NCBI RefSeq assembly: GCF_001598055.1 | Contig: NZ_CP014845.1 | Span: forward strand, 1,240,001-1,304,000 | Length of the DNA stretch: 64,000 nucleotides | DNA from: Cupriavidus nantongensis | GTDB lineage: Bacteria; Pseudomonadota; Gammaproteobacteria; Burkholderiales; Burkholderiaceae | Reading direction: 5' to 3' | In this document: positions 1 through 64,000 of the stretch, piece by piece | Numbering within the stretch: position 1 is the stretch's first letter | Layout: each line of letters opens with the position of its first letter | Made by a program: the position numbers and the translations under genes | Notes under the pieces: model-generated | Databases searched by the model: none | Told to the model about the DNA's origin: nothing | Seen by the model: the letters and a program-made list of their open reading frames with translations, nothing else

Positions 1-40
1 GGAGCAGCCTGCGCCGGTGTTTCCTGAAGGGCAGCGCTCA

Positions 41-382
41 TCATTGCGTTCGGTGGTGCAGATTCTTCTTCAGTACCAGGTCCACGATCGGCTGCTCACG
101 CTTGTTGGCGCGCCGGCAGTGGTCCTGCTGGAACTTGTCGGTAAACCAGATGATGAAACGGGCCCACCAGCGATGCTGTTCGCGCCAGGCGTGCGAAGAC
201 ACCGACTCCCAGGCATAGCCATTGAACAGCGTCGCATTGACGAAATGATCGAGCGCCCGCACCCCTGCCCGACCGCGCTCGGTCTTGCCGAAGAAACCGA
301 TATAGACGATCAGGAGGTATCCGAGGACGGCCAACGGGACGATAAAGATCATCAGCAGGAAGCCGGCGATGCGTTCTCTCAT
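41..382 (-). CDS. Small membrane protein of unknown function
   Basis: A 113-residue protein that I do not recognise. Residues about 5-30 form one strongly hydrophobic segment followed by a basic, aromatic-rich soluble part with several Trp and His residues and a short basic tail. The composition is that of a real protein rather than of an antisense frame. It lies downstream of the capsule genes on the same strand but more than 500 bp from kpsS, so membership of that operon is not shown. A role in envelope biology is only a guess from the membrane segment. Confidence 0.6.
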   Translation of the reverse strand: MRERIAGFLLMIFIVPLAVLGYLLIVYIGFFGKTERGRAGVRALDHFVNATLFNGYAWESVSSHAWREQHRWWARFIIWFTDKFQQDHCRRANKREQPIVDLVLKKNLHHRTQ

Positions 383-731
383 GGCGGGGGCGAAGAATGG
401 GGGCTGGGGGCGCAGCGGGGGTAATGCGGTTGGACCTGCTATCCGGTGCCGCTAACGGCGCCAAGGCGCCCGACAGTATAGCGACAGATCAAGCACGGAA
501 CAGCCGGATATCGGGCCGGCAAGCCGGGTCGAGAATGCCACGGACTTGACTGTTGTAGTTTTGAAACAATATCCAATTTGCTGGCCGCGATCCGCTATTC
601 GGCGGCGAAAAAACCCGGGGCTTACTCAATGCGAAAATTCGGGCCGGCATCCGGGTTTCCTCCAATTTGTGACTGCCCCGCACCAGCCGTTGAATAGAAC
701 ACGGAGCTGAACGCTCGACAAAAGGACTCGC
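383..731. other. Gene-free interval left of the capsule locus
   Basis: About 350 bp without a convincing reading frame. It contains AT-rich stretches and, at 546-572 on the plus strand, a TTGACT hexamer followed 15 bp later by CAATAT, a weak promoter candidate for the short ORF starting at 732. Confidence 0.4.
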
Positions 732-827
732 ATGCTGCCCCTCAGCCTTGTTCTACTTGCGATAGTTGCCCTTGCCGCCCTTGTGATGGAATCCGCTGTG
801 CAAGACTGGTGTGACGAACACATATGA
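732..827 (+). CDS. Possible 31-residue single-pass membrane peptide
   Basis: A short frame encodes a hydrophobic stretch of about 17 residues (Leu, Val, Ala, Ile) followed by an acidic tail containing Trp and Cys and ending Asp-Glu-His-Ile. An AAAGGA Shine-Dalgarno-like sequence at 721-726 stands 5 bases before the ATG. It sits alone between the membrane protein at 41-382 and kpsS, on the opposite strand to both. Hydrophobic peptides of this size can be regulatory or toxin-like, but nothing here shows which. It could also be chance: the support is one good ribosome binding site and a plausible composition. Confidence 0.35.
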   Translation: MLPLSLVLLAIVALAALVMESAVQDWCDEHI

Positions 828-886
828 TGGAAACAGGCCAGTGACCTCGTCATGCAGAGCTTTGGCCGCGCGGCCGGATTTATGGG

Positions 887-2317
887 TTATCCGACCAGAA
901 GCGCCGCCAGCACGTTGACGGTTGCGTTGATATCCCAGACCCGACCGCTATAGGCATCGGCGGCGACGAGACCGGCGACAAACAGCAGCCGCGCCAGTTT
1001 TCGCCTTTGCAGATCCTTGCGACGCTGCTCCGGAACGGGCACCAGCATGTCGTCGGCATAGAACGACGAGTTGATTTGCGACACCCGCACCAGGTAGTTG
1101 CGAAAACGCGAATAGACCCGCATGTCGACAGCGCCTGGATCATTCCAGAAGGCATCCAGCGACCCCTGGTAAGTCAGGCCGGGCTTGGCGTAGAAGCAGC
1201 GACCAAGCGCAATGACGGGAACGCGGTGAAACAAGGCTTGCAAACCGGTCGTGGAGTTCACCGTCACCAATCCCATGCATCGGTGCAGCAACGAAGGCAG
1301 GTGGGCATCGTGAATATAGACGATGCGGCCGCTGGCACCGAAGCGTGCGGCGCATGCCTCAATAAAGGCTGCGTAGTCGGTATGACCCCGATCCATGGGA
1401 TGGTGCTTGAACACCAGCACGCTGTCGGCCGGCGCATGCTCGGCAAAGGAATGCGCTGTCCACTCGATGAAATCCTCGATACGGCGCCAGGGACTATGCA
1501 CCCGAATCTGGCTGTCGTTGTACACCTGCAGCGGAGCCAGGAAAAAGTGTGGATGCTCGTTTGCCAGCAACTGCTCGCGCAGCGACCGCTCCTGCCAGCG
1601 ATATACCTGCTTGCGGTATGCCGCCCGTGTCCATTGCCCCAGTTCATGCACGCCGAACGGCTTGTGATGCTGGTAATGCGGATAGCGGCGCGCACCGGCC
1701 ATGCCGCCGGCAAAGTACCAGAACGAATACAGCGCCATCTTACGGAATGAATGCCGGAACTTGCGGGGCTTCGGCGGCGCAGTGACCTTCGGAATCTCCG
1801 CGTTCGCAAGCGGAGCCAGCGGAGAGTCCGCATTCACGCCGCCGCACTCCAGCGTGATGTAATCGGGGCGCACGTAGCCTTCTTCGAACGCCCAGAATGC
1901 AATGCCCAGAGCCTCAGCCACCCGCGCGGCAATGCGGTGATGACGGCGGCTGGTGCCGAATACCACGATGGCGTCAATGCGGCGTTCCGCAACCAGGCTA
2001 CGGAGCACTGATTCCCACAGCACCATCGGCTGCACGAACCTGACAATGTCACCGCGACGATAGAAGGCATCGTCGCCGCCGTTGAAGTTGACTTTGGTGA
2101 CCTGGCAGCCTTTGGCCGTGAGCAGGTCGCGCAGGCGCGCGAAGAACGGGCCGTTCGGTCCTTGCAGCAGCAGGATGCGGCGATGCCTGGCAATCTGGTC
2201 CAGGCTTGCCGGCTCCGTCGCGGCAGGCCCTGCAGCATCGTGCGGAGTGGTCCCTCCGCTTCCCTTCGACAGACTGGGGATGTCGATATTTCCGGATGGC
2301 TTCCTGAACGACAACAT
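887..2317 (-). CDS. kpsS: KpsS-type capsule Kdo transferase
   Basis: 476 residues of the KpsS/LipB capsule family. In the characterised systems KpsS adds the first beta-Kdo to phosphatidylglycerol, starting the poly-Kdo linker that anchors group 2 capsules; it acts at the cytoplasmic face of the inner membrane. Visible hallmarks are the FEEGYVRPDY region (about 143-153), the FKHHP motif (about 303-307) and the VNSTTGLQAL nucleotide-binding segment (about 345-355). I place the start at 2317 because the frame upstream overlaps kpsC and is low-complexity Arg/Ser-rich, whereas GAGGAA directly precedes this ATG. It is the last gene of the capsule operon, 65 bp after kpsC. Dependence on kpsC-like partners is family knowledge; the substrate here is not proven. 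Confidence 0.9.
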   Translation of the reverse strand: MLSFRKPSGNIDIPSLSKGSGGTTPHDAAGPAATEPASLDQIARHRRILLLQGPNGPFFARLRDLLTAKGCQVTKVNFNGGDDAFYRRGDIVRFVQPMVLWESVLRSLVAERRIDAIVVFGTSRRHHRIAARVAEALGIAFWAFEEGYVRPDYITLECGGVNADSPLAPLANAEIPKVTAPPKPRKFRHSFRKMALYSFWYFAGGMAGARRYPHYQHHKPFGVHELGQWTRAAYRKQVYRWQERSLREQLLANEHPHFFLAPLQVYNDSQIRVHSPWRRIEDFIEWTAHSFAEHAPADSVLVFKHHPMDRGHTDYAAFIEACAARFGASGRIVYIHDAHLPSLLHRCMGLVTVNSTTGLQALFHRVPVIALGRCFYAKPGLTYQGSLDAFWNDPGAVDMRVYSRFRNYLVRVSQINSSFYADDMLVPVPEQRRKDLQRRKLARLLFVAGLVAADAYSGRVWDINATVNVLAALLVG

Positions 2318-2382
2318 TTCCTCGACCCTCGTGCTGCTCTTGTATTCCGTTATTGGTGATTCTGTCTTTGTTCTGCAGCGTC

Positions 2383-4503
2383 TTATTGTTCTGGCGCAGA
2401 TACCCGTCGATGCGCCGCGCAATGCTGCGGATGCGCCAGACCGGCAGCGTCGGCTCCCCCGCGCCACCGACTGTCTCGCCGAGCGGCGCCGTCGCGCCAG
2501 CGGATCCATGGACGCAGCAGCGACTGGATCAAATGGCGCCGGAGTCCCGAGGCACGGGCTGGTGCCTCATCGCGCCACGACATGATGTGGTCCACCACAA
2601 TTTCCGGCGTCGCGAATCCATGCTTGCCATCGCGCAAGACATAGCGCGGATACAGGATCAGCGCACCCGCAACGAGCATGTCGAGCGAAAGACGACGATG
2701 CCGGCGCGGCATTTCGCAGCGGTCATCCGTGAGGCCCCAACCGGCATAGAACGGCGCGCCGTGCGTCGTGACCGGCTTGCCACGAAGCAGGGCCTCGAAC
2801 CCGGCAAGCGAGGTCAGGACATGGACGCCGTCGACAGCGGCAATGAGCCGATCCATCGGGCAGTCCGTCACCAGTTCATCGCACAGCGCGGCGAGCGCCT
2901 TTTCCTCGTCGCGATTGCCGCGCAAGCCGCTCATGACATCGGGATGGGGCTTGTAGACGAGATACGCGTCAGGTGCCTCGGCGCGCACCGCCTCGAGCAG
3001 CGCGCGGTTGGTGCGGATGCCAGGGGCCCCGAAACGCAGCGACGCATCCGCCTCCACCTGGCCGACGACCAGAATCACGCGGCCAACGCCTGCAGGCCGG
3101 GTCCACATGCCTGACCCGACGTTGTACTTGGTGAGCCCGGCACGGATGATGGATTCGCGCAATTGTGCTGCGCGCGAAAGAGTAGCGACGCCGAATTCGG
3201 CATTCGCCAACAGTCGCTCCAGGTCGGACTCGGAGGTCGCGTCGTAATAGATGCCGGAACGATCAAACACCCATGACAGCGGACGGACCAGTTGCGCGCC
3301 CAGGCCGACGGAGCGCAGGAAGCCGTCCTCCACCGTGGTCACGGCCAGATCGGGTCGCACCGTTGTGTCGACACTCTGGCCCCAGCGTAGCAGCGTCGCG
3401 CCTTGCGGTACAGATCGCACGTCGCGATGAAAAATCACCTCATGGCCTTGCAGGAAGTCCTTCAGGATTTTCCGTTTCCAGCGGGAAAAACCGGCTGCAT
3501 GCAGGCGCCGCGGAAACTGCTGAGCCAGCTGGCGCTGCAGTGCCAGGTAGTCGATGGCGTCTTCCACCTGACAACGGCTTCCGGTATGAGGCTGGACGTA
3601 GCGCGTGTAGCGGACCAGCGCGGCAAATGCCAGCTGCTCCACCGAAACGGGATGCCGCCGCGCCGGGGCCGGCAATGCATCAATCGTCAGGCCCCATCCG
3701 GCATAGAAAGGCATGCCAAATGTATGGACCGTCTTTCCATGCAGGAGCGCTTCGAAACCGACCTGCGAGGTAACGGCGAAGACGGCCCGCGCGCCGCGGA
3801 TCAGCGGCACCACGTGGACGTCGTCCTGGATCCGCTCCACGCGCGGATAGCCGCCGTGGTCGAGGATCTGCCCGAGATAACCACGTTTACGTCCGAGCGC
3901 GACCTCAGGGTGCTCCTTGACCAGGATTCTGCAATCCGGATATGCCTGCAACGCAGACTCGAGCATGCGCCGGAAACTGTCGCCGTCCGCCAGGCCAAAC
4001 TGCACCGAGGCATCGTTCGCGGTCTGGTCAACCACCAGCACGTATGGCTGTGGCGGCAGCGATGCCGGCGCCGGCGCATAGTTGTACTTGGAAATGCCCG
4101 CCTCGCGCCAGCGTTCGATCAGTTGCCGGGCCCTTGCCTGCTCGGACGGCAGCAACGGCGAGGAAACCAGCTCCTCCAGCCGGGAAGGTTGCGACGCGTC
4201 GTAATAGATGCCGCGATCATCCACTACCAGCGAGCAAGTCGGGGACGACGCTCCGGGGTACAGCGAGCGCAGAAAGCCGTCTTCGAGACACAGGAAGCGC
4301 TCGATGCCTTGGGAATTCGCGAACGCCCGGGCCTTGCGGGCGGTAGGCCGCCGCCCCCATGCGGCAACGGCGGACAGCGGTACCGCTGCGCCTCGCAATG
4401 GATGCACCGGGGCCACCGGCTCGCCCAGGAAGGCGGACAGGTATTCAATTCGGCGAATGCCGTGGGAAAGAACGCCGATCGCGCCCTCAGACGGCAGGCT
4501 CAT
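2383..4503 (-). CDS. kpsC: KpsC-type two-domain capsule Kdo transferase
   Basis: 706 residues of the KpsC/LipA family, which extends the Kdo linker with alternating beta-2,4 and beta-2,7 bonds using two glycosyltransferase modules. Both modules are visible: the N-terminal half has VKEHPE and, later, GMPFYAGWGLT; the C-terminal half has YKPHPD and GAPFYAGWGLT. Each half also has an EDGFLRS motif (ducts about residues 80 and 385). The start at 4503 (MSLPSEGAIG) overlaps the kdsD stop by 17 bp, indicating translational coupling; the longer frame to 4554 lies inside kdsD. The C-terminus is an Arg/Ala-rich tail that is less conserved in appearance. It lies between kdsD and kpsS, the standard capsule gene neighbourhood. 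Confidence 0.92.
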   Translation of the reverse strand: MSLPSEGAIGVLSHGIRRIEYLSAFLGEPVAPVHPLRGAAVPLSAVAAWGRRPTARKARAFANSQGIERFLCLEDGFLRSLYPGASSPTCSLVVDDRGIYYDASQPSRLEELVSSPLLPSEQARARQLIERWREAGISKYNYAPAPASLPPQPYVLVVDQTANDASVQFGLADGDSFRRMLESALQAYPDCRILVKEHPEVALGRKRGYLGQILDHGGYPRVERIQDDVHVVPLIRGARAVFAVTSQVGFEALLHGKTVHTFGMPFYAGWGLTIDALPAPARRHPVSVEQLAFAALVRYTRYVQPHTGSRCQVEDAIDYLALQRQLAQQFPRRLHAAGFSRWKRKILKDFLQGHEVIFHRDVRSVPQGATLLRWGQSVDTTVRPDLAVTTVEDGFLRSVGLGAQLVRPLSWVFDRSGIYYDATSESDLERLLANAEFGVATLSRAAQLRESIIRAGLTKYNVGSGMWTRPAGVGRVILVVGQVEADASLRFGAPGIRTNRALLEAVRAEAPDAYLVYKPHPDVMSGLRGNRDEEKALAALCDELVTDCPMDRLIAAVDGVHVLTSLAGFEALLRGKPVTTHGAPFYAGWGLTDDRCEMPRRHRRLSLDMLVAGALILYPRYVLRDGKHGFATPEIVVDHIMSWRDEAPARASGLRRHLIQSLLRPWIRWRDGAARRDSRWRGGADAAGLAHPQHCAAHRRVSAPEQ

Positions 4504-5449
4504 CGCTTCCCAGATCGTGGATTTGCAGGATGCCGACGACACGGTCCGATTCATCCTTCACCACCAGTGCGCCGATCCTGGCGGCATGGATCCGCGCTTC
4601 CGCATCGGCGAAGCGTTCGCCCGGCGAGGCGGTCTTCGGATCGGTGGACATAATGTGCCTCGCCATGATCGCCTTGTAGTCGCGGTCGGAGTCGAACGCG
4701 CGGCGCACGTCGCCATCCGTGATAACGCCCTGCAGTTGCTCGCCTTCCATCACCAGCGCCATGCCGAGGCGGCCGCGGTTGATGACATGCACTACATCGC
4801 GGAACGATGCATCCGGGCGACAAACCGGCAGGTTCTCCTTGTGCATGACATCCGTTACGCGAGTCAGCAGTTTCCGGCCCAGGCTGCCGCCCGGGTGGAA
4901 TCGCGCGAAATCCTCAGGCTGGAAACCCCGCTTGACCGAAAGGACCACGGCGAGCGCATCGCCCATTACCAGCGTGGCGGTGGTGGAACTGGTCGGTGCC
5001 AGGTTGTTATTGCAGGCTTCGCGTTCGACCGAGATGTCCAGCACCACATCCGCATGCCGCGCCAGCGTCGAATGCACCTTTCCGGTCATCGCGATGACCG
5101 GATTCTGCTGATGCTCGAGAAACGGCAGGATCCGGATCAGTTCTTCCGTTTCCCCGCTGTTCGAGATCATCAGCACGACATCAATCGGCTTGATCATGCC
5201 GAGATCGCCATGGAAGGCTTCGCCCGGATGAACGGAAAACGCCGGCGTACCCGTCGACGCCATGGTTGCGGCGATCTTCTTGCCGATCAGCCCGGACTTG
5301 CCCATGCCGACCACCACCACGCGGCCGCGCGCACGCAAGATGATATCGACCGCCTTCTCGAATCCCGCATCGATCCGCCCCGACATGCCGTCCAGTGCCT
5401 GGATCTCGGTGGCAACGACGTTGCGTGCCAATGCAATGACTTCAGTCAT
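4487..5449 (-). CDS. kdsD: Arabinose-5-phosphate isomerase (KpsF/KdsD)
   Basis: 320 residues. The enzyme interconverts D-ribulose 5-phosphate and D-arabinose 5-phosphate, the first step toward CMP-Kdo. The N-terminal SIS sugar-isomerase domain (about 30-165) shows VGMGKSGLIGKKIA, the HPGEAFHGDLG loop and SNSGETEE; two CBS domains follow (about 200-320), including ITDGDVRRAF. Length is close to the usual 325-330. It lies in the capsule operon between kdsA and kpsC, so it is probably the capsule-dedicated paralogue (KpsF), with a lipopolysaccharide copy expected elsewhere. Because it is downstream of the insertion in kdsA, its expression may now depend on a promoter within or near the IS. Confidence 0.93.
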   Translation of the reverse strand: MTEVIALARNVVATEIQALDGMSGRIDAGFEKAVDIILRARGRVVVVGMGKSGLIGKKIAATMASTGTPAFSVHPGEAFHGDLGMIKPIDVVLMISNSGETEELIRILPFLEHQQNPVIAMTGKVHSTLARHADVVLDISVEREACNNNLAPTSSTTATLVMGDALAVVLSVKRGFQPEDFARFHPGGSLGRKLLTRVTDVMHKENLPVCRPDASFRDVVHVINRGRLGMALVMEGEQLQGVITDGDVRRAFDSDRDYKAIMARHIMSTDPKTASPGERFADAEARIHAARIGALVVKDESDRVVGILQIHDLGSDEPAV

Positions 5450-5515
5450 CGTTCTCTCACATTCCCTACTTGTTATGCGTGCCGGTCATTGCCCACCGGT
5501 GACAACAAACTGCTA

Positions 5516-7557
<2,042 letters not shown>

Positions 7558-7561
7558 CTAG
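7558..7561. repeat. IS target site duplication, right copy (CTAG)
   Basis: Second CTAG, next to the right inverted repeat. Together with 6220-6223 it marks a 4-bp duplication; collapsing the two copies restores the kdsA frame. Confidence 0.85.
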
Positions 7562-7780
7562 GCTCTCGGTAACACGAACATATTCCTCGCAAGCACGAAG
7601 TGCTAGATCGCGTGACTCGAGAACATTTATGCCCCCAACCAGCACGAAGGGAAGCGAATTCCCCAAAACAACAGATTCTCCGACTCTGCACAGCGCCATT
7701 CTTTTAAATCCTCAATCTCTTTATCGCAACCAATAAGGCAATCAATCGCCAAATCCTCAATGGCTTCAATATAACAAATG

Positions 7781-9982
7781 CTATGCAGCTGCAAATCTCC
7801 CGAAGTATCGATAGTATTTCCGCATCACTTCCTTGCGCGAGTCGACGAAAAATATCTCGCGATCCCTAATATATTTTTTAAACTTTCGCTCTGCCAAGAA
7901 TTTAGAAGCCAAATAATACTCGGCAGCTAAGATCCCTTTTTGCCACCACGCAGCCGCCTTCACCACTGGTGTATGTTGAGGATCTGTCAAACGCGCGGGT
8001 GCATGATTCGTTTTCACGGAGCGTTCGCTTCTTGTGCTGTTTGGCATTTGGTTGCGCTTGACATGCCCCGCGAGGGCTCGTGTCCCCTCAGCCCAAATTG
8101 CAGCATCAGTCATACTCTTTTCTAAGATCTTTTCAGTAGGTGGGACAAGATACCTGATTGTATCGGGCCCCATACTATCTTCGAACTTCACGCCCTCAAA
8201 CAACATCGCATCCGTATGCGCCGGCACAGTGATAAACTTTTCAAAGACCATCGTTGCTGGTCTCGAGTCTATGTACAAGGGCGAAGACAGACATTTCGAA
8301 TGTTGAGAAAGATCTGAAGCCAACCGCAGCACACCTGAATACGCAAGATCAACTAATTTCTCTCGGGCTCGATCTTCATGCTGGCCAAAGACCTTAATCA
8401 CATCCCCACTCTCATCTTCCTCGTATCTAATGAATGTTCCTTCACGACTACAAAATACGGATTCGTACACAAACCGATGAGTACCAATTCCGTGCCTCAC
8501 CTGATCGGGCGTTGCGCCTTCGCAGATATAACCTTTTGCTACTTTACCCGGCGGCAGATTTGAAAATACAGAATCAAAAGTAGCAAAATAATACCCTCTT
8601 ATATCCTTAGCTCCGAGAGAACTAAAAGCACTCTGCATTGTTCCGGCGTATCCGATATCGACGATAGCTGAATACGGAGATATCACACGCGCTTTCTCCA
8701 TAGCTTTGCATAAAGCTTGCCGCTCGGCCCTCGCAACCCGCAGAATATTAACCTCCAGATCGAGCGCGATATTCTTCAATTTTTCCCTGTCAAATTTCGC
8801 ACCAATCCGATGCGAATGACTCGATACCCCATGAGCTCGTAAAACCTCCAGTGGAATATCACTTAATCTCAAGCCGAATCTCGTCTCGAAGTACCGCCCA
8901 ATTTCAATAGAGTAAATTGGCAGCGCGAGAATTTTTAGAATAGAAGCACGCCCAGAAATCTGGGCTACCCGCGTGGCTCTCCGCGAAGCGTGGAAATAAT
9001 GCACCTTCGGACAGTCTGAGTACTTCGCGAAAAGGAGGCTGAAGACCTCTTTTACAATCCAGCCGTCCCGAGATAGAAAGTACAGGTCTTTCACCCCATC
9101 GCGCACGGCTTCTCGGTAAATCCAAGAAGCAAATCCGACGATGGTGGGCCCGAATACCGCGTACCCAAAACGGACGGGATCGCCAGTTGAAAATGAATCC
9201 AGCCCCTCGCTTCCAGGCGTATCGAATACGCCTCGTGCAACTGTGCTAAAAAGCAAGCTATCCGATAGAGTTCGGCTCTTTTTGAGGGGAGCCAAAGCCA
9301 TGCCAATTCGTTTTTCAGAAAACAACGCTTCCTCTGCGCGACGGAGGCGCGTCACACCGATACCTTTATGAGCGGGGACTGAAAAATCACCAATGGCATT
9401 GTCGCCGACGTGGACAATGTCGGTCGCAACAAGGCCATGCCTTTGTATTATGTAATCAAAAAGATCGCCTTCCTTTTTTGACTTCCGGATTTCACTGGAA
9501 ACATATATCGCCTCATAGCCACTAATTCCAACAGCCGCCAATAAATCACGGATCTGGGACGCGGAGAGATACATATCCGAGATCAGCATCACATCTTTAC
9601 CGTCGCGTAATGCCACTCGCAACATATCAGCACCGATTGCTCGAGGTATCACCACGGCATGTTCCGTCTCGATCTCAAGGTCGCATATTTTACCGATATA
9701 CTCATCCGGAATATCAAGCATGGACTTAAACTCCGCATAAATTTCCGCGAGAGTGACATCTTGATATCCGAAATCATTTCGAGCAATTTCGCGCGCGCGA
9801 GATTCAGCTTGCACTCTGAAACGTCGAAAGTCTACTATTAGGCCATCGGAAATTTCTCGCACGCGCTCTTCCATGAGTGTAAAAACATCACCTGGAGAAA
9901 GAACGGTACGGGCAATAAGAGTGTCAAACACATCAAATGTGACGGTTGAAGCCGTCGCAATCTTCGCTCTAAAATCCTCCAA
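7781..9982 (-). CDS. Large HAD-domain protein of the capsule-specific region
   Basis: 733 residues. The first 230 form a HAD-superfamily domain: FDVFDTL with Asp17 in the nucleophile position, LISDMYLSASQ as motif II, a Lys-rich KSKKEGD segment, and HVGDNAIGDF as motif IV. The remaining 500 residues include YFLSRDGWIVKEVF, VDIGYAGTMQSAFSSLG and a basic, aromatic C-terminus; I do not recognise this part. Proteins with a HAD front end and a long uncharacterised tail occur in surface polysaccharide clusters, so a role in modifying or transferring phosphate- or nucleotide-linked sugars is plausible but not shown. GC content is well below that of the flanking kps genes, typical of a serotype-specific cassette. 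It is 81 bp upstream of kdsA on the same strand. Confidence 0.75.
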   Translation of the reverse strand: MEDFRAKIATASTVTFDVFDTLIARTVLSPGDVFTLMEERVREISDGLIVDFRRFRVQAESRAREIARNDFGYQDVTLAEIYAEFKSMLDIPDEYIGKICDLEIETEHAVVIPRAIGADMLRVALRDGKDVMLISDMYLSASQIRDLLAAVGISGYEAIYVSSEIRKSKKEGDLFDYIIQRHGLVATDIVHVGDNAIGDFSVPAHKGIGVTRLRRAEEALFSEKRIGMALAPLKKSRTLSDSLLFSTVARGVFDTPGSEGLDSFSTGDPVRFGYAVFGPTIVGFASWIYREAVRDGVKDLYFLSRDGWIVKEVFSLLFAKYSDCPKVHYFHASRRATRVAQISGRASILKILALPIYSIEIGRYFETRFGLRLSDIPLEVLRAHGVSSHSHRIGAKFDREKLKNIALDLEVNILRVARAERQALCKAMEKARVISPYSAIVDIGYAGTMQSAFSSLGAKDIRGYYFATFDSVFSNLPPGKVAKGYICEGATPDQVRHGIGTHRFVYESVFCSREGTFIRYEEDESGDVIKVFGQHEDRAREKLVDLAYSGVLRLASDLSQHSKCLSSPLYIDSRPATMVFEKFITVPAHTDAMLFEGVKFEDSMGPDTIRYLVPPTEKILEKSMTDAAIWAEGTRALAGHVKRNQMPNSTRSERSVKTNHAPARLTDPQHTPVVKAAAWWQKGILAAEYYLASKFLAERKFKKYIRDREIFFVDSRKEVMRKYYRYFGRFAAA

Positions 9983-10081
9983 AAATCGCCCCCTTAGTGC
10001 TCAGGATTATTTTTTTTTTGACCTTCTCCAGCATCGCCATTCCGCATGCTGGAGACGGTCTGCTTAAGGCTTTCGACCTTA

Positions 10082-11159
10082 TCAATGTTCCGATATCCCC
10101 AGTAGAATGACAGCATATCCGCGGATCTTATCCTTCCCGTCTAAATAACGAAGTGGCGCAGATACGTTGACGTGAAAATCTGGGGACAGAATTTCAGCCC
10201 AGAAATGGGGCATCACAAAATCCTGATATACAGACACAAACCTCCCACAATCCGTACCAAGGGGAACCGCAGGCTTGAAAAGATATTCGATATCCTTATC
10301 AAAATACCGCGCCTCCTCGACGACAGAGGAAGAAATTGCAAAGACAAGTTTTATTTCATCCAGTGCGAGCAGGCTGTACGAGGGGACATCAACAACGGAC
10401 ACGTTTCGGAAACGCGAGATAAAACTCAATATTTCCTCATCGCCACTTTTGACGAATGGATGCCGACTATAGTAGACGTGATTGTATCTAGCCGCGATCT
10501 CCTCAAATCGCTCGCTAAAATCTAGCAAAGTGAGCATCTTCCCGTCGCTACAAATTGCCTTTATCGCCCAAGGTTTGCCCGATAAAAAGAGCCGAGTTTT
10601 CGCGAGCAATAAAATTTACACGTCTAAACCCTCTGTAAGCTTGTACTTTTAGACGATCTGCGTATGAATAAAACAGCGCTGCAGGAGTATCGAATGTTGC
10701 GATCCTTGCCTGAATTTTAGGGCAATTTGAAGTAAATCCGAAAAGCACATCATCCAGAAACCTAACCGGATGAAGCCAAAAATCGATGTATTTAATGCCC
10801 AGAACATCTAAGACGTGCTTAGTCTGCTCGGAAAGTTCATAGCCGATAACCAAATCGTCTGGCGATAACCATTGAGAAACATATTTCAGCGCCTCATCGG
10901 CAACATCAGCGGCATTAAAATATGCCTGGGTAGCAAATGCATCTAGCTCCAAGCCGCACAGCGCGAAGAATCGCGATCTATCAAAGTTGAATTCTTTGTT
11001 AAATTGAGCGCAAAGCACATATGGCGTCAGCCCCACAGCGTCGCGCACAGGACGTGCAAGCAGATCTTTAACCCATCGCAGATTACTGACTTGCTCGCTG
11101 ACTTTCGTCATCAAAAAATCGGCAGCAAACACCACTCTCTTTTTTTTCATAGCTTTCAT
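10082..11159 (-). pseudogene. Capsule glycosyltransferase-like gene with a frameshift
   Basis: Two overlapping frames make one protein of about 357 residues. The first (11159 to the TAG at 10548) ends FIGQTLGDKGNL; the second resumes as SDGKMLTLLDFSERF and runs to 10082. Dropping a single T at about 10550 joins them smoothly. The C-terminal half has YYSRHPF and a VFAISSSVVEE segment, resembling the HP and Ser/Ser motifs that KpsC, KpsS and polysialyltransferase-like GT-B enzymes use to bind CMP-sugars. The N-terminal half includes KYIDFWLHPVRFLDD. From those motifs and its location I infer a serotype-specific glycosyltransferase acting with CMP-Kdo or a similar donor. Low GC. The break may be a true mutation or a sequence error. 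Confidence 0.6.
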
Positions 11160-11425
11160 CTCGATTTACTCGTCCTTCGATCCACCAAATAGCCAAACAC
11201 TCAATCAATTGGCCGACAGCTTAGTATGCGTTGTTTCTCATTAGAATTTTTTTACCAACTTACCAAGTATTTTGCATCGGAAATAACTTCATGCAGCTCA
11301 CATACCGGCATCAGAAGGTAAATACGTAATTCTCCTACAGCCACTTTTATCAACATCCCATCGCTTGCCAGGACTCGGGGAAGCGTTCACGAATGCAAGC
11401 GAGATAACGCACAATACTTTCATGC

Positions 11426-13180
11426 CTACAGTCCTAGCACCACCTTCGCACTAATCGCAATCTGATAAAGAATCTGAAACACGTCCTTAGCAAACTGCCG
11501 CGTCTTGAAATCAACCTTCGGCAACACCATGATCTCGTCGCCCGCCTTCACCGCATCATCCTTCTTGCCATCCGAGAAACTTCCATCCCGATGCGCAATG
11601 ATGATTCGCGACGTATCCGCGTTCTGCGAAAAGCCGCCCGCCTGCTGAATAAAGTCATCCAGGTCCAGACTCTTGTCATAGGCAACGGCATTCGGGAACA
11701 GCACTTCCCCGCTGACCAGCACCAGCCCATCCTTGACCGGCACACGGAGAATGTCGCCGTTTTCCAGCAGCAGATCGTTGCGGGTGCTCGATTTCGCGAT
11801 CAGCGTCTGACCTGACGGCTCGATCTTCTTGGCGCGTTCCACCCACTGCAGCACCAGCGCGGCTTCTTCCTTGCGCAGCTGGGCCTCTTCCGCCGTGCCG
11901 GAACGTGCGGTCAGCACGCTCGATTCCAGGCTCTTGAGCGTTGTACCAAGCAGCGTCTTCTGGCGTGCCTTCACGCTCTGGCGAAAGAGCTGGATGCTTT
12001 CGGTATCTGACTCCTGCGTGAAATGCACTTGGCTGAGCAGTTGCCCCATGCGGCTGCCATACGGCAGCACGTATTCCTGCGGGCCGGTGTGTTCGCCTTC
12101 GACGCGGACGGTGATGGTGCCGGGCCGCTTGTCGGCGGTGAATTCGATTTCGTCGCCGTTGCGCAGGTCGATCTGGTTGCCCTGCGAGATCGGGAAATAC
12201 TCGACATTGCGGACCGTGCCGGTATTGCGCACCACGCGGACGTTGGTGGCTTCGGGCAGCGGCTTGGCCAGCCGCACGATCTGGTCGAGCCTGGCCTGTT
12301 CGCCAAGGAATTCGAAGCGCTTAGCGTTTTCAGCCAGGCCGCTGACCTTGACGGTCTTCTTGCGCGACTGGACGAAGATGACGTCGCCATTGTTCAGCTG
12401 CCGCGAGGTCAGGTCGCCCTTGAGCAGGAAGTCATAGAGATTGACGACTTCCAGCGTCTGGTTGCCGCGCTTGATCGCAACGTCAAGAAAGGAACCGCGG
12501 TCTGGGTCGATGCCGCCGGCCTGATCGAGGTAGCGCAGCACGCTGTCGCTGGAGGTGCCGTCGTACATGCCGGGGCGGCGTACCGCCCCGGTAACGTAGA
12601 CGCGCACCGGCTGTGCGGCCAGCAGGCTGGCGTAGATCGACACCTTGCTGGCAAAGACGCGCCGCAGTGCATTACCGACGGCGGTCTGCAGATTGCCGTT
12701 GGTGATGCCTTGCACGCGGAACGGCCCAATTTCCGGCAAAACAATGTTGCCGCCGGCGTCAACGGTCAATACGGTGTCGACGTTGTATCCGTTCCAGATG
12801 CGCAGCTGGATGCGGTCACCAACGGAGATGACATGGCTGGGATTGAAGACGGAAGCACTGTCGCGGCTGAATGCGCCGGTGAACAGCTGCGCGCCAAAGG
12901 CGTCGCTGGCCATGTTGGCGGTGTAGTCGTTGTTCTGCGGCGCGCTGTCTGGCAGCGGCGTGTCGGCACGTGCCGGGATCGTGGCAACGCCGCCGATCGC
13001 GGCGGGATTTCCGACCACGGCGCCACTGGGCGTAGTAGCGCCCTGCGCAGCCAGCGCGGCGTATTCCATCTGGCCGACAGCAGGCGATTGGGACAATCGC
13101 ATGCCGCCCTGGGCATGCGCGCCGCAGGTGCCGGCCAGGCCGGCTGCGGCGACCGCGATAGCAAGAATTCTTCGAAGCAT
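11426..13180 (-). CDS. kpsD: Outer-membrane polysaccharide export protein (KpsD/Wza family)
   Basis: 584 residues. A signal peptide (about 1-24, ending AHA) directs it to the periplasm. There is no lipobox Cys, as in KpsD rather than Wza. A polysaccharide-export domain follows, with GDRIQLRIWNGYNVDTVLTVDAGG (given here as the region about 140-165) and GPFRVQGIT, and then SLBB-type modules with YVTGAVRRPGMYDG and LVSGEVLFPNAVAYD. It forms the outer-membrane or periplasmic part of the capsule export channel together with the KpsE inner-membrane partner. It lies 3 bp after kpsE, so it is certainly cotranscribed. A 266-bp gap separates it from the next gene in the serotype region. Confidence 0.9.
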   Translation of the reverse strand: MLRRILAIAVAAAGLAGTCGAHAQGGMRLSQSPAVGQMEYAALAAQGATTPSGAVVGNPAAIGGVATIPARADTPLPDSAPQNNDYTANMASDAFGAQLFTGAFSRDSASVFNPSHVISVGDRIQLRIWNGYNVDTVLTVDAGGNIVLPEIGPFRVQGITNGNLQTAVGNALRRVFASKVSIYASLLAAQPVRVYVTGAVRRPGMYDGTSSDSVLRYLDQAGGIDPDRGSFLDVAIKRGNQTLEVVNLYDFLLKGDLTSRQLNNGDVIFVQSRKKTVKVSGLAENAKRFEFLGEQARLDQIVRLAKPLPEATNVRVVRNTGTVRNVEYFPISQGNQIDLRNGDEIEFTADKRPGTITVRVEGEHTGPQEYVLPYGSRMGQLLSQVHFTQESDTESIQLFRQSVKARQKTLLGTTLKSLESSVLTARSGTAEEAQLRKEEAALVLQWVERAKKIEPSGQTLIAKSSTRNDLLLENGDILRVPVKDGLVLVSGEVLFPNAVAYDKSLDLDDFIQQAGGFSQNADTSRIIIAHRDGSFSDGKKDDAVKAGDEIMVLPKVDFKTRQFAKDVFQILYQIAISAKVVLGL

Positions 13181-13183
13181 GGA

Positions 13184-14317
13184 TCAGTCTCGGTGGTCGC
13201 GGATGATGGCGCTGAGCAGTTGCACGACGCCTGCCAGCATCAGCGTCATCAGGACGAACACCACGATGTTGTAGATTCGCCGGGGCTGGAGCGGATACTC
13301 CGGCCGGGTCGGGCTTTGCACGACCGCTACGTTCTTGAGCTTGCGCGTGGCCTCGATGCGCGCCTTCTCCAGCGCACCGATCGCGGTCTTGTAGATATCG
13401 AAGGCAAACTCGGCGGCGGCCTGCAGGCGGTCGTGTTCCTCCACCACACGGTTCAGGCCCCGGCCCTTGGTCGAGACCATGCGGCCGCGCTGCTCTGCCA
13501 TCTGGCGTTCGACCGCGGCGATCTGCGCGTCGATCTGCTGGATCGCCGGCGACTGCGGCGTGAAGACGTCCTTGAGCGAGTTGCGCTTGACGTGCAGCTC
13601 GGCCAGGGTGGCCTCGGCATTAGCGACCACGGTGGAGAGACTTTCCACCTCGCCGCGCGGCGACACCAGGCCGTTGGCGTTCTGGTAAGCCACCAGCGCC
13701 TGGCGAGCAGCCTTCAGCCGTTCGCCCTGGTCGTGTACCTGTTTCTCGATATAGACCACCTGCTCGCTGGCGATGCGGTGTGTCATCTCGTTCATGAAGC
13801 GTTCACCGTCGGCGACCAGCTCCTGCGCGATGGCATGTGCCATCTCCGAGGTGTAGCCCTGCACCCGGATCACGAGCACGCGCGCAAAGTCGTCGTATTC
13901 GACGCTGACGCGTTTCAGGTAGTAATCATGAAAGCGTTCCAGCGAAGCATCCTCGAACCACAAACGCGACAACGGATCCCGGCCGCTGTCGGCGTAGTGC
14001 TTGCGCAGCCCGAGCTTGGCGTCGAGCTTCTTGAGCATGTCGGCCGACAGCAGGTACTCGCGCAGCAGCAGCAAGTCCTGAGGAGCAGTATTGCCGACCA
14101 GCAACGAGGTGAAATCCGCGGCGCTGGCGCCCACGCCATCACTGCGCTCCACCACCACGCGCGCTTCCGACACATACAGGTCGGACGCAATCACGCTCCA
14201 GTACACCACGGCAAGCACGCACGCGGCCACAGCGACTTGCCAGATCCGGTTCAGGGTGTTCACTCGTGTCAGGCGCCCGATCTGCCCTGCGGCGCCCGAC
14301 GTAATGGTCTTCATCAT
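13184..14317 (-). CDS. kpsE: Capsule export inner-membrane co-polymerase (KpsE/CtrB family)
   Basis: 377 residues. Two membrane segments flank a periplasmic coiled-coil region: the first at about 25-47 (IWQVAVAACVLAVVYW), the second near 345-370 (IYNIVVFVLMTLMLAGVV), preceded by the Pro-rich RPEYPLQPRR typical of PCP-type export proteins. Family members connect the KpsMT transporter to the outer-membrane channel. The gene starts inside the end of kpsT (ATGA overlap 14314-14317) and runs into kpsD after 3 bp, so the four export genes form a tightly coupled unit. Confidence 0.92.
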   Translation of the reverse strand: MMKTITSGAAGQIGRLTRVNTLNRIWQVAVAACVLAVVYWSVIASDLYVSEARVVVERSDGVGASAADFTSLLVGNTAPQDLLLLREYLLSADMLKKLDAKLGLRKHYADSGRDPLSRLWFEDASLERFHDYYLKRVSVEYDDFARVLVIRVQGYTSEMAHAIAQELVADGERFMNEMTHRIASEQVVYIEKQVHDQGERLKAARQALVAYQNANGLVSPRGEVESLSTVVANAEATLAELHVKRNSLKDVFTPQSPAIQQIDAQIAAVERQMAEQRGRMVSTKGRGLNRVVEEHDRLQAAAEFAFDIYKTAIGALEKARIEATRKLKNVAVVQSPTRPEYPLQPRRIYNIVVFVLMTLMLAGVVQLLSAIIRDHRD

Positions 14318-14976
14318 GCTGGAATGCTGTCCCTGTACGCGCGCAGGGCCTCTTCAACGGAATCGAACCAGTGCGCCTGGCCCTGATGCAGCCAGACTGC
14401 CGACTGGCAGAAATTTTTGAGCGTGGATTCGCTGTGCGAGACCATTACCAGGCCTGCACGGCCGGCGAGGTCTTCGAAGGCTTTCTGCGACTTGCGCTTG
14501 AACGCTGCGTCGCCGACTGCCGTCAGTTCATCCACGAGATAGGTATCGAAATCGAAGGCAAGCGACATGGCGAATGCCAGTCGCGAACGCATGCCAGACG
14601 AATAGGTCTTGACTGGGTCATCGAAGGCATCATGCAGCTCCGAGAACTCGCGCACAAACTCGAGTTTCTCCGCCAGCGTGCCGTGGATGCCGTGGATGCG
14701 GCAGACGAACTTGGTGTTCTGGCGACCGCTCAGCGAGCCCTGGAATCCGCCACTCAGGCCCAGGGGCCACGACACCCTGCAGTTACGGACGATGCTGCCG
14801 CGGTTGGGCTGGTCGATCCCGCCCACCAGCCGCAGCAGGGTCGACTTGCCCGCGCCGTTCGCGCCGATCAGTGCCACCCGGCTCTTCTGCGGAATCCGGA
14901 GGGTCACGCCCTGCAGCACCCACTTCGAGCCGTGGGTGGTGCGGTAGCGCTTGTGGACATCGGTGATCTCGATCAT
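14314..14976 (-). CDS. kpsT: Capsule ABC transporter ATP-binding protein
   Basis: 220 residues, the usual KpsT size. Walker A GANGAGKSTL (about 38-47), the signature YSSGMRSRLAFAMSL, Walker B YLVDELTAVGD and a switch His in VSHSES are all visible. It energises export of the polysaccharide by the KpsM dimer. The start at 14974-14976 overlaps the kpsM stop (ATGA). A longer open frame upstream is antisense-like noise inside kpsM. The stop overlaps the kpsE start in the same way. Confidence 0.95.
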   Translation of the reverse strand: MIEITDVHKRYRTTHGSKWVLQGVTLRIPQKSRVALIGANGAGKSTLLRLVGGIDQPNRGSIVRNCRVSWPLGLSGGFQGSLSGRQNTKFVCRIHGIHGTLAEKLEFVREFSELHDAFDDPVKTYSSGMRSRLAFAMSLAFDFDTYLVDELTAVGDAAFKRKSQKAFEDLAGRAGLVMVSHSESTLKNFCQSAVWLHQGQAHWFDSVEEALRAYRDSIPA

Positions 14977-15764
14977 TGCGCGGTCAGCCGGGTTGCGTAC
15001 CGCATGTGCATGGCCAGGCCAAGGAACACCGTGGCCAGCGCGCAGAAAGCGAGATAGCCAAGGCTGATATGCGCTTCGCCGTGGTAGGCGGCAAACCAGC
15101 CGCTGCGCATCGCTTCCAGGCCGTGCGTGATCGGATTGACCAGCACCACCTCGCGCATGGCCCGCGGCATGCTCGCGACCGAATACATGACTGCGGAAAG
15201 AAAGTAGAGCGGCGTGAAGACGATGCGTATGAGCTTGCCCAGGCCCGGCAGCAGCGTGCCGATGACGGAGAACATCAGGCCCAGGCCCAGGCCGAACGCC
15301 CACAGCAGGAAAGCCGACCACATGACGAGTAGCGGATCGGCGGGGCGCACATCGATATCGAGTAGCGCCAGGGCGGCGAGCAGTACGGCGCCGACGATGA
15401 CATACAGGAAGGCCTCGACCGTGGCGCGTACCAACACCGTGTCGACCGGCTGTACCTGGCGGTACGAGAACAAGGCCTGGTTGGCGTTGATGGCTTCCAT
15501 GCCCCGTTGCGCGATATTGCGCACCAGGAAGAATCCCCATACCCCGACGAGGATGAACACTTCGATGTTTGCGTCCTGCCGGACCTGATGCCTGATCACG
15601 CCGAACACGACCATCAGGAAAACGATGTGTGCCGCCGGTTCAAGCAGGATCCAGATCCACGCCGCGCGCGCGCCCGCCAGGCGAGCGCTGGCCTCGCGCA
15701 GGAACAGCGCGCGCCATACGGAAACTGCGATGGAGACGTCCGACCGGACTGATGTCCGGCTCAT
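14973..15764 (-). CDS. kpsM: Capsule ABC transporter permease
   Basis: 263 residues with six predicted membrane segments, of the ABC-2 permease family that exports capsular polysaccharide from the cytoplasm. Recognisable parts are the N-terminal amphipathic region followed by AAWIWILLEPAAHIVFLM, and near the end SAVMYSVASMP with NPITHGLEAMRSGWF, the conserved C-terminal motif of KpsM/CtrC proteins. It is the first gene of the visible minus-strand operon, preceded by an AT-rich leader with a candidate promoter at 16041-16069. Confidence 0.94.
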   Translation of the reverse strand: MSRTSVRSDVSIAVSVWRALFLREASARLAGARAAWIWILLEPAAHIVFLMVVFGVIRHQVRQDANIEVFILVGVWGFFLVRNIAQRGMEAINANQALFSYRQVQPVDTVLVRATVEAFLYVIVGAVLLAALALLDIDVRPADPLLVMWSAFLLWAFGLGLGLMFSVIGTLLPGLGKLIRIVFTPLYFLSAVMYSVASMPRAMREVVLVNPITHGLEAMRSGWFAAYHGEAHISLGYLAFCALATVFLGLAMHMRYATRLTAQ

Positions 15765-16040
15765 TGCTGGCGTTTGCGACTATCTGCGATGTCGACGCAA
15801 AAGTGGACTATACCGCCCACCGCAACCGATAGTTTCCGGACGCCGGCCTCGACCCACTCCGGCGTGACCTGATCAAGAATTCCCACACTTGCGCCAGCCC
15901 GGTGTTGGCACCTGCCTTCCACCAAGCTCCTTGCCGCCGTGCGCCCAACGCTTTCCCGAACCGCTGCGCTCATTATCCGCTTCTGTTTTTTTGCTAGCCC
16001 TGGCCACTTTTCGGTGGCCACTTACTTTTTGCAGGGCGCA

Positions 16041-16069
16041 ATAATAAGCGGCCGCAGCGCGTCACGCAA
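16041..16069 (-). promoter_or_regulatory. Candidate promoter of the capsule operon
   Basis: Read on the minus strand: TTGCGT (16064-16069), a 17-bp spacer, then TATTAT (16041-16046). The -10 box is 5/6 to consensus and the -35 box starts TTG. It lies about 280 bp upstream of kpsM. It was found by eye only. Confidence 0.35.
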
Positions 16070-16224
16070 CAACTGGTAACAAAATACAACTTCACCCCCA
16101 CAAGGGGGATGACGTCACTTCGAAGGGGAATTTGTGGCCTTTGGTCGACTCATCTGAGGCTAATGTGCGACGTATTCTCCACCCGCAAACCCACGCCGGA
16201 GAAGGGTTCCAAGGAAAATGTAAC

Positions 16225-16248
16225 AAAAGGTAGGTATATACCCCTTTT
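16225..16248. promoter_or_regulatory. Extended palindrome, possible regulator binding site
   Basis: The perfect 10-bp palindrome GGTATATACC is bracketed by AAAAGG on the left (with TA between) and CCTTTT on the right, giving 16 bp of paired arms in an AT-rich setting upstream of the capsule operon. It resembles an operator for a dimeric regulator. No nearby regulator gene can be linked to it. Confidence 0.4.
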
Positions 16249-16780
16249 ACAGCAAGAGCAGCAACTTTGCGCCAGATCAACTTCGATTAATGCAACTCAT
16301 AAAATGTCATTTATAAAATACATTAACTTCCCAGAAAGACAATCAATAAAAGCGAGAGACTTATCCAGGCAAAAATCCTCGATCAATAATTGGGAATGAA
16401 CGACCACAACAGTTTCTAAGGAAATATAACGGCCTAGTTATTTCCCAAGAACGGGCGGATCTACGATTTACAAGTGCCGCCCCGAGTGGGCCAAGCGTTG
16501 AACAGAAGCAGTAGCGTGACGCCGATGTGCAGGTGCAGCATTTACACTGAGTCCGAATCCGGCAATGTCCCGCACGGACGCATATTTGTTGGCGGCCAGC
16601 AAACTCCGTACTTATAGGAGTCGGATGCGCATCGAGGACTGGGGTCACGCCGGAGCAAGTCTCGGCGGCGTCAATGGCTTGCTGACTGCCTTGGCGAGAC
16701 GGCAGCCCGTTGCAGGCGGCCAACAGTATGGCAGCGGAAGTCCGTGTATGAAACGTACAGGATCGGCACGCCAGAGTGGA

Positions 16781-17869
16781 TCAGGCCATCCGATACCAGT
16801 AGCAGCTTCCCTCGCCAAGCTCCCGCACCGCCTCCCCCCGCGCCAACAAATAATTCAAATGCGCAACACTCTCCCCCGTCGCCATCCCCAGCAGCCCTCC
16901 ACTCCCCGTAATCGGCCGCGAGAACAACTCGCCGAATACGTCCACTGCTCTTTTGGGTTCGGCCAGCGCTCCCCGAAGCCGGTCCAGCGCCTGCATCTGG
17001 CTGGCCCGCAGATAGTCGATCCGGGCGTGCAGACCGCGGAACGGTTCGTTATGCGCCGGCAGAACCAGCACGTCGTCCGGCACGGCGGCGCGGACCTTGT
17101 CGAGCGACGCCAGCCAGTCGGCCATCGGGTCGGCGTCGGGCTCGGTCGGGAACACGGATACGTTGGACGAGATGCGCGGCAGCACCTGGTCGCCCGATAC
17201 CAGCAGCTTCAATGCGGGGCAATATAGGCAGGCATGTTCGGGGGAATGGCCGGTGCCGACGATGACGTGCCAGTCGTGCGCGCCGATGCGGACGGTGTCG
17301 CCGTCGGACAGCCGGCGGAAGCTTTCGGGCAAGGCATGCACGTATTTGCCGAAGCCGCCAAAGCGCGTGCGGTATACCTCGATCGCCTCGTCATCCCAGC
17401 CGGCCTTGCGATAGAACGCGATGGCGTCGTCAGGCGCGGCGCGCCCGGTGTCGGCGGCGAGCACGCGGCACATCAGGTATTCGAGCCGCGTCATCCATAG
17501 CTGGCAGTCGAACTTGCCGGTCAGCCAGCCCGCCATGCCGATATGGTCGGGATGCATATGGGTGACGAACAGGCGGGTCAGCCCGCCGTCCAGCGCGCCG
17601 CCTTTTGCAAACAGCGCGCGCCAGGCCTGCGCGGTTTCCGGGGTCTGCAGGCCGGCATCGACGGCGGCCCAGCCGCTGCCATCGCGGATGGCCCACAGGT
17701 TGATATGGTTCAGGCCGAGCGGCATCGGCATGCGCAGCCACAGTACGCCGGGCGCCACTTCGCGCGCGCGGCCGGGCTCGGGAGCATCCCCGCAGGGGTA
17801 GTCGAGTACGGGTTTTTCGAGGGAGATGGGGGCAGCTGCAAGCGCGATGTCGGGGGATTGGGCGGTCAT
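16781..17869 (-). CDS. Metallo-beta-lactamase-fold hydrolase
   Basis: 362 residues. The metal-binding motif THMHPDHIG (about 105-113) supplies the HxHxDH ligands; further expected ligands are in GTGHSPEH, VSGDQVLP and LPAHNEP. The fold covers most of the protein, and a C-terminal helical region (about 270-362) resembles the extra domain of MBL hydrolases acting on thioesters or small metabolites. The substrate is unknown. Its first 19 codons and upstream DNA are repeated at 20924-21108, the edge of a relic island. It is monocistronic as far as the window shows. Confidence 0.88.
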   Translation of the reverse strand: MTAQSPDIALAAAPISLEKPVLDYPCGDAPEPGRAREVAPGVLWLRMPMPLGLNHINLWAIRDGSGWAAVDAGLQTPETAQAWRALFAKGGALDGGLTRLFVTHMHPDHIGMAGWLTGKFDCQLWMTRLEYLMCRVLAADTGRAAPDDAIAFYRKAGWDDEAIEVYRTRFGGFGKYVHALPESFRRLSDGDTVRIGAHDWHVIVGTGHSPEHACLYCPALKLLVSGDQVLPRISSNVSVFPTEPDADPMADWLASLDKVRAAVPDDVLVLPAHNEPFRGLHARIDYLRASQMQALDRLRGALAEPKRAVDVFGELFSRPITGSGGLLGMATGESVAHLNYLLARGEAVRELGEGSCYWYRMA

Positions 17870-17988
17870 CGGTGTCTGGGCCGGTGGACAGGCTGGGCTG
17901 TGCGCCGTGGCCTGGGGCAGCGATGCCCCGGCCGGGCTGCGTTATAGATAGCTGCCACCTTAGCCCAGATGGGCGATTCGCGCCACGC
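17801..17988. repeat. Direct repeat, copy A (5' end and upstream DNA of the MBL gene)
   Basis: About 185 bp, roughly 92 percent identical by eye to 20924-21108. Copy A covers the start of the intact MBL-fold gene and its upstream region, including GCCCA-GA-TGGGC (17963-17974). The pair brackets the phage-relic and O-acetyltransferase segment. Confidence 0.85.
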
Positions 17989-18145
17989 ACGTCCGTGCCG
18001 GACGAGGTCAGGCCCCTCATGCGGCCTTCGACGCGCTTGTCGCCCATCACGGGCGTGCCGCTGAGCTGGTTGAACAGGTCGATGGATACCGAATCGTCGG
18101 CGCCCTTCGTCAGGTCACCGCACTTCCAACCGAGTAGTCGAGTCT
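17989..18145 (-). pseudogene. Relic of a phage major capsid gene
   Basis: One uninterrupted frame of about 50 codons reads GWKCGDLTKGADDSVS, then SIDLFNQLSGTPVMGDKRVEG and LTSSGTDV, and stops where direct repeat A begins. This pattern resembles the N-terminal part of N4-gp56/DUF4043-type capsid proteins, in which a Gly-Asp metal-independent core precedes the SIDL-xxQLxGxPxxGD motif. The identification is by remembered pattern and is moderate. No start codon or 3' part is present next to it. Confidence 0.5.
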
Positions 18146-18239
18146 GGTCTGGCCCTTGGTCTTAGCAGCCCCCCTCCTTCGGCATCTCGCCGGAGCGCAG
18201 ATTCGTGAAGCCGGCCTCGTGCTGGGTTTTTGCTGAACA

Positions 18240-19262
18240 GACCCACCAAGTTGGGAAGCATCGACCTGATCCGGCGACGTCCGGGCGACCTTGTCAGAGA
18301 AGTGGGCCTGCGACATGGCTTCCAGCGCTTGGGTTTCGCTCTGTGCCGGGGGCGAGCCGGCCGGCGAATCCGTCAGGGAGGTCGGGAAGGTGCCTTGGAC
18401 GTGGCCTTGGCGGCGGCAAGCGCTTGCTGCTTCAGTTAATACGGCGTTTTCTGTGCAGTGGGAGTTTTCGCGATTTCCATCGCGCCATGCCTCGTCTCGC
18501 TGAGGGTCACCACATGGGCGAAGCGTTCAGCCAGCGGGCTTGCCAGCCCAGTCGCGATCCTCGCGCAGCACTGCGTCGAAACGCTGGGCCGCGGCGAAGA
18601 GCTTATGGTCGGTAGCTTGAATGTACGCCAGTTCGGGCGTCGCTTCAATCGCGTCGCGGACTGCCATCGGCCGCTCTTCGGGCTCGGTCCGCACTCGCTG
18701 CTCACGCTCCTGCTCCACCGGCTGGAGCTTCGCTTGCATGGCAACGATAGTCGCTTGCTGCGCCTTCAGTACCTTGTACATGGTGGGGAAATCCTCGCGG
18801 TTCGACTGCAGTTTCTCTTCGGACAGCGCCTCGGCTTCGGGTGCTGCGCCAGTGGTGCGGGTTGATCCATCGGTGTCGCCCTTTGATTCCCGGCTGCAAG
18901 CTGCGCTTTGGGATCAGCGATCTACGATTCGGCATCCTTGGGCCAACTGCTCAGCCCGTGCCGCGCGCGCTCGCTCTTCAGCGCCGAATAGGGGAAACAT
19001 TCTTGCCGTCGTGGGCAAGCACGCCTTCCGCGTCGCTCACGTCGTTCTGCATCGTTTCGCCTGCCGCAGCGCCTTGCTTCTGGGCGCTCGCCGCCTGGGC
19101 TGCTGCTGCCGCTGCTGCTTCGGCTGCTTCCTTGGCTACCTTTGCTTCTGCCGCTGCCTTCTCGGGCTTACTCGGCCCACCAAACGGCGGCATGGTTTGT
19201 CCGTTCATGTCAGCTTCGAAAGCCTTGAGGACTGCTTCAGGGTCGTTCAGGTCGAATTCCAT
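18240..19262 (-). pseudogene. Decayed phage scaffold-like gene, several frameshifts
   Basis: Successive frames on one strand form one protein: an intact start (MEFDLNDPEAVLKAFEADM, Ala/Glu-rich) from 19262 to 18978; then ERARAARAEQLAQ and, after another shift, PTMYKVLKAQQATIVAMQAKLQPVEQ to GKP; then LAERFAHVVTLSE; then ETQALEAMSQAHFSDKVA and SPDQVDA. The order, acidic-helical character and length of about 330 residues fit a phage head scaffold or capsid-assembly protein. It lies directly upstream of the capsid relic in the usual head-gene order. At least three frameshifts or stops make it non-functional. Confidence 0.6.
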
Positions 19263-19440
19263 CCCACTTCAATCCTCGTATCGCGTTGGCTATAGGATTG
19301 GTCCCTGCCCGCCTGCCTATTCGGGCAGCGCGGTAACCGGCTTGGGTTGTGGAGACGCTAGTCGTGGGGATGCAATTCGAGTCGCGGTGACGGTATGGGC
19401 TATGCAATAATCGACCACCTCAAAAACTAGAACGCATCCC

Positions 19441-20229
19441 GTGATCGAATCTCTCGCCATCAAACTAAAAATCCATCACATTGTTTGCCAGCGGAATGCG
19501 TTCGCAAGCGTCCAATTGGGATTCGGGAAGCGCTCCAAGCCGATCATCCTTGAGCCGCACTTGGAATTGAGGGCGGGCCTGATTGATGCAGACGAAGTCG
19601 GAGCATTCACATACCTTGGTGGCGATGGCTCATCGTTCCGGCACGTGGCCCGCATCGGCCGATTCTGCTCGATTGCCGGGGGGATTCAGACAGGCCAGAT
19701 GGAGCATCCTACCGATATGCTGTCGATGCATTCGATGCTGTATGGGAACTGGTCAAAGGTTTGGGAGGGCTCCCCGGAGGTGGCTGCGTACTACTCCGAG
19801 AATCAGGCGCTTGTTGCAAAGGCAATGTCAGCAGCCGGGGCGAGCATCGCCAGCCGTAGCACCAAGATCGAGATTGGGAACGATGTGTGGATAGGCTACG
19901 GCGCACTGATACGCCGCGGCGTGAAAATTGGCGATGGAGCCGTGATTGGATCCCGCGCGGTGGTTACCAAGGACGTGCCACCCTACGCTGTCGTCGGCGG
20001 AACGCCTGCCAAGGTGTTGAAGTACCGATTCCCGCCCGATGTAGTTGAACGGCTGATGGCGCTGCGATGGTGGGACTATGGCCTCCGTGGCCTGAATGGC
20101 ATCGACATCACCGATCTGCCCGGCTGCATCGACCGCATCGAAGCAAATCTTCAAGGAATGCAGCCGTGGAAGCCCACGCGGGTTGCCGTGCATTCCGACA
20201 ACCGCGTGGAAGTTGTTACGCCAGCGTAA
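19441..20229 (+). CDS. CatB/NodL-like O-acetyltransferase
   Basis: 262 residues from a GTG start. The C-terminal half is a left-handed beta-helix of hexapeptide repeats ([43 protein letters not shown], about residues 140-185), with the PAKVLKYRF closing motif; the insertion [12 protein letters not shown] contains the catalytic His region typical of xenobiotic/CatB-related acetyltransferases. Such enzymes transfer acetyl from acetyl-CoA to sugars or chloramphenicol-like compounds. It is intact although it is surrounded by decayed phage genes and lies on the opposite strand to them. Near the capsule locus, a polysaccharide substrate is attractive but inferred. Confidence 0.85.
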
Positions 20230-20432
20230 GGCTCGCACTTCGAACCGCCCCGTCCGACTCCTTAGCCTTGAAGGCTAGCTGGGTGTTGCTGGTCAATTGC
20301 AATGCAACCTCCCCATTATTCGCCAGAAGTAACAGCCGCGGGCGGGTAGAAAGGCTCTGACTGCGTGCACCTCGCTCTACCGGAACGTAGGCGTGCCAAT
20401 GCGATAGGTGCTATCAGTTCCGGACGTGCACT

Positions 20433-20923
20433 TCACGGAATCTCGACCGCGCTGTCCGATACGCTGGTGATGGGGCACAGATCAGACGAACGGATCGCCA
20501 AGCCACGGTAGCCTTGGAAGAGACAGTTGTCGAACCGGTTCCGCTCTGCGATGGAGAAATTGGTTAGCGTGCCGACGGTCGTCGCAAAGGTACTAGCCAT
20601 GCGCCAATGGCCAACAGTCTGTGTATGCGAGAAGTAGCCCTGATAGTGCCACTTGACCCAAAGGCCGACGTCCCAATTGATCTGGGAAGTCATTGCCGCC
20701 GGCTTCGCTGTAGCCAGCCATGATGTCGTAGTTCGGCGCGATGCGGATGTTGTCGATGCCCGCGCCGCCATGCGCCGCGCGTTATGTGCGCTCAATTTCT
20801 TATCGCCGGCGACGAACGGTTCATGAGTATCGGCCAACTGGAATTCGTGGCAGAAGCCTCGGCGCAGCCCTAGCCGCACCGCGCGCCACCAGCACCACGC
20901 CGATATGCGGCAGCCGGCGCACA
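20433..20923 (-). pseudogene. Unrecognised degraded gene, probably phage-derived
   Basis: After repeat B the minus strand continues with protein-like segments in two frames: IRIAPNYDIMAGYSEAGGND in one, and WHYQGYFSHTQTVGHWRM to SVSDSAVEIP with a natural stop in the other. A start is missing, because the present 5' end comes from the duplicated MBL gene. I do not recognise the family; position suggests phage structural origin. Confidence 0.35.
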
Positions 20924-21108
20924 GTCGAGTTCGCTTTTCGAGGGAGATCGGGGCAGCTGCGAGCGCGATGTCGGGGGAGTGGGCGGTCATCGGTGTCTGG
21001 GCCGGTGGGTCGGCTGGGCAGTGCGCCGTGGCCGGGAGCAGCGATGCCCCGGCCCGGCTGCGTTCTGGATAGCTGACACCTTAGCCCAGATGGGCGATTC
21101 ATGCCACG
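20924..21108. repeat. Direct repeat, copy B
   Basis: Second copy of the 185-bp sequence at 17801-17988. It encodes the first 19 codons of the MBL-fold protein (one substitution, Gln4 to His) and then fuses into a relic frame. It marks the right edge of the relic island. Confidence 0.85.
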
Positions 21109-21163
21109 AGCGCGCCGCCCCCCTTCCCTCAGCGCGCGTTCCGACGCTTACGATGCTCGCGCA

Positions 21164-22609
21164 TTAGCGCGCCGGTGCCGGCAGCACCTTGCCCGGATTG
21201 AGCAGGTTCAGCGGATCCAGTGCCTGCTTCACCTGCCACATCAGTTCCAGTTCCACCTGCGACTTGTAGCGCGTCAGGTCGTCGCGCTTGGCCACGCCGA
21301 TGCCATGCTCGGCGGAGATCGAGCCGTTTTCGGCGTGGGCCATGCCGTCAACCAGCGCGGAGACCGGTTCATACCATTGCGCCAGGAAATCCCGCGCGGG
21401 CTGGTCGCTGGGCCGCAGCGGGTTGAAGTGGACGTTGCCGTCGCCCATATGGCCGTAGATCACCATGCGGGCATCGGGCACGAGTTGGAGCACCCGGGCC
21501 GACGCCTCTTCCACGAACGCGGCGATGCGCGACAGCGGCACCGAGACGTCGCACTTGATGCTGCCGCCGGTGCGGGTCTGCGCGTCGGAAATCTCTTCGC
21601 GGATGCGCCAGAAGGTCTGCGCGTCAGACAGGCTGGCGGCTACCGCGGCGTCCAGTACCAGGCCCTGGCTGAAGCCTGATTCGAGGATCTCCATCAGCGT
21701 GCCGTTGAGGCTGTCGGCATCGCTGCCGGACGTCAACTCGACCAGCACCATCCAGTCGTGCCGGTCCTGCAGCGGCGAGGCGATGTTACCGAGGTATTCC
21801 AGCACCAGGTCCAGCGCCGGCCGGGAAATCAGCTCGAACGCAGTCACGGCCTGGCCGGACAGGCGCTTCGCCTCGCCGAGCAAGGCCACTGCAGCAGCGG
21901 GATCCGGCACCGCGACGAAGGCCACGGCGCTGCTGCGCGGCTGGGGCATCAGCTTGAGCACGGCGCCGGTAATGATGCCGAGCGTGCCTTCTGCGCCGAC
22001 GAACAGTTGCTTCAGGTCGTAGCCGGTGTTGTCCTTGCGCAGGCCGCGCAGCGACGAATAGATGCGGCCATCGGGCAGCACCACCTCGAGGCCCAGCACC
22101 AGGTCGCGCATATTGCCGTAGCGCAGCACCGCGGTGCCGCCGGCATTGGTCGACAGGTTGCCGCCGATCTGGCACGAGCCTTCCGAGCCGATCCGCAGCG
22201 GAAACAGGCGCTGCTCCGCCTCGGCGGCGCTGCGAGCCGCGCTCAGCGTGACGCCGGCCTGCACGGTCATGGTGTCGTTGACGGGGTCTATCGCCAGCAC
22301 GCGGTTCATGCGGCTCAGGTTGACGACCACGGCGGTGCCGCTGTCATCCGGCACGGCGCCGCCCATCAGCGAGGTATTGCCGCCCTGCGGCACCACCGGC
22401 ACCCGCTGCGCATGGCACCACTGCAGCACGCGGCTGACTTCTTCCGTCGAAGCCGGCAGCACCACCACCTGCGCCTGGCCGCGATAGATGCCGCGGTAGT
22501 CGGTGACGTAGGCCTGCGTATCGGCGTCGCCGCTGCGGCAGGCATTGGCGCCGACGATGGCCTGCATCGCGCGCAAGGTGGTGTCCGGGGTGGGTAGCTC
22601 GACGGTCAT
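21164..22609 (-). CDS. FAD-linked 2-hydroxyacid dehydrogenase (GlcD/D-LDH family)
   Basis: 481 residues. An N-terminal FAD_binding_4 domain (about 45-220) has VPVVPQGGNTSLMGGAVP and GSCQIGGNLSTNAGG. The C-terminal FAD-oxidase domain has YGHMGDGNVHFNPL and the ISAEHGIGVAKRDDL motif near the end. The family oxidises D-lactate, glycolate, D-2-hydroxyglutarate or related acids, passing electrons to the respiratory chain. I chose the start at 22609 (MTVELPTP), 25 bp after the aldolase stop, because the longer frame adds a Pro/Arg-rich stretch inside the aldolase gene. It is the last gene of the hexarate-type operon, where it may oxidise a hydroxyacid made from an aldolase product. Confidence 0.9.
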   Translation of the reverse strand: MTVELPTPDTTLRAMQAIVGANACRSGDADTQAYVTDYRGIYRGQAQVVVLPASTEEVSRVLQWCHAQRVPVVPQGGNTSLMGGAVPDDSGTAVVVNLSRMNRVLAIDPVNDTMTVQAGVTLSAARSAAEAEQRLFPLRIGSEGSCQIGGNLSTNAGGTAVLRYGNMRDLVLGLEVVLPDGRIYSSLRGLRKDNTGYDLKQLFVGAEGTLGIITGAVLKLMPQPRSSAVAFVAVPDPAAAVALLGEAKRLSGQAVTAFELISRPALDLVLEYLGNIASPLQDRHDWMVLVELTSGSDADSLNGTLMEILESGFSQGLVLDAAVAASLSDAQTFWRIREEISDAQTRTGGSIKCDVSVPLSRIAAFVEEASARVLQLVPDARMVIYGHMGDGNVHFNPLRPSDQPARDFLAQWYEPVSALVDGMAHAENGSISAEHGIGVAKRDDLTRYKSQVELELMWQVKQALDPLNLLNPGKVLPAPAR

Positions 22610-22634
22610 GAATATCAGGCGAAGGATGGTCGGG

Positions 22635-23447
22635 TCAGTACGCGGCGGAAGGCTTGCCGGCATTGGCATCGGCATCGGCCTGCGGCTCGCGGAACGAAGC
22701 GGCGAGCCTGCGCGCGGCATTGGCGTACAACATCACGTCCACGCCCGTGGCGACGAAGGTGCAGCCCAGGTCGAGGTAGCGGCGCGCCAGCGCCGGGTCC
22801 GACGTCAGCGTGCCGGCCGCTTTGCCGCTGGCGATGATGGTGCGCATCGCGCCTTCGATGGCGGCCTGTACGTCGGGATGGCCGGGGCGGCCGCGATGGC
22901 CCATCGACGCGGCCAGGTCGGCGGGGCCGATGAAGACGCCGTCGACGCCGTCCACCGCGCAGATCGCTTCCAGGTTCTGCAGCGCGGTGACGGTTTCTGC
23001 CTGCACCAGCAGGCAGATTTCGTCGTCGGCCACGTCGAGGTAATCGGTGCGCGCGCTCCACTGCGAGGCGCGCGCGATGGCGCTGCCAACGCCGCGGATG
23101 CCATTGGGCGGATAGCGCGTGGCGCTGACCAGCGCGCGCGCCTGCGCGGCGGTATCGACCATCGGCACCAGCAGACTGCGCGCGCCGATATCGAGCAGCT
23201 GCTTGATCAGCGGCACTTCGCCGGCCACGGCGCGCACCACGGGCTGGACCTGATACGGCGCCACGGCTTGCAGTGCGTGCAGCGTCGAGCGCAGGTCGTT
23301 GGGCGCGTGCTCGCCGTCGATCAGCAGCCAGTCAAAGCCGGCGGTGGCCGAGACTTCGGCCAGGTACGGCGTCGCCATCGACAGCCACAGGCCGATCTGC
23401 GCCTGGCGCGCGGCCAGTGCGGTCTTGAAGGGATTGTTTGCGGGCAT
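22635..23447 (-). CDS. HpcH/HpaI-family class II aldolase (GarL/HpaI-like)
   Basis: 270 residues. Recognisable parts are [14 protein letters not shown], the [14 protein letters not shown] metal/substrate region (about 45-58), [21 protein letters not shown] and [19 protein letters not shown]. The family cleaves 2-keto-3-deoxy acids to pyruvate and an aldehyde; members include 4-hydroxy-2-oxoheptanedioate aldolase and 2-dehydro-3-deoxyglucarate aldolase (GarL). With a GarD-like dehydratase in the same operon, the GarL reaction (pyruvate plus tartronate semialdehyde) is the more likely one. AGGAAT precedes the chosen start. It lies 37 bp after the dehydrogenase gene. Confidence 0.88.
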
Positions 23448-23484
23448 GGAGTATTCCTGGTGCAAAGGGGATACGCCTGGCGCT

Positions 23485-24957
23485 TCAGCCGAGCTGGCCC
23501 TGGCAAAGGTACTTGGTATGCATGTAGTCGTCCAGCCCGTGGCGCGAGCCTTCGCGCCCGTAGCCGGATTCCTTGACGCCGCCGAACGGCGCCGCCTCGG
23601 CCGCGATCGCGCCTTCGTTGATGCCGACCATGCCGGTCTCCAGCGCCTGCGCCACGCGCCAGATGCGGCGGATGTCGTTGGAGTAGAAATAAGCGGCCAG
23701 GCCGAACGGGGTGTCGTTGGCGTCGCGGATCACCTCGGCTTCATCGCAGAAGCGGAAGATCGGCGCGACCGGGCCGAAGGTTTCTTCGCACGACAGTTCC
23801 ATCGCCGGCGTGGCATCGACCAGCACCGTCGGCGCGTAGTAGTGCGGGCCGTCGGCGCTGCGCACGCGCTTGCCGCCGGTGACCACCCGCGCGCCCCTGG
23901 CGACTGCGTCCTCGACATGGCGCGCGATCTTGTCGACGGCGCGGGCATTGATCATCGGGCCGATCTGTGCGGCGTCCTCGGTGGCCGGGCCGACATGGAG
24001 CGCGCCCACGCGTCGTGCCAGGCGCTCGACGAAGTCGTCGTGCACCGTGTCATGTACATAGACCCGGTTCGGGCACACGCAGGTCTGCCCGCCGTTGCGG
24101 AACTTGGATGCCATCAGGCCATCGACCGCGGCATCCAGGTCGGCATCGTCGAAGACGATGAACGGCGCGTTGCCGCCCAGTTCCAGCGAGAGCTTCTTCA
24201 GCGTCGCCGCGGATTCGCGCGCCAGGTGCTTGCCGACCGGCGTGGAGCCGGTGAACGTGACCTTGCGCACGCGGCTGTCGGACAGCCAGGCATCGACCAC
24301 GCCGGGCGTGTGCTCGCGCGACGCCGTGACGATATTGACGACGCCCGCTGGCATGCCGGCCTGTTGCGCCAGCCATGCCAGCGCCAGCGCAGTCAGCGGC
24401 GTGTCTTCGGCGGGCTTGGCCACCACCGTGCAGCCGGCTGCCAGCGCGGGCGCGATCTTGCGGGCGATCATCGCGAGCGGGAAGTTCCATGGCGTGATCG
24501 CCGCGACCACGCCTACCGGTTCCTTCAGCACCAGCAGCTTGCGGCCCGGCACGGCCTCGGCGACGATGTCGCCGCAGATGCGCGTCGCTTCCTCGGCAAA
24601 CCATTCCACGTACGACGCGCCGTACTGCACCTCGCCGCGCGCTTCCTTCAGCGGCTTGCCCTGTTCGGTCGAGATGATGCGCGCCAGGTCTTCCTCGTGT
24701 TCGAGGATCAGCGCATGCCAGCGCTTGAGCAATTGCGCGCGTTCGCGCGCGGGGCGGCGGCTCCATGCCGGGAACGCCGCGGCGGCGGCGTCGACGGCAA
24801 GGCGCGCGTCGCCGGCATCGCTGTCGGCCACGTTGGCAAAGGCCTCCGCGGTGGCCGGGTCGGTCACGGCAAGGCGCGCGCCCAGGCCGGCATCGCGCCA
24901 CTGGTCGTCGATCAGGTTCTGGCTGCGCAGCAGCATTGGCTCGGAAAGCGTCAGCAT
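23485..24957 (-). CDS. NAD(P)-dependent aldehyde dehydrogenase (GabD-like)
   Basis: 490 residues of the succinate-semialdehyde/ketoglutarate-semialdehyde dehydrogenase group. [21 protein letters not shown], the catalytic Glu in [12 protein letters not shown], the catalytic Cys in [10 protein letters not shown] and EETFGPVAP are visible at the family positions. In sugar-acid operons such enzymes oxidise 2-ketoglutarate semialdehyde or another acid semialdehyde; here the substrate could be a product of the GarD/aldolase steps. The spacing of 34 bp from the dehydratase and 37 bp to the aldolase supports a single transcript. Confidence 0.88.
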
Positions 24958-24991
24958 CGATGTGTATGCAAAGGGATTGGTGAAGCGCGGT

Positions 24992-26539
24992 TCAGCTGAC
25001 GATGCCGAGATGCCACGGCACGAACTCGTTGTCGCCCAGGCCGAGCAATTCGCTCTTGGTCGGCTCGCCCGAGGCCGCGCGCAGGATATGGTCGAAGATC
25101 CGCTGGCCCATCTGCGGCACGCTCAGCTCGCCGTCGAGCACCAGGCCGCAGTTGATGTCCATGTCCTCTTCCAGCCGCTGGTACATCGCAGAATTCGATG
25201 CCAGCTTGAGCGTCGGCGCCGGCTTCGAGCCGAACATCGAGCCGCGCCCGGTGGTAAAGCAGATCAGGTTGGCGCCGCTGGCGATCTGGCCGGTGACGGC
25301 GACCGGGTCATAGCCGGGCGAGTCCATGAACACAAAGCCGGCCTGGTCGATCGGCTCGGCATACTCGTAGACCGCCTGCAGCGGCGTGGTGCCGCCCTTC
25401 ATCGCCGAGCCCAGCGACTTCTCGAAGATATTGGCCAGGCCGCCCTGCTGATTGCCGTGGCCGACCACGCCATTGAACTGCGCGTTGTGGCCGGCGGTGT
25501 AGCGCTCCCACCAGGCGAGGCGGTCCAGCAGTTTCTGCCCGACTTCCGGCGTGACCGCGCGGCGCGTCAGCATGAATTCCACGCCGTGGATTTCCGGGGT
25601 CTCGGACAGGATCGCGGTGCCGCCATGGCGCACCAGGATATCCATCGCCGCGCCCAACGCCGGATTGGCGCTGATCCCGGAAAAACCATCCGAGCCGCCG
25701 CACTCGAGGCCGATCTTCAGATGGCTGGCGGGCACCGGCTGGCGCACCGCGGCGTTGGCCGCCGGCAGCATCGATTCGATCGCGCGGATGCCGGCCGCGA
25801 TGGTGGCGCGCGTGCCGCCGGTATCCTGCATCACCAGCGTATGCACTGCGGGCCCTGGCTCCAGTCCTTGCGATGCCACCAGCGATCCGACCTGGTTACG
25901 CTCGCAGCCCAGCCCCACGATCAGCACGCCGGCGAGGTTGGGATGGCGCGCATAGCCCGCCAGCGTGCGGCGCAGCACGTCGAAATGCTCGCTCGGCGAT
26001 GACATGCCGCAGCCGCTGGTCTGCGCAAAGGCGACCACGCCATCGACATTCGGATACCCGGCCAGCCGCTGCGGCGTGAAATGCGCCGCAATCTGTCGGA
26101 TCACGGTGGACGAGCAGTTGACCGACGACAGGATGCCAATGAAGTTGCGCGTGCCGACGCGGCCATCCGCGCGCACAAAGCCGTTGAAGGTGGCGCGCTG
26201 CGCCTCGGGCACATAGTCGACCGGACGCACGTCCTGGCAGAAGGCCGGATCGCGGTAGAAGTCGACCAGCGTCAGGTTGTGCGCATGCACGTGGTCGCCC
26301 GGCGCGATATCGCGCGCGGCCACGCCGATGACGGTGTCGAACTTGCGCACCGGCGTGCCGGCCGCGATGGCGCAGGCCGCGATCTTGTGGCCGGCCGGCA
26401 CCTGCGCGCGCACGCGCACCGCGGGGTCGGCCAGCTGCTGGCCCAGGCCGAGGTCGCTGCGCGCGACCAGCACGTTGTCGTTGGGATGCAACCGGATGAC
26501 GGGATTGGAGTTCACTGGGTCTTGGGCTTGTCGGGCCAT
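24992..26539 (-). CDS. garD: Altronate/galactarate dehydratase family protein (UxaA/GarD)
   Basis: 515 residues. The N-terminal SAF-like domain (about 10-95, LHPNDNVLVARSDL to GDHVHAHNL) is followed by the catalytic portion with RADGRVGTRNFIGI, QTSGCGMSS, GLGCERNQ, LKIGLECGGSDGFSG and GRGSMFGSKPAPTLKL. The family removes water from hexarates or altronate with an iron cofactor. The choice between galactarate and altronate is unresolved; the HpaI-type aldolase nearby favours galactarate/glucarate. The start overlaps the stop of the receptor gene (TGATG). Confidence 0.85.
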   Translation of the reverse strand: MARQAQDPVNSNPVIRLHPNDNVLVARSDLGLGQQLADPAVRVRAQVPAGHKIAACAIAAGTPVRKFDTVIGVAARDIAPGDHVHAHNLTLVDFYRDPAFCQDVRPVDYVPEAQRATFNGFVRADGRVGTRNFIGILSSVNCSSTVIRQIAAHFTPQRLAGYPNVDGVVAFAQTSGCGMSSPSEHFDVLRRTLAGYARHPNLAGVLIVGLGCERNQVGSLVASQGLEPGPAVHTLVMQDTGGTRATIAAGIRAIESMLPAANAAVRQPVPASHLKIGLECGGSDGFSGISANPALGAAMDILVRHGGTAILSETPEIHGVEFMLTRRAVTPEVGQKLLDRLAWWERYTAGHNAQFNGVVGHGNQQGGLANIFEKSLGSAMKGGTTPLQAVYEYAEPIDQAGFVFMDSPGYDPVAVTGQIASGANLICFTTGRGSMFGSKPAPTLKLASNSAMYQRLEEDMDINCGLVLDGELSVPQMGQRIFDHILRAASGEPTKSELLGLGDNEFVPWHLGIVS

Positions 26540-27543
26540 CAGCTTTGCTGCAGCAGTTCTTTCAGCTTGAGGCGCTGGATCAGCTGGGTTTCCTGTTCAT
26601 AGACGCTGGCGACGTACTTCTTGTAGTCAGGCCCGTCCAGGTACATCACGGGCGCGTCCAGCCGAGCCGCGACCTGCCTGAACTCGTTGCTGGCGACCGC
26701 GGCGCGGAAGGCGTCGCGCAGCTTCTTTTCCACGGCGGGCGGCAGGCCCTTGGGCGCGCCGATGCCGTTGGGGGCTTCCACCACCACGTTGTAGCCCAGC
26801 TCCTTGAGCGTGGGCGTGTCCTTGAAGCGGGTCGCGCGCTGTTCGCCCCACGTTGCCAGCAGGCGCAGCTTGCCGGCTTCGACATGCGGCGCCCATGAGC
26901 TGGAATCGGCCAGCAGTTCCACCTGCCCGGCCAGCACGTCCTGCAGCGCGGCCGCGCCGCCCTTGTAGGCGATGGCATTGAACTGGATGCCCGCGGCCAG
27001 CGCGAACTGCTCCATGCCGACATGGGTGGCGCCGCCGATGCCGGCGTGCGCATAGGTGACCTTGCCCGGGCTGGCCTTGGCGGCGGCAACCACGTCCTGC
27101 AGCGTCTTGTAGCGCGAGTTGGCCGGCACCGCGATGCCGAAGGTCTGTCCCGAGGTGCGCGCGAGATAGGTCAGTTCGGTGCGCGGGTCCAGCTGCAGCA
27201 TGCCGAGCTGCGCGAAGCGCGTGACCGAGATCGGGATCTGGCCGATGGTGTAGCCGTCGGGATTGGCACGTGCCAGCGCCTTGGTGCCGATCATGCCGGA
27301 CGCGCCGGCGCGGTTCTCCACCACGATCGACTGCTTGAGAATGCCGCCGGCCACCTGGCACAGCGCGCGCATCGACTGGTCGGCGGTGCCGCCGACCGGC
27401 CACGGGCAGATAAAGGTGATGGGACGCTCGGGGTACTGCTCGGCCAGCGCGCGCGTGGCCGGCAACAGCACGCCGGCGGCACCCGCGGCGGCTCCGATGA
27501 GCAGGCGGCGGCGCTTGGCATCGATGGGGAATGATTGCGTCAT
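26539..27543 (-). CDS. Bug-family (TctC) periplasmic solute receptor
   Basis: 334 residues with a Tat-like N-terminus (KRRRLLIGAAAG, about 10-21) and a hydrophobic segment ending ALA. The body has the Bug features YPERPITFICPWPVGG, VENRAGASGMIGTKALARANPDGYT (about 75-100) and YKGGAAALQDVLAGQVELLADSS. Such receptors bind carboxylates for tripartite tricarboxylate transporters; the TctAB permease is not in the window. It is the first gene of the operon, so the ligand is probably the hexarate degraded by the downstream enzymes. It is separated by 143 bp from the divergent LysR gene. Confidence 0.92.
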   Translation of the reverse strand: MTQSFPIDAKRRRLLIGAAAGAAGVLLPATRALAEQYPERPITFICPWPVGGTADQSMRALCQVAGGILKQSIVVENRAGASGMIGTKALARANPDGYTIGQIPISVTRFAQLGMLQLDPRTELTYLARTSGQTFGIAVPANSRYKTLQDVVAAAKASPGKVTYAHAGIGGATHVGMEQFALAAGIQFNAIAYKGGAAALQDVLAGQVELLADSSSWAPHVEAGKLRLLATWGEQRATRFKDTPTLKELGYNVVVEAPNGIGAPKGLPPAVEKKLRDAFRAAVASNEFRQVAARLDAPVMYLDGPDYKKYVASVYEQETQLIQRLKLKELLQQS

Positions 27544-27633
27544 TTGGGGGTGTCTCCGATGTTTTGATTATCGGCGCGGCCGGCGCTGCCAGCCTCGTCA
27601 TGCCCGCATTCTGTCGGCGCAGGTCATAACAAT

Positions 27634-27648
27634 CCAATCGCTAATTGG
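27634..27648. promoter_or_regulatory. Likely LysR operator between divergent genes
   Basis: The inverted repeat CCAAT-CGCTA-ATTGG lies in the 143-bp space between the receptor operon and the LysR gene, 39 bp upstream of the LysR ATG. The 15-bp dyad with a 5-bp centre fits a LysR-type recognition site. Confidence 0.6.
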
Positions 27649-27686
27649 CATTGCTTCATAACCTTCTGGTTAGCTAGACTGCGGGC

Positions 27687-28622
27687 ATGGTACAGATCGA
27701 CCGCGCGCTGCGCTCCAATATCAAGCTGCGCCACCTGCAACTGCTGGTGGCGCTCGACGAGTTTCGCCATCTCGGGCGCACTGCGGAGTTCCTGTCGGTG
27801 AGCCAGCCGGCGGTGTCCAAGGTGCTGACCGAAGTCGAGAAAATGCTGGGGCTGACGTTGTTCACGCGCTCAACCCGCGGCACCGAGCCCACGCCCGCCG
27901 GTGAATCGCTGGTGCGCTTTGCGCGCTCGGTGCTGGCGCAATACGAGCAGACCCGCGACGAGATTGCGGCGGTACAGAGCGGCGCTTCCGGGCGCATCCG
28001 CGTGGGCTCGATGGGGGCCGCACTGCCGGTGCTGCTGGCGCAGGCGGTAAGCGCGCTCAAGCAGCGCCACGCGCACGCCACCGTGCTGGTGGAAGAAGGC
28101 GACCTGACCCACCTGCTGCCCAAGCTGCGCCTGCGCGAGCTCGACCTGATCGTGGGCCGGCTGGAGCCGGGCTATGCCGCACCGGACCTGCTGACCGAAG
28201 CGCTTTATGAAGAGCCGATGGTGGTCGTGGTGCGGCGCGGCCACAAGCTGGCACGCAAGGCCCGGGCCGGCTGGGCCGACCTCGCCGCGATGCCGTGCGT
28301 GCTGCCGCCGCCGTGGGCCTCGCTGCGGGTGAAGATCGAGCAAGCGTTCTTCCGCCACGGCCTGCACCCGCCGCAGGACGTGATCGAGACCTCCTCGTAC
28401 CTGGCCCAGGCCACCTTCATCGAACAGCGCGACGCTGCCGCCTTCATGGCCGCATCGGTTGCCATGGCGATGCAGCAGGAAGGTCGGCTGCAGGTGCTGA
28501 AGATGGAAGTGCCGGTCGACCTGCCACCGGTGGGCATCATCACGTTGCGCGAACGTGCGCCGTCGATCGGCACCGACCAGCTGCTGGCGTGCCTGCGGCA
28601 GGCGGCCGCGGCGCAGCCCTAG
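27687..28622 (+). CDS. LysR-type regulator of the hexarate operon
   Basis: 311 residues. The N-terminal winged helix-turn-helix (about 12-70) contains LRHLQLLVALDEFRHLGRTAE and SQPAVSKVLTEVEKMLG, and the effector-binding domain starts near 95 (GRIRVGSMGAA). The sequence resembles the GbpR-like subgroup that controls sugar or sugar-acid use. Its divergent position suggests it controls the Bug-garD-aldehyde dehydrogenase-aldolase operon and itself. The stop overlaps the stop of the convergent permease gene by 2 bp. Confidence 0.92.
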   Translation: MVQIDRALRSNIKLRHLQLLVALDEFRHLGRTAEFLSVSQPAVSKVLTEVEKMLGLTLFTRSTRGTEPTPAGESLVRFARSVLAQYEQTRDEIAAVQSGASGRIRVGSMGAALPVLLAQAVSALKQRHAHATVLVEEGDLTHLLPKLRLRELDLIVGRLEPGYAAPDLLTEALYEEPMVVVVRRGHKLARKARAGWADLAAMPCVLPPPWASLRVKIEQAFFRHGLHPPQDVIETSSYLAQATFIEQRDAAAFMAASVAMAMQQEGRLQVLKMEVPVDLPPVGIITLRERAPSIGTDQLLACLRQAAAAQP

Positions 28623-29383
28623 CCCGCGCCGCGCGCCACCAGCACGGGCACCGAAGTCGCCAGCAGCGCCACGCCGGATACGGTCAGCAGCGTCAGCACG
28701 ATCTTGCGGAAGGTGGCCTCGCTGATGCCCAGGTAAAGCCGCGTGCCCAGCAGCGTGGGCACCAGCATTGCCGGCGCCACCACCAGGAACATCGGCAGCA
28801 TCTCGCGCGTGACGATGCCCTTGCCGACATAGGCGGCCATGGTCATGGCCAGCGTGGCGAGATTGAAGTTCTGGATCACGGCGCGCTGCTCGTCCTTGTC
28901 GAAGCCGCGCAGCGTGCACCACAGCGTGGGAATCACGCCGGTAAAGCCGCCGATGCCGCCCATCACGCCGCCGGCGGCGCCGGCCATGCCGTCGGCCACG
29001 CGCCCGCCCACGCCGATATGCGGCAGCCGCGGAGCCATCAGCATCACCGGGCACCACAGTGTCAGGAACGCGCCCAGCACCGCCTTGAACCACTGCGCGT
29101 CGAGCAGCGGCAGCACCGCCACGCCCAGCGGGATGCCGGCCACGCCGCCGGCGACGAACGGCCACAGGCGCCGCCACGACAGGCCGCGCCGCACCGACGC
29201 GGCCGCCAGCAACTGGCCGGTGAGCGCGCCGAATACCGTCATCGCCGCGGCCAGCCGCGGTTCGATGGCCCAGGCCCAGAACGACATCGCCACCATGCCG
29301 AAGGCAAATCCAGACAGGCCCTGGACGAAGCCGGCCACGGCGGCGCCGGCAATGACGATCAGCAAGGTGGAATCGAAGGACAC
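28619..29383 (-). CDS. TauE/SafE-family (TSUP) permease
   Basis: 254 residues with about eight membrane segments and repeated Gly-rich motifs, including GLSGFAFGMVAMSFWAW near the start and GGIGGFTGVIPTLW near the middle, the duplicated TSUP motif. Family members export sulfite, sulfoacetate or other small organic anions. No sulfur gene is adjacent, so the substrate is open. It is convergent with the LysR gene and the two stop codons share bases. Confidence 0.88.
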   Translation of the reverse strand: MSFDSTLLIVIAGAAVAGFVQGLSGFAFGMVAMSFWAWAIEPRLAAAMTVFGALTGQLLAAASVRRGLSWRRLWPFVAGGVAGIPLGVAVLPLLDAQWFKAVLGAFLTLWCPVMLMAPRLPHIGVGGRVADGMAGAAGGVMGGIGGFTGVIPTLWCTLRGFDKDEQRAVIQNFNLATLAMTMAAYVGKGIVTREMLPMFLVVAPAMLVPTLLGTRLYLGISEATFRKIVLTLLTVSGVALLATSVPVLVARGAG

Positions 29384-29792
29384 GAGGAAGGACGCGAGAG
29401 ACGGACGATGCAGGGCGCATAACTATGCACTTCCCTGCCCTCGTTGTCAGCCTTCGGCGCTGCTGCGTCGCGCAAATCTGATACGGTGTTTTTGCCCGGA
29501 CTTGATTCTGTTCTACCTGCCGTGGGTCCGCTACGATCTGCGCATCGGCTATGGCCTGCGCGGCGCAACGACGGCCGCGCGTACCAGCAGGTGCGGCGAT
29601 ATGTCGCCCGGCTGGCACCGGGCATGACGCTGCCCTTTGCGGCGCGCGCGGCGTACACTACGCTTACCGCACGCGCCTGCGCCCCCGCGCCCCCGGCGCG
29701 CTTCTGCCTGCGTGTCGAACTGCCAAAGACTCTTCAAGGCAGTCCGCACCCGTCCAGGGCACGCGCCAGGCCAGCGCCACGGAGAACACGAT
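29384..29792. other. Intergenic region upstream of the bd oxidase operon
   Basis: About 410 bp between the divergently transcribed permease and cydA. I see no gene. No clear FNR/ANR box could be found; a TTGAT half-site occurs near 29502 without its partner. Confidence 0.4.
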
Positions 29793-31226
29793 ATGTTTGG
29801 TTTGACCGCGCTCGACCTCGCCCGCATCCAGTTTGGCTTCACCATTTCCTTCCACATCGTCTTTCCCGCCATCACCATTGGCCTTGCCGCCTACCTGGCG
29901 GTGCTCGAGGCCTGCTGGCTGCGCACGCAGCGGCCGCTGTACCGCGATCTCTACCACTTCTGGTCCAAGATCTTTGCCGTCAACTTCGGCATGGGGGTGG
30001 TGTCGGGGCTGGTGATGGCCTACCAGTTCGGCACCAACTGGAGCTTTTTCTCCGAGTTTGCGGGCAGCATCACCGGTCCGCTGCTGACCTATGAAGTGCT
30101 GACCGCCTTCTTCCTGGAAGCGGGCTTCCTGGGCGTGATGCTGTTCGGCTGGAACCGGGTCGGCCCCGGGCTGCATTTCTTTTCCACGGTGATGGTGGCG
30201 CTGGGCACGCTGATCTCGGCGACGTGGATCCTGGCGTCGAACAGCTGGATGCAGACGCCGGCGGGCTTCGAAATCATCGACGGCCGCGTGGTGCCCACCA
30301 ACTGGTTCGAGGTCATCTTCAATCCGTCGTTCCCGTATCGGCTGGCGCATATGAGCGTGGCGGCGTTCCTGGCCACGGCGCTGTTTGTCGGCGCGTCCGC
30401 GGCCTGGCACCTGCTGCGCGGGCGCGACAATCCCGCCATCCGCAAGATGCTGTCGATGGCGATGTGGATGCTGCTGATCGTGGCGCCGATCCAGGCGGTG
30501 ATCGGCGACTTCCACGGCCTCAATACGCTCAAGCACCAGCCCGCCAAGATCGCCGCGCTGGAGGGGCATTGGGAGAACAAGGGCAACGAGGCCCTGCCGC
30601 TGCTGCTGTTCGGCTGGCCCGACATGGAGCGCGAGGAAACCCGCTTTGCGGTCGAAGTGCCGCACCTGGGCAGCCTGATCCTGACGCACAGCTGGGACGG
30701 GCAGATCCAGGGCCTGAAGGAGTTCCCGCCGGAGGACCGGCCCAATGCGACGATCCTGTTCTGGTCGTTCCGGGTGATGGTCGGCCTGGGGCTGCTGATG
30801 ATCCTGCTGGGCGTGTGGAGCCTGATATTGCGGCGCCGCGACCGTATCTACCGCGTCCGTCCGTTCCTGCATATGGCGCTGTGGATGGGACCGGCCGGCG
30901 TGATCGCCATCCTGGCCGGCTGGTACACCACCGAGATCGGGCGCCAGCCGTGGGTGGTGTACGGGCTGCAGCGCACCGCGGACGCAGTCTCGCCGCACGG
31001 CGTGCCGGAACTGGCGACCACGCTGGCGATCTTCGTGGTTGCGTATTGCTTCGTGTTCGGCGTCGGCATCGCCTACATGATGCGGCTGGTGCGCAAGGGG
31101 CCGCTGCTCGAAGAGCCCAAGCCCCATGGCGGCCCTGGCCGCGAGCATACGCCGGCGCGACCCCTGTCGGCCGTGGATGACGATGAAGTGCTCGCCCCCA
31201 CCCCCACCGCACGCACCCGGAGCTGA
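29793..31226 (+). CDS. cydA: Cytochrome bd-type quinol oxidase subunit I (CioA type)
   Basis: 477 residues. Subunit I binds the quinol and hemes b558, b595 and d. The N-terminal heme His is in SFHIVFPAIT (about residue 21); GFLGVMLFGWNRVGP, the Q-loop start and the late GWYTTEIGRQPWVVYG motif are present. The Q loop is short, as in cyanide-insensitive oxidases (CIO) rather than in E. coli CydA. The start at 29793 follows GGAGAACAC; the longer frame upstream is Arg/Pro-rich noise. It is the first gene of a three-gene operon with cydB 4 bp behind. A low-oxygen or stress role is family knowledge. Confidence 0.94.
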   Translation: MFGLTALDLARIQFGFTISFHIVFPAITIGLAAYLAVLEACWLRTQRPLYRDLYHFWSKIFAVNFGMGVVSGLVMAYQFGTNWSFFSEFAGSITGPLLTYEVLTAFFLEAGFLGVMLFGWNRVGPGLHFFSTVMVALGTLISATWILASNSWMQTPAGFEIIDGRVVPTNWFEVIFNPSFPYRLAHMSVAAFLATALFVGASAAWHLLRGRDNPAIRKMLSMAMWMLLIVAPIQAVIGDFHGLNTLKHQPAKIAALEGHWENKGNEALPLLLFGWPDMEREETRFAVEVPHLGSLILTHSWDGQIQGLKEFPPEDRPNATILFWSFRVMVGLGLLMILLGVWSLILRRRDRIYRVRPFLHMALWMGPAGVIAILAGWYTTEIGRQPWVVYGLQRTADAVSPHGVPELATTLAIFVVAYCFVFGVGIAYMMRLVRKGPLLEEPKPHGGPGREHTPARPLSAVDDDEVLAPTPTARTRS

Positions 31227-31230
31227 CATC

Positions 31231-32238
31231 ATGGGCATCGATCTCTCGCTTCTCTGGATCGTCATCATCTTCTTCGGCGTGATGATGTACGTGGTGATGG
31301 ACGGCTTCGACCTGGGCATCGGCATGCTGTACCCGTTCGTGCCTGACCGGCATGACCGCGACGTGATGATGAACACCGTCGCGCCGGTCTGGGACGGCAA
31401 CGAGACCTGGCTGGTGCTGGGCGGCGCCGGGCTGCTGGCGGCATTCCCGCTGGCGTATTCGGTGGTGCTGAGCGCGCTCTACCTGCCGCTGATGCTGATG
31501 CTGCTGGGCCTGATCTTCCGTGGCGTGGCGTTCGAGTTCCGCTTCAAGGCCAATGACCGCGAACGCCCGGTGTGGGACGCCGCCTTCATCCTCGGCTCGG
31601 CCACCGCCACCTTTTTCCAGGGCGTGGCGCTGGGCGCCTATATCGATGGCATCAAGCTGGAAGGCCACCGCTTTGCCGGCGGCCCGCTGGACTGGCTGGC
31701 GCCGTTTCCGCTGTTCTGCGGCGTGGGGCTGATCGTGGCCTACGCCGTGCTGGGCAGCACCTGGCTGATCATGAAGACCGAGGGCGACCTGCAGCAGCGC
31801 ATGATCCGCCTGACCGGCACGCTGGCATGGCTGCTGCTGGCGGTGATCGCCGTGATCAGCCTGTGGACGCCGCTGACCCATCCGGAGATTGCGCAGCGCT
31901 GGTTCAGCCTGCCCAACCTGTTCTGGTTCTCGCCTGTGCCGATCCTGGTGGCGCTGTGCATGTTCATGCTGATGCGCGCGCTGCGCCGCGAGCCCGATAT
32001 CTCGCCCTTCCTGTATGCGCTGGGACTTGTGTTCCTGGGCTACAGCGGCCTGGCGATCAGCGTCTGGCCCAATATCATCCCGCCCGGGATCTCGATCTGG
32101 GAGGCCGCCGGGCCGCCGCAAAGCCAGGGCTTTGCGCTGGTGGGCGCGCTCTTCATCGTTCCCTTCATCCTGATGTACACGGTGTGGGCGTACTACGTGT
32201 TCCGCGGCAAGGTCCGCCACGGCGAGGGCTATCACTGA
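31231..32238 (+). CDS. cydB: Cytochrome bd-type quinol oxidase subunit II
   Basis: 335 residues with about nine membrane helices. The start MGIDLSLLWIVIIFFGVMMYVVMDGFDLG (described here; the VMDGFDLGIGML motif falls at about 22-33) and NTVAPVWDGNETWLV are diagnostic. Subunit II pairs with subunit I and stabilises the heme groups. It begins 4 bp after cydA and ends overlapping the ATG of the next small gene (TGATG). Confidence 0.95.
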   Translation: MGIDLSLLWIVIIFFGVMMYVVMDGFDLGIGMLYPFVPDRHDRDVMMNTVAPVWDGNETWLVLGGAGLLAAFPLAYSVVLSALYLPLMLMLLGLIFRGVAFEFRFKANDRERPVWDAAFILGSATATFFQGVALGAYIDGIKLEGHRFAGGPLDWLAPFPLFCGVGLIVAYAVLGSTWLIMKTEGDLQQRMIRLTGTLAWLLLAVIAVISLWTPLTHPEIAQRWFSLPNLFWFSPVPILVALCMFMLMRALRREPDISPFLYALGLVFLGYSGLAISVWPNIIPPGISIWEAAGPPQSQGFALVGALFIVPFILMYTVWAYYVFRGKVRHGEGYH

Positions 32239-32393
32239 TGGGCGCGCCGCACGCAGACAGCGGCACCCGCACCGGCACCTGGCTGCGCCGCGTCGGCTGG
32301 CTGGTGCTGATCTGGACCGCGAGCGTGGCGGCGCTGGGCGTGGCCGCGTGGGTGCTGCGGCTGATCATGCGGGGCGTAGGCTTCCACAGCTGA
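32238..32393 (+). CDS. Small bd-oxidase accessory subunit, DUF2474-like
   Basis: A 51-residue protein: a polar N-terminus of about 20 residues, then one membrane helix rich in Leu, Trp, Val and Ala, and a basic end. It overlaps the cydB stop and is translated from the same mRNA. Short single-pass proteins behind cydAB (CydX, or DUF2474 in CIO operons) assemble with the oxidase. The sequence RRVGWLVLIWTASVAALG fits the DUF2474 pattern; the assignment rests on position and composition. Confidence 0.75.
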   Translation: MGAPHADSGTRTGTWLRRVGWLVLIWTASVAALGVAAWVLRLIMRGVGFHS

Positions 32394-32615
32394 CGCCCCA
32401 CCCGGGCACCAATTCCGGCCGAACCCACTCTCTGCCTCGGCCGCGACTCCCCCCGGCCCTCAAGAATCCGAATAGCCCCATCAGCATTCTTTGCCCCGCT
32501 GTCACCACGGTGACAACCCCGCTTCTTACTCTGCGAGCGCATTGCGGCACACGCAATCCGCCGCGCGGCCATCGCCGCGGGCGCACAACAACGCAGATGA
32601 TCAGGGGAATGAACG

Positions 32616-34682
32616 ATGGCAGGGAACCTTGCACGGGGCTGGCCGGCTGGCTGGTTGTCGGGGACGGCGCGCGCGCGTGCGCTGGCCGGCACCGTGGCCT
32701 TCATGCTGGCCGCGACGCTGGCCGGCTGCGGCGGCGACGACAGCGCACCGACCGGAGCGCCTAGCGATACCGACACCAGCAAGCCCGCGCCGGAGCCTGA
32801 TCGCGCCAGCGGCCCGCGCGTGCTGCTGGTCGGCGTCGACGGCGCCACCTATGCGCAGGTGCAAGGCGCAGTATTGCGGCGCGAGCTGCCCAACCTGGCC
32901 AGCCTGAACCTGGTGCCGGCCGCCACCGGCGGCATGCCCGGCACCATCACCGCCCAGCCCACGCTCGACGCGCCCAGCTGGGCCACGGTGCTGACCGGCA
33001 CCTGGGCCAACCGCCATGGCATCGACGACGACACCGGCAGCACCGCGCTGCGCGCGCCGACTGTGTTCCACTACCTGCGCGCAGCCGGCAAGGCCGGCGG
33101 GCAGCAAGGCGCCGTGGTCAGTGCGCCGGTACTGCCGGTGCTGCTCAAGACCGACCAGGAAGCCGGCGTGCTCGATACGCTGGTCGATTGCGCGGGCGTC
33201 GACCGCTGCGTCACGCAGAATGCCGTGCGCCAGGTGCAGTCCGGCTATGGCGTGGTGTTCGCGCAGTACAGCGCCCCGGCGCGGGCCGCGCAAGCCAGCG
33301 GCTTCGGCAACGGCGTCTATGCCGCCGCGCTCGGCGAGACCGACCAGGCGCTGGGCGAACTGCTGGCCGCCGTGGCCGCGCGCCGCCAGGCGCAGCCGGG
33401 CGAGGACTGGCTGGTGCTGGTCACCACCAGCCACGGCCTGGATGCCACCGGCGCCACCACCACGGTACCGACGGTGGAGAACCGCACCGCCTTCCTCGCC
33501 ACCAACAAGACCCTGAACGGCGCGCTGGCCAGGCCCGGCGCCGCGGCCCCCGACACCCCGGCGGACCTGTCCGCGCTGCCGACCGAGGCCGATATCGTGC
33601 CGACCGTGCTGGCCCACGCCGGCGTCGCGCTCGACCCCGCGGCAACGCGCCTCGACGGCTCCGCGCTGACCACCGCCACCGCCGGCGTGCGCGCCATCGG
33701 CGCCAGCATCAGCCAGTACAACGACGCCATCACGCTGACCTGGCAGAACCCGAGCCCGGCTTACGGCGTCACGCGCGTGCTGCGTGACGGCGTGCAGATC
33801 GCCGCGCTGGGACCCGAGGTGCGGACCTTCACCGACAAGGGCTTCGACATGGCCACGGGCCTGTACCAGTTCAACTACACGCTGGTGCGCAACGACGTGC
33901 CGGTGTCGTACCTGGCGCAGATCCACTACGTCAAACCCGTGACGCTGATGCCGTCGCTGCTGACCGGCCTGGCGTCGTATTTCAGCCTCGACAGCAAGCC
34001 GTTCGCCGACGCGAAGAACGCGGCCACGCTGGGCCCGTGGGTGGCAAGCGTTGACGGCGGCACGCTCGCGGCCGACAACTTCGGCGGCCAGTCGCTGCAG
34101 CTGGACTCGCGCATCGACAGCTACCAACTGAAGCACAACGCTGCCGATATCGCGCAAAGCCCGCAGTTCACCATCGGCCTCTGGTTCCGCACCGACTGCA
34201 CCCAGGGCACCGGCACCGGCGAACCGATCCTGTCGAACAAGAACTACATTTCGGGCGGCAATCCCGGCATCGCCATCGCCCTGTTCGGCAGCTGCGAGAT
34301 CCGCTTCAACCTGGGCAGCGGCAGCGGCAAGCGCGACGACATCAATGGCATGAAGGTCTCGGCCAACCAGTGGGCCTACCTGGCGCTGTCGGTCGACGCG
34401 GCGGCGAAGCGCTTCAGCGCCTACGTCGTCGACCCGGTGCTCGGCCTGCAGAAGACCGAGAACAAGGCGATCGCCAATACCGACGTGACCAGGCTTGCCG
34501 GCCTCGGCACCGGCTGGGGCGTCAACGACGACGCCACCCACAACTACGTCGGCAACAACCCCGGCGCGCTCAAGGGCGTGATGGGCCTGAACGACCTGGC
34601 GATGTGGACGCGCGTGCTGACGCTCGACGAGCTGAAAGCCATCACCGGCGCACGCCAGCCGCTGTCGACGCTGAACCCCTGA
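32616..34682 (+). CDS. Lipoprotein with phosphodiesterase domain and LamG-like C-terminus
   Basis: 688 residues. A basic N-terminus and hydrophobic stretch end in the lipobox LAGC at about residue 38, predicting an outer-membrane lipoprotein. Residues about 65-370 resemble the type I phosphodiesterase/nucleotide pyrophosphatase branch of the alkaline phosphatase superfamily: LLVGVDGATY (metal Asp), APSWATVLTGTWANRHGI (nucleophile Thr region) and LVTTSHGLDATG with a His in the expected late position. The C-terminal part (about 460-680) has a LamG/concanavalin-type pattern (FTIGLWFRTD, WAYLALSVDAAAKRFSAYV). The order suggests a surface enzyme with a binding module. It precedes a small lipoprotein and a phospholipase C gene on the same strand, which may point to phosphate or phospholipid scavenging. 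Confidence 0.8.
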   Translation: MAGNLARGWPAGWLSGTARARALAGTVAFMLAATLAGCGGDDSAPTGAPSDTDTSKPAPEPDRASGPRVLLVGVDGATYAQVQGAVLRRELPNLASLNLVPAATGGMPGTITAQPTLDAPSWATVLTGTWANRHGIDDDTGSTALRAPTVFHYLRAAGKAGGQQGAVVSAPVLPVLLKTDQEAGVLDTLVDCAGVDRCVTQNAVRQVQSGYGVVFAQYSAPARAAQASGFGNGVYAAALGETDQALGELLAAVAARRQAQPGEDWLVLVTTSHGLDATGATTTVPTVENRTAFLATNKTLNGALARPGAAAPDTPADLSALPTEADIVPTVLAHAGVALDPAATRLDGSALTTATAGVRAIGASISQYNDAITLTWQNPSPAYGVTRVLRDGVQIAALGPEVRTFTDKGFDMATGLYQFNYTLVRNDVPVSYLAQIHYVKPVTLMPSLLTGLASYFSLDSKPFADAKNAATLGPWVASVDGGTLAADNFGGQSLQLDSRIDSYQLKHNAADIAQSPQFTIGLWFRTDCTQGTGTGEPILSNKNYISGGNPGIAIALFGSCEIRFNLGSGSGKRDDINGMKVSANQWAYLALSVDAAAKRFSAYVVDPVLGLQKTENKAIANTDVTRLAGLGTGWGVNDDATHNYVGNNPGALKGVMGLNDLAMWTRVLTLDELKAITGARQPLSTLNP

Positions 34683-34782
34683 ATTCCCAGAATCCGGCGG
34701 CGCACCCGTTTCGCGACGGAACCGGTGCCCGGCCGGGCTTCACCCTCCCCGCACCCCGATCCCCCTGCAGGAGATTGAAACC

Positions 34783-35016
34783 ATGACCTTCCGACCTTCC
34801 TCCCTGGCCCGGCCGCACTGGCTGGCCGCCCTGCTGCTGAGCGCGGCGCTCGCCGGCTGCGGCGGCGACTCCGGCGAGGGCACCAGCGGCAACCCGGCCG
34901 CGGCGCCGACCACGCCCGGCGCGCCCGGCACCGGCGGCAACCCCGGCCAGGGGAACGGCAGCGACCGGCCCGGCGAGACCCCGGCGGTCAAGCCGCAGCT
35001 GCGCTGCGCGCCCTGA
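34783..35016 (+). CDS. Small Gly/Pro-rich lipoprotein
   Basis: 77 residues with a clear lipoprotein signal peptide (LLSAALAGC, Cys at about 27) followed by a low-complexity Gly/Pro/Asn chain and a C-terminal Cys. GGAGATTGAAACC precedes the ATG. It sits between the phosphodiesterase lipoprotein and phospholipase C genes. No function can be read from the sequence; it might be a linker or tether on the outer membrane. Confidence 0.7.
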   Translation: MTFRPSSLARPHWLAALLLSAALAGCGGDSGEGTSGNPAAAPTTPGAPGTGGNPGQGNGSDRPGETPAVKPQLRCAP

Positions 35017-35066
35017 AGCCGGCCCGGCCTGTCACCCCTCCCCGCAACCATCCGGCACCGAATCCC

Positions 35067-37223
35067 ATGAACCCCCAAAGCAGACGCAACTTCCTCAAGC
35101 TCGCCGGCGGCAGCGCCGCCGCCACCGCCGCGCTGGCAGCCTTCCCGCCGTCGATCCGCCGCGCGCTGGCGATTCCGGCCAACAACGCCACCGGCACCAT
35201 CCGCGACGTCGAGCACGTGGTCATCCTGATGCAGGAGAACCGTTCATTCGACAACTACTTCGGCACCCTGCGCGGCGTGCGCGGCTTTGGCGACCGCTTC
35301 CCGATTCCGCTGGCGGGCGGCCTGAACGTCTGGCAGCAGACCTATACCAACGGCAGCACCACCCGCACCGTGCTGCCCTACCACCTCGACAGCAGCGCCG
35401 GCAATGCGCAGCGCGTCAGCGGCACCCCGCACTCGTATCCGGACGCGCAGAACGCCTGGGACCTGGGCCGCATGAACAAGTGGCCCACCTACAAGCAGAC
35501 CCAGTCGATGGGCTTCTACACCGAGGCCGAGCTGGATTTCCAGGTGGCGCTGGCCAATGCCTTCACGCTGTGCGACGCCTACCACTGCAGCTTCCATGGC
35601 GGCACCAATCCCAACCGATTGTTCCACTGGACCGGCACCAACGATCCGGCCGGCGCCTTCGGCGGCCCGGTGATCGACAACAGCGGCGACTCGTTTACCG
35701 GGTCGAACACGCCCTATACCTGGAAGACCTACCCGGAGCGGCTGGAAACCGCCGGCGTGAGCTGGAAGGTCTACCAGAACATGCCGGACAACTTCACCGA
35801 CAACCCGCTCGCGGGTTTCAAGCAATACCGCGACGCCAATGCCTCGCGCGGCAACCAGGCCAACGGCAGCCCCTATCCGCCGTACACCAGCGCCGACGAC
35901 GCGGTCAGCCCGCTGCTCAAGGGCGTGGCCAACACCATGCCCGACGGCGGCTTCCTGCAGGCGCTGCGCGACGATATCGCCGCGGGCAAGCTGCCGCAGG
36001 TGTCGTGGATCGTGGCGCCGGCCACGTACTCGGAGCACCCCGGGCCGTCCAGCCCGGTGCAGGGCGCCTGGTACACGCAGGAGGTGCTCGATGCGCTGAC
36101 TGCGAATCCCGCGGTCTGGAGCAAGACCGTGCTGCTGATCAACTTCGACGAGAACGACGGCTATTTCGACCACCTGCCGCCGCCGTGCGCGCCGGCCTAT
36201 GACGGCGACACGCTCGCCGGTGCCACCACGCTCGACCCGGAACAGCTCAAGCCGGAATACCACGTCGACAAGCGTCCCTACGGCCCCGGCCCGCGCGTGC
36301 CGATGTACGTGGTGTCGCCCTGGAGCCGCGGCGGCTGGGTCAACTCGCAGGTGTTCGACCACACCTCGGTGCTGCGCTTCCTGGAAGCGCGCTTTGGCGT
36401 GGCGGAACCCAATATCAGCGGCTTCCGCCGCGCGGTGGCGGGCGACCTGACCTCGGCCTTCAACTTCGTCAGCCCCAACACCAACCCGCTGCCGGAACTG
36501 CCCAGCCGCGACAAGGCCAGCGCCGACGCCATCCGCACCGCGCAGGGCGTACTGCCGCAGGTGCCGCTGCCTCCGGCCGGCAGCCAGCAGATGCCGCAGC
36601 AGGACCCCGGCACGCGCCCGTCGCGCGCGCTGCCCTATGAACTGCACGTCAGCGCGCGCGAAGACGCCCGCGACCGGCGCGCGGTGTGGCTGCTGTTCAG
36701 CAACACCGGCACGGCGGCGGCGGTGTTCCACGTCTATGACCGGCTGCACCTGGACCGCGTGCCGCGCCGCTATATGGTCGAGCCGGGCAAGGAGCTGCAT
36801 GGCAGCTGGGACGTTTTTGCCAGCGACGGCGGCAAGTACGACCTGTGGGTGCTGGGCCCGAACGGCTTCCACCGCGCCTTCCGCGGCGACGTGGCGGCGG
36901 TGATCGCGGCCGGCGCCAGCGCGCCGGAGATCCGCGTCTGCTATGACATCGCCAACGCCGCGGTGTACGTCGACATGATCAATACCGGCAGCGCCCCCTG
37001 CACCTTCACGGTCGAGGCCAACGCCTACCGCACCGACGGCCCGTGGACCTACGAAGTGCCCGCCGGCATGCAGCTGCAGCAGCACTGGCCGGTGGCGCGC
37101 CAGGGCAACTGGTACGACTTCACCGTCACCACCGCGCAAGGCGGCTTTACGCGCCGCTTCGCCGGCCGCATCGAAACCGGCAAGGACGGCGTGTCCGACC
37201 CGGCGATGGGCGCAGCCGGCTGA
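35067..37223 (+). CDS. plcN: Phosphocholine-specific phospholipase C
   Basis: 718 residues. The Tat signal is visible (SRRNFLKLAGG, residues 5-15). The phosphoesterase domain follows with EHVVILMQENRSFDNYFGTLRG, the catalytic region HCSFHGGTNPNRL, VSWIVAPATYSEHP and INFDENDGYFDH; the C-terminal tail has two DUF756-like repeats (about 525-620 and 630-710). Enzymes of this kind hydrolyse phosphatidylcholine or sphingomyelin outside the cell and often belong to the phosphate-starvation response. It is 50 bp after the small lipoprotein gene. The choice between hemolytic and non-hemolytic type cannot be made from the sequence. Confidence 0.92.
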   Translation: MNPQSRRNFLKLAGGSAAATAALAAFPPSIRRALAIPANNATGTIRDVEHVVILMQENRSFDNYFGTLRGVRGFGDRFPIPLAGGLNVWQQTYTNGSTTRTVLPYHLDSSAGNAQRVSGTPHSYPDAQNAWDLGRMNKWPTYKQTQSMGFYTEAELDFQVALANAFTLCDAYHCSFHGGTNPNRLFHWTGTNDPAGAFGGPVIDNSGDSFTGSNTPYTWKTYPERLETAGVSWKVYQNMPDNFTDNPLAGFKQYRDANASRGNQANGSPYPPYTSADDAVSPLLKGVANTMPDGGFLQALRDDIAAGKLPQVSWIVAPATYSEHPGPSSPVQGAWYTQEVLDALTANPAVWSKTVLLINFDENDGYFDHLPPPCAPAYDGDTLAGATTLDPEQLKPEYHVDKRPYGPGPRVPMYVVSPWSRGGWVNSQVFDHTSVLRFLEARFGVAEPNISGFRRAVAGDLTSAFNFVSPNTNPLPELPSRDKASADAIRTAQGVLPQVPLPPAGSQQMPQQDPGTRPSRALPYELHVSAREDARDRRAVWLLFSNTGTAAAVFHVYDRLHLDRVPRRYMVEPGKELHGSWDVFASDGGKYDLWVLGPNGFHRAFRGDVAAVIAAGASAPEIRVCYDIANAAVYVDMINTGSAPCTFTVEANAYRTDGPWTYEVPAGMQLQQHWPVARQGNWYDFTVTTAQGGFTRRFAGRIETGKDGVSDPAMGAAG

Positions 37224-37257
37224 CGCAACCCGTCGACCCGGCACAACGCCAAGCCCC

Positions 37258-37290
37258 GCCCCGGCCGGTCCCAAGCGGACCGGCCCGGGC
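37258..37290 (+). terminator. Probable terminator after the phospholipase C gene
   Basis: A 14-bp stem with one mismatch (37258-37271 with 37277-37290, loop CAAGC), very GC-rich, 35 bp after the stop. Only a short T-run follows at 37301-37304, so it is a weaker intrinsic terminator than its stem suggests. Confidence 0.5.
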
Positions 37291-37374
37291 GGGCGTAGCC
37301 GTTTTGTCATATTGGGCCGCTAGACTGCGCGGTCGTCCGGCCCGGTCCGGACCCCTCCCCCAAACTCCGCGCGG

Positions 37375-38268
37375 ATGACCATGCTAGGCGACCTGCTGAT
37401 GACCTTTTTCGAAGTGGCGCGCCAGGGCAGCATCACCATGGCGGCGCGGCAGCTGCGCGTGAGCCAGCCCACGGTCACGGGACGCATCCGCCAGCTGGAG
37501 GAAACCTACGGCGTGGAGCTGTTCCATCGCCGCGCCAGCCGCGTCGACCTGAGCGATGTGGGCGTGGCCCTGATGCCGGTGGTCGAGCAACTGATGCAGC
37601 AGGAAGGCAATGCCGACTACCTGCTGCGCAACGCGGGCAACCTGCGCTTCGGCAACCTGCGCATCGGCGCCACCGGGCCGTATTACATCCTGCGCGCGGT
37701 GGCGGCGTTCCGGCAGCGCTATCCGGCGATCGACGTGAGCCTGGATATCGGCAACTCGCAGCAGATGCTCGAAGCGCTGTTCGAGTACCGCATCGACGCG
37801 GCGGTGTCCTCGCACCCGGTGGACGATGACCGCCTGGCCTGCATCCGGCTGGCGAGCGACCCGATGGTGCTGGTGGTCCATCCCGACCATGCGCTGGCAC
37901 GGCTGGCGCAGATCGACCTGCCGCAGTTGCGCGGCTGTCACCTGCTGGTGCGCGAGCACGGCTCGATGACACGCAAGACGATCGAAACCGCGCTGGCTGC
38001 GTGCGGACTGGAGCTGCCGCCGCACACCGTGATCGGCAGCCGCGAGGCGATCTACGAGGCGATCCGCCAGGGCCTGGGCGCCAGCGTGGTGCCGCTGGGC
38101 GAGGTGCCGCGCGACCCGCTGCTGCGCGTGGTGCCGTTTGCTTCGGGCGCGCCGGTGCTGCACGAATACCTGTATTGCCTGCAGAGCCGGCGGCAGACGC
38201 GCTTGGTCGGCGCCTTCTTGGATTGCGTCGCGGGGGATGCAGCGGCGCTCACCGCCCAAGCTGCCTGA
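37375..38268 (+). CDS. LysR-type regulator
   Basis: 297 residues. Helix-turn-helix at about 15-65 (FFEVARQGSITMAARQLRVSQPTVTGRIRQLE, named by ends only) and a periplasmic-binding-type effector domain starting near 92 (GNLRIGATGPYY). Two in-frame ATGs, 37375 and 37381, are possible starts. It lies 150 bp after the phospholipase gene, behind a likely terminator, so it is probably transcribed separately. The target is unknown; the neighbouring phospholipase and peptidase genes are candidates. Confidence 0.9.
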   Translation: MTMLGDLLMTFFEVARQGSITMAARQLRVSQPTVTGRIRQLEETYGVELFHRRASRVDLSDVGVALMPVVEQLMQQEGNADYLLRNAGNLRFGNLRIGATGPYYILRAVAAFRQRYPAIDVSLDIGNSQQMLEALFEYRIDAAVSSHPVDDDRLACIRLASDPMVLVVHPDHALARLAQIDLPQLRGCHLLVREHGSMTRKTIETALAACGLELPPHTVIGSREAIYEAIRQGLGASVVPLGEVPRDPLLRVVPFASGAPVLHEYLYCLQSRRQTRLVGAFLDCVAGDAAALTAQAA

Positions 38269-38357
38269 CACGGCGGTTTTTATCTTGGGAGCCCGCTGCA
38301 TGCCAGCCGCACCACGCCTGGTCCCGTTCAATCCCGTGGCCGCCACCCGGTGAGCCC

Positions 38358-39377
38358 ATGCACCCGCGCGCCGACTTCCCGGAATATGACCAGTTGCTGA
38401 CCTTGCTGGATACCGGCAGCCACGTGCTCGAGACCCAGGTGGTATGCGAGACCACCGTGCAGGGCCACCGCTTTGGCGTCCATGTCGCCACGCTCGGCAG
38501 CCGCGACCCGGGCGCGCCTGCGATCGGCATCTTCGGCGGCATCCACGGGCTGGAGCGCATCGGCACGCAGCTGGTGCTGGATTACCTGCGCTCGGTGCTG
38601 TCGCGCCTGGCCTGGGACGAACTGCTGCACCGCGAGCTGCAATCGGTGCGGCTGGTGTTCATGCCGATCGTCAACCCCGGCGGCATGTGGGCCGGCACGC
38701 GCGCCAACCCCAACGGCGTCGACCTGATGCGCAACGGCCCGCAGGACGCCGACGCGCGCGTGCCCTTCCTGGCCGGCGGCCAGCGCATCGGCGCCTGGCT
38801 GCCGTGGTACCGCGGCGCGGCCGGCGCGCCGATGGAGGCCGAAAGCAGCGCCCTGCTGTGCGTGGTCAGGCAGGAACTGCTGCCGCGCCCGCTCAGCTTT
38901 GCGGTGGACTGCCATTCCGGCTACGGCTGGCGCGACAGCATCTGGTTTCCGTACGCGCGCACGCGCCGGCCGATGCCGCACCTGGCCGAGATGTACCTGC
39001 TCAAGACCCTGTTCGAGCAGGCCCACCCGCACCATGGCTATACCTTCGAGCCGCAGAGCCACCAGTACCTGCTGCACGGCGACCTGTGGGACCATGCCTA
39101 TGACCTGGCCCCGCGCGGCAACCTGTTCCTGCCGATGACGCTGGAGCTGGGCTCGTGGCTGTGGATCAAGAAAAATCCGCGCCAGCTGTTCTCGCGCGAG
39201 GGCATCTTCAACCCGATCAAGGCGCACCGCACCGCGCGCGTGCTGCGCCGGCACGTCAGCCTGTTCGACTTTCTCGGCCGCGTCGCCTTTGCCTCGGACC
39301 GCTGGCTGCCGCGCGGCGCGCAGCGCGACGAGCTGCTGCAGCAGGCAAGCGCGCACTGGCACACGGAGGCGCCATGA
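38358..39377 (+). CDS. M14-family zinc carboxypeptidase-like protein
   Basis: 339 residues. The zinc site pattern is visible: GGIHGLERIG (His and Glu ligands, about 58-67), DCHSGYG (His ligand, near 185) and MTLELGSW (catalytic Glu, near 262). This fits the M14 or succinylglutamate-desuccinylase-related amidohydrolases. The substrate is unknown. There is no signal peptide, so it should work in the cytoplasm. The start at 38358 excludes a non-protein-like upstream part. The stop overlaps the start of the next hydrolase (ATGA), so the pair are cotranslated and probably act together. Confidence 0.85.
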   Translation: MHPRADFPEYDQLLTLLDTGSHVLETQVVCETTVQGHRFGVHVATLGSRDPGAPAIGIFGGIHGLERIGTQLVLDYLRSVLSRLAWDELLHRELQSVRLVFMPIVNPGGMWAGTRANPNGVDLMRNGPQDADARVPFLAGGQRIGAWLPWYRGAAGAPMEAESSALLCVVRQELLPRPLSFAVDCHSGYGWRDSIWFPYARTRRPMPHLAEMYLLKTLFEQAHPHHGYTFEPQSHQYLLHGDLWDHAYDLAPRGNLFLPMTLELGSWLWIKKNPRQLFSREGIFNPIKAHRTARVLRRHVSLFDFLGRVAFASDRWLPRGAQRDELLQQASAHWHTEAP

Positions 39378-40126
39378 GCCGATGGGTATTCTTGCGGGGA
39401 CTGACGCGCGAATCGCGCCACTGGGGAACGCTGCCGGCGCGCTGGGAAGCAGCCGGGCTGGGACGCCCGCTGTTGCCTGACCTGCCCGGCAACGGCGCGC
39501 TGTCGGCGCAGCCCGCGCCGTGGCGCGTGCGCGACATGGTAACGGCGGTGCGGCGCCAGCTGACTGCCTCCGGCATGCCCGGGCCGTACCGCGTGCTGGC
39601 CATGTCGCTGGGGGCGATGGCGGCGACCGAGTGGGCCAGTACATATCCGGAAGAAGTGAGCGGCCTGGTGCTGGTCAACACCAGCATGCGGCCTTTCTGC
39701 ACGCCGGCGCAGCGCCTGCGTCCGCGCAACTGGGGCAGGCTGCTGCGCGTGGCGCAGCGCTGGGGGGATCGCGCGTATTGCGAGCGGTCCATCCACGCCA
39801 TCACTTGCGCGCGCACCGACACGCAGGCCGCCGACCTTGCGCAGTGGCAGGCCATCGCGGCGGACGCACCGGTCAGCCGGCAGGCCGCGCTGGCGCAATT
39901 GCTGGCCGCCGCGCGCTACTGCGCGCCCGCGGAGCCGCCGCGCTGTCCGGTATTGCTGCTAGCCTCGGCGGCAGACCGCCTGGTCAACCCGGCCTGTTCG
40001 GCGCGCATTGCGCAGGCCTGGAACGTGCCCTTGCTGACGCACCACTGGGCCGGCCATGACCTGCCGCACGACGACCCGCAATGGGTATGCGATGCCGTCG
40101 CACGCGCCGGATCACGCTTCGGCTAG
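39374..40126 (+). CDS. Alpha/beta hydrolase
   Basis: 250 residues. The nucleophile elbow is AMSLGAMAA (Ser at about 78), the late Asp lies in SAADRLVNP and the His in GHDLPHDDP, making a complete catalytic triad. It overlaps the carboxypeptidase gene by 4 bp. Its substrate may be an ester or amide linked to the same pathway. It is convergent with the TetR gene; the original 3' end of that gene reaches into this one. Confidence 0.88.
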   Translation: MSRWVFLRGLTRESRHWGTLPARWEAAGLGRPLLPDLPGNGALSAQPAPWRVRDMVTAVRRQLTASGMPGPYRVLAMSLGAMAATEWASTYPEEVSGLVLVNTSMRPFCTPAQRLRPRNWGRLLRVAQRWGDRAYCERSIHAITCARTDTQAADLAQWQAIAADAPVSRQAALAQLLAAARYCAPAEPPRCPVLLLASAADRLVNPACSARIAQAWNVPLLTHHWAGHDLPHDDPQWVCDAVARAGSRFG

Positions 40127-40134
40127 TGCTTCTT

Positions 40135-40698
40135 CTACCGGCATGGCGCTGGCCAGCAGCGCCGCGGCGGCATCGACGCGTCCCACGTACCGAACAGCCG
40201 CGCGCTGATCAGCCCGTTCTGCAGCGCGCCGAATACCACCTGCGCCAGCTGTTGCGGCGGCAGCGAGAACGGCGCCGCGCCCCGGGCGGCAGCCTGTTCG
40301 AGCAGGCGCGCCAGCCATTCCTCGTTAAGGCGGGTGAAGTCCTGCATCGCGGCGCGCACGGTATCAGGCATGGCCAGCACGTCGGCCGACAGCATGCCCA
40401 CCACGCAGGCCTGGTCGGTGCAGGCGCCGTCGCGCAGTGGCTGCAGGTACTGCCGCGCCTGCTCTGCGCACGGCAGGCTGGTATCGATGGCTTGCAGCCG
40501 CGCCCGCTTGCGCGCGCTGTATTCGCGCACGGCTTCGAGCACCAGGTCGTCCTTGGACGGGAAGTAATAGTGGATGCTCGAGGTCTTGACGCCGACCAGT
40601 TCGGCCAGGTCGCGGTAGCTGAAGCCGTTGAACCCCCTGCGGCGTATCAGCACCAGCGCGTGTTCGACCAGTTGCTCGCGTACGGTTGGGGTATTCAT
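40135..40698 (-). CDS. TetR-family regulator, module 1 (C-terminus frameshifted)
   Basis: 187 residues in the present frame. The N-terminal helix-turn-helix (about 10-55) contains ALVLIRRRGFNGFSYRDL and GVKTSSIHYYFPSKDDL. It is a close paralogue of the protein at 41812-42378 over almost its whole length. After ARLFGTWD the frame changes: the paralogue reads DRVEAAADTL, and here the matching text RVDAAAALLASAMP lies one frame over and ends at 40112. Loss of one C near 40180 (GACCGCG to GACGCG) explains it. The last 20 or so residues are therefore replaced, which could affect dimerisation. AGGAG precedes the ATG. It probably shares a transcript with the 33-residue gene and the repeat protein gene. 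Confidence 0.85.
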   Translation of the reverse strand: MNTPTVREQLVEHALVLIRRRGFNGFSYRDLAELVGVKTSSIHYYFPSKDDLVLEAVREYSARKRARLQAIDTSLPCAEQARQYLQPLRDGACTDQACVVGMLSADVLAMPDTVRAAMQDFTRLNEEWLARLLEQAAARGAAPFSLPPQQLAQVVFGALQNGLISARLFGTWDASMPPRRCWPAPCR

Positions 40699-40730
40699 GG
40701 CATCGACTCCTCGGCTTGCCGCCGGGACAT

Positions 40731-40832
40731 TCAGGCCGGCAGCGTTTGTGCGATCAGCGTGATGAGGGACCCGCTTGCGAGGCAAAGCCCTACCCATCCG
40801 CCCAGGATCAGCGCAGTGTCACGCCAACGCAT
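40731..40832 (-). CDS. 33-residue membrane peptide, module 1
   Basis: Starts MRWRDTALILGGWVGLC and ends IAQTLPA: a charged N-terminus followed by one membrane helix with a GGW motif and a conserved Ser-Gly-Ser. AGGAG lies 7 bases before the ATG. The second module encodes a protein of the same length in which about half the residues are identical (pattern RDxxLxLGGWxxLCxxSGSxITxxAQxLP), so the frame is under protein-level selection. It lies between the repeat protein gene and the TetR gene. Confidence 0.75.
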   Translation of the reverse strand: MRWRDTALILGGWVGLCLASGSLITLIAQTLPA

Positions 40833-40906
40833 GATCAACTCCTGAAGCGGGGCCGCACCATGGCGGCCCGGTTGTTGTCGGTGGCCGGCGCCGGGCCGGC
40901 CGGTTT

Positions 40907-41413
40907 TCAGGCGATGGCGCCGTCGGTGTAGGGATCGACCTTGCCCACGCGCGCCCCGTCGGTGTACGGGTCAAAGCTGCGGGCCGGCTCGGCCGACACG
41001 CCGCTGCGGTCCAGGCCGGCTACCGTGCGGGCGCCGTCGGTGTACGGATCGGGCTTGCCCACGCGGGCGCCATCGGTGAACGGATCGGCCTTGCCGCTGC
41101 GGTAGTTGTAGCCGTAGCTGTCGGCCGGCACCGTGGCCGCGATCGTGCGCGCGCCGTCGGTGTACGGGTCGGGCTTGCCGACGCGTGCGCCTTCGGTGAA
41201 CGGATCGAACTTGCCGCTGCGCGCGCCCTCCGTGAACGGATCGAACTTGCCGGTGCGGGCACCGTCGGTAAAGGCATCGGCGTTGCCGACGCGATAGCTG
41301 TAGCCGTACTTGTCGCCGGCATTGGCGTTCACGCTGGCGGCATGCGCCACGCCGCCGACGAGCGCGGCAGCAAGGGTGGCGGCGGTGATCAGGGTCTTGG
41401 CGGTCTTGGTCAT
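40907..41413 (-). CDS. Secreted DPYTDGAR-repeat protein, module 1
   Basis: 168 residues. A classical signal peptide (MTKTAKTLITAATLAAAL, cleavage after AHA near 25) is followed by KYGYSYRVGNADAFTDGAR and then eight copies of an octapeptide close to DPYTDGAR, most spaced by VGK/TGK/SGK-type tripeptides. The repeat is acidic and aromatic, each copy pairing two Asp/Glu with an Arg. I do not recognise the family; metal or cation binding, or an extracytoplasmic sensing role, is conceivable. AGGAG precedes the start. Control is by the promoter/operator at 41614-41642. Confidence 0.82.
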   Translation of the reverse strand: MTKTAKTLITAATLAAALVGGVAHAASVNANAGDKYGYSYRVGNADAFTDGARTGKFDPFTEGARSGKFDPFTEGARVGKPDPYTDGARTIAATVPADSYGYNYRSGKADPFTDGARVGKPDPYTDGARTVAGLDRSGVSAEPARSFDPYTDGARVGKVDPYTDGAIA

Positions 41414-41494
41414 GATGGGCTCCTGGGGTGCGATGGTTCGGGATCGCGTCAAATTCGGTATCAGTGGCTGTTGCAGTCCTTCTTCCGATTCCGC

Positions 41495-41508
41495 ATCTAT
41501 CAGTAGAT
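41495..41508. promoter_or_regulatory. Second palindrome in the leader of repeat gene 1
   Basis: ATCTA-TCAG-TAGAT, 82 bp before the ATG of the repeat gene and in the same relative position as 43119-43132 in module 2. It is probably an additional operator for the module's TetR protein. Confidence 0.5.
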
Positions 41509-41613
41509 AGATAACCGGTTTCAAAAAAATGACCGCTTCCGGTCGTGCAATGGGACCGCCGTATGCCGCCTGGTCTTGCTTGTTGGTGGCGGTGCAGCGC
41601 TTCCATGGACTTG

Positions 41614-41642
41614 ATACTATCTACTACTAGGTAGAGAGTCAA
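41614..41642 (-). promoter_or_regulatory. Promoter with operator in its spacer, repeat gene 1
   Basis: Minus strand TTGACT (41637-41642), 17 bp, TAGTAT (41614-41619). The palindrome CTATCTAC-N6-GTAGAGAG (41617-41638, one mismatch) fills the space between the two boxes. The same arrangement is found in module 2, as expected for repression by a TetR dimer. Confidence 0.75.
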
Positions 41643-41654
41643 GGAAAAACATTT

Positions 41655-41669
41655 CTATCGATCCGATAG
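41655..41669. promoter_or_regulatory. Upstream palindrome, module 1
   Basis: CTATCG-ATC-CGATAG, 13 bp upstream of the -35 box; the equivalent in module 2 is at 43280-43294. Confidence 0.45.
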
Positions 41670-41811
41670 TGATTCTCCATGACGCGTTAAACCGTTGTTT
41701 CTGAAGCGATTTTCCGCAACCGGCCGGCCTTGCGGCAGGCAAATAAAAAAACCGCCATGCGGCTCACGCCACATGACGGCTTCAGACGCGCCACTGCAAT
41801 CGCGCGCAAAC

Positions 41812-42378
41812 TCAACCGGATACGGCAGCCATCAGCGTGTCGGCGGCCGCTTCAACGCGGTCCGAGGTGCCGAACAGGCGTGCCGCGATCAGCCCGCTCT
41901 GCAGCGAGCCGAATACCACCTGCGCCAGCCGCGCCGGCGGCACCGGGAACGGCGTGCTGCGATGCGGCTGGGCTCGCTCCAGCAGCCCGGCCAGCCACTG
42001 CTCGTTCAGCAGGAAGAAGCCCTGCAGCATCTTGTGCACGGATTCGGGCAGGCACAGCGTCTCGGTCGACAGCATGCCGCACAGGCAGATCTGGTCCGAG
42101 CCACAGCTGGCGCGGAATGGCGCCAGGTAGATCGCGGCCTGCTCGGTGACCGGCAAGGTCGTATCGATGGCGTTGATGCGCTCGGCCAGCCGGGCGCTGT
42201 ATTCCTTCACCGCTTCCTGGACCAGGTCTTCCTTGGTCGGAAAGTAATAGTGGATGCTGGAGGTCTTCACGCCCACCAACTCCGCCAGGTCGCGGTAGCT
42301 GAAGCCGTTGAAGCCGCGCCGCCGGATCAGGATCAGGGTGTGCTCGAGCAACTGCTCGCGTACGGATTGGGTTTTCAT
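41812..42378 (-). CDS. TetR-family regulator, module 2
   Basis: 188 residues, intact paralogue of the protein at 40135-40698, with the same helix-turn-helix (GFNGFSYRDLAELVGVKTSS, about 22-41) and ligand-domain Cys pairs (residues near 92-102: SCGSDQICLCG). The Cys-rich stretch might sense a thiol-reactive or metal signal; this is speculative. It has its own promoter at 42385-42413 whose predicted start point falls at or next to the ATG, and no Shine-Dalgarno sequence is visible. An operator lies inside that promoter, so it should repress itself. Confidence 0.9.
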   Translation of the reverse strand: MKTQSVREQLLEHTLILIRRRGFNGFSYRDLAELVGVKTSSIHYYFPTKEDLVQEAVKEYSARLAERINAIDTTLPVTEQAAIYLAPFRASCGSDQICLCGMLSTETLCLPESVHKMLQGFFLLNEQWLAGLLERAQPHRSTPFPVPPARLAQVVFGSLQSGLIAARLFGTSDRVEAAADTLMAAVSG

Positions 42379-42384
42379 GCAAGC

Positions 42385-42413
42385 AGTTTATCTACGCGAA
42401 GATAGACGCTCAA
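42385..42413 (-). promoter_or_regulatory. Promoter with operator in its spacer, TetR gene 2
   Basis: Minus strand TTGAGC (42408-42413), 17 bp, TAAACT (42385-42390). The palindrome TATCT-N6-AGATA (42389-42404) lies within it and shares its half-site with the operators before the repeat genes. Confidence 0.65.
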
Positions 42414-42420
42414 GTTGAAA

Positions 42421-42457
42421 TGCCCCAAGGCTGGGGTAATTCCCTAGCCTCGGGGCA
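42421..42457 (-). terminator. Possible terminator between small gene 2 and TetR gene 2
   Basis: Minus strand stem TGCCCCGAGGCT with AGCCTTGGGGCA, 13-base loop, followed by TTTC. It would end the repeat-protein/33-residue transcript before the TetR promoter, consistent with separate transcription. Confidence 0.5.
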
Positions 42458-42475
42458 CAGTGCACTACATGGGCG

Positions 42476-42577
42476 TTAGCCAGGCAGGACCTGCGCGGCG
42501 AAGGTAATCATCGAGCCACTCGTCACGCAAAGTACCAGCCATCCGCCAAGCAACAGGATGCTGTCACGCAAACTCAT
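42476..42577 (-). CDS. 33-residue membrane peptide, module 2
   Basis: Starts MSLRDSILLLGGWLVLC and ends AAQVLPG; same length and layout as the peptide at 40731-40832, with GGW, Cys, SGS and the AQxLP tail conserved although most nucleotides of the variable positions differ. GGAG lies 7 bases before the ATG. It follows repeat gene 2 by 72 bp on the same strand. It is too short for standard gene calling. Confidence 0.75.
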   Translation of the reverse strand: MSLRDSILLLGGWLVLCVTSGSMITFAAQVLPG

Positions 42578-42649
42578 GATGGACTCCATCGGATGGCGGC
42601 CACGGACCGCCATCGTAAGTGTTGGGCCGCCGGCCGGTGCCGGCAGCAA

Positions 42650-43036
42650 TCAGGCCAGGGCGCCGTCGGTATAGGGGTCAACCTTGCCGACGCGCGCACC
42701 GTCGGTGTACGGGTCGAAGCTGCGGGCCGGCTCGGCCGAGACGCCGGTGCGGTCCAGGCCCGCCACGGTGCGGAAGCCATCCGTGTACGGGTCGGTCTTG
42801 CCGACGCGTGCGCCCTCGGTGAACGGATCGAACTTGCCGCTGCGCGCGCCTTCCGTGAACGGGTCGAACTTGCCGGTGCGGGCACCGTCGGTAAACGCAT
42901 CGGCGTTGCCGACGCGGTAGCTGTAGCCGTACTTGTCGCCGGCGTTGGCGTTCACGCTGGCGGCCTGCGCCGCTCCGCCGACGAGCGCGGCGGCAAGGGT
43001 GGCGGCGGTGATCAGGGTCTTGGCGGTCTTGGTCAT
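42650..43036 (-). CDS. Secreted DPYTDGAR-repeat protein, module 2
   Basis: 128 residues. It is nearly identical to the module 1 protein over the signal peptide and the first four repeats, but lacks a segment of about 40 residues including a second YGYNYRSG motif, leaving six copies of the octapeptide. Signal cleavage is expected after AQA. The pattern shows gain or loss of whole repeat units between paralogues. AGGAG precedes the ATG. Confidence 0.82.
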   Translation of the reverse strand: MTKTAKTLITAATLAAALVGGAAQAASVNANAGDKYGYSYRVGNADAFTDGARTGKFDPFTEGARSGKFDPFTEGARVGKTDPYTDGFRTVAGLDRTGVSAEPARSFDPYTDGARVGKVDPYTDGALA

Positions 43037-43118
43037 GATGGGCTCCTGGGGTGCGATCGTCGGGATCGCGTGAAATTCGTTGTCGGTGGCGATTCGGCAG
43101 GTCGCTTTCCAGACTCGC

Positions 43119-43132
43119 ATCTACTAGTAGAT
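43119..43132. promoter_or_regulatory. Second palindrome in the leader of repeat gene 2
   Basis: ATCTACT-AGTAGAT, a perfect 14-bp palindrome, 83 bp before the ATG; partner of 41495-41508. Confidence 0.55.
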
Positions 43133-43238
43133 AGATTGCCGGGCCTGAAAAAATGACCGCTCAGGTCATGCAATGGAATCGCCACATTTTTCCGTGCCTT
43201 CTTGCTTTGGTTGGCAGTGCAGCGGTGCCATGGACTGA

Positions 43239-43267
43239 ATGCTATCTACTGATAGGTAGATAGTCAA
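43239..43267 (-). promoter_or_regulatory. Promoter with operator in its spacer, repeat gene 2
   Basis: Minus strand TTGACT (43262-43267), 17 bp, TAGCAT (43239-43244). The palindrome CTATCTAC-N6-GTAGATAG (43242-43263, perfect 8-bp arms) fills the core promoter exactly. Confidence 0.78.
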
Positions 43268-43279
43268 GGAAAAAGATTT

Positions 43280-43294
43280 CTATCGAAGGGATAG
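43280..43294. promoter_or_regulatory. Upstream palindrome, module 2
   Basis: CTATC-N5-GATAG, 12 bp beyond the -35 box, equivalent to 41655-41669. Sequence similarity of the two modules ends about here. Confidence 0.4.
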
Positions 43295-43374
43295 CGCCCC
43301 GGACCCGCCCGGGAAAAGCGCTTCTGCATGAACAATTCTTCACTTGCGGTGCCTGGCCTGCTAGCCTGAAGCAA

Positions 43375-44277
43375 ATGAATCCGGACCCCCGCCCCCCTTC
43401 TCAAACCGCGCGGCATCGCTGGCTGGCTGCGGCAGCAGGCATGGCCGTGGCGGCCGGGGTCGCGCGGCATCTGCTGTTTCGTGCGCTGGAGCGCAAAGCG
43501 TTTGTCACGCCAACGGATGAGACAAGTCTCGCGGAACCCCCTGACAATTCCACCCCCATGGTGCGGCACGCCACCTTCGCCAGCGGCGACCGCATCCTCC
43601 ATGCGGCCTTCATGCCGGTGCCAGACCCCGAGGCACCGGCCCTGATGGTGTGCCATGGCGACAACGAATGCCTCCCCGACTGGGCGCCGGTGCAGGCCAT
43701 GCTGGCCGATGCGGGCATCGCATCCTATGTGTTCGACTACAGCGGCTATGGGCGCAGCACCGGGCGGCCCAGCGTGCGCCGGCTGCGGCAGGATGCGCGG
43801 ATTGCCTATGGACAGTTCATCGCCGCCACGCCGCAATCGAAACGGCGCGTGGTGCTGGGACATTCGCTGGGATCGGGCATCCTGCTCGATGTGGCGCGGC
43901 GTTTCGAACCACAGCCCGATGGCTATGTGATAGCCGCGGGCTTCAGCTCGGCGCGGCTGGCCGCGGTGCAGACCGGTCGCATTCCCGCATGGGCTGCCTG
44001 GCTGCTGCCGGATCCGTGGAACAACGCAGCGCGTGCGAGCAAGCTGGAGCGGCCGCTGCTGGTGGTGCACAGCCGTGACGACGTTGTCATCGTGCCGCCC
44101 CATGCGGAACGCGTGGCAAGCGCCGCCAGGCATCTGCATGCGCTGGTCATGCACGAGGCCATGCCGCACGATGCGGCCCTGTTGCCCGAGCATATCGACA
44201 CCTTCTGGCCGCCGATCCTGCGCTTCATGCAGGCACAGTCAACCGGCCCCGAGGCACCATCGCAAGCAAGCGCGTGA
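43375..44277 (+). CDS. Membrane-anchored alpha/beta hydrolase
   Basis: 300 residues. One hydrophobic segment near the N-terminus (about 16-32, WLAAAAGMAVAAGVA) could anchor it. The hydrolase core has CHGDNECLPDW (oxyanion region), YSGYGRSTGRPS, the nucleophile GHSLGSG (Ser at about 163), SRDDVVIVP and the His near 270 (MPHDAALLP). It resembles the BEM46/serine-aminopeptidase-S33 group. Transcribed away from the repeat modules; the substrate is unknown. Confidence 0.85.
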   Translation: MNPDPRPPSQTARHRWLAAAAGMAVAAGVARHLLFRALERKAFVTPTDETSLAEPPDNSTPMVRHATFASGDRILHAAFMPVPDPEAPALMVCHGDNECLPDWAPVQAMLADAGIASYVFDYSGYGRSTGRPSVRRLRQDARIAYGQFIAATPQSKRRVVLGHSLGSGILLDVARRFEPQPDGYVIAAGFSSARLAAVQTGRIPAWAAWLLPDPWNNAARASKLERPLLVVHSRDDVVIVPPHAERVASAARHLHALVMHEAMPHDAALLPEHIDTFWPPILRFMQAQSTGPEAPSQASA

Positions 44278-44452
44278 TGCCGGACACGTCATGGCCAATT
44301 AATCTAACGTAGAGTCCCGCAAGCGGCAATCATCCTTGTGGGCGAGGCGCCACGGCCAAGTGCCCGAGGGACGCTTTCGCGATTTCTTGTCTATATTGGT
44401 CCTCATGGCGAAAGCCCGCAAACTCGCTGTTGACAGCACTGGAGGTACTGCC

Positions 44453-44737
44453 ATGCGTTGGCTTGCAAACTTGTTCAGTCCGCCGACCCCGGAAAAAATC
44501 GCCGAAAGGGAACTGCAAGACATGAGGCTGACGCTATTCCAGGCCGAACGGCGCTTGCTCGAGGCACAGATGCAGGTCGCCTACTACCGCGACATGGTGG
44601 CGTTTCTCGAAGATGTCGCGGCCAAGGGCGTCGAAGACGTGGTCGACAAGCGCCGCGCCACACCGCCCGCCATGCCCGAGCTGCCGGCGCGCACGCCGGG
44701 CCTGACCACGGTGCCGATCGTTCCGTCCGCAGCCTGA
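44453..44737 (+). CDS. Small coiled-coil protein of unknown function
   Basis: 94 residues from the ATG preceded by GGAGG (44441-44445, 7 bases away). Residues about 12-50 (EKIAERELQDMRLTLFQAE and following) form a predicted amphipathic coiled coil with a Tyr-Tyr motif; the end is Pro-rich. Extension to 44405 or 44336 is open but lacks support. It is conserved in style with short cytoplasmic proteins of Burkholderiales, yet I know no function. Confidence 0.65.
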   Translation: MRWLANLFSPPTPEKIAERELQDMRLTLFQAERRLLEAQMQVAYYRDMVAFLEDVAAKGVEDVVDKRRATPPAMPELPARTPGLTTVPIVPSAA

Positions 44738-44859
44738 AGCGGACCCCCACGCCCCGGTACGTGCCCGGGCATGCGGGCAAGGCAGGCCCGGACCTGTGCG
44801 ATACTCGCGCTGCCTGACGCCCCCGTGGCGCAGGCAGACCACCCACAGGAACCGGCCCC

Positions 44860-45552
44860 ATGAGCGAACTGCTGCCCGCGATCGAAATTGAAACTGCGCC
44901 CAATCCGGGCTGCGCCGTCATCTGGATGCACGGACTCGGCGCCGATGGCAGCGACTTCGCCCCGGTTGTGCCCGAGTTGCGGCTGCCGGCCACACCCGGC
45001 GTGCGCTTTATCTTCCCGCATGCGCCGTCGATACCGGTGACCTGCAATGGTGGCTATGTCATGCCGGCATGGTATGACATCGTTTCCCTCGACCAGGCAG
45101 GCCGCCGCGCCGACGAGGCCGGCATCCGCGCATCCTGCGAGGCCATCCGCGCGCTGATCGCACGAGAAAATGCGCGCGGCATCCCGAGCGGGCGCATCGT
45201 GCTGGCCGGCTTCTCGCAAGGCGGCGCGATCGCCTACACCGCCGGACTGACCCACGCGGAGCCGCTTGCCGGCATCGTTGCGCTGTCCACCTACATCCCC
45301 GCACCCGCGACGCTCGCTGCCGAGGCCAACCCGGCCAACGCCGCCACGCCGGTGTTCGCGGCCCATGGCACGCAGGACGACGTGGTGCCGTTGGCGCTTG
45401 GCGTGGCCGCACGCGATTTCGTGCAGGCGCGGCCGAATCCGGTGACGTGGCACACCTATCCGATGGGCCATGCGGTCTGCCTGGAAGAGATTGCCGATAT
45501 CGGCGCCTGGCTGGCTTCGCGCTTTGCGCAGGCCGGCGCCGCGCCCGCCTGA
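44860..45552 (+). CDS. Carboxylesterase/phospholipase (YpfH/EstB family)
   Basis: 230 residues, the usual length. VIWMHGLGADGSDFAP (about 20-35), FPHAPSIPVT, MPAWYDI, the nucleophile GFSQGGAIAY (Ser at about 117), HGTQDDVVP and the His in YPMGHAV form the complete triad. Enzymes of this group hydrolyse short acyl esters or lysophospholipids in the cytoplasm. It precedes the next gene by 12 bp, so the two are probably cotranscribed. Confidence 0.92.
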   Translation: MSELLPAIEIETAPNPGCAVIWMHGLGADGSDFAPVVPELRLPATPGVRFIFPHAPSIPVTCNGGYVMPAWYDIVSLDQAGRRADEAGIRASCEAIRALIARENARGIPSGRIVLAGFSQGGAIAYTAGLTHAEPLAGIVALSTYIPAPATLAAEANPANAATPVFAAHGTQDDVVPLALGVAARDFVQARPNPVTWHTYPMGHAVCLEEIADIGAWLASRFAQAGAAPA

Positions 45553-45564
45553 TTTCCCCCGGAC

Positions 45565-45933
45565 ATGACCCTCGCCCCACCCCGCCGCATCGATTTCAAT
45601 ACCCGCAAGGCATTGCTGTTCGCGCTGGCCGCGGAACGCCTGTCGGCCTACTACGAACACCGCAAGTGGATGACCGACGCCCAGGGCGCCACGCTGGCCG
45701 GTGAATGGCTGTCGCGCTCGAAGCTGCAGTTGCCGCTGTCGGAACGGCGCCTGCTGTCCGAACTGAGCGACCAGTTTGCGCGGCAGCTCGCCGAGACCCT
45801 GTCGCGCGAAGCCGGCCTCTATGCCGCGCATGAAATGATGGAAGCGCTCGACCCGAACTACCAGTCGGCGTTCGCCTACGACATGCTCGAGGAATGCGAG
45901 CGGCTGCTGCACGAGCACGGCGTCACGGAATAA
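45565..45933 (+). CDS. Conserved-looking helical protein, function unknown
   Basis: 122 residues, mostly alpha-helical with heptad-like spacing of Leu and many charged residues (ERLSAYYEHRKWM, LSERRLLSELSDQF). There is no signal or membrane segment. The gene follows the esterase gene by 12 bp, which suggests a shared transcript. I do not recognise the family. Confidence 0.7.
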   Translation: MTLAPPRRIDFNTRKALLFALAAERLSAYYEHRKWMTDAQGATLAGEWLSRSKLQLPLSERRLLSELSDQFARQLAETLSREAGLYAAHEMMEALDPNYQSAFAYDMLEECERLLHEHGVTE

Positions 45934-46029
45934 GCACGACGCCCACAAAGCCCGCAGAGCCCGCAGAGCAACTGCGTTTGCAAAGGTTGACAATCGCCCG
46001 GCGTACGCGCGCTTAAACTTCGCGCACCG

Positions 46030-46257
46030 ATGATGCCCCACAACGCCGCCCCACTGTCCGCCACCATGGAACGCAAGCACTGCCTGGCCTGGATTGCGCT
46101 AAGCATGATCGCAGCAGCCTTGCTGACGCTGCTGTGCCTGATCCTGAACGACCACGCCGAAACCCAGGCGCAGAAGCGCGTCGAGCAAATGGCTGTCCGC
46201 ATCAAGCCGGCAGGCGCGCTCCAGCCCGCAACTTCAGAACGACGACCAGGTAGTTAA
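46030..46257 (+). CDS. Possible small membrane protein
   Basis: 75 residues with one hydrophobic segment (about 19-40: CLAWIALSMIAAALLTLLC) and a basic tail. A shorter start at 46066 (MERKHCL) is equally possible. No clear ribosome binding site precedes either start, so support is limited to composition. Confidence 0.45.
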   Translation: MMPHNAAPLSATMERKHCLAWIALSMIAAALLTLLCLILNDHAETQAQKRVEQMAVRIKPAGALQPATSERRPGS

Positions 46258-46351
46258 GAAGGATTTCGATGCAGGCCGGAGCGCGGGCTTGAGTGTAGAC
46301 GCGCGCTCTGCCGACAACTGCAAAGAATTGACAACGCCCGGCTCCGTGCGG

Positions 46352-47479
46352 TCATGCCACCGGTGCGGGCCATTGCAGCGCTGCCGCCGCAGCCAGCGCC
46401 TGGTAAGACGTCGCCAGGTGGTAGGGCGAGGTCGAAGGCATCTCCGCACGCACCACGTCGCCGGTCGGCGCCAGGCACTCGTGCCAGCCTTGCGCAGACA
46501 GGAAACGGTCGCGGAACTGCGCGGCCCAGTCAGCCAGCGTGGCCAGCGACTGCACCGAGCCTTCCACTGCCAGCGCGCGCGCGAACTCGGTCTGCGCCCA
46601 GATGCGCTCGGTGCCGTCGATCCGTGCGCCGCCCGCCTCCAGCGCCGCGCAGACGCCCAGCGTGCCCGCCGCCACGCCGTGCTGCTGCGCGAACGCGAAA
46701 GCGCGGCGCAGGGCATCCGACAGCGGCAGATCGCCAAACAGCGCCGGCCTGCCGGCCACCAGCGAAAACCATTCGAACTGGTGCCCCGGTTCGATGCGGT
46801 TGTCCGCGCTGCCTTGCGGCAGCTCCGCCACGCAGCCGCTGGCGGGATCGACAAAACGCTCGTGCACCGCCATCGCAATCTCGCGCAGCCGTTCCGCATA
46901 CCACTCGTCGCCGGTGGCATCCAGCGCGGCGAGGTAGGCCTCGGTCAGGTGCATGACCGGGTTCTGCAGCACGCCCGCGCCCTTGGGCCGGAAATGCTCG
47001 GTCAGCGCGGCGTGGTACAGGCCCTGGCCGTCGGCGAAGCGGTCTTCGACGATATCGACGGTTTCATCGAGCACCTCCAGCGCATCCTCGTTGCCGAAGC
47101 GCGCGTAATACACGGCGCAGGCGAAGATCACGAAGGCATGGGTGTAGAGGTCGCGAGTGCTGTCGAGCGGCGCGCCGGCCGGGTCGACGCTGTAGATCCA
47201 CGCGCCCTCGCCATTGCCGAAATACGCCTGCAGCGAGCCAAACAGCGTATCGGCGTGCGCCTGCTGCCCTGCCAGCGAGAACACGTACAGCTGGCGCGCG
47301 CACGCCATGGCGCGATAGCGCGCCGGCGGCAGCGGCGCGGCGCTGCCACCGTCGAGCGCTTCATAGGGCAGCAACAGGTCGGGATTCCAGCCGGAGGCGG
47401 TCCACAGCGGCAGCACGACGGTGTCGTAATGCGCCGTCAGGGCGGCGATCCGTTGGTTGAGCTCGGGCGAAAGAGGCAT
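46352..47479 (-). CDS. AGE-family epimerase/isomerase
   Basis: 375 residues of the N-acylglucosamine 2-epimerase/mannose isomerase superfamily, an alpha6/alpha6 barrel. Motifs include RDLYTHAFVIFACA, NPVMHLTEAYLAALDATGDE, EPGHQFEWFSLV and the late IWAQTEFARALA; the His residues in YTHAF, GHQFE and the C-terminal YHLATSY region fit the active site. Activity on mannose/fructose or an N-acyl sugar cannot be separated from the sequence. The start at 47479 omits a Cys/Arg-rich upstream stretch. It is transcribed alone. Confidence 0.88.
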   Translation of the reverse strand: MPLSPELNQRIAALTAHYDTVVLPLWTASGWNPDLLLPYEALDGGSAAPLPPARYRAMACARQLYVFSLAGQQAHADTLFGSLQAYFGNGEGAWIYSVDPAGAPLDSTRDLYTHAFVIFACAVYYARFGNEDALEVLDETVDIVEDRFADGQGLYHAALTEHFRPKGAGVLQNPVMHLTEAYLAALDATGDEWYAERLREIAMAVHERFVDPASGCVAELPQGSADNRIEPGHQFEWFSLVAGRPALFGDLPLSDALRRAFAFAQQHGVAAGTLGVCAALEAGGARIDGTERIWAQTEFARALAVEGSVQSLATLADWAAQFRDRFLSAQGWHECLAPTGDVVRAEMPSTSPYHLATSYQALAAAAALQWPAPVA

Positions 47480-47613
47480 GTTCAGGCGACAAGATCCGGC
47501 GCGGCAGTTGCCGCAAAGGCCGTATCTTGCCATGGCGCGCCCGTAATGCCTCATGGCATTTGCGGCGCACACTTGCTAGCATCAATGCGCCTACCTGCGA
47601 ACGGGAGACACCC

Positions 47614-47862
47614 ATGTCGACTTTGCCTCTCACGCTGACCGACAATCACCGCACCCTGGTGCTCCATGTCCTCGAGGACGGAGCGGGCCAGTTCACCTGG
47701 CGCATCGTCATGGAAGAACGCTGCGGCGCCGCCGACGAGGACTGCACGGTCGCGGCACCGGACACCTACCGGTCCTATGCGGAAGCTGAAGCCGCATGCT
47801 GGGCCGCCGGCAACGGCATCCTGAACGGCCCGCGCGCCGCAGGCGAACTGCGCATCACCTGA
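47614..47862 (+). CDS. Small conserved-looking soluble protein
   Basis: 82 residues; GGGAGA lies 7 bases before the ATG. An Ala/Glu-rich region (SYAEAEAACWAAGN, about 53-66) follows a beta-like part with HVLEDGAGQFTWRIVMEE. No recognised domain and no signal peptide. It is divergent from the epimerase gene. Confidence 0.65.
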   Translation: MSTLPLTLTDNHRTLVLHVLEDGAGQFTWRIVMEERCGAADEDCTVAAPDTYRSYAEAEAACWAAGNGILNGPRAAGELRIT

Positions 47863-48102
47863 CACCCGCAAAATTTCGCGATTCACTTGCACTACGCGCC
47901 GCGTGACCTAGTCTGGAAGCGTGGCAGTGGCAACGCGGGCGATGCATTGCCCGCGATTCTTCATTCCGGCCACGTCCCGGGCACGCGCTGCTGCCCGGTG
48001 CGCTTTTCTGCCACCTGCCTGTCATCTTCCTGGCCTTTACTGACCTGGTCGCCATGCCGCCCCAAGAAACGGGTACGGTGGCCAAGGCCGCAGGAGCATG
48101 CA

Positions 48103-48381
48103 ATGGACAAGCCGGTCGTCACGCCCCAGCGCTTCGTTGAACTGATGAACGAACGCCTCACCAAGCACCCGCTGTTCCGCGAGGGCATGCGGGTCTACGC
48201 CATTCCGCAGCACAGCGATCATCCGCGCAGCCTGGTCTGCGTAGGACCGCGCGGCACCGAATGCGTATGCGCCACCATCGAAAGCATCGTGCGCGGCGAG
48301 TGCGAGGTCTTCCCCGACATCGGCCCGGACTGGCATCAACCGCCCAGGACCGCAACGCCGCCCGAGGTGCGGGCGCGCTGA
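48103..48381 (+). CDS. Small soluble protein, unknown
   Basis: 92 residues; CAGGAG stands 6 bases before the ATG. The sequence combines a helical start (RFVELMNERLTKHPLFREG) with a Cys- and Gly-rich middle (SLVCVGPRGTECVCATIES). I see no known domain. The longer frame back to 47887 has no protein character. Confidence 0.65.
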   Translation: MDKPVVTPQRFVELMNERLTKHPLFREGMRVYAIPQHSDHPRSLVCVGPRGTECVCATIESIVRGECEVFPDIGPDWHQPPRTATPPEVRAR

Positions 48382-48414
48382 ACGAATGCGGCGCCGCATG
48401 GCGCCGCTTGCATT

Positions 48415-50049
48415 TCAGACGTCGATGGCCGAATCCGACTTCACCTTGCGGCGCAGCTCGAATTTCTGAATCTTGCCGGTCGAGGTCTTGGGCAACGGTC
48501 CGAAGTAGACCGCCTTGGGCACCTTGAAGCCCGCCAGCAGCGTGCGGCAATGCGCGATCAGTTCTTCGGCGCTGACGCTGGCACCGTCCTTCAGTTCGAC
48601 AAAGGCGCACGGCGTCTCGCCCCACTTAGCATCGGGCTGCGCCACCACCGCCGCGGCCAGCACCGCAGGATGCCGGTAGAGCGCGTCTTCCACTTCCACG
48701 CTCGAGATGTTCTCGCCGCCGGAAATGATGATGTCCTTGCTGCGGTCTTTGATCTTGATGTAGCCGTCGGGCATGCACACGCCCAGGTCGCCGGTATGGA
48801 ACCAGCCGCCGGCGAAGGCTTCGCGCGTGGCCTTCTCGTTCTTCAGGTAGCCCTTCATGCAGATGTTGCCGCGGAACATGATCTCGCCGATGGTCTCGCC
48901 GTCGGCCGGCACCGGCTGCATCGAATCGGGGTCGAGCACGGCCACTTGCGACTGCAGGTGATAGCGCACGCCCTGGCGCGCCTTCTTGACCGCGCGGTCC
49001 TGCTCGGACAGCGTGCTCCAGTCGTCCTGCTCGGCGCAAACCGCGGCCGGGCCATAGACCTCGGTCAGGCCGTAGACGTGGGTCAGCTCGAAGCCCATCG
49101 CCTCCATCTGCGCCAGCACCGCGGCCGGCGGCGGCGCGCCGGCCACCATGCCGCGCACCGGCCCGCGCACGCCTTCGCGCCACGCAGCGGGCGCATTGAC
49201 CAGCGCGGTATGCACGATCGGCGCGGCGCAGTAGTGGGTCACGCCCTCGTCGCGCATCAGGTCGAACACCAGCTTGGGCTCGAACTTGCGCAGGCACACG
49301 TTGACGCCCGCGCGCGCCGCCACCGTCCACGGGAAACACCAGCCGTTGCAGTGGAACATCGGCAGCGTCCACAGGTAGACCGGGTGCTTGGGCAGGTCCC
49401 ACTCAAGGATGTTCGAGACGGCATTGATGGCCGCGCCGCGGTGATGGTAGACCACGCCCTTGGGATCGCCGGTGGTACCCGACGTGTAGTTCAGCGCGAT
49501 CGCATCCCACTCGTCGGCGGGCAGTTGCCAGGCATACGCGGGGTCGCCGCCGGCGAGGAAGGCTTCGTAATCGGTATCGCCGAACGGTTCCGCCTGCGGA
49601 CCCAGCGCGTCGTGCACGGCAATCACCTTCAGCCCGGGGAGTTCCAGCGCCATCTGCCGCGCCACGTCGGCAAACTCGGTATCGGCCAGCAGCACGCGCG
49701 CCTCGCCGTGGCGCAGCATGAACAGCAGGTTGGCGGCGTCGAGGCGGATATTCAGCGCATTGAGCACGGCACCGGCCATCGGCACGCCGAAATGCGCTTC
49801 CACCATCGCCGGCGTATTGGGCAGCAGCGCGGCCACGGTATCGCCCTTGCCGACGCCGGCGCTTGCCAGCGCGCTGGCCAGGCGCCGCGCGCGCGCATAG
49901 GTGTCGCGCCAGTTCTGGCGCAGCGGGCCGTGCACGATGGCCAGGCGATCGCCATACACCTCGGCGGCGCGGACCAGGAAATCAATGGGGGTCAGCGGCA
50001 CGAAATTGGCCGCGTTGCGGGCCAGGCCGCTGTCGAAATCGGTTGGCAT
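48415..50049 (-). CDS. AMP-dependent acyl-CoA synthetase
   Basis: 544 residues of the ANL superfamily, similar to medium/long-chain acyl-CoA synthetases of the AlkK type. The ATP-binding P-loop YTSGTTGDPKGVVYHH (about 180-195), VYGLTEVYGP, the adenylate-binding Asp in WFHTGDLGV and DRSKDIIISGGENISSVEVE, and the C-terminal Lys in TSTGKIQKF are all present. It activates a fatty acid to acyl-CoA. It is divergent from a Crp-type regulator gene with about 200 bp between them. Confidence 0.92.
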   Translation of the reverse strand: MPTDFDSGLARNAANFVPLTPIDFLVRAAEVYGDRLAIVHGPLRQNWRDTYARARRLASALASAGVGKGDTVAALLPNTPAMVEAHFGVPMAGAVLNALNIRLDAANLLFMLRHGEARVLLADTEFADVARQMALELPGLKVIAVHDALGPQAEPFGDTDYEAFLAGGDPAYAWQLPADEWDAIALNYTSGTTGDPKGVVYHHRGAAINAVSNILEWDLPKHPVYLWTLPMFHCNGWCFPWTVAARAGVNVCLRKFEPKLVFDLMRDEGVTHYCAAPIVHTALVNAPAAWREGVRGPVRGMVAGAPPPAAVLAQMEAMGFELTHVYGLTEVYGPAAVCAEQDDWSTLSEQDRAVKKARQGVRYHLQSQVAVLDPDSMQPVPADGETIGEIMFRGNICMKGYLKNEKATREAFAGGWFHTGDLGVCMPDGYIKIKDRSKDIIISGGENISSVEVEDALYRHPAVLAAAVVAQPDAKWGETPCAFVELKDGASVSAEELIAHCRTLLAGFKVPKAVYFGPLPKTSTGKIQKFELRRKVKSDSAIDV

Positions 50050-50246
50050 TGCTGTTGTCTCCGCCTTATCGGGTCATTCGGGCGCTGTCATTCGGGCGCC
50101 TTATGGCGCTGTCACTTTTTCCGGCACAAGGCTATCATCGCACACACCGGCGCACTGTCGTCGAGACGACAAACCTGCCGCAAACCCGCGCCAGGCAAGG
50201 CTTACACGATTCTTACAGGATGCGGCGCAGCCCGCCCGTCGGTGCC

Positions 50247-50963
50247 ATGAGCGAACCCGCACACCCCACTTCCCTCCCCGCCCCGGCACCCGCCGCGGTG
50301 CTGGCCGGACATGCCTGGTTCGGTGAACTGGCCCCGGCACACCAGGCCCTTGCCGCGCGCGAAACGCTGCTGCAGTCCTTTGCCGCGGGCAGCTTCATCG
50401 CCCGGCGCGGCGAGCCGTCGCGCCACTGGATCGGCGTCGACAGCGGCCTGATCAAGCTGGCGGTGTACACGCCCGATGGCCGAGGTTGCACCTTCTCTGG
50501 CGTGCCTGCCGGCGGCTGGTGCGGCGAAGGCAGCGTGATCAAGCGCGAGCACCGCCGCTATGACGTGATCGCGATCCGCGACTCGCAGGTGCTGCTGGTG
50601 CCCGAGCCGGTCTTCAACACACTGCTCGCGCAGAGCCTGCCGTTCGCCAGCTTTGTCGTGCGCCAGCTCAACGAACGCATGGGCCAGTTTATCGCCACCG
50701 TGCAGAACGATCGACTGCTGGGGGCCGATGCGCGCGTGGCGCAAGCCATCGCGCAGCTGTTCCACCCCGACCTGTATCCGCGCACCAGCCCGGTACTCGA
50801 GCTGTCTCAGGAAGAAATCGGCCTGCTTACCGGACTCTCGCGCCAGCGCGTCAACCAGGCGCTGCGCCGGCTGGCCGATGCGGGCATGGTGCACCTGTCG
50901 TACCAAAGCATCCGCGTGACCGACCTGCCACGGCTACGCCACTTCGGGATGTCCGAGCTGTAA
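50247..50963 (+). CDS. Crp/Fnr-family regulator
   Basis: 238 residues. A cyclic-nucleotide-binding-type beta barrel (about 30-140; SFIARRGEPSRHWIGVDSG, GWCGEGSVIKRE) precedes a winged helix-turn-helix with LSQEEIGLLTGLSRQRVNQALRRL (about 185-208). There is no N-terminal Cys cluster, so it is not an FNR-type iron-sulfur sensor. Its divergent position suggests control of the acyl-CoA synthetase gene. Similar neighbours are common in beta-proteobacterial fatty acid loci. Confidence 0.9.
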   Translation: MSEPAHPTSLPAPAPAAVLAGHAWFGELAPAHQALAARETLLQSFAAGSFIARRGEPSRHWIGVDSGLIKLAVYTPDGRGCTFSGVPAGGWCGEGSVIKREHRRYDVIAIRDSQVLLVPEPVFNTLLAQSLPFASFVVRQLNERMGQFIATVQNDRLLGADARVAQAIAQLFHPDLYPRTSPVLELSQEEIGLLTGLSRQRVNQALRRLADAGMVHLSYQSIRVTDLPRLRHFGMSEL

Positions 50964-51082
50964 CGCGGCAGCCACCAGGGCGGCCCCGGTCTTTAAGCGC
51001 GATCTCCGCGGCCTTGCGCCGTCCGCCGAATCCTGCGACAGTTACCCGCCGCACCGCCGCCAGTTTCCGGGTCGTTTTCCGC

Positions 51083-51727
51083 ATGCCGCTTGTCAGCCGT
51101 CACCACGTCCGCTTTGCCCGCCTGCGCTTTCCCTTTGCCGTCCATGTGCAAGCCCTGCATGGCACCGCCAGCCTGCGCGACGCCAATGCACGACGCGAAG
51201 TGCGGCCCGGCGACCCGTTCGTGGTGCACGCATTCGCCCACTTCGACTGCGACCTGCCCGGTACCTGGCAACAACCCTGCGCCATCGTCCTGACCGCCGT
51301 ACCCGACAGCGACTGTCCCCGGCTGGCCGGCAAGCCGGCGGATCGCCCATGGTCGCGCCAGTTCGCCGGCCTGGTCTTCTCCCGTCCCGACACCGACTGG
51401 AACGCCGAACGCCTGGCGGCGCAATGGCAGGTGCCCGAGCGCCTGGTGCGCGCGCGGCTCTTTGCCGAAGGCGAGGCGCTGCATCCGCTGCTGCGCGAAC
51501 AACGCGCCGCCCATGCGCTGCACGCGCTGGCCAGCGCCGGCGGCCTGGTGCCCGCGCTGGACCAGTTGGCCATGCACGCGGGCCTGCGCTCGGCCAGCGC
51601 GCTGGCGCGCGCCTGGCACGACTGGTTCGGCATCGACGCCATGCGGCTGCTAGAAGATTGCCGCGCTGGCGGCCGCACGCTCGCGCCGGCGGCAACCTGG
51701 CCGGGGCTGGTGCGGGCGGCTGCCTGA
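51083..51727 (+). CDS. AraC-type regulator, short
   Basis: 214 residues. A cupin-like N-terminal part (about 1-80) is followed by an AraC-like DNA-binding region with two helix-turn-helix elements; the second shows LDQLAMHAGLRSASALARAWHDWFG (positions about 160-185), the usual recognition helix layout. It is shorter than typical AraC proteins. The ligand and targets are unknown; it lies between the Crp-type regulator and a lipoprotein gene on the same strand. Confidence 0.72.
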   Translation: MPLVSRHHVRFARLRFPFAVHVQALHGTASLRDANARREVRPGDPFVVHAFAHFDCDLPGTWQQPCAIVLTAVPDSDCPRLAGKPADRPWSRQFAGLVFSRPDTDWNAERLAAQWQVPERLVRARLFAEGEALHPLLREQRAAHALHALASAGGLVPALDQLAMHAGLRSASALARAWHDWFGIDAMRLLEDCRAGGRTLAPAATWPGLVRAAA

Positions 51728-51933
51728 ACCGCTCTCTTGTTGTGGCAGACGTCCTGCACGCCGCATGAGCTTTGTCAATCACCTCAACGCGGGTTGGGCT
51801 CGCTCAGGCAATGCGCGCAAAATCGCGCCCGCGGGGCGGGTCAGCCGTTCCGTGGGCGGGGGTCCTGCATGAGCCAGTGTTCCACCACGCAGCGCCCTGC
51901 CATAACAAGAAAACCACAGAAATCAATACAGGG

Positions 51934-53541
51934 ATGAAAACAAAACATCTGTTTTTGACGGGTCTGGCGGCGGCCGTACTGACGGCCTGCGGCGGCGGCG
52001 GCGGAGATTCGGCGACCACTGCGCCCGCTGCCACCAAGATCACCGGCACCGCGGCCGTTGGCGCTGCGTTGGGCAATGCCACGGTCCAGGCCAAATGTGC
52101 CACGGGGAGCGGCACGGCCACTACCGCCGCGGACGGCAGCTTCACGCTCAGCATCAATGGCGCCACGCGCCCGTGCGTGCTCAGCGTCAAGACGCCCGAC
52201 GGCACCACGCTGCATTCGGTGGTCGAGGCCGGCACCGGCACTACCGCCGTGGCCAACATCACTCCGCTGACCGAACTGGTGACCGCGTCGCTGGCGCAAG
52301 GCAGCACCGCCGCCTTCTTCGAGCAATTCGATGCCGCCGCGCAGGCCAAGCTGACCTCCGGCAACCTGACCAGCGCCACGGAATCGGTGCGCCTGGTGCT
52401 GACCGGCGTGGTGGACCTGGGCGGCGTCGACCCGCTCAAGGATCCGCTGGTGGCCGCCAACGGCGCCAACGCCGGCAATGCGCAGGACAAACTGCTGGAC
52501 CAGCTGGGCGATCGCCTGGAAGCGTCAAAGACCACGCTGGATGAGTTGTCCTCCGCGGTGGCCGCCAATGCCGACCCCGCGGCGGTCCAGACCGCGCTGC
52601 AACCGGCGGCGGCGACCTGCACCGGGCTGAAGACCGGCAAATACCATGTGATCGGACTGGGCTCCGCAGCGGCGGAAGCCGGCGACCTCGACGCCGCCGC
52701 GCTGAAGCTGCAGGTCGGCAACGAGACCGTCCCTTTCACCGCCGTTGCCAACGACAACTGCCGCTTCACCGTGCCGGGCACAAACGGGGCCACCAACACC
52801 GTGATGGTCGCCAAGTCCGGCATCGCACTGGCCGTGCCGCCCGCTGGCCCGATGAGCGATCTGCCCACCCTGCTGGTGCCCGCACAGGCCGTTGCCCTGG
52901 CCGACCTGGCAGGCGACTGGAACGGTCTCGGCATGGAGCGCGACAACGCCGGCACCCCTTACGCATCGCGCCGCGTAACCTTCAGCATCGATGCCGCGGG
53001 CAAGCTGACCAAGGGGGCGGACTGCTCGAACGTGGACACCTGCGAGGCATGGCTGCCGGATGAACTGCCGACGCTTAGCGCCAACGCCGACGGCAGCTTC
53101 AAGATCACCGACAGCTTCGGCACGCAGCTCGCTTATGCATTCAAGGGCACCGACGGCCAGGTGACGGTCGTGATCACCCACGACGATGGCTTCATGATCG
53201 CCGCCAAACAGGTGCTACGTCCCCTGCCGGTGGCGGGTACGACAAGCTCGTACTGGGACACAGTACTGTATGGCGGCCTGGTGCCCACGCTGGAAAACGC
53301 CGGCACGTGGTCGACCATCGTGACTATGGTGGATGCGCAGACCAGCAGCTACACGCGCAAACGCGTGGAAGACGGCCGCCTGGACAGCTGGAAGGTGAAC
53401 AGCCCGGCCAACGGTCTGCGCTACCGTGCCGCCAGTAGCAAGGCTTCCGAGATGATCTCGATGGTGCCGGGCAATACCGGCCTGAGCCTGGGAATCGCCG
53501 TGAACGGATCGTTCTACGATATCTCGGTAAGCCGCCCGTAA
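51934..53541 (+). CDS. Large secreted lipoprotein of unknown function
   Basis: 535 residues. The lipobox is LTAC at about 18-21, followed by a Gly-rich tether (GGGGGDSATTAP). Residues about 30-110 look like an Ig-like or carboxypeptidase-regulatory beta-sandwich (GTAAVGAALGNATVQAKC, ADGSFTLSI). Later parts have several beta-rich segments and paired Cys residues. It is probably exposed on the outer membrane. The start at 51934 follows ACAGGG. A strong terminator follows at 53588-53622, so it is monocistronic. Confidence 0.8.
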   Translation: MKTKHLFLTGLAAAVLTACGGGGGDSATTAPAATKITGTAAVGAALGNATVQAKCATGSGTATTAADGSFTLSINGATRPCVLSVKTPDGTTLHSVVEAGTGTTAVANITPLTELVTASLAQGSTAAFFEQFDAAAQAKLTSGNLTSATESVRLVLTGVVDLGGVDPLKDPLVAANGANAGNAQDKLLDQLGDRLEASKTTLDELSSAVAANADPAAVQTALQPAAATCTGLKTGKYHVIGLGSAAAEAGDLDAAALKLQVGNETVPFTAVANDNCRFTVPGTNGATNTVMVAKSGIALAVPPAGPMSDLPTLLVPAQAVALADLAGDWNGLGMERDNAGTPYASRRVTFSIDAAGKLTKGADCSNVDTCEAWLPDELPTLSANADGSFKITDSFGTQLAYAFKGTDGQVTVVITHDDGFMIAAKQVLRPLPVAGTTSSYWDTVLYGGLVPTLENAGTWSTIVTMVDAQTSSYTRKRVEDGRLDSWKVNSPANGLRYRAASSKASEMISMVPGNTGLSLGIAVNGSFYDISVSRP

Positions 53542-53587
53542 CCGTAACAGAGGCGCCAAGTCAGGCGCCTTGCATGCGGCTCACACC

Positions 53588-53622
53588 AAGCCGGCCACCG
53601 CCCTGCGGTGCCGGCTTTTTTT
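53588..53622 (+). terminator. Rho-independent terminator after the lipoprotein gene
   Basis: AAGCCGG-C-CACCGC pairs with GCGGTG-CCGGCTT across a CCCT loop, followed by seven or more T residues. Confidence 0.88.
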
Positions 53623-53853
53623 CCTTCACGCCAGCCCGCAACAGCTTGCCGGCAAAAAAATACCCACAGCCGGGTGGTAGTGGGTAACAAAGTGGTGCGG
53701 GCACGTCGCGGAACTGCCCACGGCTCGCATCTTTGCATCGGCATTGCCGTGCGCCAATAATCTTTCCGGACTAGTTGCGTCCCCACAGCGGTTGCATGGA
53801 CAAGCGCGGTCGATTCTTGTCCAATGGATCGCCCCTCGAGTCCGCTCTGTTCA

Positions 53854-54486
53854 ATGTCCCACGCCCGCCTGCTGCTGATCGACGACCATACCCTGTTCCG
53901 CACCGGGCTGCGCCTGGTGCTGGCCGACAGCCCGAGCGTGGCGCATATCATCGAGGCCGGTTCGGTCATGCACGCGGTGCAGGACCACGGCGGCGCGGCG
54001 GTCGACATCATGCTGCTCGATATCCAGATGCCCGGCCTGAACGGCATCGAGGGGGTCAAGGTATTGCGCCGGCATTTCCCGGCGGCGCGCATCCTGATCG
54101 TGTCGGGCACTTCGGGGCTGGACACCATCCCGGCCGAAGTGCGGCGCGAGATTGCGGGCTTCCTGCCCAAGTCCGCCGACGCAAACGAAATCGAGGAAGC
54201 GATCGCGTGCTGCCTGGCCGGCGGCACGCATTTTTCCGGCGAAGCCGATGCCGCGGCACCGCTCCAGACATCCTACGCTGCGAGCAACCTCACACCGCGC
54301 CAGCTGGAAGTGCTGCACCAGCTGACGCTGGGCCGCTCGAATAAGGTCATTGCCTACCATATGGGCCTGTCCGAGAACACCGTGCGAGTCCATGTCGCGG
54401 CGATTCTCGATCATCTCGGCGTGGTCAGCCGCGTCGAAGCCATCCTCGAAGCCCAGCGGCGCGGACTGGTACAGGCGGTGCGATGA
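53854..54486 (+). CDS. LuxR-type two-component response regulator
   Basis: 210 residues. Receiver domain: LLLIDDHTLFRTG (acidic pocket), phosphoacceptor Asp in MLLDIQMPGLNG (about residue 57), Lys in GFLPKSADANE. The C-terminal helix-turn-helix is LTPRQLEVLHQLTLGRSNKV and following (about 148-205). An upstream ATG at 53824 is in frame. The stop overlaps the start of the sensor kinase gene (ATGA), so the two form a two-component pair. Confidence 0.92.
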   Translation: MSHARLLLIDDHTLFRTGLRLVLADSPSVAHIIEAGSVMHAVQDHGGAAVDIMLLDIQMPGLNGIEGVKVLRRHFPAARILIVSGTSGLDTIPAEVRREIAGFLPKSADANEIEEAIACCLAGGTHFSGEADAAAPLQTSYAASNLTPRQLEVLHQLTLGRSNKVIAYHMGLSENTVRVHVAAILDHLGVVSRVEAILEAQRRGLVQAVR

Positions 54487-56318
54487 CGGTGGAGACCACC
54501 GCCCCGGCAGCCCCCGCGCGCGGGCCGCTGCGCTGGCTGCCCCGCTACGATGCGCCACGCATTCTGGCGGCGCAGATGAGCCTGATCGACCAGAGCTTCG
54601 GTTGCGCGATGGCAGGCAGTTCGCTGGCAGCGATCTTCCTGGCGGCGGGCCTGGTCCTGAACTGGGACCGTCCCGGCGCCGTGCCCTGGGCCTGCGCGAT
54701 GGTGCTGGCTTGCGCCGTGGCGCACTTCGGGCGGCTGCGGCTGCCCGGGCGGCTGACCGAAGCCGGCGCGGCGCGCTATGCGCGCGGCATGACCGCCATG
54801 CTGATGCTGATCGGCGCGCTGTGGGGACTGGTGGCATGGCTATACCTGGACGTGCGCATGCCGGCGGTGGTGATCTGCATCCTGTCGCTGATCGCCGGCA
54901 TGAGCGCGGCGGCGCTGGCGGTATTTTCGGCATGCCTGCCGGTGGCGATCGGTTTCTTCGTGCCGGCGATCGTGCCGGTCTGGATCGCGTTCCTGGCTAC
55001 CGGCGATATCGAATACTTGCCGATGTTCCTCGCCACGCCGCTGTACCTGTGCGTGCTGCTGGTGTTCGCGCGCAACTACGCGCGCGTGGCGCGGCAATCG
55101 ATCGCGCTGCGCTTCGAGAACGTGGAACTGATCTCGCAGCTGCGCGAGCAGACCGCGCGCGCCGAGGCCGCGCAGCACGCGGCCGAAGAAGCCAGCCGCG
55201 CCAAATCGGTGTTCCTGGCCTCCGCCAGCCATGACCTGCGCCAGCCGCTGCACGCGATGGGGCTGTTCCTGGTATCGCTGGGCCGCACCCACCTGGATGA
55301 ACGCCAGCGCCAGCTGCTGGCGCATATCGAGGCCTCTTCCGGCGCCGCGCGCGAGATGCTGAACTCGCTGCTGGATTTCTCCAAGCTCGAGGCCGGCGTG
55401 ATCACGCCGCGCGCGCGTGCGTTCCGCCTGCAGCCGCTGCTGCACAAGCTGGAGAACGAGTTCGCTCCGCAGGCCGAAGCGCGCGGATTGGTGTACCGCA
55501 CGCGCGATACCACCGTCACGCTGCATGGCGATCCCACGCTGGTCGAACTGGTGCTGCGCAACCTGATTGCCAATGCCATCCGCTATACGCAACGCGGCGG
55601 CGTGCTGGTGGCTTGCCGCAAGCGCGGCGCGCACGCGGCCATCGAAGTCTGGGACACCGGCATCGGCATCCCCGCTGCCCAGCACCGCGACATCTTTCGG
55701 GAATTCCATCAGCTGGGCAATCCCGAACGCGACCAGCGCAAGGGGCTCGGGCTGGGACTGGCCATAGTCGAGGGCCTGGCGCGCACCATGCAGACGCGCG
55801 TAACGCTGGGCTCCCGCCCCGGGCGGGGCTCGGTGTTTCGCTTCGGCATGCCGCAGGCCTGGGAGTCCCCCGAAGAGAGCCCGCGCCCGCCAGCGGCGCG
55901 CGCGCTCGATGGGCTGCGCGTGCTGGTGATCGACGACGACGAGGCCATCCGCAGCGCGATGTCCGAGCTGCTGTCGGCATGGCGCTGCGAATGCCGCACG
56001 GTCGAATCGGAAGAACAGGCACTGGCAGCGCTGGAGGAGTTCACGCCCAGGCTGGTGCTTGCGGATTACCGCCTGCGCGGACACCGCACCGGCCAGCAGG
56101 CGCTCGACGCGATCCGGCAGCGGCTGGGGCGCCACGTGCCTGCCATCATCATTACGGGGGATACTGCGGCCGACCGCCTGCGCACGGCGCACGCAACCGG
56201 CACCGCCTTGCTGCACAAGCCGGTGGTACCGCAGGAATTGCAGGCGGCCATCGACACCCTGCTGCGCGAGTTCCAGGCCAACAGCGCTGCGGACCCCCAG
56301 GGGGCGGTGACGAAATGA
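54483..56318 (+). CDS. Hybrid sensor histidine kinase with C-terminal receiver
   Basis: 611 residues. The N-terminal part (about 38-200) has six membrane helices and little periplasmic loop, so it probably senses something in the membrane. A coiled coil (ISQLREQTARAEAAQHAAEE) leads to the H-box LASASHDLRQPLHAMG (His at about 250), N-box LRNLIANAIRY, DTGIGIP and GLGLGLAIVEG. The C-terminal receiver (about 480-600) has VLVIDDDEAIR and the Asp of LVLADYRL. Similar hybrid kinases with a LuxR partner occur in Burkholderiales; the signal is unknown. Confidence 0.92.
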   Translation: MTVETTAPAAPARGPLRWLPRYDAPRILAAQMSLIDQSFGCAMAGSSLAAIFLAAGLVLNWDRPGAVPWACAMVLACAVAHFGRLRLPGRLTEAGAARYARGMTAMLMLIGALWGLVAWLYLDVRMPAVVICILSLIAGMSAAALAVFSACLPVAIGFFVPAIVPVWIAFLATGDIEYLPMFLATPLYLCVLLVFARNYARVARQSIALRFENVELISQLREQTARAEAAQHAAEEASRAKSVFLASASHDLRQPLHAMGLFLVSLGRTHLDERQRQLLAHIEASSGAAREMLNSLLDFSKLEAGVITPRARAFRLQPLLHKLENEFAPQAEARGLVYRTRDTTVTLHGDPTLVELVLRNLIANAIRYTQRGGVLVACRKRGAHAAIEVWDTGIGIPAAQHRDIFREFHQLGNPERDQRKGLGLGLAIVEGLARTMQTRVTLGSRPGRGSVFRFGMPQAWESPEESPRPPAARALDGLRVLVIDDDEAIRSAMSELLSAWRCECRTVESEEQALAALEEFTPRLVLADYRLRGHRTGQQALDAIRQRLGRHVPAIIITGDTAADRLRTAHATGTALLHKPVVPQELQAAIDTLLREFQANSAADPQGAVTK

Positions 56319-56340
56319 ACTACGCCCCGGTCACGCCGGG

Positions 56341-56384
56341 GTCAGGGCCAAGTCAGGGCGAAATCAGGGCGAATTCAGGGCCAA
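56341..56384. repeat. Four tandem 11-bp repeats
   Basis: Four units of NTCAGGGCSAA follow without gaps: 56341-56351, 56352-56362, 56363-56373 and 56374-56384. They fill most of the gap between the kinase stop and the convergent small gene. 11 bp is about one helical turn, so the same face of the DNA is presented four times. Confidence 0.9.
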
Positions 56385-56552
56385 TCAACCGCCCGAATGC
56401 AGCGGCGACAGCGAATAGGCCAGCACCAGTCCCGCGACGATTGCCGGCGACCCGAGCCTGATCGCCGTGCTGCGCGACAGCACGCCCAGATACACATACA
56501 AACACACCAGCACCATCGCAGTCACATACAGCAGGCTGTCATAGACTTGCAT
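56385..56552 (-). CDS. Small two-helix membrane protein
   Basis: 55 residues: two hydrophobic segments (about 5-22, SLLYVTAMVLVCLYVYLG, and 33-50, GSPAIVAGLVLAYSLSP) with a basic turn between. GGGAG lies 6 bases before the ATG at 56552, favouring this start over 56570 and 56660. It is convergent with the kinase gene. Unknown function. Confidence 0.65.
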   Translation of the reverse strand: MQVYDSLLYVTAMVLVCLYVYLGVLSRSTAIRLGSPAIVAGLVLAYSLSPLHSGG

Positions 56553-56759
56553 GGACGTCTCCCTTGCCATTGTTCTTATTGCTTTACTTCGGTGGGCTGC
56601 CAACGGGGCGGGATGCGTGGGGTATTGCGGAACTGCGTGGGGGCGCTCCGTCGACAGCATGCTATGGCTGTCTGTTCAGAGGATAGTCCGTACTTCGGCG
56701 GCGCGTGGCAATTATGGAAATCCCTTTGCGGCACTGCACCAGCAGCGGTGCGGGTCGGC

Positions 56760-57182
56760 TCAATCGGCCGGCAGCATCTCGGGGTTCCATGCGATTTCCC
56801 ACAGATGCCCGTCCGGATCGTGGAAATAGCCGGCGTATCCACCCCAGAAGGTGTCCTGTGCCGGCTTGACCACGCTCGCCCCCGCGGCCAGTGCCTGCGC
56901 CATCACCGCATCGACCTCGGCCTTGTCGGCAACGTTATGGGCCAGCGAGAAATCGGTCAGCGCGCGCGACGTTACCTGCAGTCCGGCATCATGCGCCAGG
57001 CTGGCGCGTGGCCATAGCGCCAGCCTGAGGCCGGCCTGCAGGTCAAAGAACGCTACCGCGCCGTGCTCGAACTGCTCGCCCACGATGCCCGCGGTAGGCA
57101 GGCCAAGTCCGTCGCGATAGAAGCGCACCGCACGCTGCAAGTCATCGACACCCAGCGTGATCAGCGTAATCCTCGGTTTCAT
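56760..57182 (-). CDS. VOC-superfamily (glyoxalase-like) protein
   Basis: 140 residues with two beta-alpha-beta-beta-beta modules: ITLGVDDLQRAVRFYRDGLG at the start and GGYAGYFHDPDGHLWEIAWNP at the end, the latter containing the usual metal-site His and Glu. The family covers lyases, dioxygenases and resistance proteins; the substrate is unknown. It is 29 bp downstream of the Old Yellow Enzyme gene on the same strand and could be cotranscribed. Confidence 0.9.
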   Translation of the reverse strand: MKPRITLITLGVDDLQRAVRFYRDGLGLPTAGIVGEQFEHGAVAFFDLQAGLRLALWPRASLAHDAGLQVTSRALTDFSLAHNVADKAEVDAVMAQALAAGASVVKPAQDTFWGGYAGYFHDPDGHLWEIAWNPEMLPAD

Positions 57183-57211
57183 GGCAGTTCCTCACGTTGT
57201 TGGTCGACAGT

Positions 57212-58327
57212 CTAGCGCTGTCCAAACGCTGCACCGGCGAACAGGTCTTTCAGCTCACGCGGCTGCGAACGCCAGTATTGCTTCGGCGCCTGCACGCTCG
57301 CGCCGAGGCGCGCCGCCGCATGCCAGGGCCAGCGGGGGTCATACAGCATGGCACGCGCCAGCGATACCGCGTCGGCTTCCTGGTTGGCGATGATGGCTTC
57401 GGCCTGTTCCGGTTCGGTGATCAGGCCCACCGCAATCGTCGGCAGGCCAACCTCCGCCTTCACCCGCTGCGCGTAGGGCACCTGATAGCCGGGCCCGAGC
57501 TTGATCGCCTGCTGCGGCGAGACCCCGCCGGTGGTCACGTGGATCGCCGCGCAACCGCGCGCTTTCAGCGCCTTCGACAAGGCCACCGTGCCCTCGATAT
57601 CCCATCCTCCCGGCACCCAGTCGGTCGCCGAGATGCGCATCCACACTGGCCGCTGCGCCGGAAACGCCTCGCGCACCGCGTCGAACACTTCGATCGGGAA
57701 GCGCATGCGGTTCTCCAGGCTGCCGCCGTATTCGTCGTCGCGGTGGTTGGCCAGCGGCGACAGGAACTGGTGCAGCAGGTAGCCATGCGCGGCGTGGATC
57801 TCGATGCCATCCAGCCCCAGCCGCGCCGCCCGCCTTGCCGCGGCGACGAAGTCATCGCGCACCTTGTCCATGCCTGCGCGATCCAGCGCAACGGGCGCGA
57901 CTTCCTTAGCGCCGTGCGGCACTGCAGAAGGCGCCACCGTATGCCAGCCACCGGGTGCATCGGGGGCAATCTGCTGGCCGCCATCCCATGGCGCCTGGCT
58001 CGATGCCTTGCGGCCGGCGTGTCCGAGCTGAATCGCGATCGCAATCGGCGAATGCGCGCGCATCGCGTTCACCACGCGGGCCAGCGCCGCTTCGTTGTCG
58101 TCCGAATACAAGCCCAGGTCGTGCGGCGTGATCCGCCCTTCCGCCGAGACCGCCGTGGCCTCCACGATCAGCATGCCCGCGCCCGACAGCGCCAGCGAAC
58201 CCAGGTGGATCATGTGCCAGTCACCCGCATTGCCGTCGTGTGCGGAATACTGGCACATCGGCGCTATGGTGATGCGGTTGGCAAGGGTGAGGCCGCCGAT
58301 GGCGAGCGGCTCGAACAGTTGGCTCAT
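57212..58327 (-). CDS. Old Yellow Enzyme-family NADH:flavin oxidoreductase (YqjM-like)
   Basis: 371 residues, TIM barrel binding [17 protein letters not shown] (about 20-33; Cys that tunes the flavin in YqjM-type enzymes), [25 protein letters not shown] (substrate His), [22 protein letters not shown] and [12 protein letters not shown] are visible. Such enzymes reduce electrophilic alkenes and nitro compounds. With the VOC protein downstream, a detoxification role is plausible. Confidence 0.93.
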
Positions 58328-58894
58328 ACGTGGTGCTCCTTGCAGGATCTTGCTGCCCTTCCAGACAGGAATTTTCGATTCTAGGCCGATGCCGGCGTTG
58401 TTGCAGGCGGCTGATCATCGTCCTGCACCGCGCTGGACAATCCAGCACCATGATGCCGCTGCCCGCCAGCCCGGAAGTAAAGTGCCACGCAAAGAAACAG
58501 GCGGCGGCCACCGGCGTCAGTGCATGGCGCCGAAAAAATCGATGCGATTCACCTGCACACGGCCAGGCCGCGTGCATGGCGTCTATGGGGAAAAGTCTGG
58601 CAGAGGTCAACCGGTGCCGGCACAGCGTCGGCCGCACCCCGCCCTCCAGTAGCGCGCGCCAGCACCCGCACGCCGATCAGGACAGCTAGCAAATGTGCGG
58701 AAACCTCGTCTGCCAAAAGGGTCGCATCCGCATCGCCCTGATTGCTGAGCCGCGGTGAACTGGCGGCGGAAGAAATTCCGGATTCCCGCGAAGGCCGTTA
58801 AATTTGCGGTGGGCGGGGCTATCGGTATGAAATCCGCTTATAGAGCCGGTGGGACAAAACGCAAGCCCTGATCGAGAAGAGCCCTTTTTTGCGG
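58328..58894. other. Gene-free interval before the type VI cargo cluster
   Basis: About 570 bp. I see no supported gene. At 58693 an ATG begins MCGNLVCQKGRIRIAL and stops after 21 codons; it starts like an SRAP/HMCES protein but nothing further matches. Confidence 0.45.
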
Positions 58895-60016
58895 TTATCG
58901 CGCTGGCAACGGGCGCATACCAGCCGCAATAGTCTTGCCCAGGGCAAGCACACCTTCACGGCTAACCGGCGCGACACCTTTAGCACGGGCGTAGGCCGCG
59001 TCGCGAATCACATACATCATCAGATCTGGCCGTTCGTCCTTAGCGTTAGGCTCGCCACGTAAGGACAGTAGGTATCCATAGTCTTCCGTGCCGTCCTTGC
59101 GCTTCAACGCGACGAACGATTCGACCCCTCGGCCTGCTGGCACTGTTACATCTTTGTACAACTCTTGCCAAAGGCTCCTAACGCTTTGGTAATTTCCGGC
59201 ATAGTCTTGCATCCAGAAGAAGTCCGCTCGAGCTGCTGCAGAATAGGCCGACGAATTCTCATTCCTGTCCGCCACACGGGCATTTCGATCCTCCATCCAT
59301 ACCGTGATATCGGGGTGCTCGCGCAAGCGATACGCTACGCTGATAGAACGCGGATTCGTTCCATCGTCGCCAATGAACATATGGGGCAAGCAAACGCCTG
59401 GCGCACTAGGAATAGTAAATAGTGGTCGGGGCTGCACGCCATTTATTAAGGTACGGTAATACTTTTCCAACACCGCCGTCTCTTCTGGGCGGCCTGATAC
59501 GCCCCACCAAAGCGCGCTCCGCCCGACTTCGATATACGCAGAATAGTGAGATCCCATGCGCCACGCGACGCCAGCGTGTCGAGCCGTTGCAAGCGTCTCG
59601 AGATTTGCTCTCTGCCCGCGCGGCGTTATCCCGTGATTGGCCTTCAATCTCCTCAAATCGGCTGCTTTTCTTCCCTCCGCGGCTTGCCTGAACTCCCGGC
59701 GGTGCGGTTCCCCTTCCGGCTGCGAAACCATCATCAATCCCATAAATGACTGCATCGGGCCAAATGCATACTGCCCGTCCGGAAATTTGCTTCTGGGATA
59801 AGCATCGCCGTTGCCAGCCGCGTACTCTCGAAAATCCGCCGCCGACAACGCCGCCACTTCCACTTCACCAGGCAATTGAAGCTGTGTGCGCCCAACACAT
59901 TCAGTTTTCCAACTAGGCGGAACCTCTCCTGCTGAGGCGCCGAATCCTAGCCCGGCACTACAAACGGCAAACAGAAAACGGCGGACTAGTTTGGCCTGGG
60001 CGTTCAATATGGTCAT
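58895..60016 (-). CDS. Tli4-like immunity protein of the phospholipase effector
   Basis: 373 residues with a signal peptide (about 1-29, ending ASA). The body contains QLPGEVEVAAL, a helical central part, and late beta segments with LLSLRGEPNAKDERPDLMMYV. The layout and position fit the Tli4 family: periplasmic immunity proteins that neutralise type VI lipase effectors. The start overlaps the stop of the phospholipase gene (ATGA), the usual arrangement for effector and immunity genes. Periplasmic location is where a phospholipase D effector would act. Specificity for this effector is inferred from linkage. Confidence 0.75.
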   Translation of the reverse strand: MTILNAQAKLVRRFLFAVCSAGLGFGASAGEVPPSWKTECVGRTQLQLPGEVEVAALSAADFREYAAGNGDAYPRSKFPDGQYAFGPMQSFMGLMMVSQPEGEPHRREFRQAAEGRKAADLRRLKANHGITPRGQRANLETLATARHAGVAWRMGSHYSAYIEVGRSALWWGVSGRPEETAVLEKYYRTLINGVQPRPLFTIPSAPGVCLPHMFIGDDGTNPRSISVAYRLREHPDITVWMEDRNARVADRNENSSAYSAAARADFFWMQDYAGNYQSVRSLWQELYKDVTVPAGRGVESFVALKRKDGTEDYGYLLSLRGEPNAKDERPDLMMYVIRDAAYARAKGVAPVSREGVLALGKTIAAGMRPLPAR

Positions 60017-62551
60017 GCGTGTTCCTTGCGGGCGGTATCGTCTGTGGAGAACACGGCCAGTCCTCCGTCGTCGCTCGACTGCGTTTGCATCGCGTAGCGT
60101 TCCCCGCTGTCATGCGGCTCGTCGTTATGGGCCACCAACGCGGTCGGATAAGGGAAACGGTTATTCTCGCCTCGGGTCCAATGGATCGGCAGCGAAGTTA
60201 TAAATCCGGTCACTGACTCAAGCAGCTTGACGCCCGTCGGTTCATGGCGCGGCTTTTGCCAGAATGCGTCCTCGGCGGGTTGAGGATATGCTGGCGCACC
60301 GCTGGCACCTGCGCCTGCGGACTTCTGCGCGAGAGGATCCCAATTGGGCAGGATCGAGGCAGGCCGGTTCGGTTCAAAAGGCGACCAGTTTCTCGGCACA
60401 TGCTTGAAGGCAGCCTCATAAGCCTTTGCATTTGCTTCCGCCCGCTTCTGTATCATGCGCCAACTATCTGGCTTGCCCGGTTGCAACACCGCATCCCTTA
60501 GCTCATTAGCTGCCTTGCTGCCACCCGCCGTCAGCCCGAACAATTTTCCCCAGATTTTTTTTCGTAGTTCATGCGCGAAAACCCGGACTGGCTGCTGGCT
60601 CCCCTTTCCATTGATATCCTCGCGACGATGATCGTCGTCCATGACCAAGACCGCGATCTCTGAATCACGCTCCCCCAACAGGCTTCGGTCATTGATATTC
60701 GCACTACCGAGCAAAGCGTACAGGTCATCAACGATCATCAACTTGCTATGCACATAAATCTGTTCAGTCACATAGCGCTCACCGAGCTTCGTCCAATTGC
60801 GCAAATTAAGCAACGTTACGTAGTCGAAGCAGGCTGAGACCGGAATACTCTCGTATTCTCGGTTTCTATCATCCTCGATAACCCGCATATAGCGAGGATC
60901 TTTCTTCTCGCGTAGCTCTCGCGCCTTCAAAGCCCTGCGAATGCCGCTGAGCAAACTCTTGCTTCCGAAAGCGATAGTCTGCATTGTCCAATAGACTTGC
61001 ACCGCAATACTGGCGTTTAACAAACTTCCCTCGGGGTGCACTGGCAATGTAATATAAACATGAAAAGGTGGCCGGTCTTTATCGAGAATAGCTCGTGTAA
61101 TTCTGGTAACGAGAGCGGAGCATACACGGTTGGTTGGTGGATTGAGGAGTTTGCTATCGTCCACCTTCAACCGGGGTTTGAAACCATCCAACGTTATTCC
61201 AACTGGCGCATCGTCATCGAGAACGCCGAGCTGCTTAGCCGTCTTGCTGGCGTCTTTACCTCCGAGATCATTGATGTACTTCGCTGCAGGAGACAAGGAA
61301 CCGGTGACAAAATCGGCCTCTTCGCCAAAATCTGACACAAAAAACTGGCTCTCAATATAAATGAAACGCCTACTCTTGGCGATCAATTGCAACATCGCCC
61401 GGTGAATATCATCCTCTGTGCCGGTTGGTGCTGTGTCCGGCTTCTTCTGCATCGCGTCGTACTCGGCTTTCCGCATACCGGCTGGCGCGCTTCGCAAAAC
61501 TTGTATATGAGCATTCCCCGCGCTTTTCGTATGTGCTCGGTGGCTTAGGCATAGGCAACTTCATTTTGCTTACCACGTTCCACCGAACAACGAAATTGCG
61601 AAGCAGATCCGAAACCGCTGGCCCCTCGATACGGCTATGTACGTCTTGCCATGGCATTCGTGGTTGAACGGCTGCATTCAACGTCACGTATTGGACACGG
61701 TTTCGTTCTGCGCGACGGCCTAGCCCAATAGCATTTGCTCCGACGGCATCCATCGTCGGTTCACTATATGGTACTTGAACTCCACCGGAAGAGATTTGCT
61801 TAAGCACTCCGTCGGCCGTGCTGTTGGTCAGGCCAGGTAACTTGAAACTATCTGCTGCGCCGGTAAGCAGATCAGGATCGACGATATCCCTAGCCCTCTT
61901 ATCAAGTGAACCTAGCCAAGCAATGCAAGGATTGTAACGATTAAGAGCCTTGCGGCCATCACCATCTGCACGCAAATCATAGCTAGCATCGTCATAACGA
62001 CCATAAGCTAAATCAATGCCACCGACAAATGCAATCTCTCGGTCTATGACTACAAGTTTTTGATGATGACTGAAATATGTGGTGTTTCTAGTAGCATTGG
62101 ATTTCGCGACCGCCACGTGCACACACTTTTCCTTGCTGGAGTAGCCAAGGTGAGTATTGATTGCTTCCAGTGCATTACATGTTTGATCATCATAAGTTTG
62201 CACCGGGCTGGTATCGTCCCAGGGCAACACATAAATCTTGACCTTGCGCTTGGCCGCTTCACACAACACATCCCAGAGGCGCTTACCAGGAGCCAGCATC
62301 GCGTCCCAGTTCACTTGCCATCCTATGATGCAGATCTCCTGCGAGGCCTTTTCACAGGCGGCGATAAAGTCGGCGAAATACTCTCGCCCGGTAGTGAAGG
62401 ATACAACCTTGTTTCCCGCTGTCTCTTTGGAGAACACTGCGCCGTGCCCTACCCAGAGATTGCTGGTTGCTGCGCCTTGCGCGGCCCTTCCCTCCTTACC
62501 AATAATTTGCGTAAGGACGCGAGACGATTTTTCTTGCCCAGCCATGCTCAC
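60013..62551 (-). pseudogene. Type VI phospholipase D effector (Tle5-like) with a frameshift
   Basis: Two overlapping frames form one protein of about 845 residues. The first (62551-61409) carries the first HKD motif, HHQKLVVIDREIAFVGGIDLA in part; the second (to 60013) carries HSKLMIVDDLYALLGSANINDRS and continues to the C-terminus. The junction is near 61516: an extra G in a run of four (CCCC at 61516-61519 on the plus strand) moves the frame, and with three the text reads EKRGNAHIQVLRSAPAGM. Tle5 enzymes hydrolyse phosphatidylethanolamine in the target periplasm. The start overlaps the vgrG stop by 4 bp. Either the gene is inactive in this strain, switched by run length, or the run was misread. 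Confidence 0.8.
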
Positions 62552-64000
62552 TTGACCTTAATATGGTTTAGCAGCGCTTCGCCTGTCGTATGTTTGATAT
62601 CGCGAGCTGCAACGTCAGCGTAGTATTCTTCTACTGGATGTCCTTCTGCGACTCCGAAACTATCGGCGTATCCCATTGCGTTGAGCGCATGCGCCATTTT
62701 TTGCCGGTCATCCCATTCTTCGGATTCACGCAAAAGCGAAACCCGGTGCACTTGGCTATCACAGACAAGCCAGATCTGATTGATGTGCTTATTACAAGCA
62801 CCTTGCAATACATTTTGTTCAGCCATTGACAAGGCCAGCTTTCCAGCGTCGTCACTCTTGCCCCGCAAAATCTCGTTATCGCTATATAGGGCTTCGAGTT
62901 CGCTCTCGGCCTTGACAATGCGCCAATCGGTCAGGGGGAACGCCGCCCCCAGCGGACCCGGTACATCCTGTAATGCAATATTGAACTGCACTGGAATGTC
63001 CTCTATGGCCGCATCCGGGAATGACGGTAGGACGTAAGCCGTATCCACCGCCCCCTCAAACTTCCTCTGTGCCGCCTTATAAGTAATCGCCCCCGGACAC
63101 TCCACGGTAATATTTCCGTCCTCGATCAATATCGACGCCCCACCCGCCGTGGCAATGCGGATCCGTTTCGCCGCGGCGAAATCCACGTTCATGTTGGCCG
63201 ACACCACGGTCAGGTCGTCCCGTGCCGCCAGCTTCAGCAGATCATGCTGCGCCTGGATATCGATATCATCCTGTCCCGCCGTCAGTTGCAGGCCGATATT
63301 GTTGTCCCCAGCACCCGACAGTCCCGCCGCGACACCAATCGCCTGCGCCGCGTGTACGCGGGCCTGGCCAGCTACCGCGATGTTGCTGTCCTGGCCACTG
63401 GCCAGTGCCACGCTTTCGCCGTTGGCAATCTGCAGGTCCTGGCCTGCAACCACCGCCAGCCCGGCCCGGCCGTTGAGGTGGACCATGGCCGCGGCCTGGT
63501 GCGGAACCTTGCCGGGGGTCGTGGTGTTGCCGCTGGACGCATCGTCTTTGGCCGCTTCGAGCGCTTGACCATCGACCATGCCGGAAGCAGCCTTGGTCTG
63601 CTTCGACAAGGGGGCTTCGTCATCCTTGCCGGTGGACAGGGCCCGGGTCTGGTGCGTGGTCGCGCCCTGGCTCAGGGTCTTGACGAGGTCGCCCGCCTGG
63701 CGCAGCAACGCTATGCCGGCGGCGTTGTCGCCGGTGGGCAGCGCGCGGCCGGTGGCGGCGTCGCGGTAGGTGGTCAGCAACAGGCCGGCCTGGCCGCGCA
63801 CGGCGGCGTGGCCGTCGGTGCGCAGCTCGAACCCCTGGCCGCGGAAGCTGCCGCGGCGGTTGTCCTGCTGATGGATCAGGTGGCCAAGGTTGAGCTGGGT
63901 CGACTGCAGCGTGGTGGCCAGTTGGGTGCGCAGCTGGCTGTCGCTGTCGTCCAGCACCAGTTGGTTGTAGCCCTTGCCGCCGTGTTCCTGGCTCTTGAAA
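62548..64000 (-). CDS. vgrG: VgrG spike protein, C-terminal part (cut by window edge)
   Basis: The visible 483 residues start with FKSQEHGGKGYNQLVLDD, a mid-VgrG motif, and LNLGHLIHQQDNRRGSFRG; the frame stays open to 64000. The DUF2345 region and the beta-helix needle (repeated polar/hydrophobic alternation, about 190-310) follow. After FEGAVDTAYVLPSFP the protein continues for about 165 residues with a domain resembling transthyretin-like/cargo-adaptor extensions. VgrG caps the type VI tail tube and carries effectors. The following phospholipase gene overlaps by ATGA, so this VgrG is expected to deliver it. Confidence 0.92.
   Translation of the reverse strand, partial: FKSQEHGGKGYNQLVLDDSDSQLRTQLATTLQSTQLNLGHLIHQQDNRRGSFRGQGFELRTDGHAAVRGQAGLLLTTYRDAATGRALPTGDNAAGIALLRQAGDLVKTLSQGATTHQTRALSTGKDDEAPLSKQTKAASGMVDGQALEAAKDDASSGNTTTPGKVPHQAAAMVHLNGRAGLAVVAGQDLQIANGESVALASGQDSNIAVAGQARVHAAQAIGVAAGLSGAGDNNIGLQLTAGQDDIDIQAQHDLLKLAARDDLTVVSANMNVDFAAAKRIRIATAGGASILIEDGNITVECPGAITYKAAQRKFEGAVDTAYVLPSFPDAAIEDIPVQFNIALQDVPGPLGAAFPLTDWRIVKAESELEALYSDNEILRGKSDDAGKLALSMAEQNVLQGACNKHINQIWLVCDSQVHRVSLLRESEEWDDRQKMAHALNAMGYADSFGVAEGHPVEEYYADVAARDIKHTTGEALLNHIKVK

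Follow-up and report, generated by a model that had tools for sequence, protein, structure and literature searches.

The window, a 64,000-nucleotide stretch of the Cupriavidus nantongensis genome, contains two tandem copies of a three-gene unit encoding a secreted repeat protein, a 33-residue membrane peptide and a TetR-family regulator. We consider it reasonably likely that each unit is an autoregulated thiol-stress repressor governing a CopQ-like envelope-protection operon, and the module is probably switched on by toxic chemicals that attack the thiols of the cell. The CopQ-like family is already known; new here are the gene of the 33-residue peptide, the operator palindromes, the link to AltR and NemR, and a leader in which the first operator occupies the promoter spacer and a hairpin follows. 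The parts of the module, its operator, their conservation and their co-occurrence are read directly from the genomes.

Layout and co-occurrence of the duplicated unit

Both units lie on the minus strand. In unit 2, the gene of the CopQ-like repeat protein (42650..43036, 128 aa, six octapeptides, predicted to be exported) is followed by that of the 33-residue hydrophobic, membrane-type peptide (42476..42577) and that of the regulator TetR-B (41812..42378, 188 aa, with Cys92, Cys98, Cys100 and Cys109), and a terminator-like hairpin stands behind the unit (41748..41783, minus strand). Unit 1 consists of a CopQ-like repeat protein (40907..41413, 168 aa, eight octapeptides, also predicted to be exported), a 33-residue peptide of the same kind (40731..40832) and the regulator TetR-A (40135..40698), whose last residues are read in a different frame from that of its relatives (the seven copies printed run to 189-195 aa). 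The initial annotation had described a tandem three-gene duplication here, with octapeptide counts of eight and six and with similarity extending over the promoters, and all of this is borne out: DNA identity between the units is 74-82% in the three longest blocks, which include the promoters, and is far above chance. It had also given both units the same order, strand and spacing. Order and strand agree but the spacing does not, as peptide and tetR are 32 nt apart in unit 1 but 97 nt apart in unit 2, where the gap holds an extra operator; and the module start that it had placed at 40112 is the stop of another frame, the TetR gene of unit 1 having its own stop at 40135.

Sequence comparison indicates that the 33-residue peptide is a real gene. 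Its dN/dS is about 0.14, 0.24 and 0.15 in three sequence sets, and the other two forward frames carry stops in the 20 peptide gene sequences printed. It is found in 59 of 60 genomes of the genus, usually directly behind the CopQ-like gene. The co-occurrence of the three genes, checked in other genomes, holds: for 104 of the 122 Cupriavidus TetR matches, the peptide lies 35-181 nt upstream in the same orientation, and each of the 59 TetR-bearing genomes among the 60 searched has at least one such pair. Fourteen of the 18 TetR matches without a detected peptide were examined, as were 20 of the 42 peptides away from TetR. The peptide is absent at seven Cupriavidus copQ-tetR loci and at all 15 of the other CopQ-like loci examined in the window genome.

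Operator palindromes and the leader

Each unit carries palindromes of the form ATCTAY-N6-RTAGAT. The exact pattern occurs three times across the 7.1-Mb genome, each time within the module: O1 (43244..43261) and O2 (43119..43136, 82 nt ahead of the copQ-like start) of unit 2, and O2 of unit 1 (41495..41512). Two further sites have one mismatch each, namely O1 of unit 1 (41619..41636) and O3 (42390..42407), immediately ahead of the tetR of unit 2. Outside Cupriavidus, the scan reached from 2.5 kb upstream to 3.1 kb downstream of every TetR start, and overlapping shifted sites were counted separately. In other Burkholderiales, the operator lies beside TetR relatives at 32 of 33 loci (93 sites when up to one mismatch is allowed, versus 1 in the control), and at more distant loci it does so in 9 of 18 (22 sites versus 0). 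Within the genus, exact matches are kept in 58 of 60 genomes (a backward-pattern control was positive in 3 of 60). Conservation of this kind already speaks against reading the unit as an inert side product, without any special function, of copy-number changes in a family rich in repeats. CopQ-like paralogues are indeed numerous in the window genome and variable in repeat number, as this reading would have it; nevertheless, with purifying selection on the peptide, the operators kept as above, TetR present in 59 of 60 genomes, and both module copies old and each forming one group in the tree, we regard it as extremely improbable.

In both units, O1 fills the spacer between the -35 and -10 elements of a promoter-like site, P1, which reads TTGACT-17 nt-TAGCAT in unit 2 (43239..43267, minus strand) and TTGACT-17 nt-TAGTAT in unit 1 (41614..41642, minus strand). 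The region has two promoter-like sites versus a mean of 0.7 in shuffles, and in all 29 leaders printed, which had been picked for two operator sites and not for the hexamer, the first operator is immediately preceded by a TTG[AC][CT]T hexamer. Between O1 and O2 lies an intrinsic-terminator-like hairpin (43153..43169 in unit 2 and 41531..41544 in unit 1, both minus strand). Such a hairpin is present in 49 of 54 leaders (53 Cupriavidus leaders and the Caballeronia leader L046). As this set was limited in advance to leaders with a TTG[AC]-type hexamer ahead of O1 and another site 110-146 nt further downstream, the count is no test of the promoter. The five leaders without it are L028, L046, L111, L117 and L126. 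The stems differ and cannot be aligned by column, and the terminator claim therefore rests on individual stems; a consensus fold by RNAalifold on a MAFFT alignment of 27 leaders gave 0 pairs, and a search of 40000-43500 against Rfam gave 0 matches to known RNA families at E<=1. We regard it as a tentative possibility that each operon starts with a TetR-controlled short RNA. The P1 transcript would end at the terminator, which keeps a fixed distance ahead of O2 while its stem sequence changes, and the product would be either a regulatory sRNA or a leader whose termination is conditional; the two-part envelope shield of CopQ-like protein and peptide would be made besides. A conserved leader peptide starting from a CATGG motif was rejected, as by eye the frames differ between species. 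A constant helical phase between the two operators was likewise rejected; their spacing ranges from 115 to 146 nt, and thus looping is not claimed.

The regulator and its thiol-sensing relatives

Both TetR copies score above the cut-off for the TetR_N DNA-binding domain. Their operator has the core of the one tested for Pantoea AltR, a thiol-sensing relative of NemR. AltR of Pantoea ananatis is an autoregulated, thiosulfinate-responsive TetR repressor that shares with the module regulators the core ATCTAC-N6-GTAGAT and a cysteine at the same helix start; mutation of this core in the AltR operator, CAATCTAC-N6-GTAGATTG, is reported to abolish repression (PMC13178969). In our alignment, Cys98 shows no variation among the 19 TetR representatives, is present in both module copies, and falls in the column of NemR Cys106. 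It is two residues ahead of the residue aligned with AltR Cys100, which is a cysteine in TetR-B only, position 100 of TetR-A being Val. The AltR homologue of P. agglomerans, with two exact operator sites in its cluster, is 34% identical to the module TetR over 171 columns and has Pro instead of Cys in the Cys98 column. The targets differ as well: AltR controls the alt genes of a thiosulfinate-tolerance cluster, whereas the target here would be the copQ-peptide operon. Alt-type genes are not among the adjoining genes examined, which are hydrolases and an M14 peptidase; the regulator may thus work like AltR by analogy, but it is not classed as AltR. Escherichia coli NemR is 21% identical. Its structure 4yze is a fold match at rank 10 (query-based TM of 0.75-0.80 for four chains); the nemR region has no matching operator above chance, and nemA and gloA adjoin nemR, whereas neither adjoins the module TetR.

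We propose the following course of binding, sensing and protection. The TetR would bind the palindromes in the promoter spacer (O1) and the leader (O2), and in unit 2 also O3 before its own gene, and so silence the operon. Cysteines at a helix start of the ligand domain, namely Cys98 and, where present, Cys100, would then be modified by thiophilic metals (Cd, Hg, Pb) or by chemicals that react with thiols, and this modification would release the repressor. The derepressed cell would make the disordered CopQ-like periplasmic repeat protein and its 33-residue inner-membrane partner, which may jointly protect the envelope, and newly made repressor would reset the switch. AltR is reported to be unresponsive to NEM, diamide and H2O2 (PMC13178969), and hence general thiol sensing cannot be assumed for its relatives.

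The regulator might instead, as many TetR proteins do, recognize a single specific organic compound, be it an aldehyde, a quinone, an aromatic acid or an ester, in a pocket without cysteine chemistry, the metal response of its relatives being indirect. Detoxification-type neighbours would fit such a ligand: the same regulator and operator stand beside a secreted alpha/beta hydrolase at 13, and OsmC at 2, of 22 Caballeronia/Paraburkholderia/Burkholderia loci, and in distant taxa they adjoin an SDR reductase; an RND pump was also noted by eye. The best NCBIfam model for the TetR proteins is moreover the acrylate regulator AcuR (NF051457), rejected as an assignment at 37.5 and 37.8 bits, far under the curated cut-off of 247 bits. 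We nonetheless judge a specific ligand unlikely, given the invariance of Cys98, the correspondence with NemR and AltR, and the metal induction reported for the probable C. metallidurans CH34 orthologue. The syntenic CH34 locus is most likely mmtQ, where the peptide looks decayed. This assignment, which would place mmtQ (Rmet_4187) at about 770.8 kb of NC_007974.2, is an interpolation between tagged genes, in a replicon record without annotation whose tags were inferred from neighbours and anchors (chrA and sqhC matches fitting the linear tag order, each with a second match on the replicon). A second CH34 locus is mmsQ (Rmet_4908), adjoining a TetR and an exodeoxyribonuclease III given as xthA3, Rmet_4910. 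Both mmtQ and mmsQ are reported as metal-induced, mmtQ highly by Cd, Hg and Pb and not by Cu or Ni, in each case as 'data not shown' (PMC2864759).

The CopQ-like protein and its proposed role

The initial annotation knew no named family for the repeat protein, which by sequence instead belongs to the CopQ-like small periplasmic proteins of Cupriavidus and Ralstonia; its interpretation as part of a conserved, regulated envelope stress module is kept. A homology search gave 455 proteins at E<=1e-3, and among the best 120 of these, 13 are named CopQ and 2 'Copper resistance prot...', the rest being hypothetical, otherwise named or without a name. The family is described as having TDG-type repeats, with metal-induced members in CH34 (PMC2864759). 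Its members (CopQ, CzcJ, MmrQ, MmmQ, MmtQ, MmsQ, PrsQ1 and PrsQ2) have a common signal-type N-terminus and, like the module proteins, DxxT[DE]G repeats with fixed spacers. The two repeat proteins carry the motif eight and six times with the spacer AGLDRxGVSAxPAR, but do not retain the leading R of the published motif RDXXTDG. Their N-terminus is hydrophobic and ends in AxA, with a helix at 4-26 in the predicted structure. The structure model is disordered (mean pLDDT 51), on which ground a folded structure was rejected; PT-VENN, rodlin and other Pfam/NCBIfam matches were weak, under their cut-offs and likewise rejected.

The repeats are Asp-rich in both proteins, CopQ-like proteins are reported to be metal-induced, and mutant NA4S is reported to depend on PrsQ1 and PrsQ2 to resist silver (PMC7380067), all of which would suit a repeat protein that sequesters metal directly in the periplasm. 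The mature proteins (P0001, P0002), however, lack any Cys, His or Met, and direct metal binding thus looks unlikely from their sequences. The disordered model also argues against it, as does the general knowledge that soft metals seldom bind carboxylates strongly, and we give direct sequestration little credence. Joint protection of the envelope by protein and peptide under a dedicated repressor, which we prefer, differs from the known control of the family. The CopQ-like gene prsQ2 is reported to be under the two-component system AgrRS (PMC7380067), whereas control here would belong to a dedicated TetR, with a 33-residue partner peptide besides; no description of either for the CopQ-like family was found in the literature searched.

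If our proposal is true, the CopQ-like proteins, which are reported to be metal-induced, gain a dedicated regulator at several loci, together with a readily testable operator and a small membrane partner, and Cupriavidus metal stress is tied to the thiol-sensing repressors AltR and NemR. The Collimonas and Achromobacter/Schauerella loci have the same TetR and operator with adjoining small secreted repeat proteins, whose repeats are DUF4148 and not CopQ-like. A single repressor-operator pair would thus serve small secreted repeat proteins that are unrelated to each other, CopQ-like ones in this module and DUF4148 ones in Collimonas. Cupriavidus is a metal-tolerant genus, and the module recurs across it.

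The tandem module and its repeat proteins

The module occupies 43294-40112 on the minus strand of the window, which is G000:C2:1240001-1304000 on the second contig of a three-contig genome, and comprises two tandem units, each encoding an exported repeat protein, a 33-residue peptide and a TetR regulator. In the module's direction, unit 2 (B) lies upstream and unit 1 (A) downstream. The best reading is a predicted AltR/NemR-like thiol-stress control of a CopQ-like envelope protein together with a newly seen membrane peptide. The three-gene duplication of the initial annotation was found in place, with eight octapeptides in P0002 (repeat protein of unit 1) and six in P0001 (unit 2); the similarity ascribed to the promoters also holds, as the three longest blocks, the promoter region among them, are 74-82% identical in DNA between the units. 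Order and strand agree as claimed; spacing does not, the peptide-to-tetR gap being 97 nt in unit 2 and 32 nt in unit 1. The closest relatives of TetR-B in the tree are those of C. alkaliphilus, C. neocaledonicus and Cupriavidus sp. WGlv3. The C-terminus of TetR-A (40112-40200) is in an altered frame relative to its nearest relatives, whose copies are intact; this may be a real mutation or a sequencing error.

The repeat protein had been thought to lack a named family, which proved incorrect. A protein search returned 455 relatives at E<=1e-3; among the best 120 of these, 13 are named CopQ and 2 'Copper resistance prot...', the remainder being hypothetical, otherwise named or unnamed. Judged from these matches, the repeat protein has a family, namely the CopQ-like one. 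PMC2864759 ascribes a signal sequence and a repeated RDXXTDG motif to CopQ, CzcJ and MmrQ of C. metallidurans CH34, lists mmmQ, mmtQ and mmsQ/mmsQ1 as further genes that metals induce and whose domains are similar, and, from its own BLAST searches, describes the family as confined to Cupriavidus and Ralstonia. Silver resistance of mutant NA4S is reported to need two CopQ-like members, PrsQ1 and PrsQ2 (PMC7380067). Mature P0001 and P0002 contain no Cys, His or Met, and the AlphaFold model of the repeat protein shows a single helix (residues 4-26) and no further structure, at low confidence (mean pLDDT 51). The same genome holds many more CopQ-like loci, with at least two repeats at 15 of the 17 places fetched; none of these 15 was found to be followed within 420 nt by a small hydrophobic ORF.

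The 33-residue peptide

On sequence grounds, the peptide is a real gene that travels with CopQ-like genes. Its dN/dS is about 0.14 among 16 copy-B sequences, 0.24 among 15 copy-A sequences and 0.15 at six other loci, and the other forward frames contain stops in the 20 sequences inspected out of 36 distinct ones. It is present in 59 of 60 Cupriavidus genomes. Co-occurrence in other genomes, which the initial annotation had proposed to check, was borne out for the peptide and the TetR: of 122 TetR hits in the genus, 104 are preceded by the peptide at a distance of 35-181 nt in the same orientation, and the pair occurs in all 59 genomes having the TetR.

The peptide adjoins no TetR in 42 of its 146 hits in the genus. 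Twenty of these 42 loci were fetched, and a CopQ-like ORF directly precedes the peptide in 18 (gaps 34-147 nt; at one, L114, in a broken frame), while the operator is present at 7 and absent at 13. Thus, copQ and the peptide form a unit in their own right, with or without this regulator. Conversely, CopQ-like repeats lie upstream of the TetR in 13 of the 14 examined among 18 TetR hits with no detected peptide. Pairs of a CopQ-like protein and the peptide lacking the TetR operator are seen at L106, L107, L109, L110, L112-L116, L122 and L123.

The peptide is not universal, since it was not seen at seven Cupriavidus loci (L029, L030, L032-L034, L036, L037) and appears decayed, by eye, at the probable mmtQ locus of CH34 (L128 1440-1760; 771 kb, second replicon). 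A recognisable peptide is retained in a species related to CH34 (L144). Our literature searches, with passages of PMC2864759, PMC7380067, PMC7563307, PMC10304115 and PMC7060636, turned up no paper naming the peptide or connecting CopQ with a TetR regulator.

Candidate operator, leader and regulator

The candidate operator is the palindrome ATCTAY-N6-RTAGAT. O1 lies at 43244-43261 in unit 2 and, with one mismatch, at 41619-41636 in unit 1; O2 lies at 43119-43136 and 41495-41512, respectively, and O3, with one mismatch, at 42390-42407 before tetR-B. Across the entire 7.1-Mb genome, exact matches number three, every one inside the tandem module, and eight more places differ at one position, two of them within the module. 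Tolerating up to two mismatches gives 168 places vs 52 for the same pattern read backward; therefore, only exact and near-exact sites are meaningful. The exact operator is found in 58 of 60 genus genomes, 2 to 9 times each (backward pattern, 3 of 60), and the two lacking it have assemblies that are 54% and 78% complete. Allowing one mismatch, it is present at 27 of 28 fetched Cupriavidus TetR loci, at 32 of 33 in other Burkholderiales (93 sites vs 1 for the control) and at 9 of 18 more distant ones (22 vs 0).

The spacer of a -35/-10 type promoter is a classical position for repression. In each of the two promoter-like sites detected here, O1 occupies the spacer that separates TTGACT from TAGYAT, and a TTG[AC][CT]T hexamer immediately precedes O1 in 29 of 29 printed leaders. 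A terminator-like hairpin completes the promoter-O1 stretch in unit 2 (43153-43267) and unit 1 (41531-41642). With the hairpin defined as a stem of 4 or more pairs between O1 and O2 and a T-run that begins 16-18 nt before O2, the order promoter, operator, terminator-like hairpin, second operator is seen in 49 of 54 distinct leaders preselected for a TTG[AC]-type hexamer before O1 and a second operator; hairpins were found in 0/54 antisense leaders, a mean of 1.17/54 dinucleotide shuffles (most 4) and 31 of 1620 random segments from the same loci. The leaders hold 33 distinct stem-loops; thus, the hairpin persists as its sequence varies. No common leader fold emerged from RNAalifold, and Rfam gave no match to the leader. 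This points to a predicted short terminated transcript or conditionally terminated leader.

AltR of Pantoea ananatis is a published repressor with the inverted repeat CAATCTAC-N6-GTAGATTG, mutation of which abolishes repression, and its Cys100 is essential to derepression by thiosulfinates, according to PMC13178969. The P. agglomerans AltR homologue is 34% identical to P0003 (TetR-B) over 171 columns, and its cluster carries two exact operator sites. In the alignment, its Cys100 corresponds to Cys100 of P0003, and Cys106 of E. coli NemR to Cys98 of P0003; the homologue, unlike P0003, has Pro in the latter column. All 19 of 19 representatives, drawn from Cupriavidus, Collimonas, Caballeronia and others, carry Cys98, and TetR-A has Val at position 100. 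A looser motif finds a cysteine there at 74 of 79 loci; among the five misses, L076 has a cysteine in a different context and the other four are Chloroflexi. In a comparison of the TetR model (mean pLDDT 92.6) with solved structures, NemR (4yze) ranked tenth, behind 3on4, 2g7s, PA2196 and 3bru, and the operator was not found above chance in NemR's own region. Filing the module as AltR was rejected because it has no alt cluster.

CH34 counterparts and regulator history

On NC_007974.2, the second replicon of CH34, a TetR of this type lies at 1571520 between a CopQ-like gene and exodeoxyribonuclease III. The CopQ-like gene is mmsQ, since this placement matches the tags of mmsQ (Rmet_4908) and xthA3 (Rmet_4910) in PMC2864759. 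Another CopQ-like frame at 2348.6 kb, identical to that of mmsQ at 240 of 242 positions, fits mmsQ1; its locus has operators and a variant peptide, but neither of the two such TetR copies in CH34. The second TetR copy, at 771541, shares its gene neighbourhood with the window module, with a hydrolase on one side (51% identical) and an M14-type protein on the other (81%). Its CopQ-like gene, at 770.8 kb, most likely corresponds to mmtQ (Rmet_4187), because interpolation between chrA (Rmet_3865, 408 kb), sqhC (Rmet_4148, 723-725 kb) and mmmQ (Rmet_4461, 1058.9 kb) places mmtQ at about 760-766 kb, chrA and sqhC each being the fitting one of two hits on the replicon, and the stretch from 458.7 to 856 kb has no further CopQ-like hit at E<=1. 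High induction of mmtQ by Cd, Hg and Pb, moderate induction by Zn and none by Cu or Ni are stated, as 'data not shown', in PMC2864759; this inducer list, a single published statement, is what one would expect if a thiol sensor were at work.

A tree of 61 rows places the A copies in one group and the B copies in another (one change each; support 97/94 and 97/98), with some ungrouped single rows inside, consistent with one old tandem arrangement. It is kept in 25 of 60 genus genomes, and many others have two such regulators set apart. Beside the same regulator and operator lie DUF4148-type repeat proteins at 7 of 7 Collimonas and 2 of 2 Achromobacter/Schauerella loci, and a secreted alpha/beta hydrolase at 13 and OsmC at 2 of 22 Caballeronia/Paraburkholderia/Burkholderia loci; in more distant taxa the regulator adjoins an SDR reductase and, in two loci, an RND-type pump (by eye). 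That the same regulator and operator adjoin other targets outside Cupriavidus suggests that the regulator predates its CopQ-like target. The secreted DUF4148 proteins (L035 4985-5398; L049 7199-7558 and 7629-7958) are a repeat family unrelated to the CopQ-like one, in the same place. The operator stands ahead of OsmC and secreted Abhydrolase_3 in Paraburkholderia and Caballeronia (L064 6668-8274, L046 6690-7898). In a Labrenzia relative (L073 5088-10911), the TetR and an SDR reductase point away from each other across an intergenic gap that contains operators, and an apparent RND efflux operon follows the TetR.
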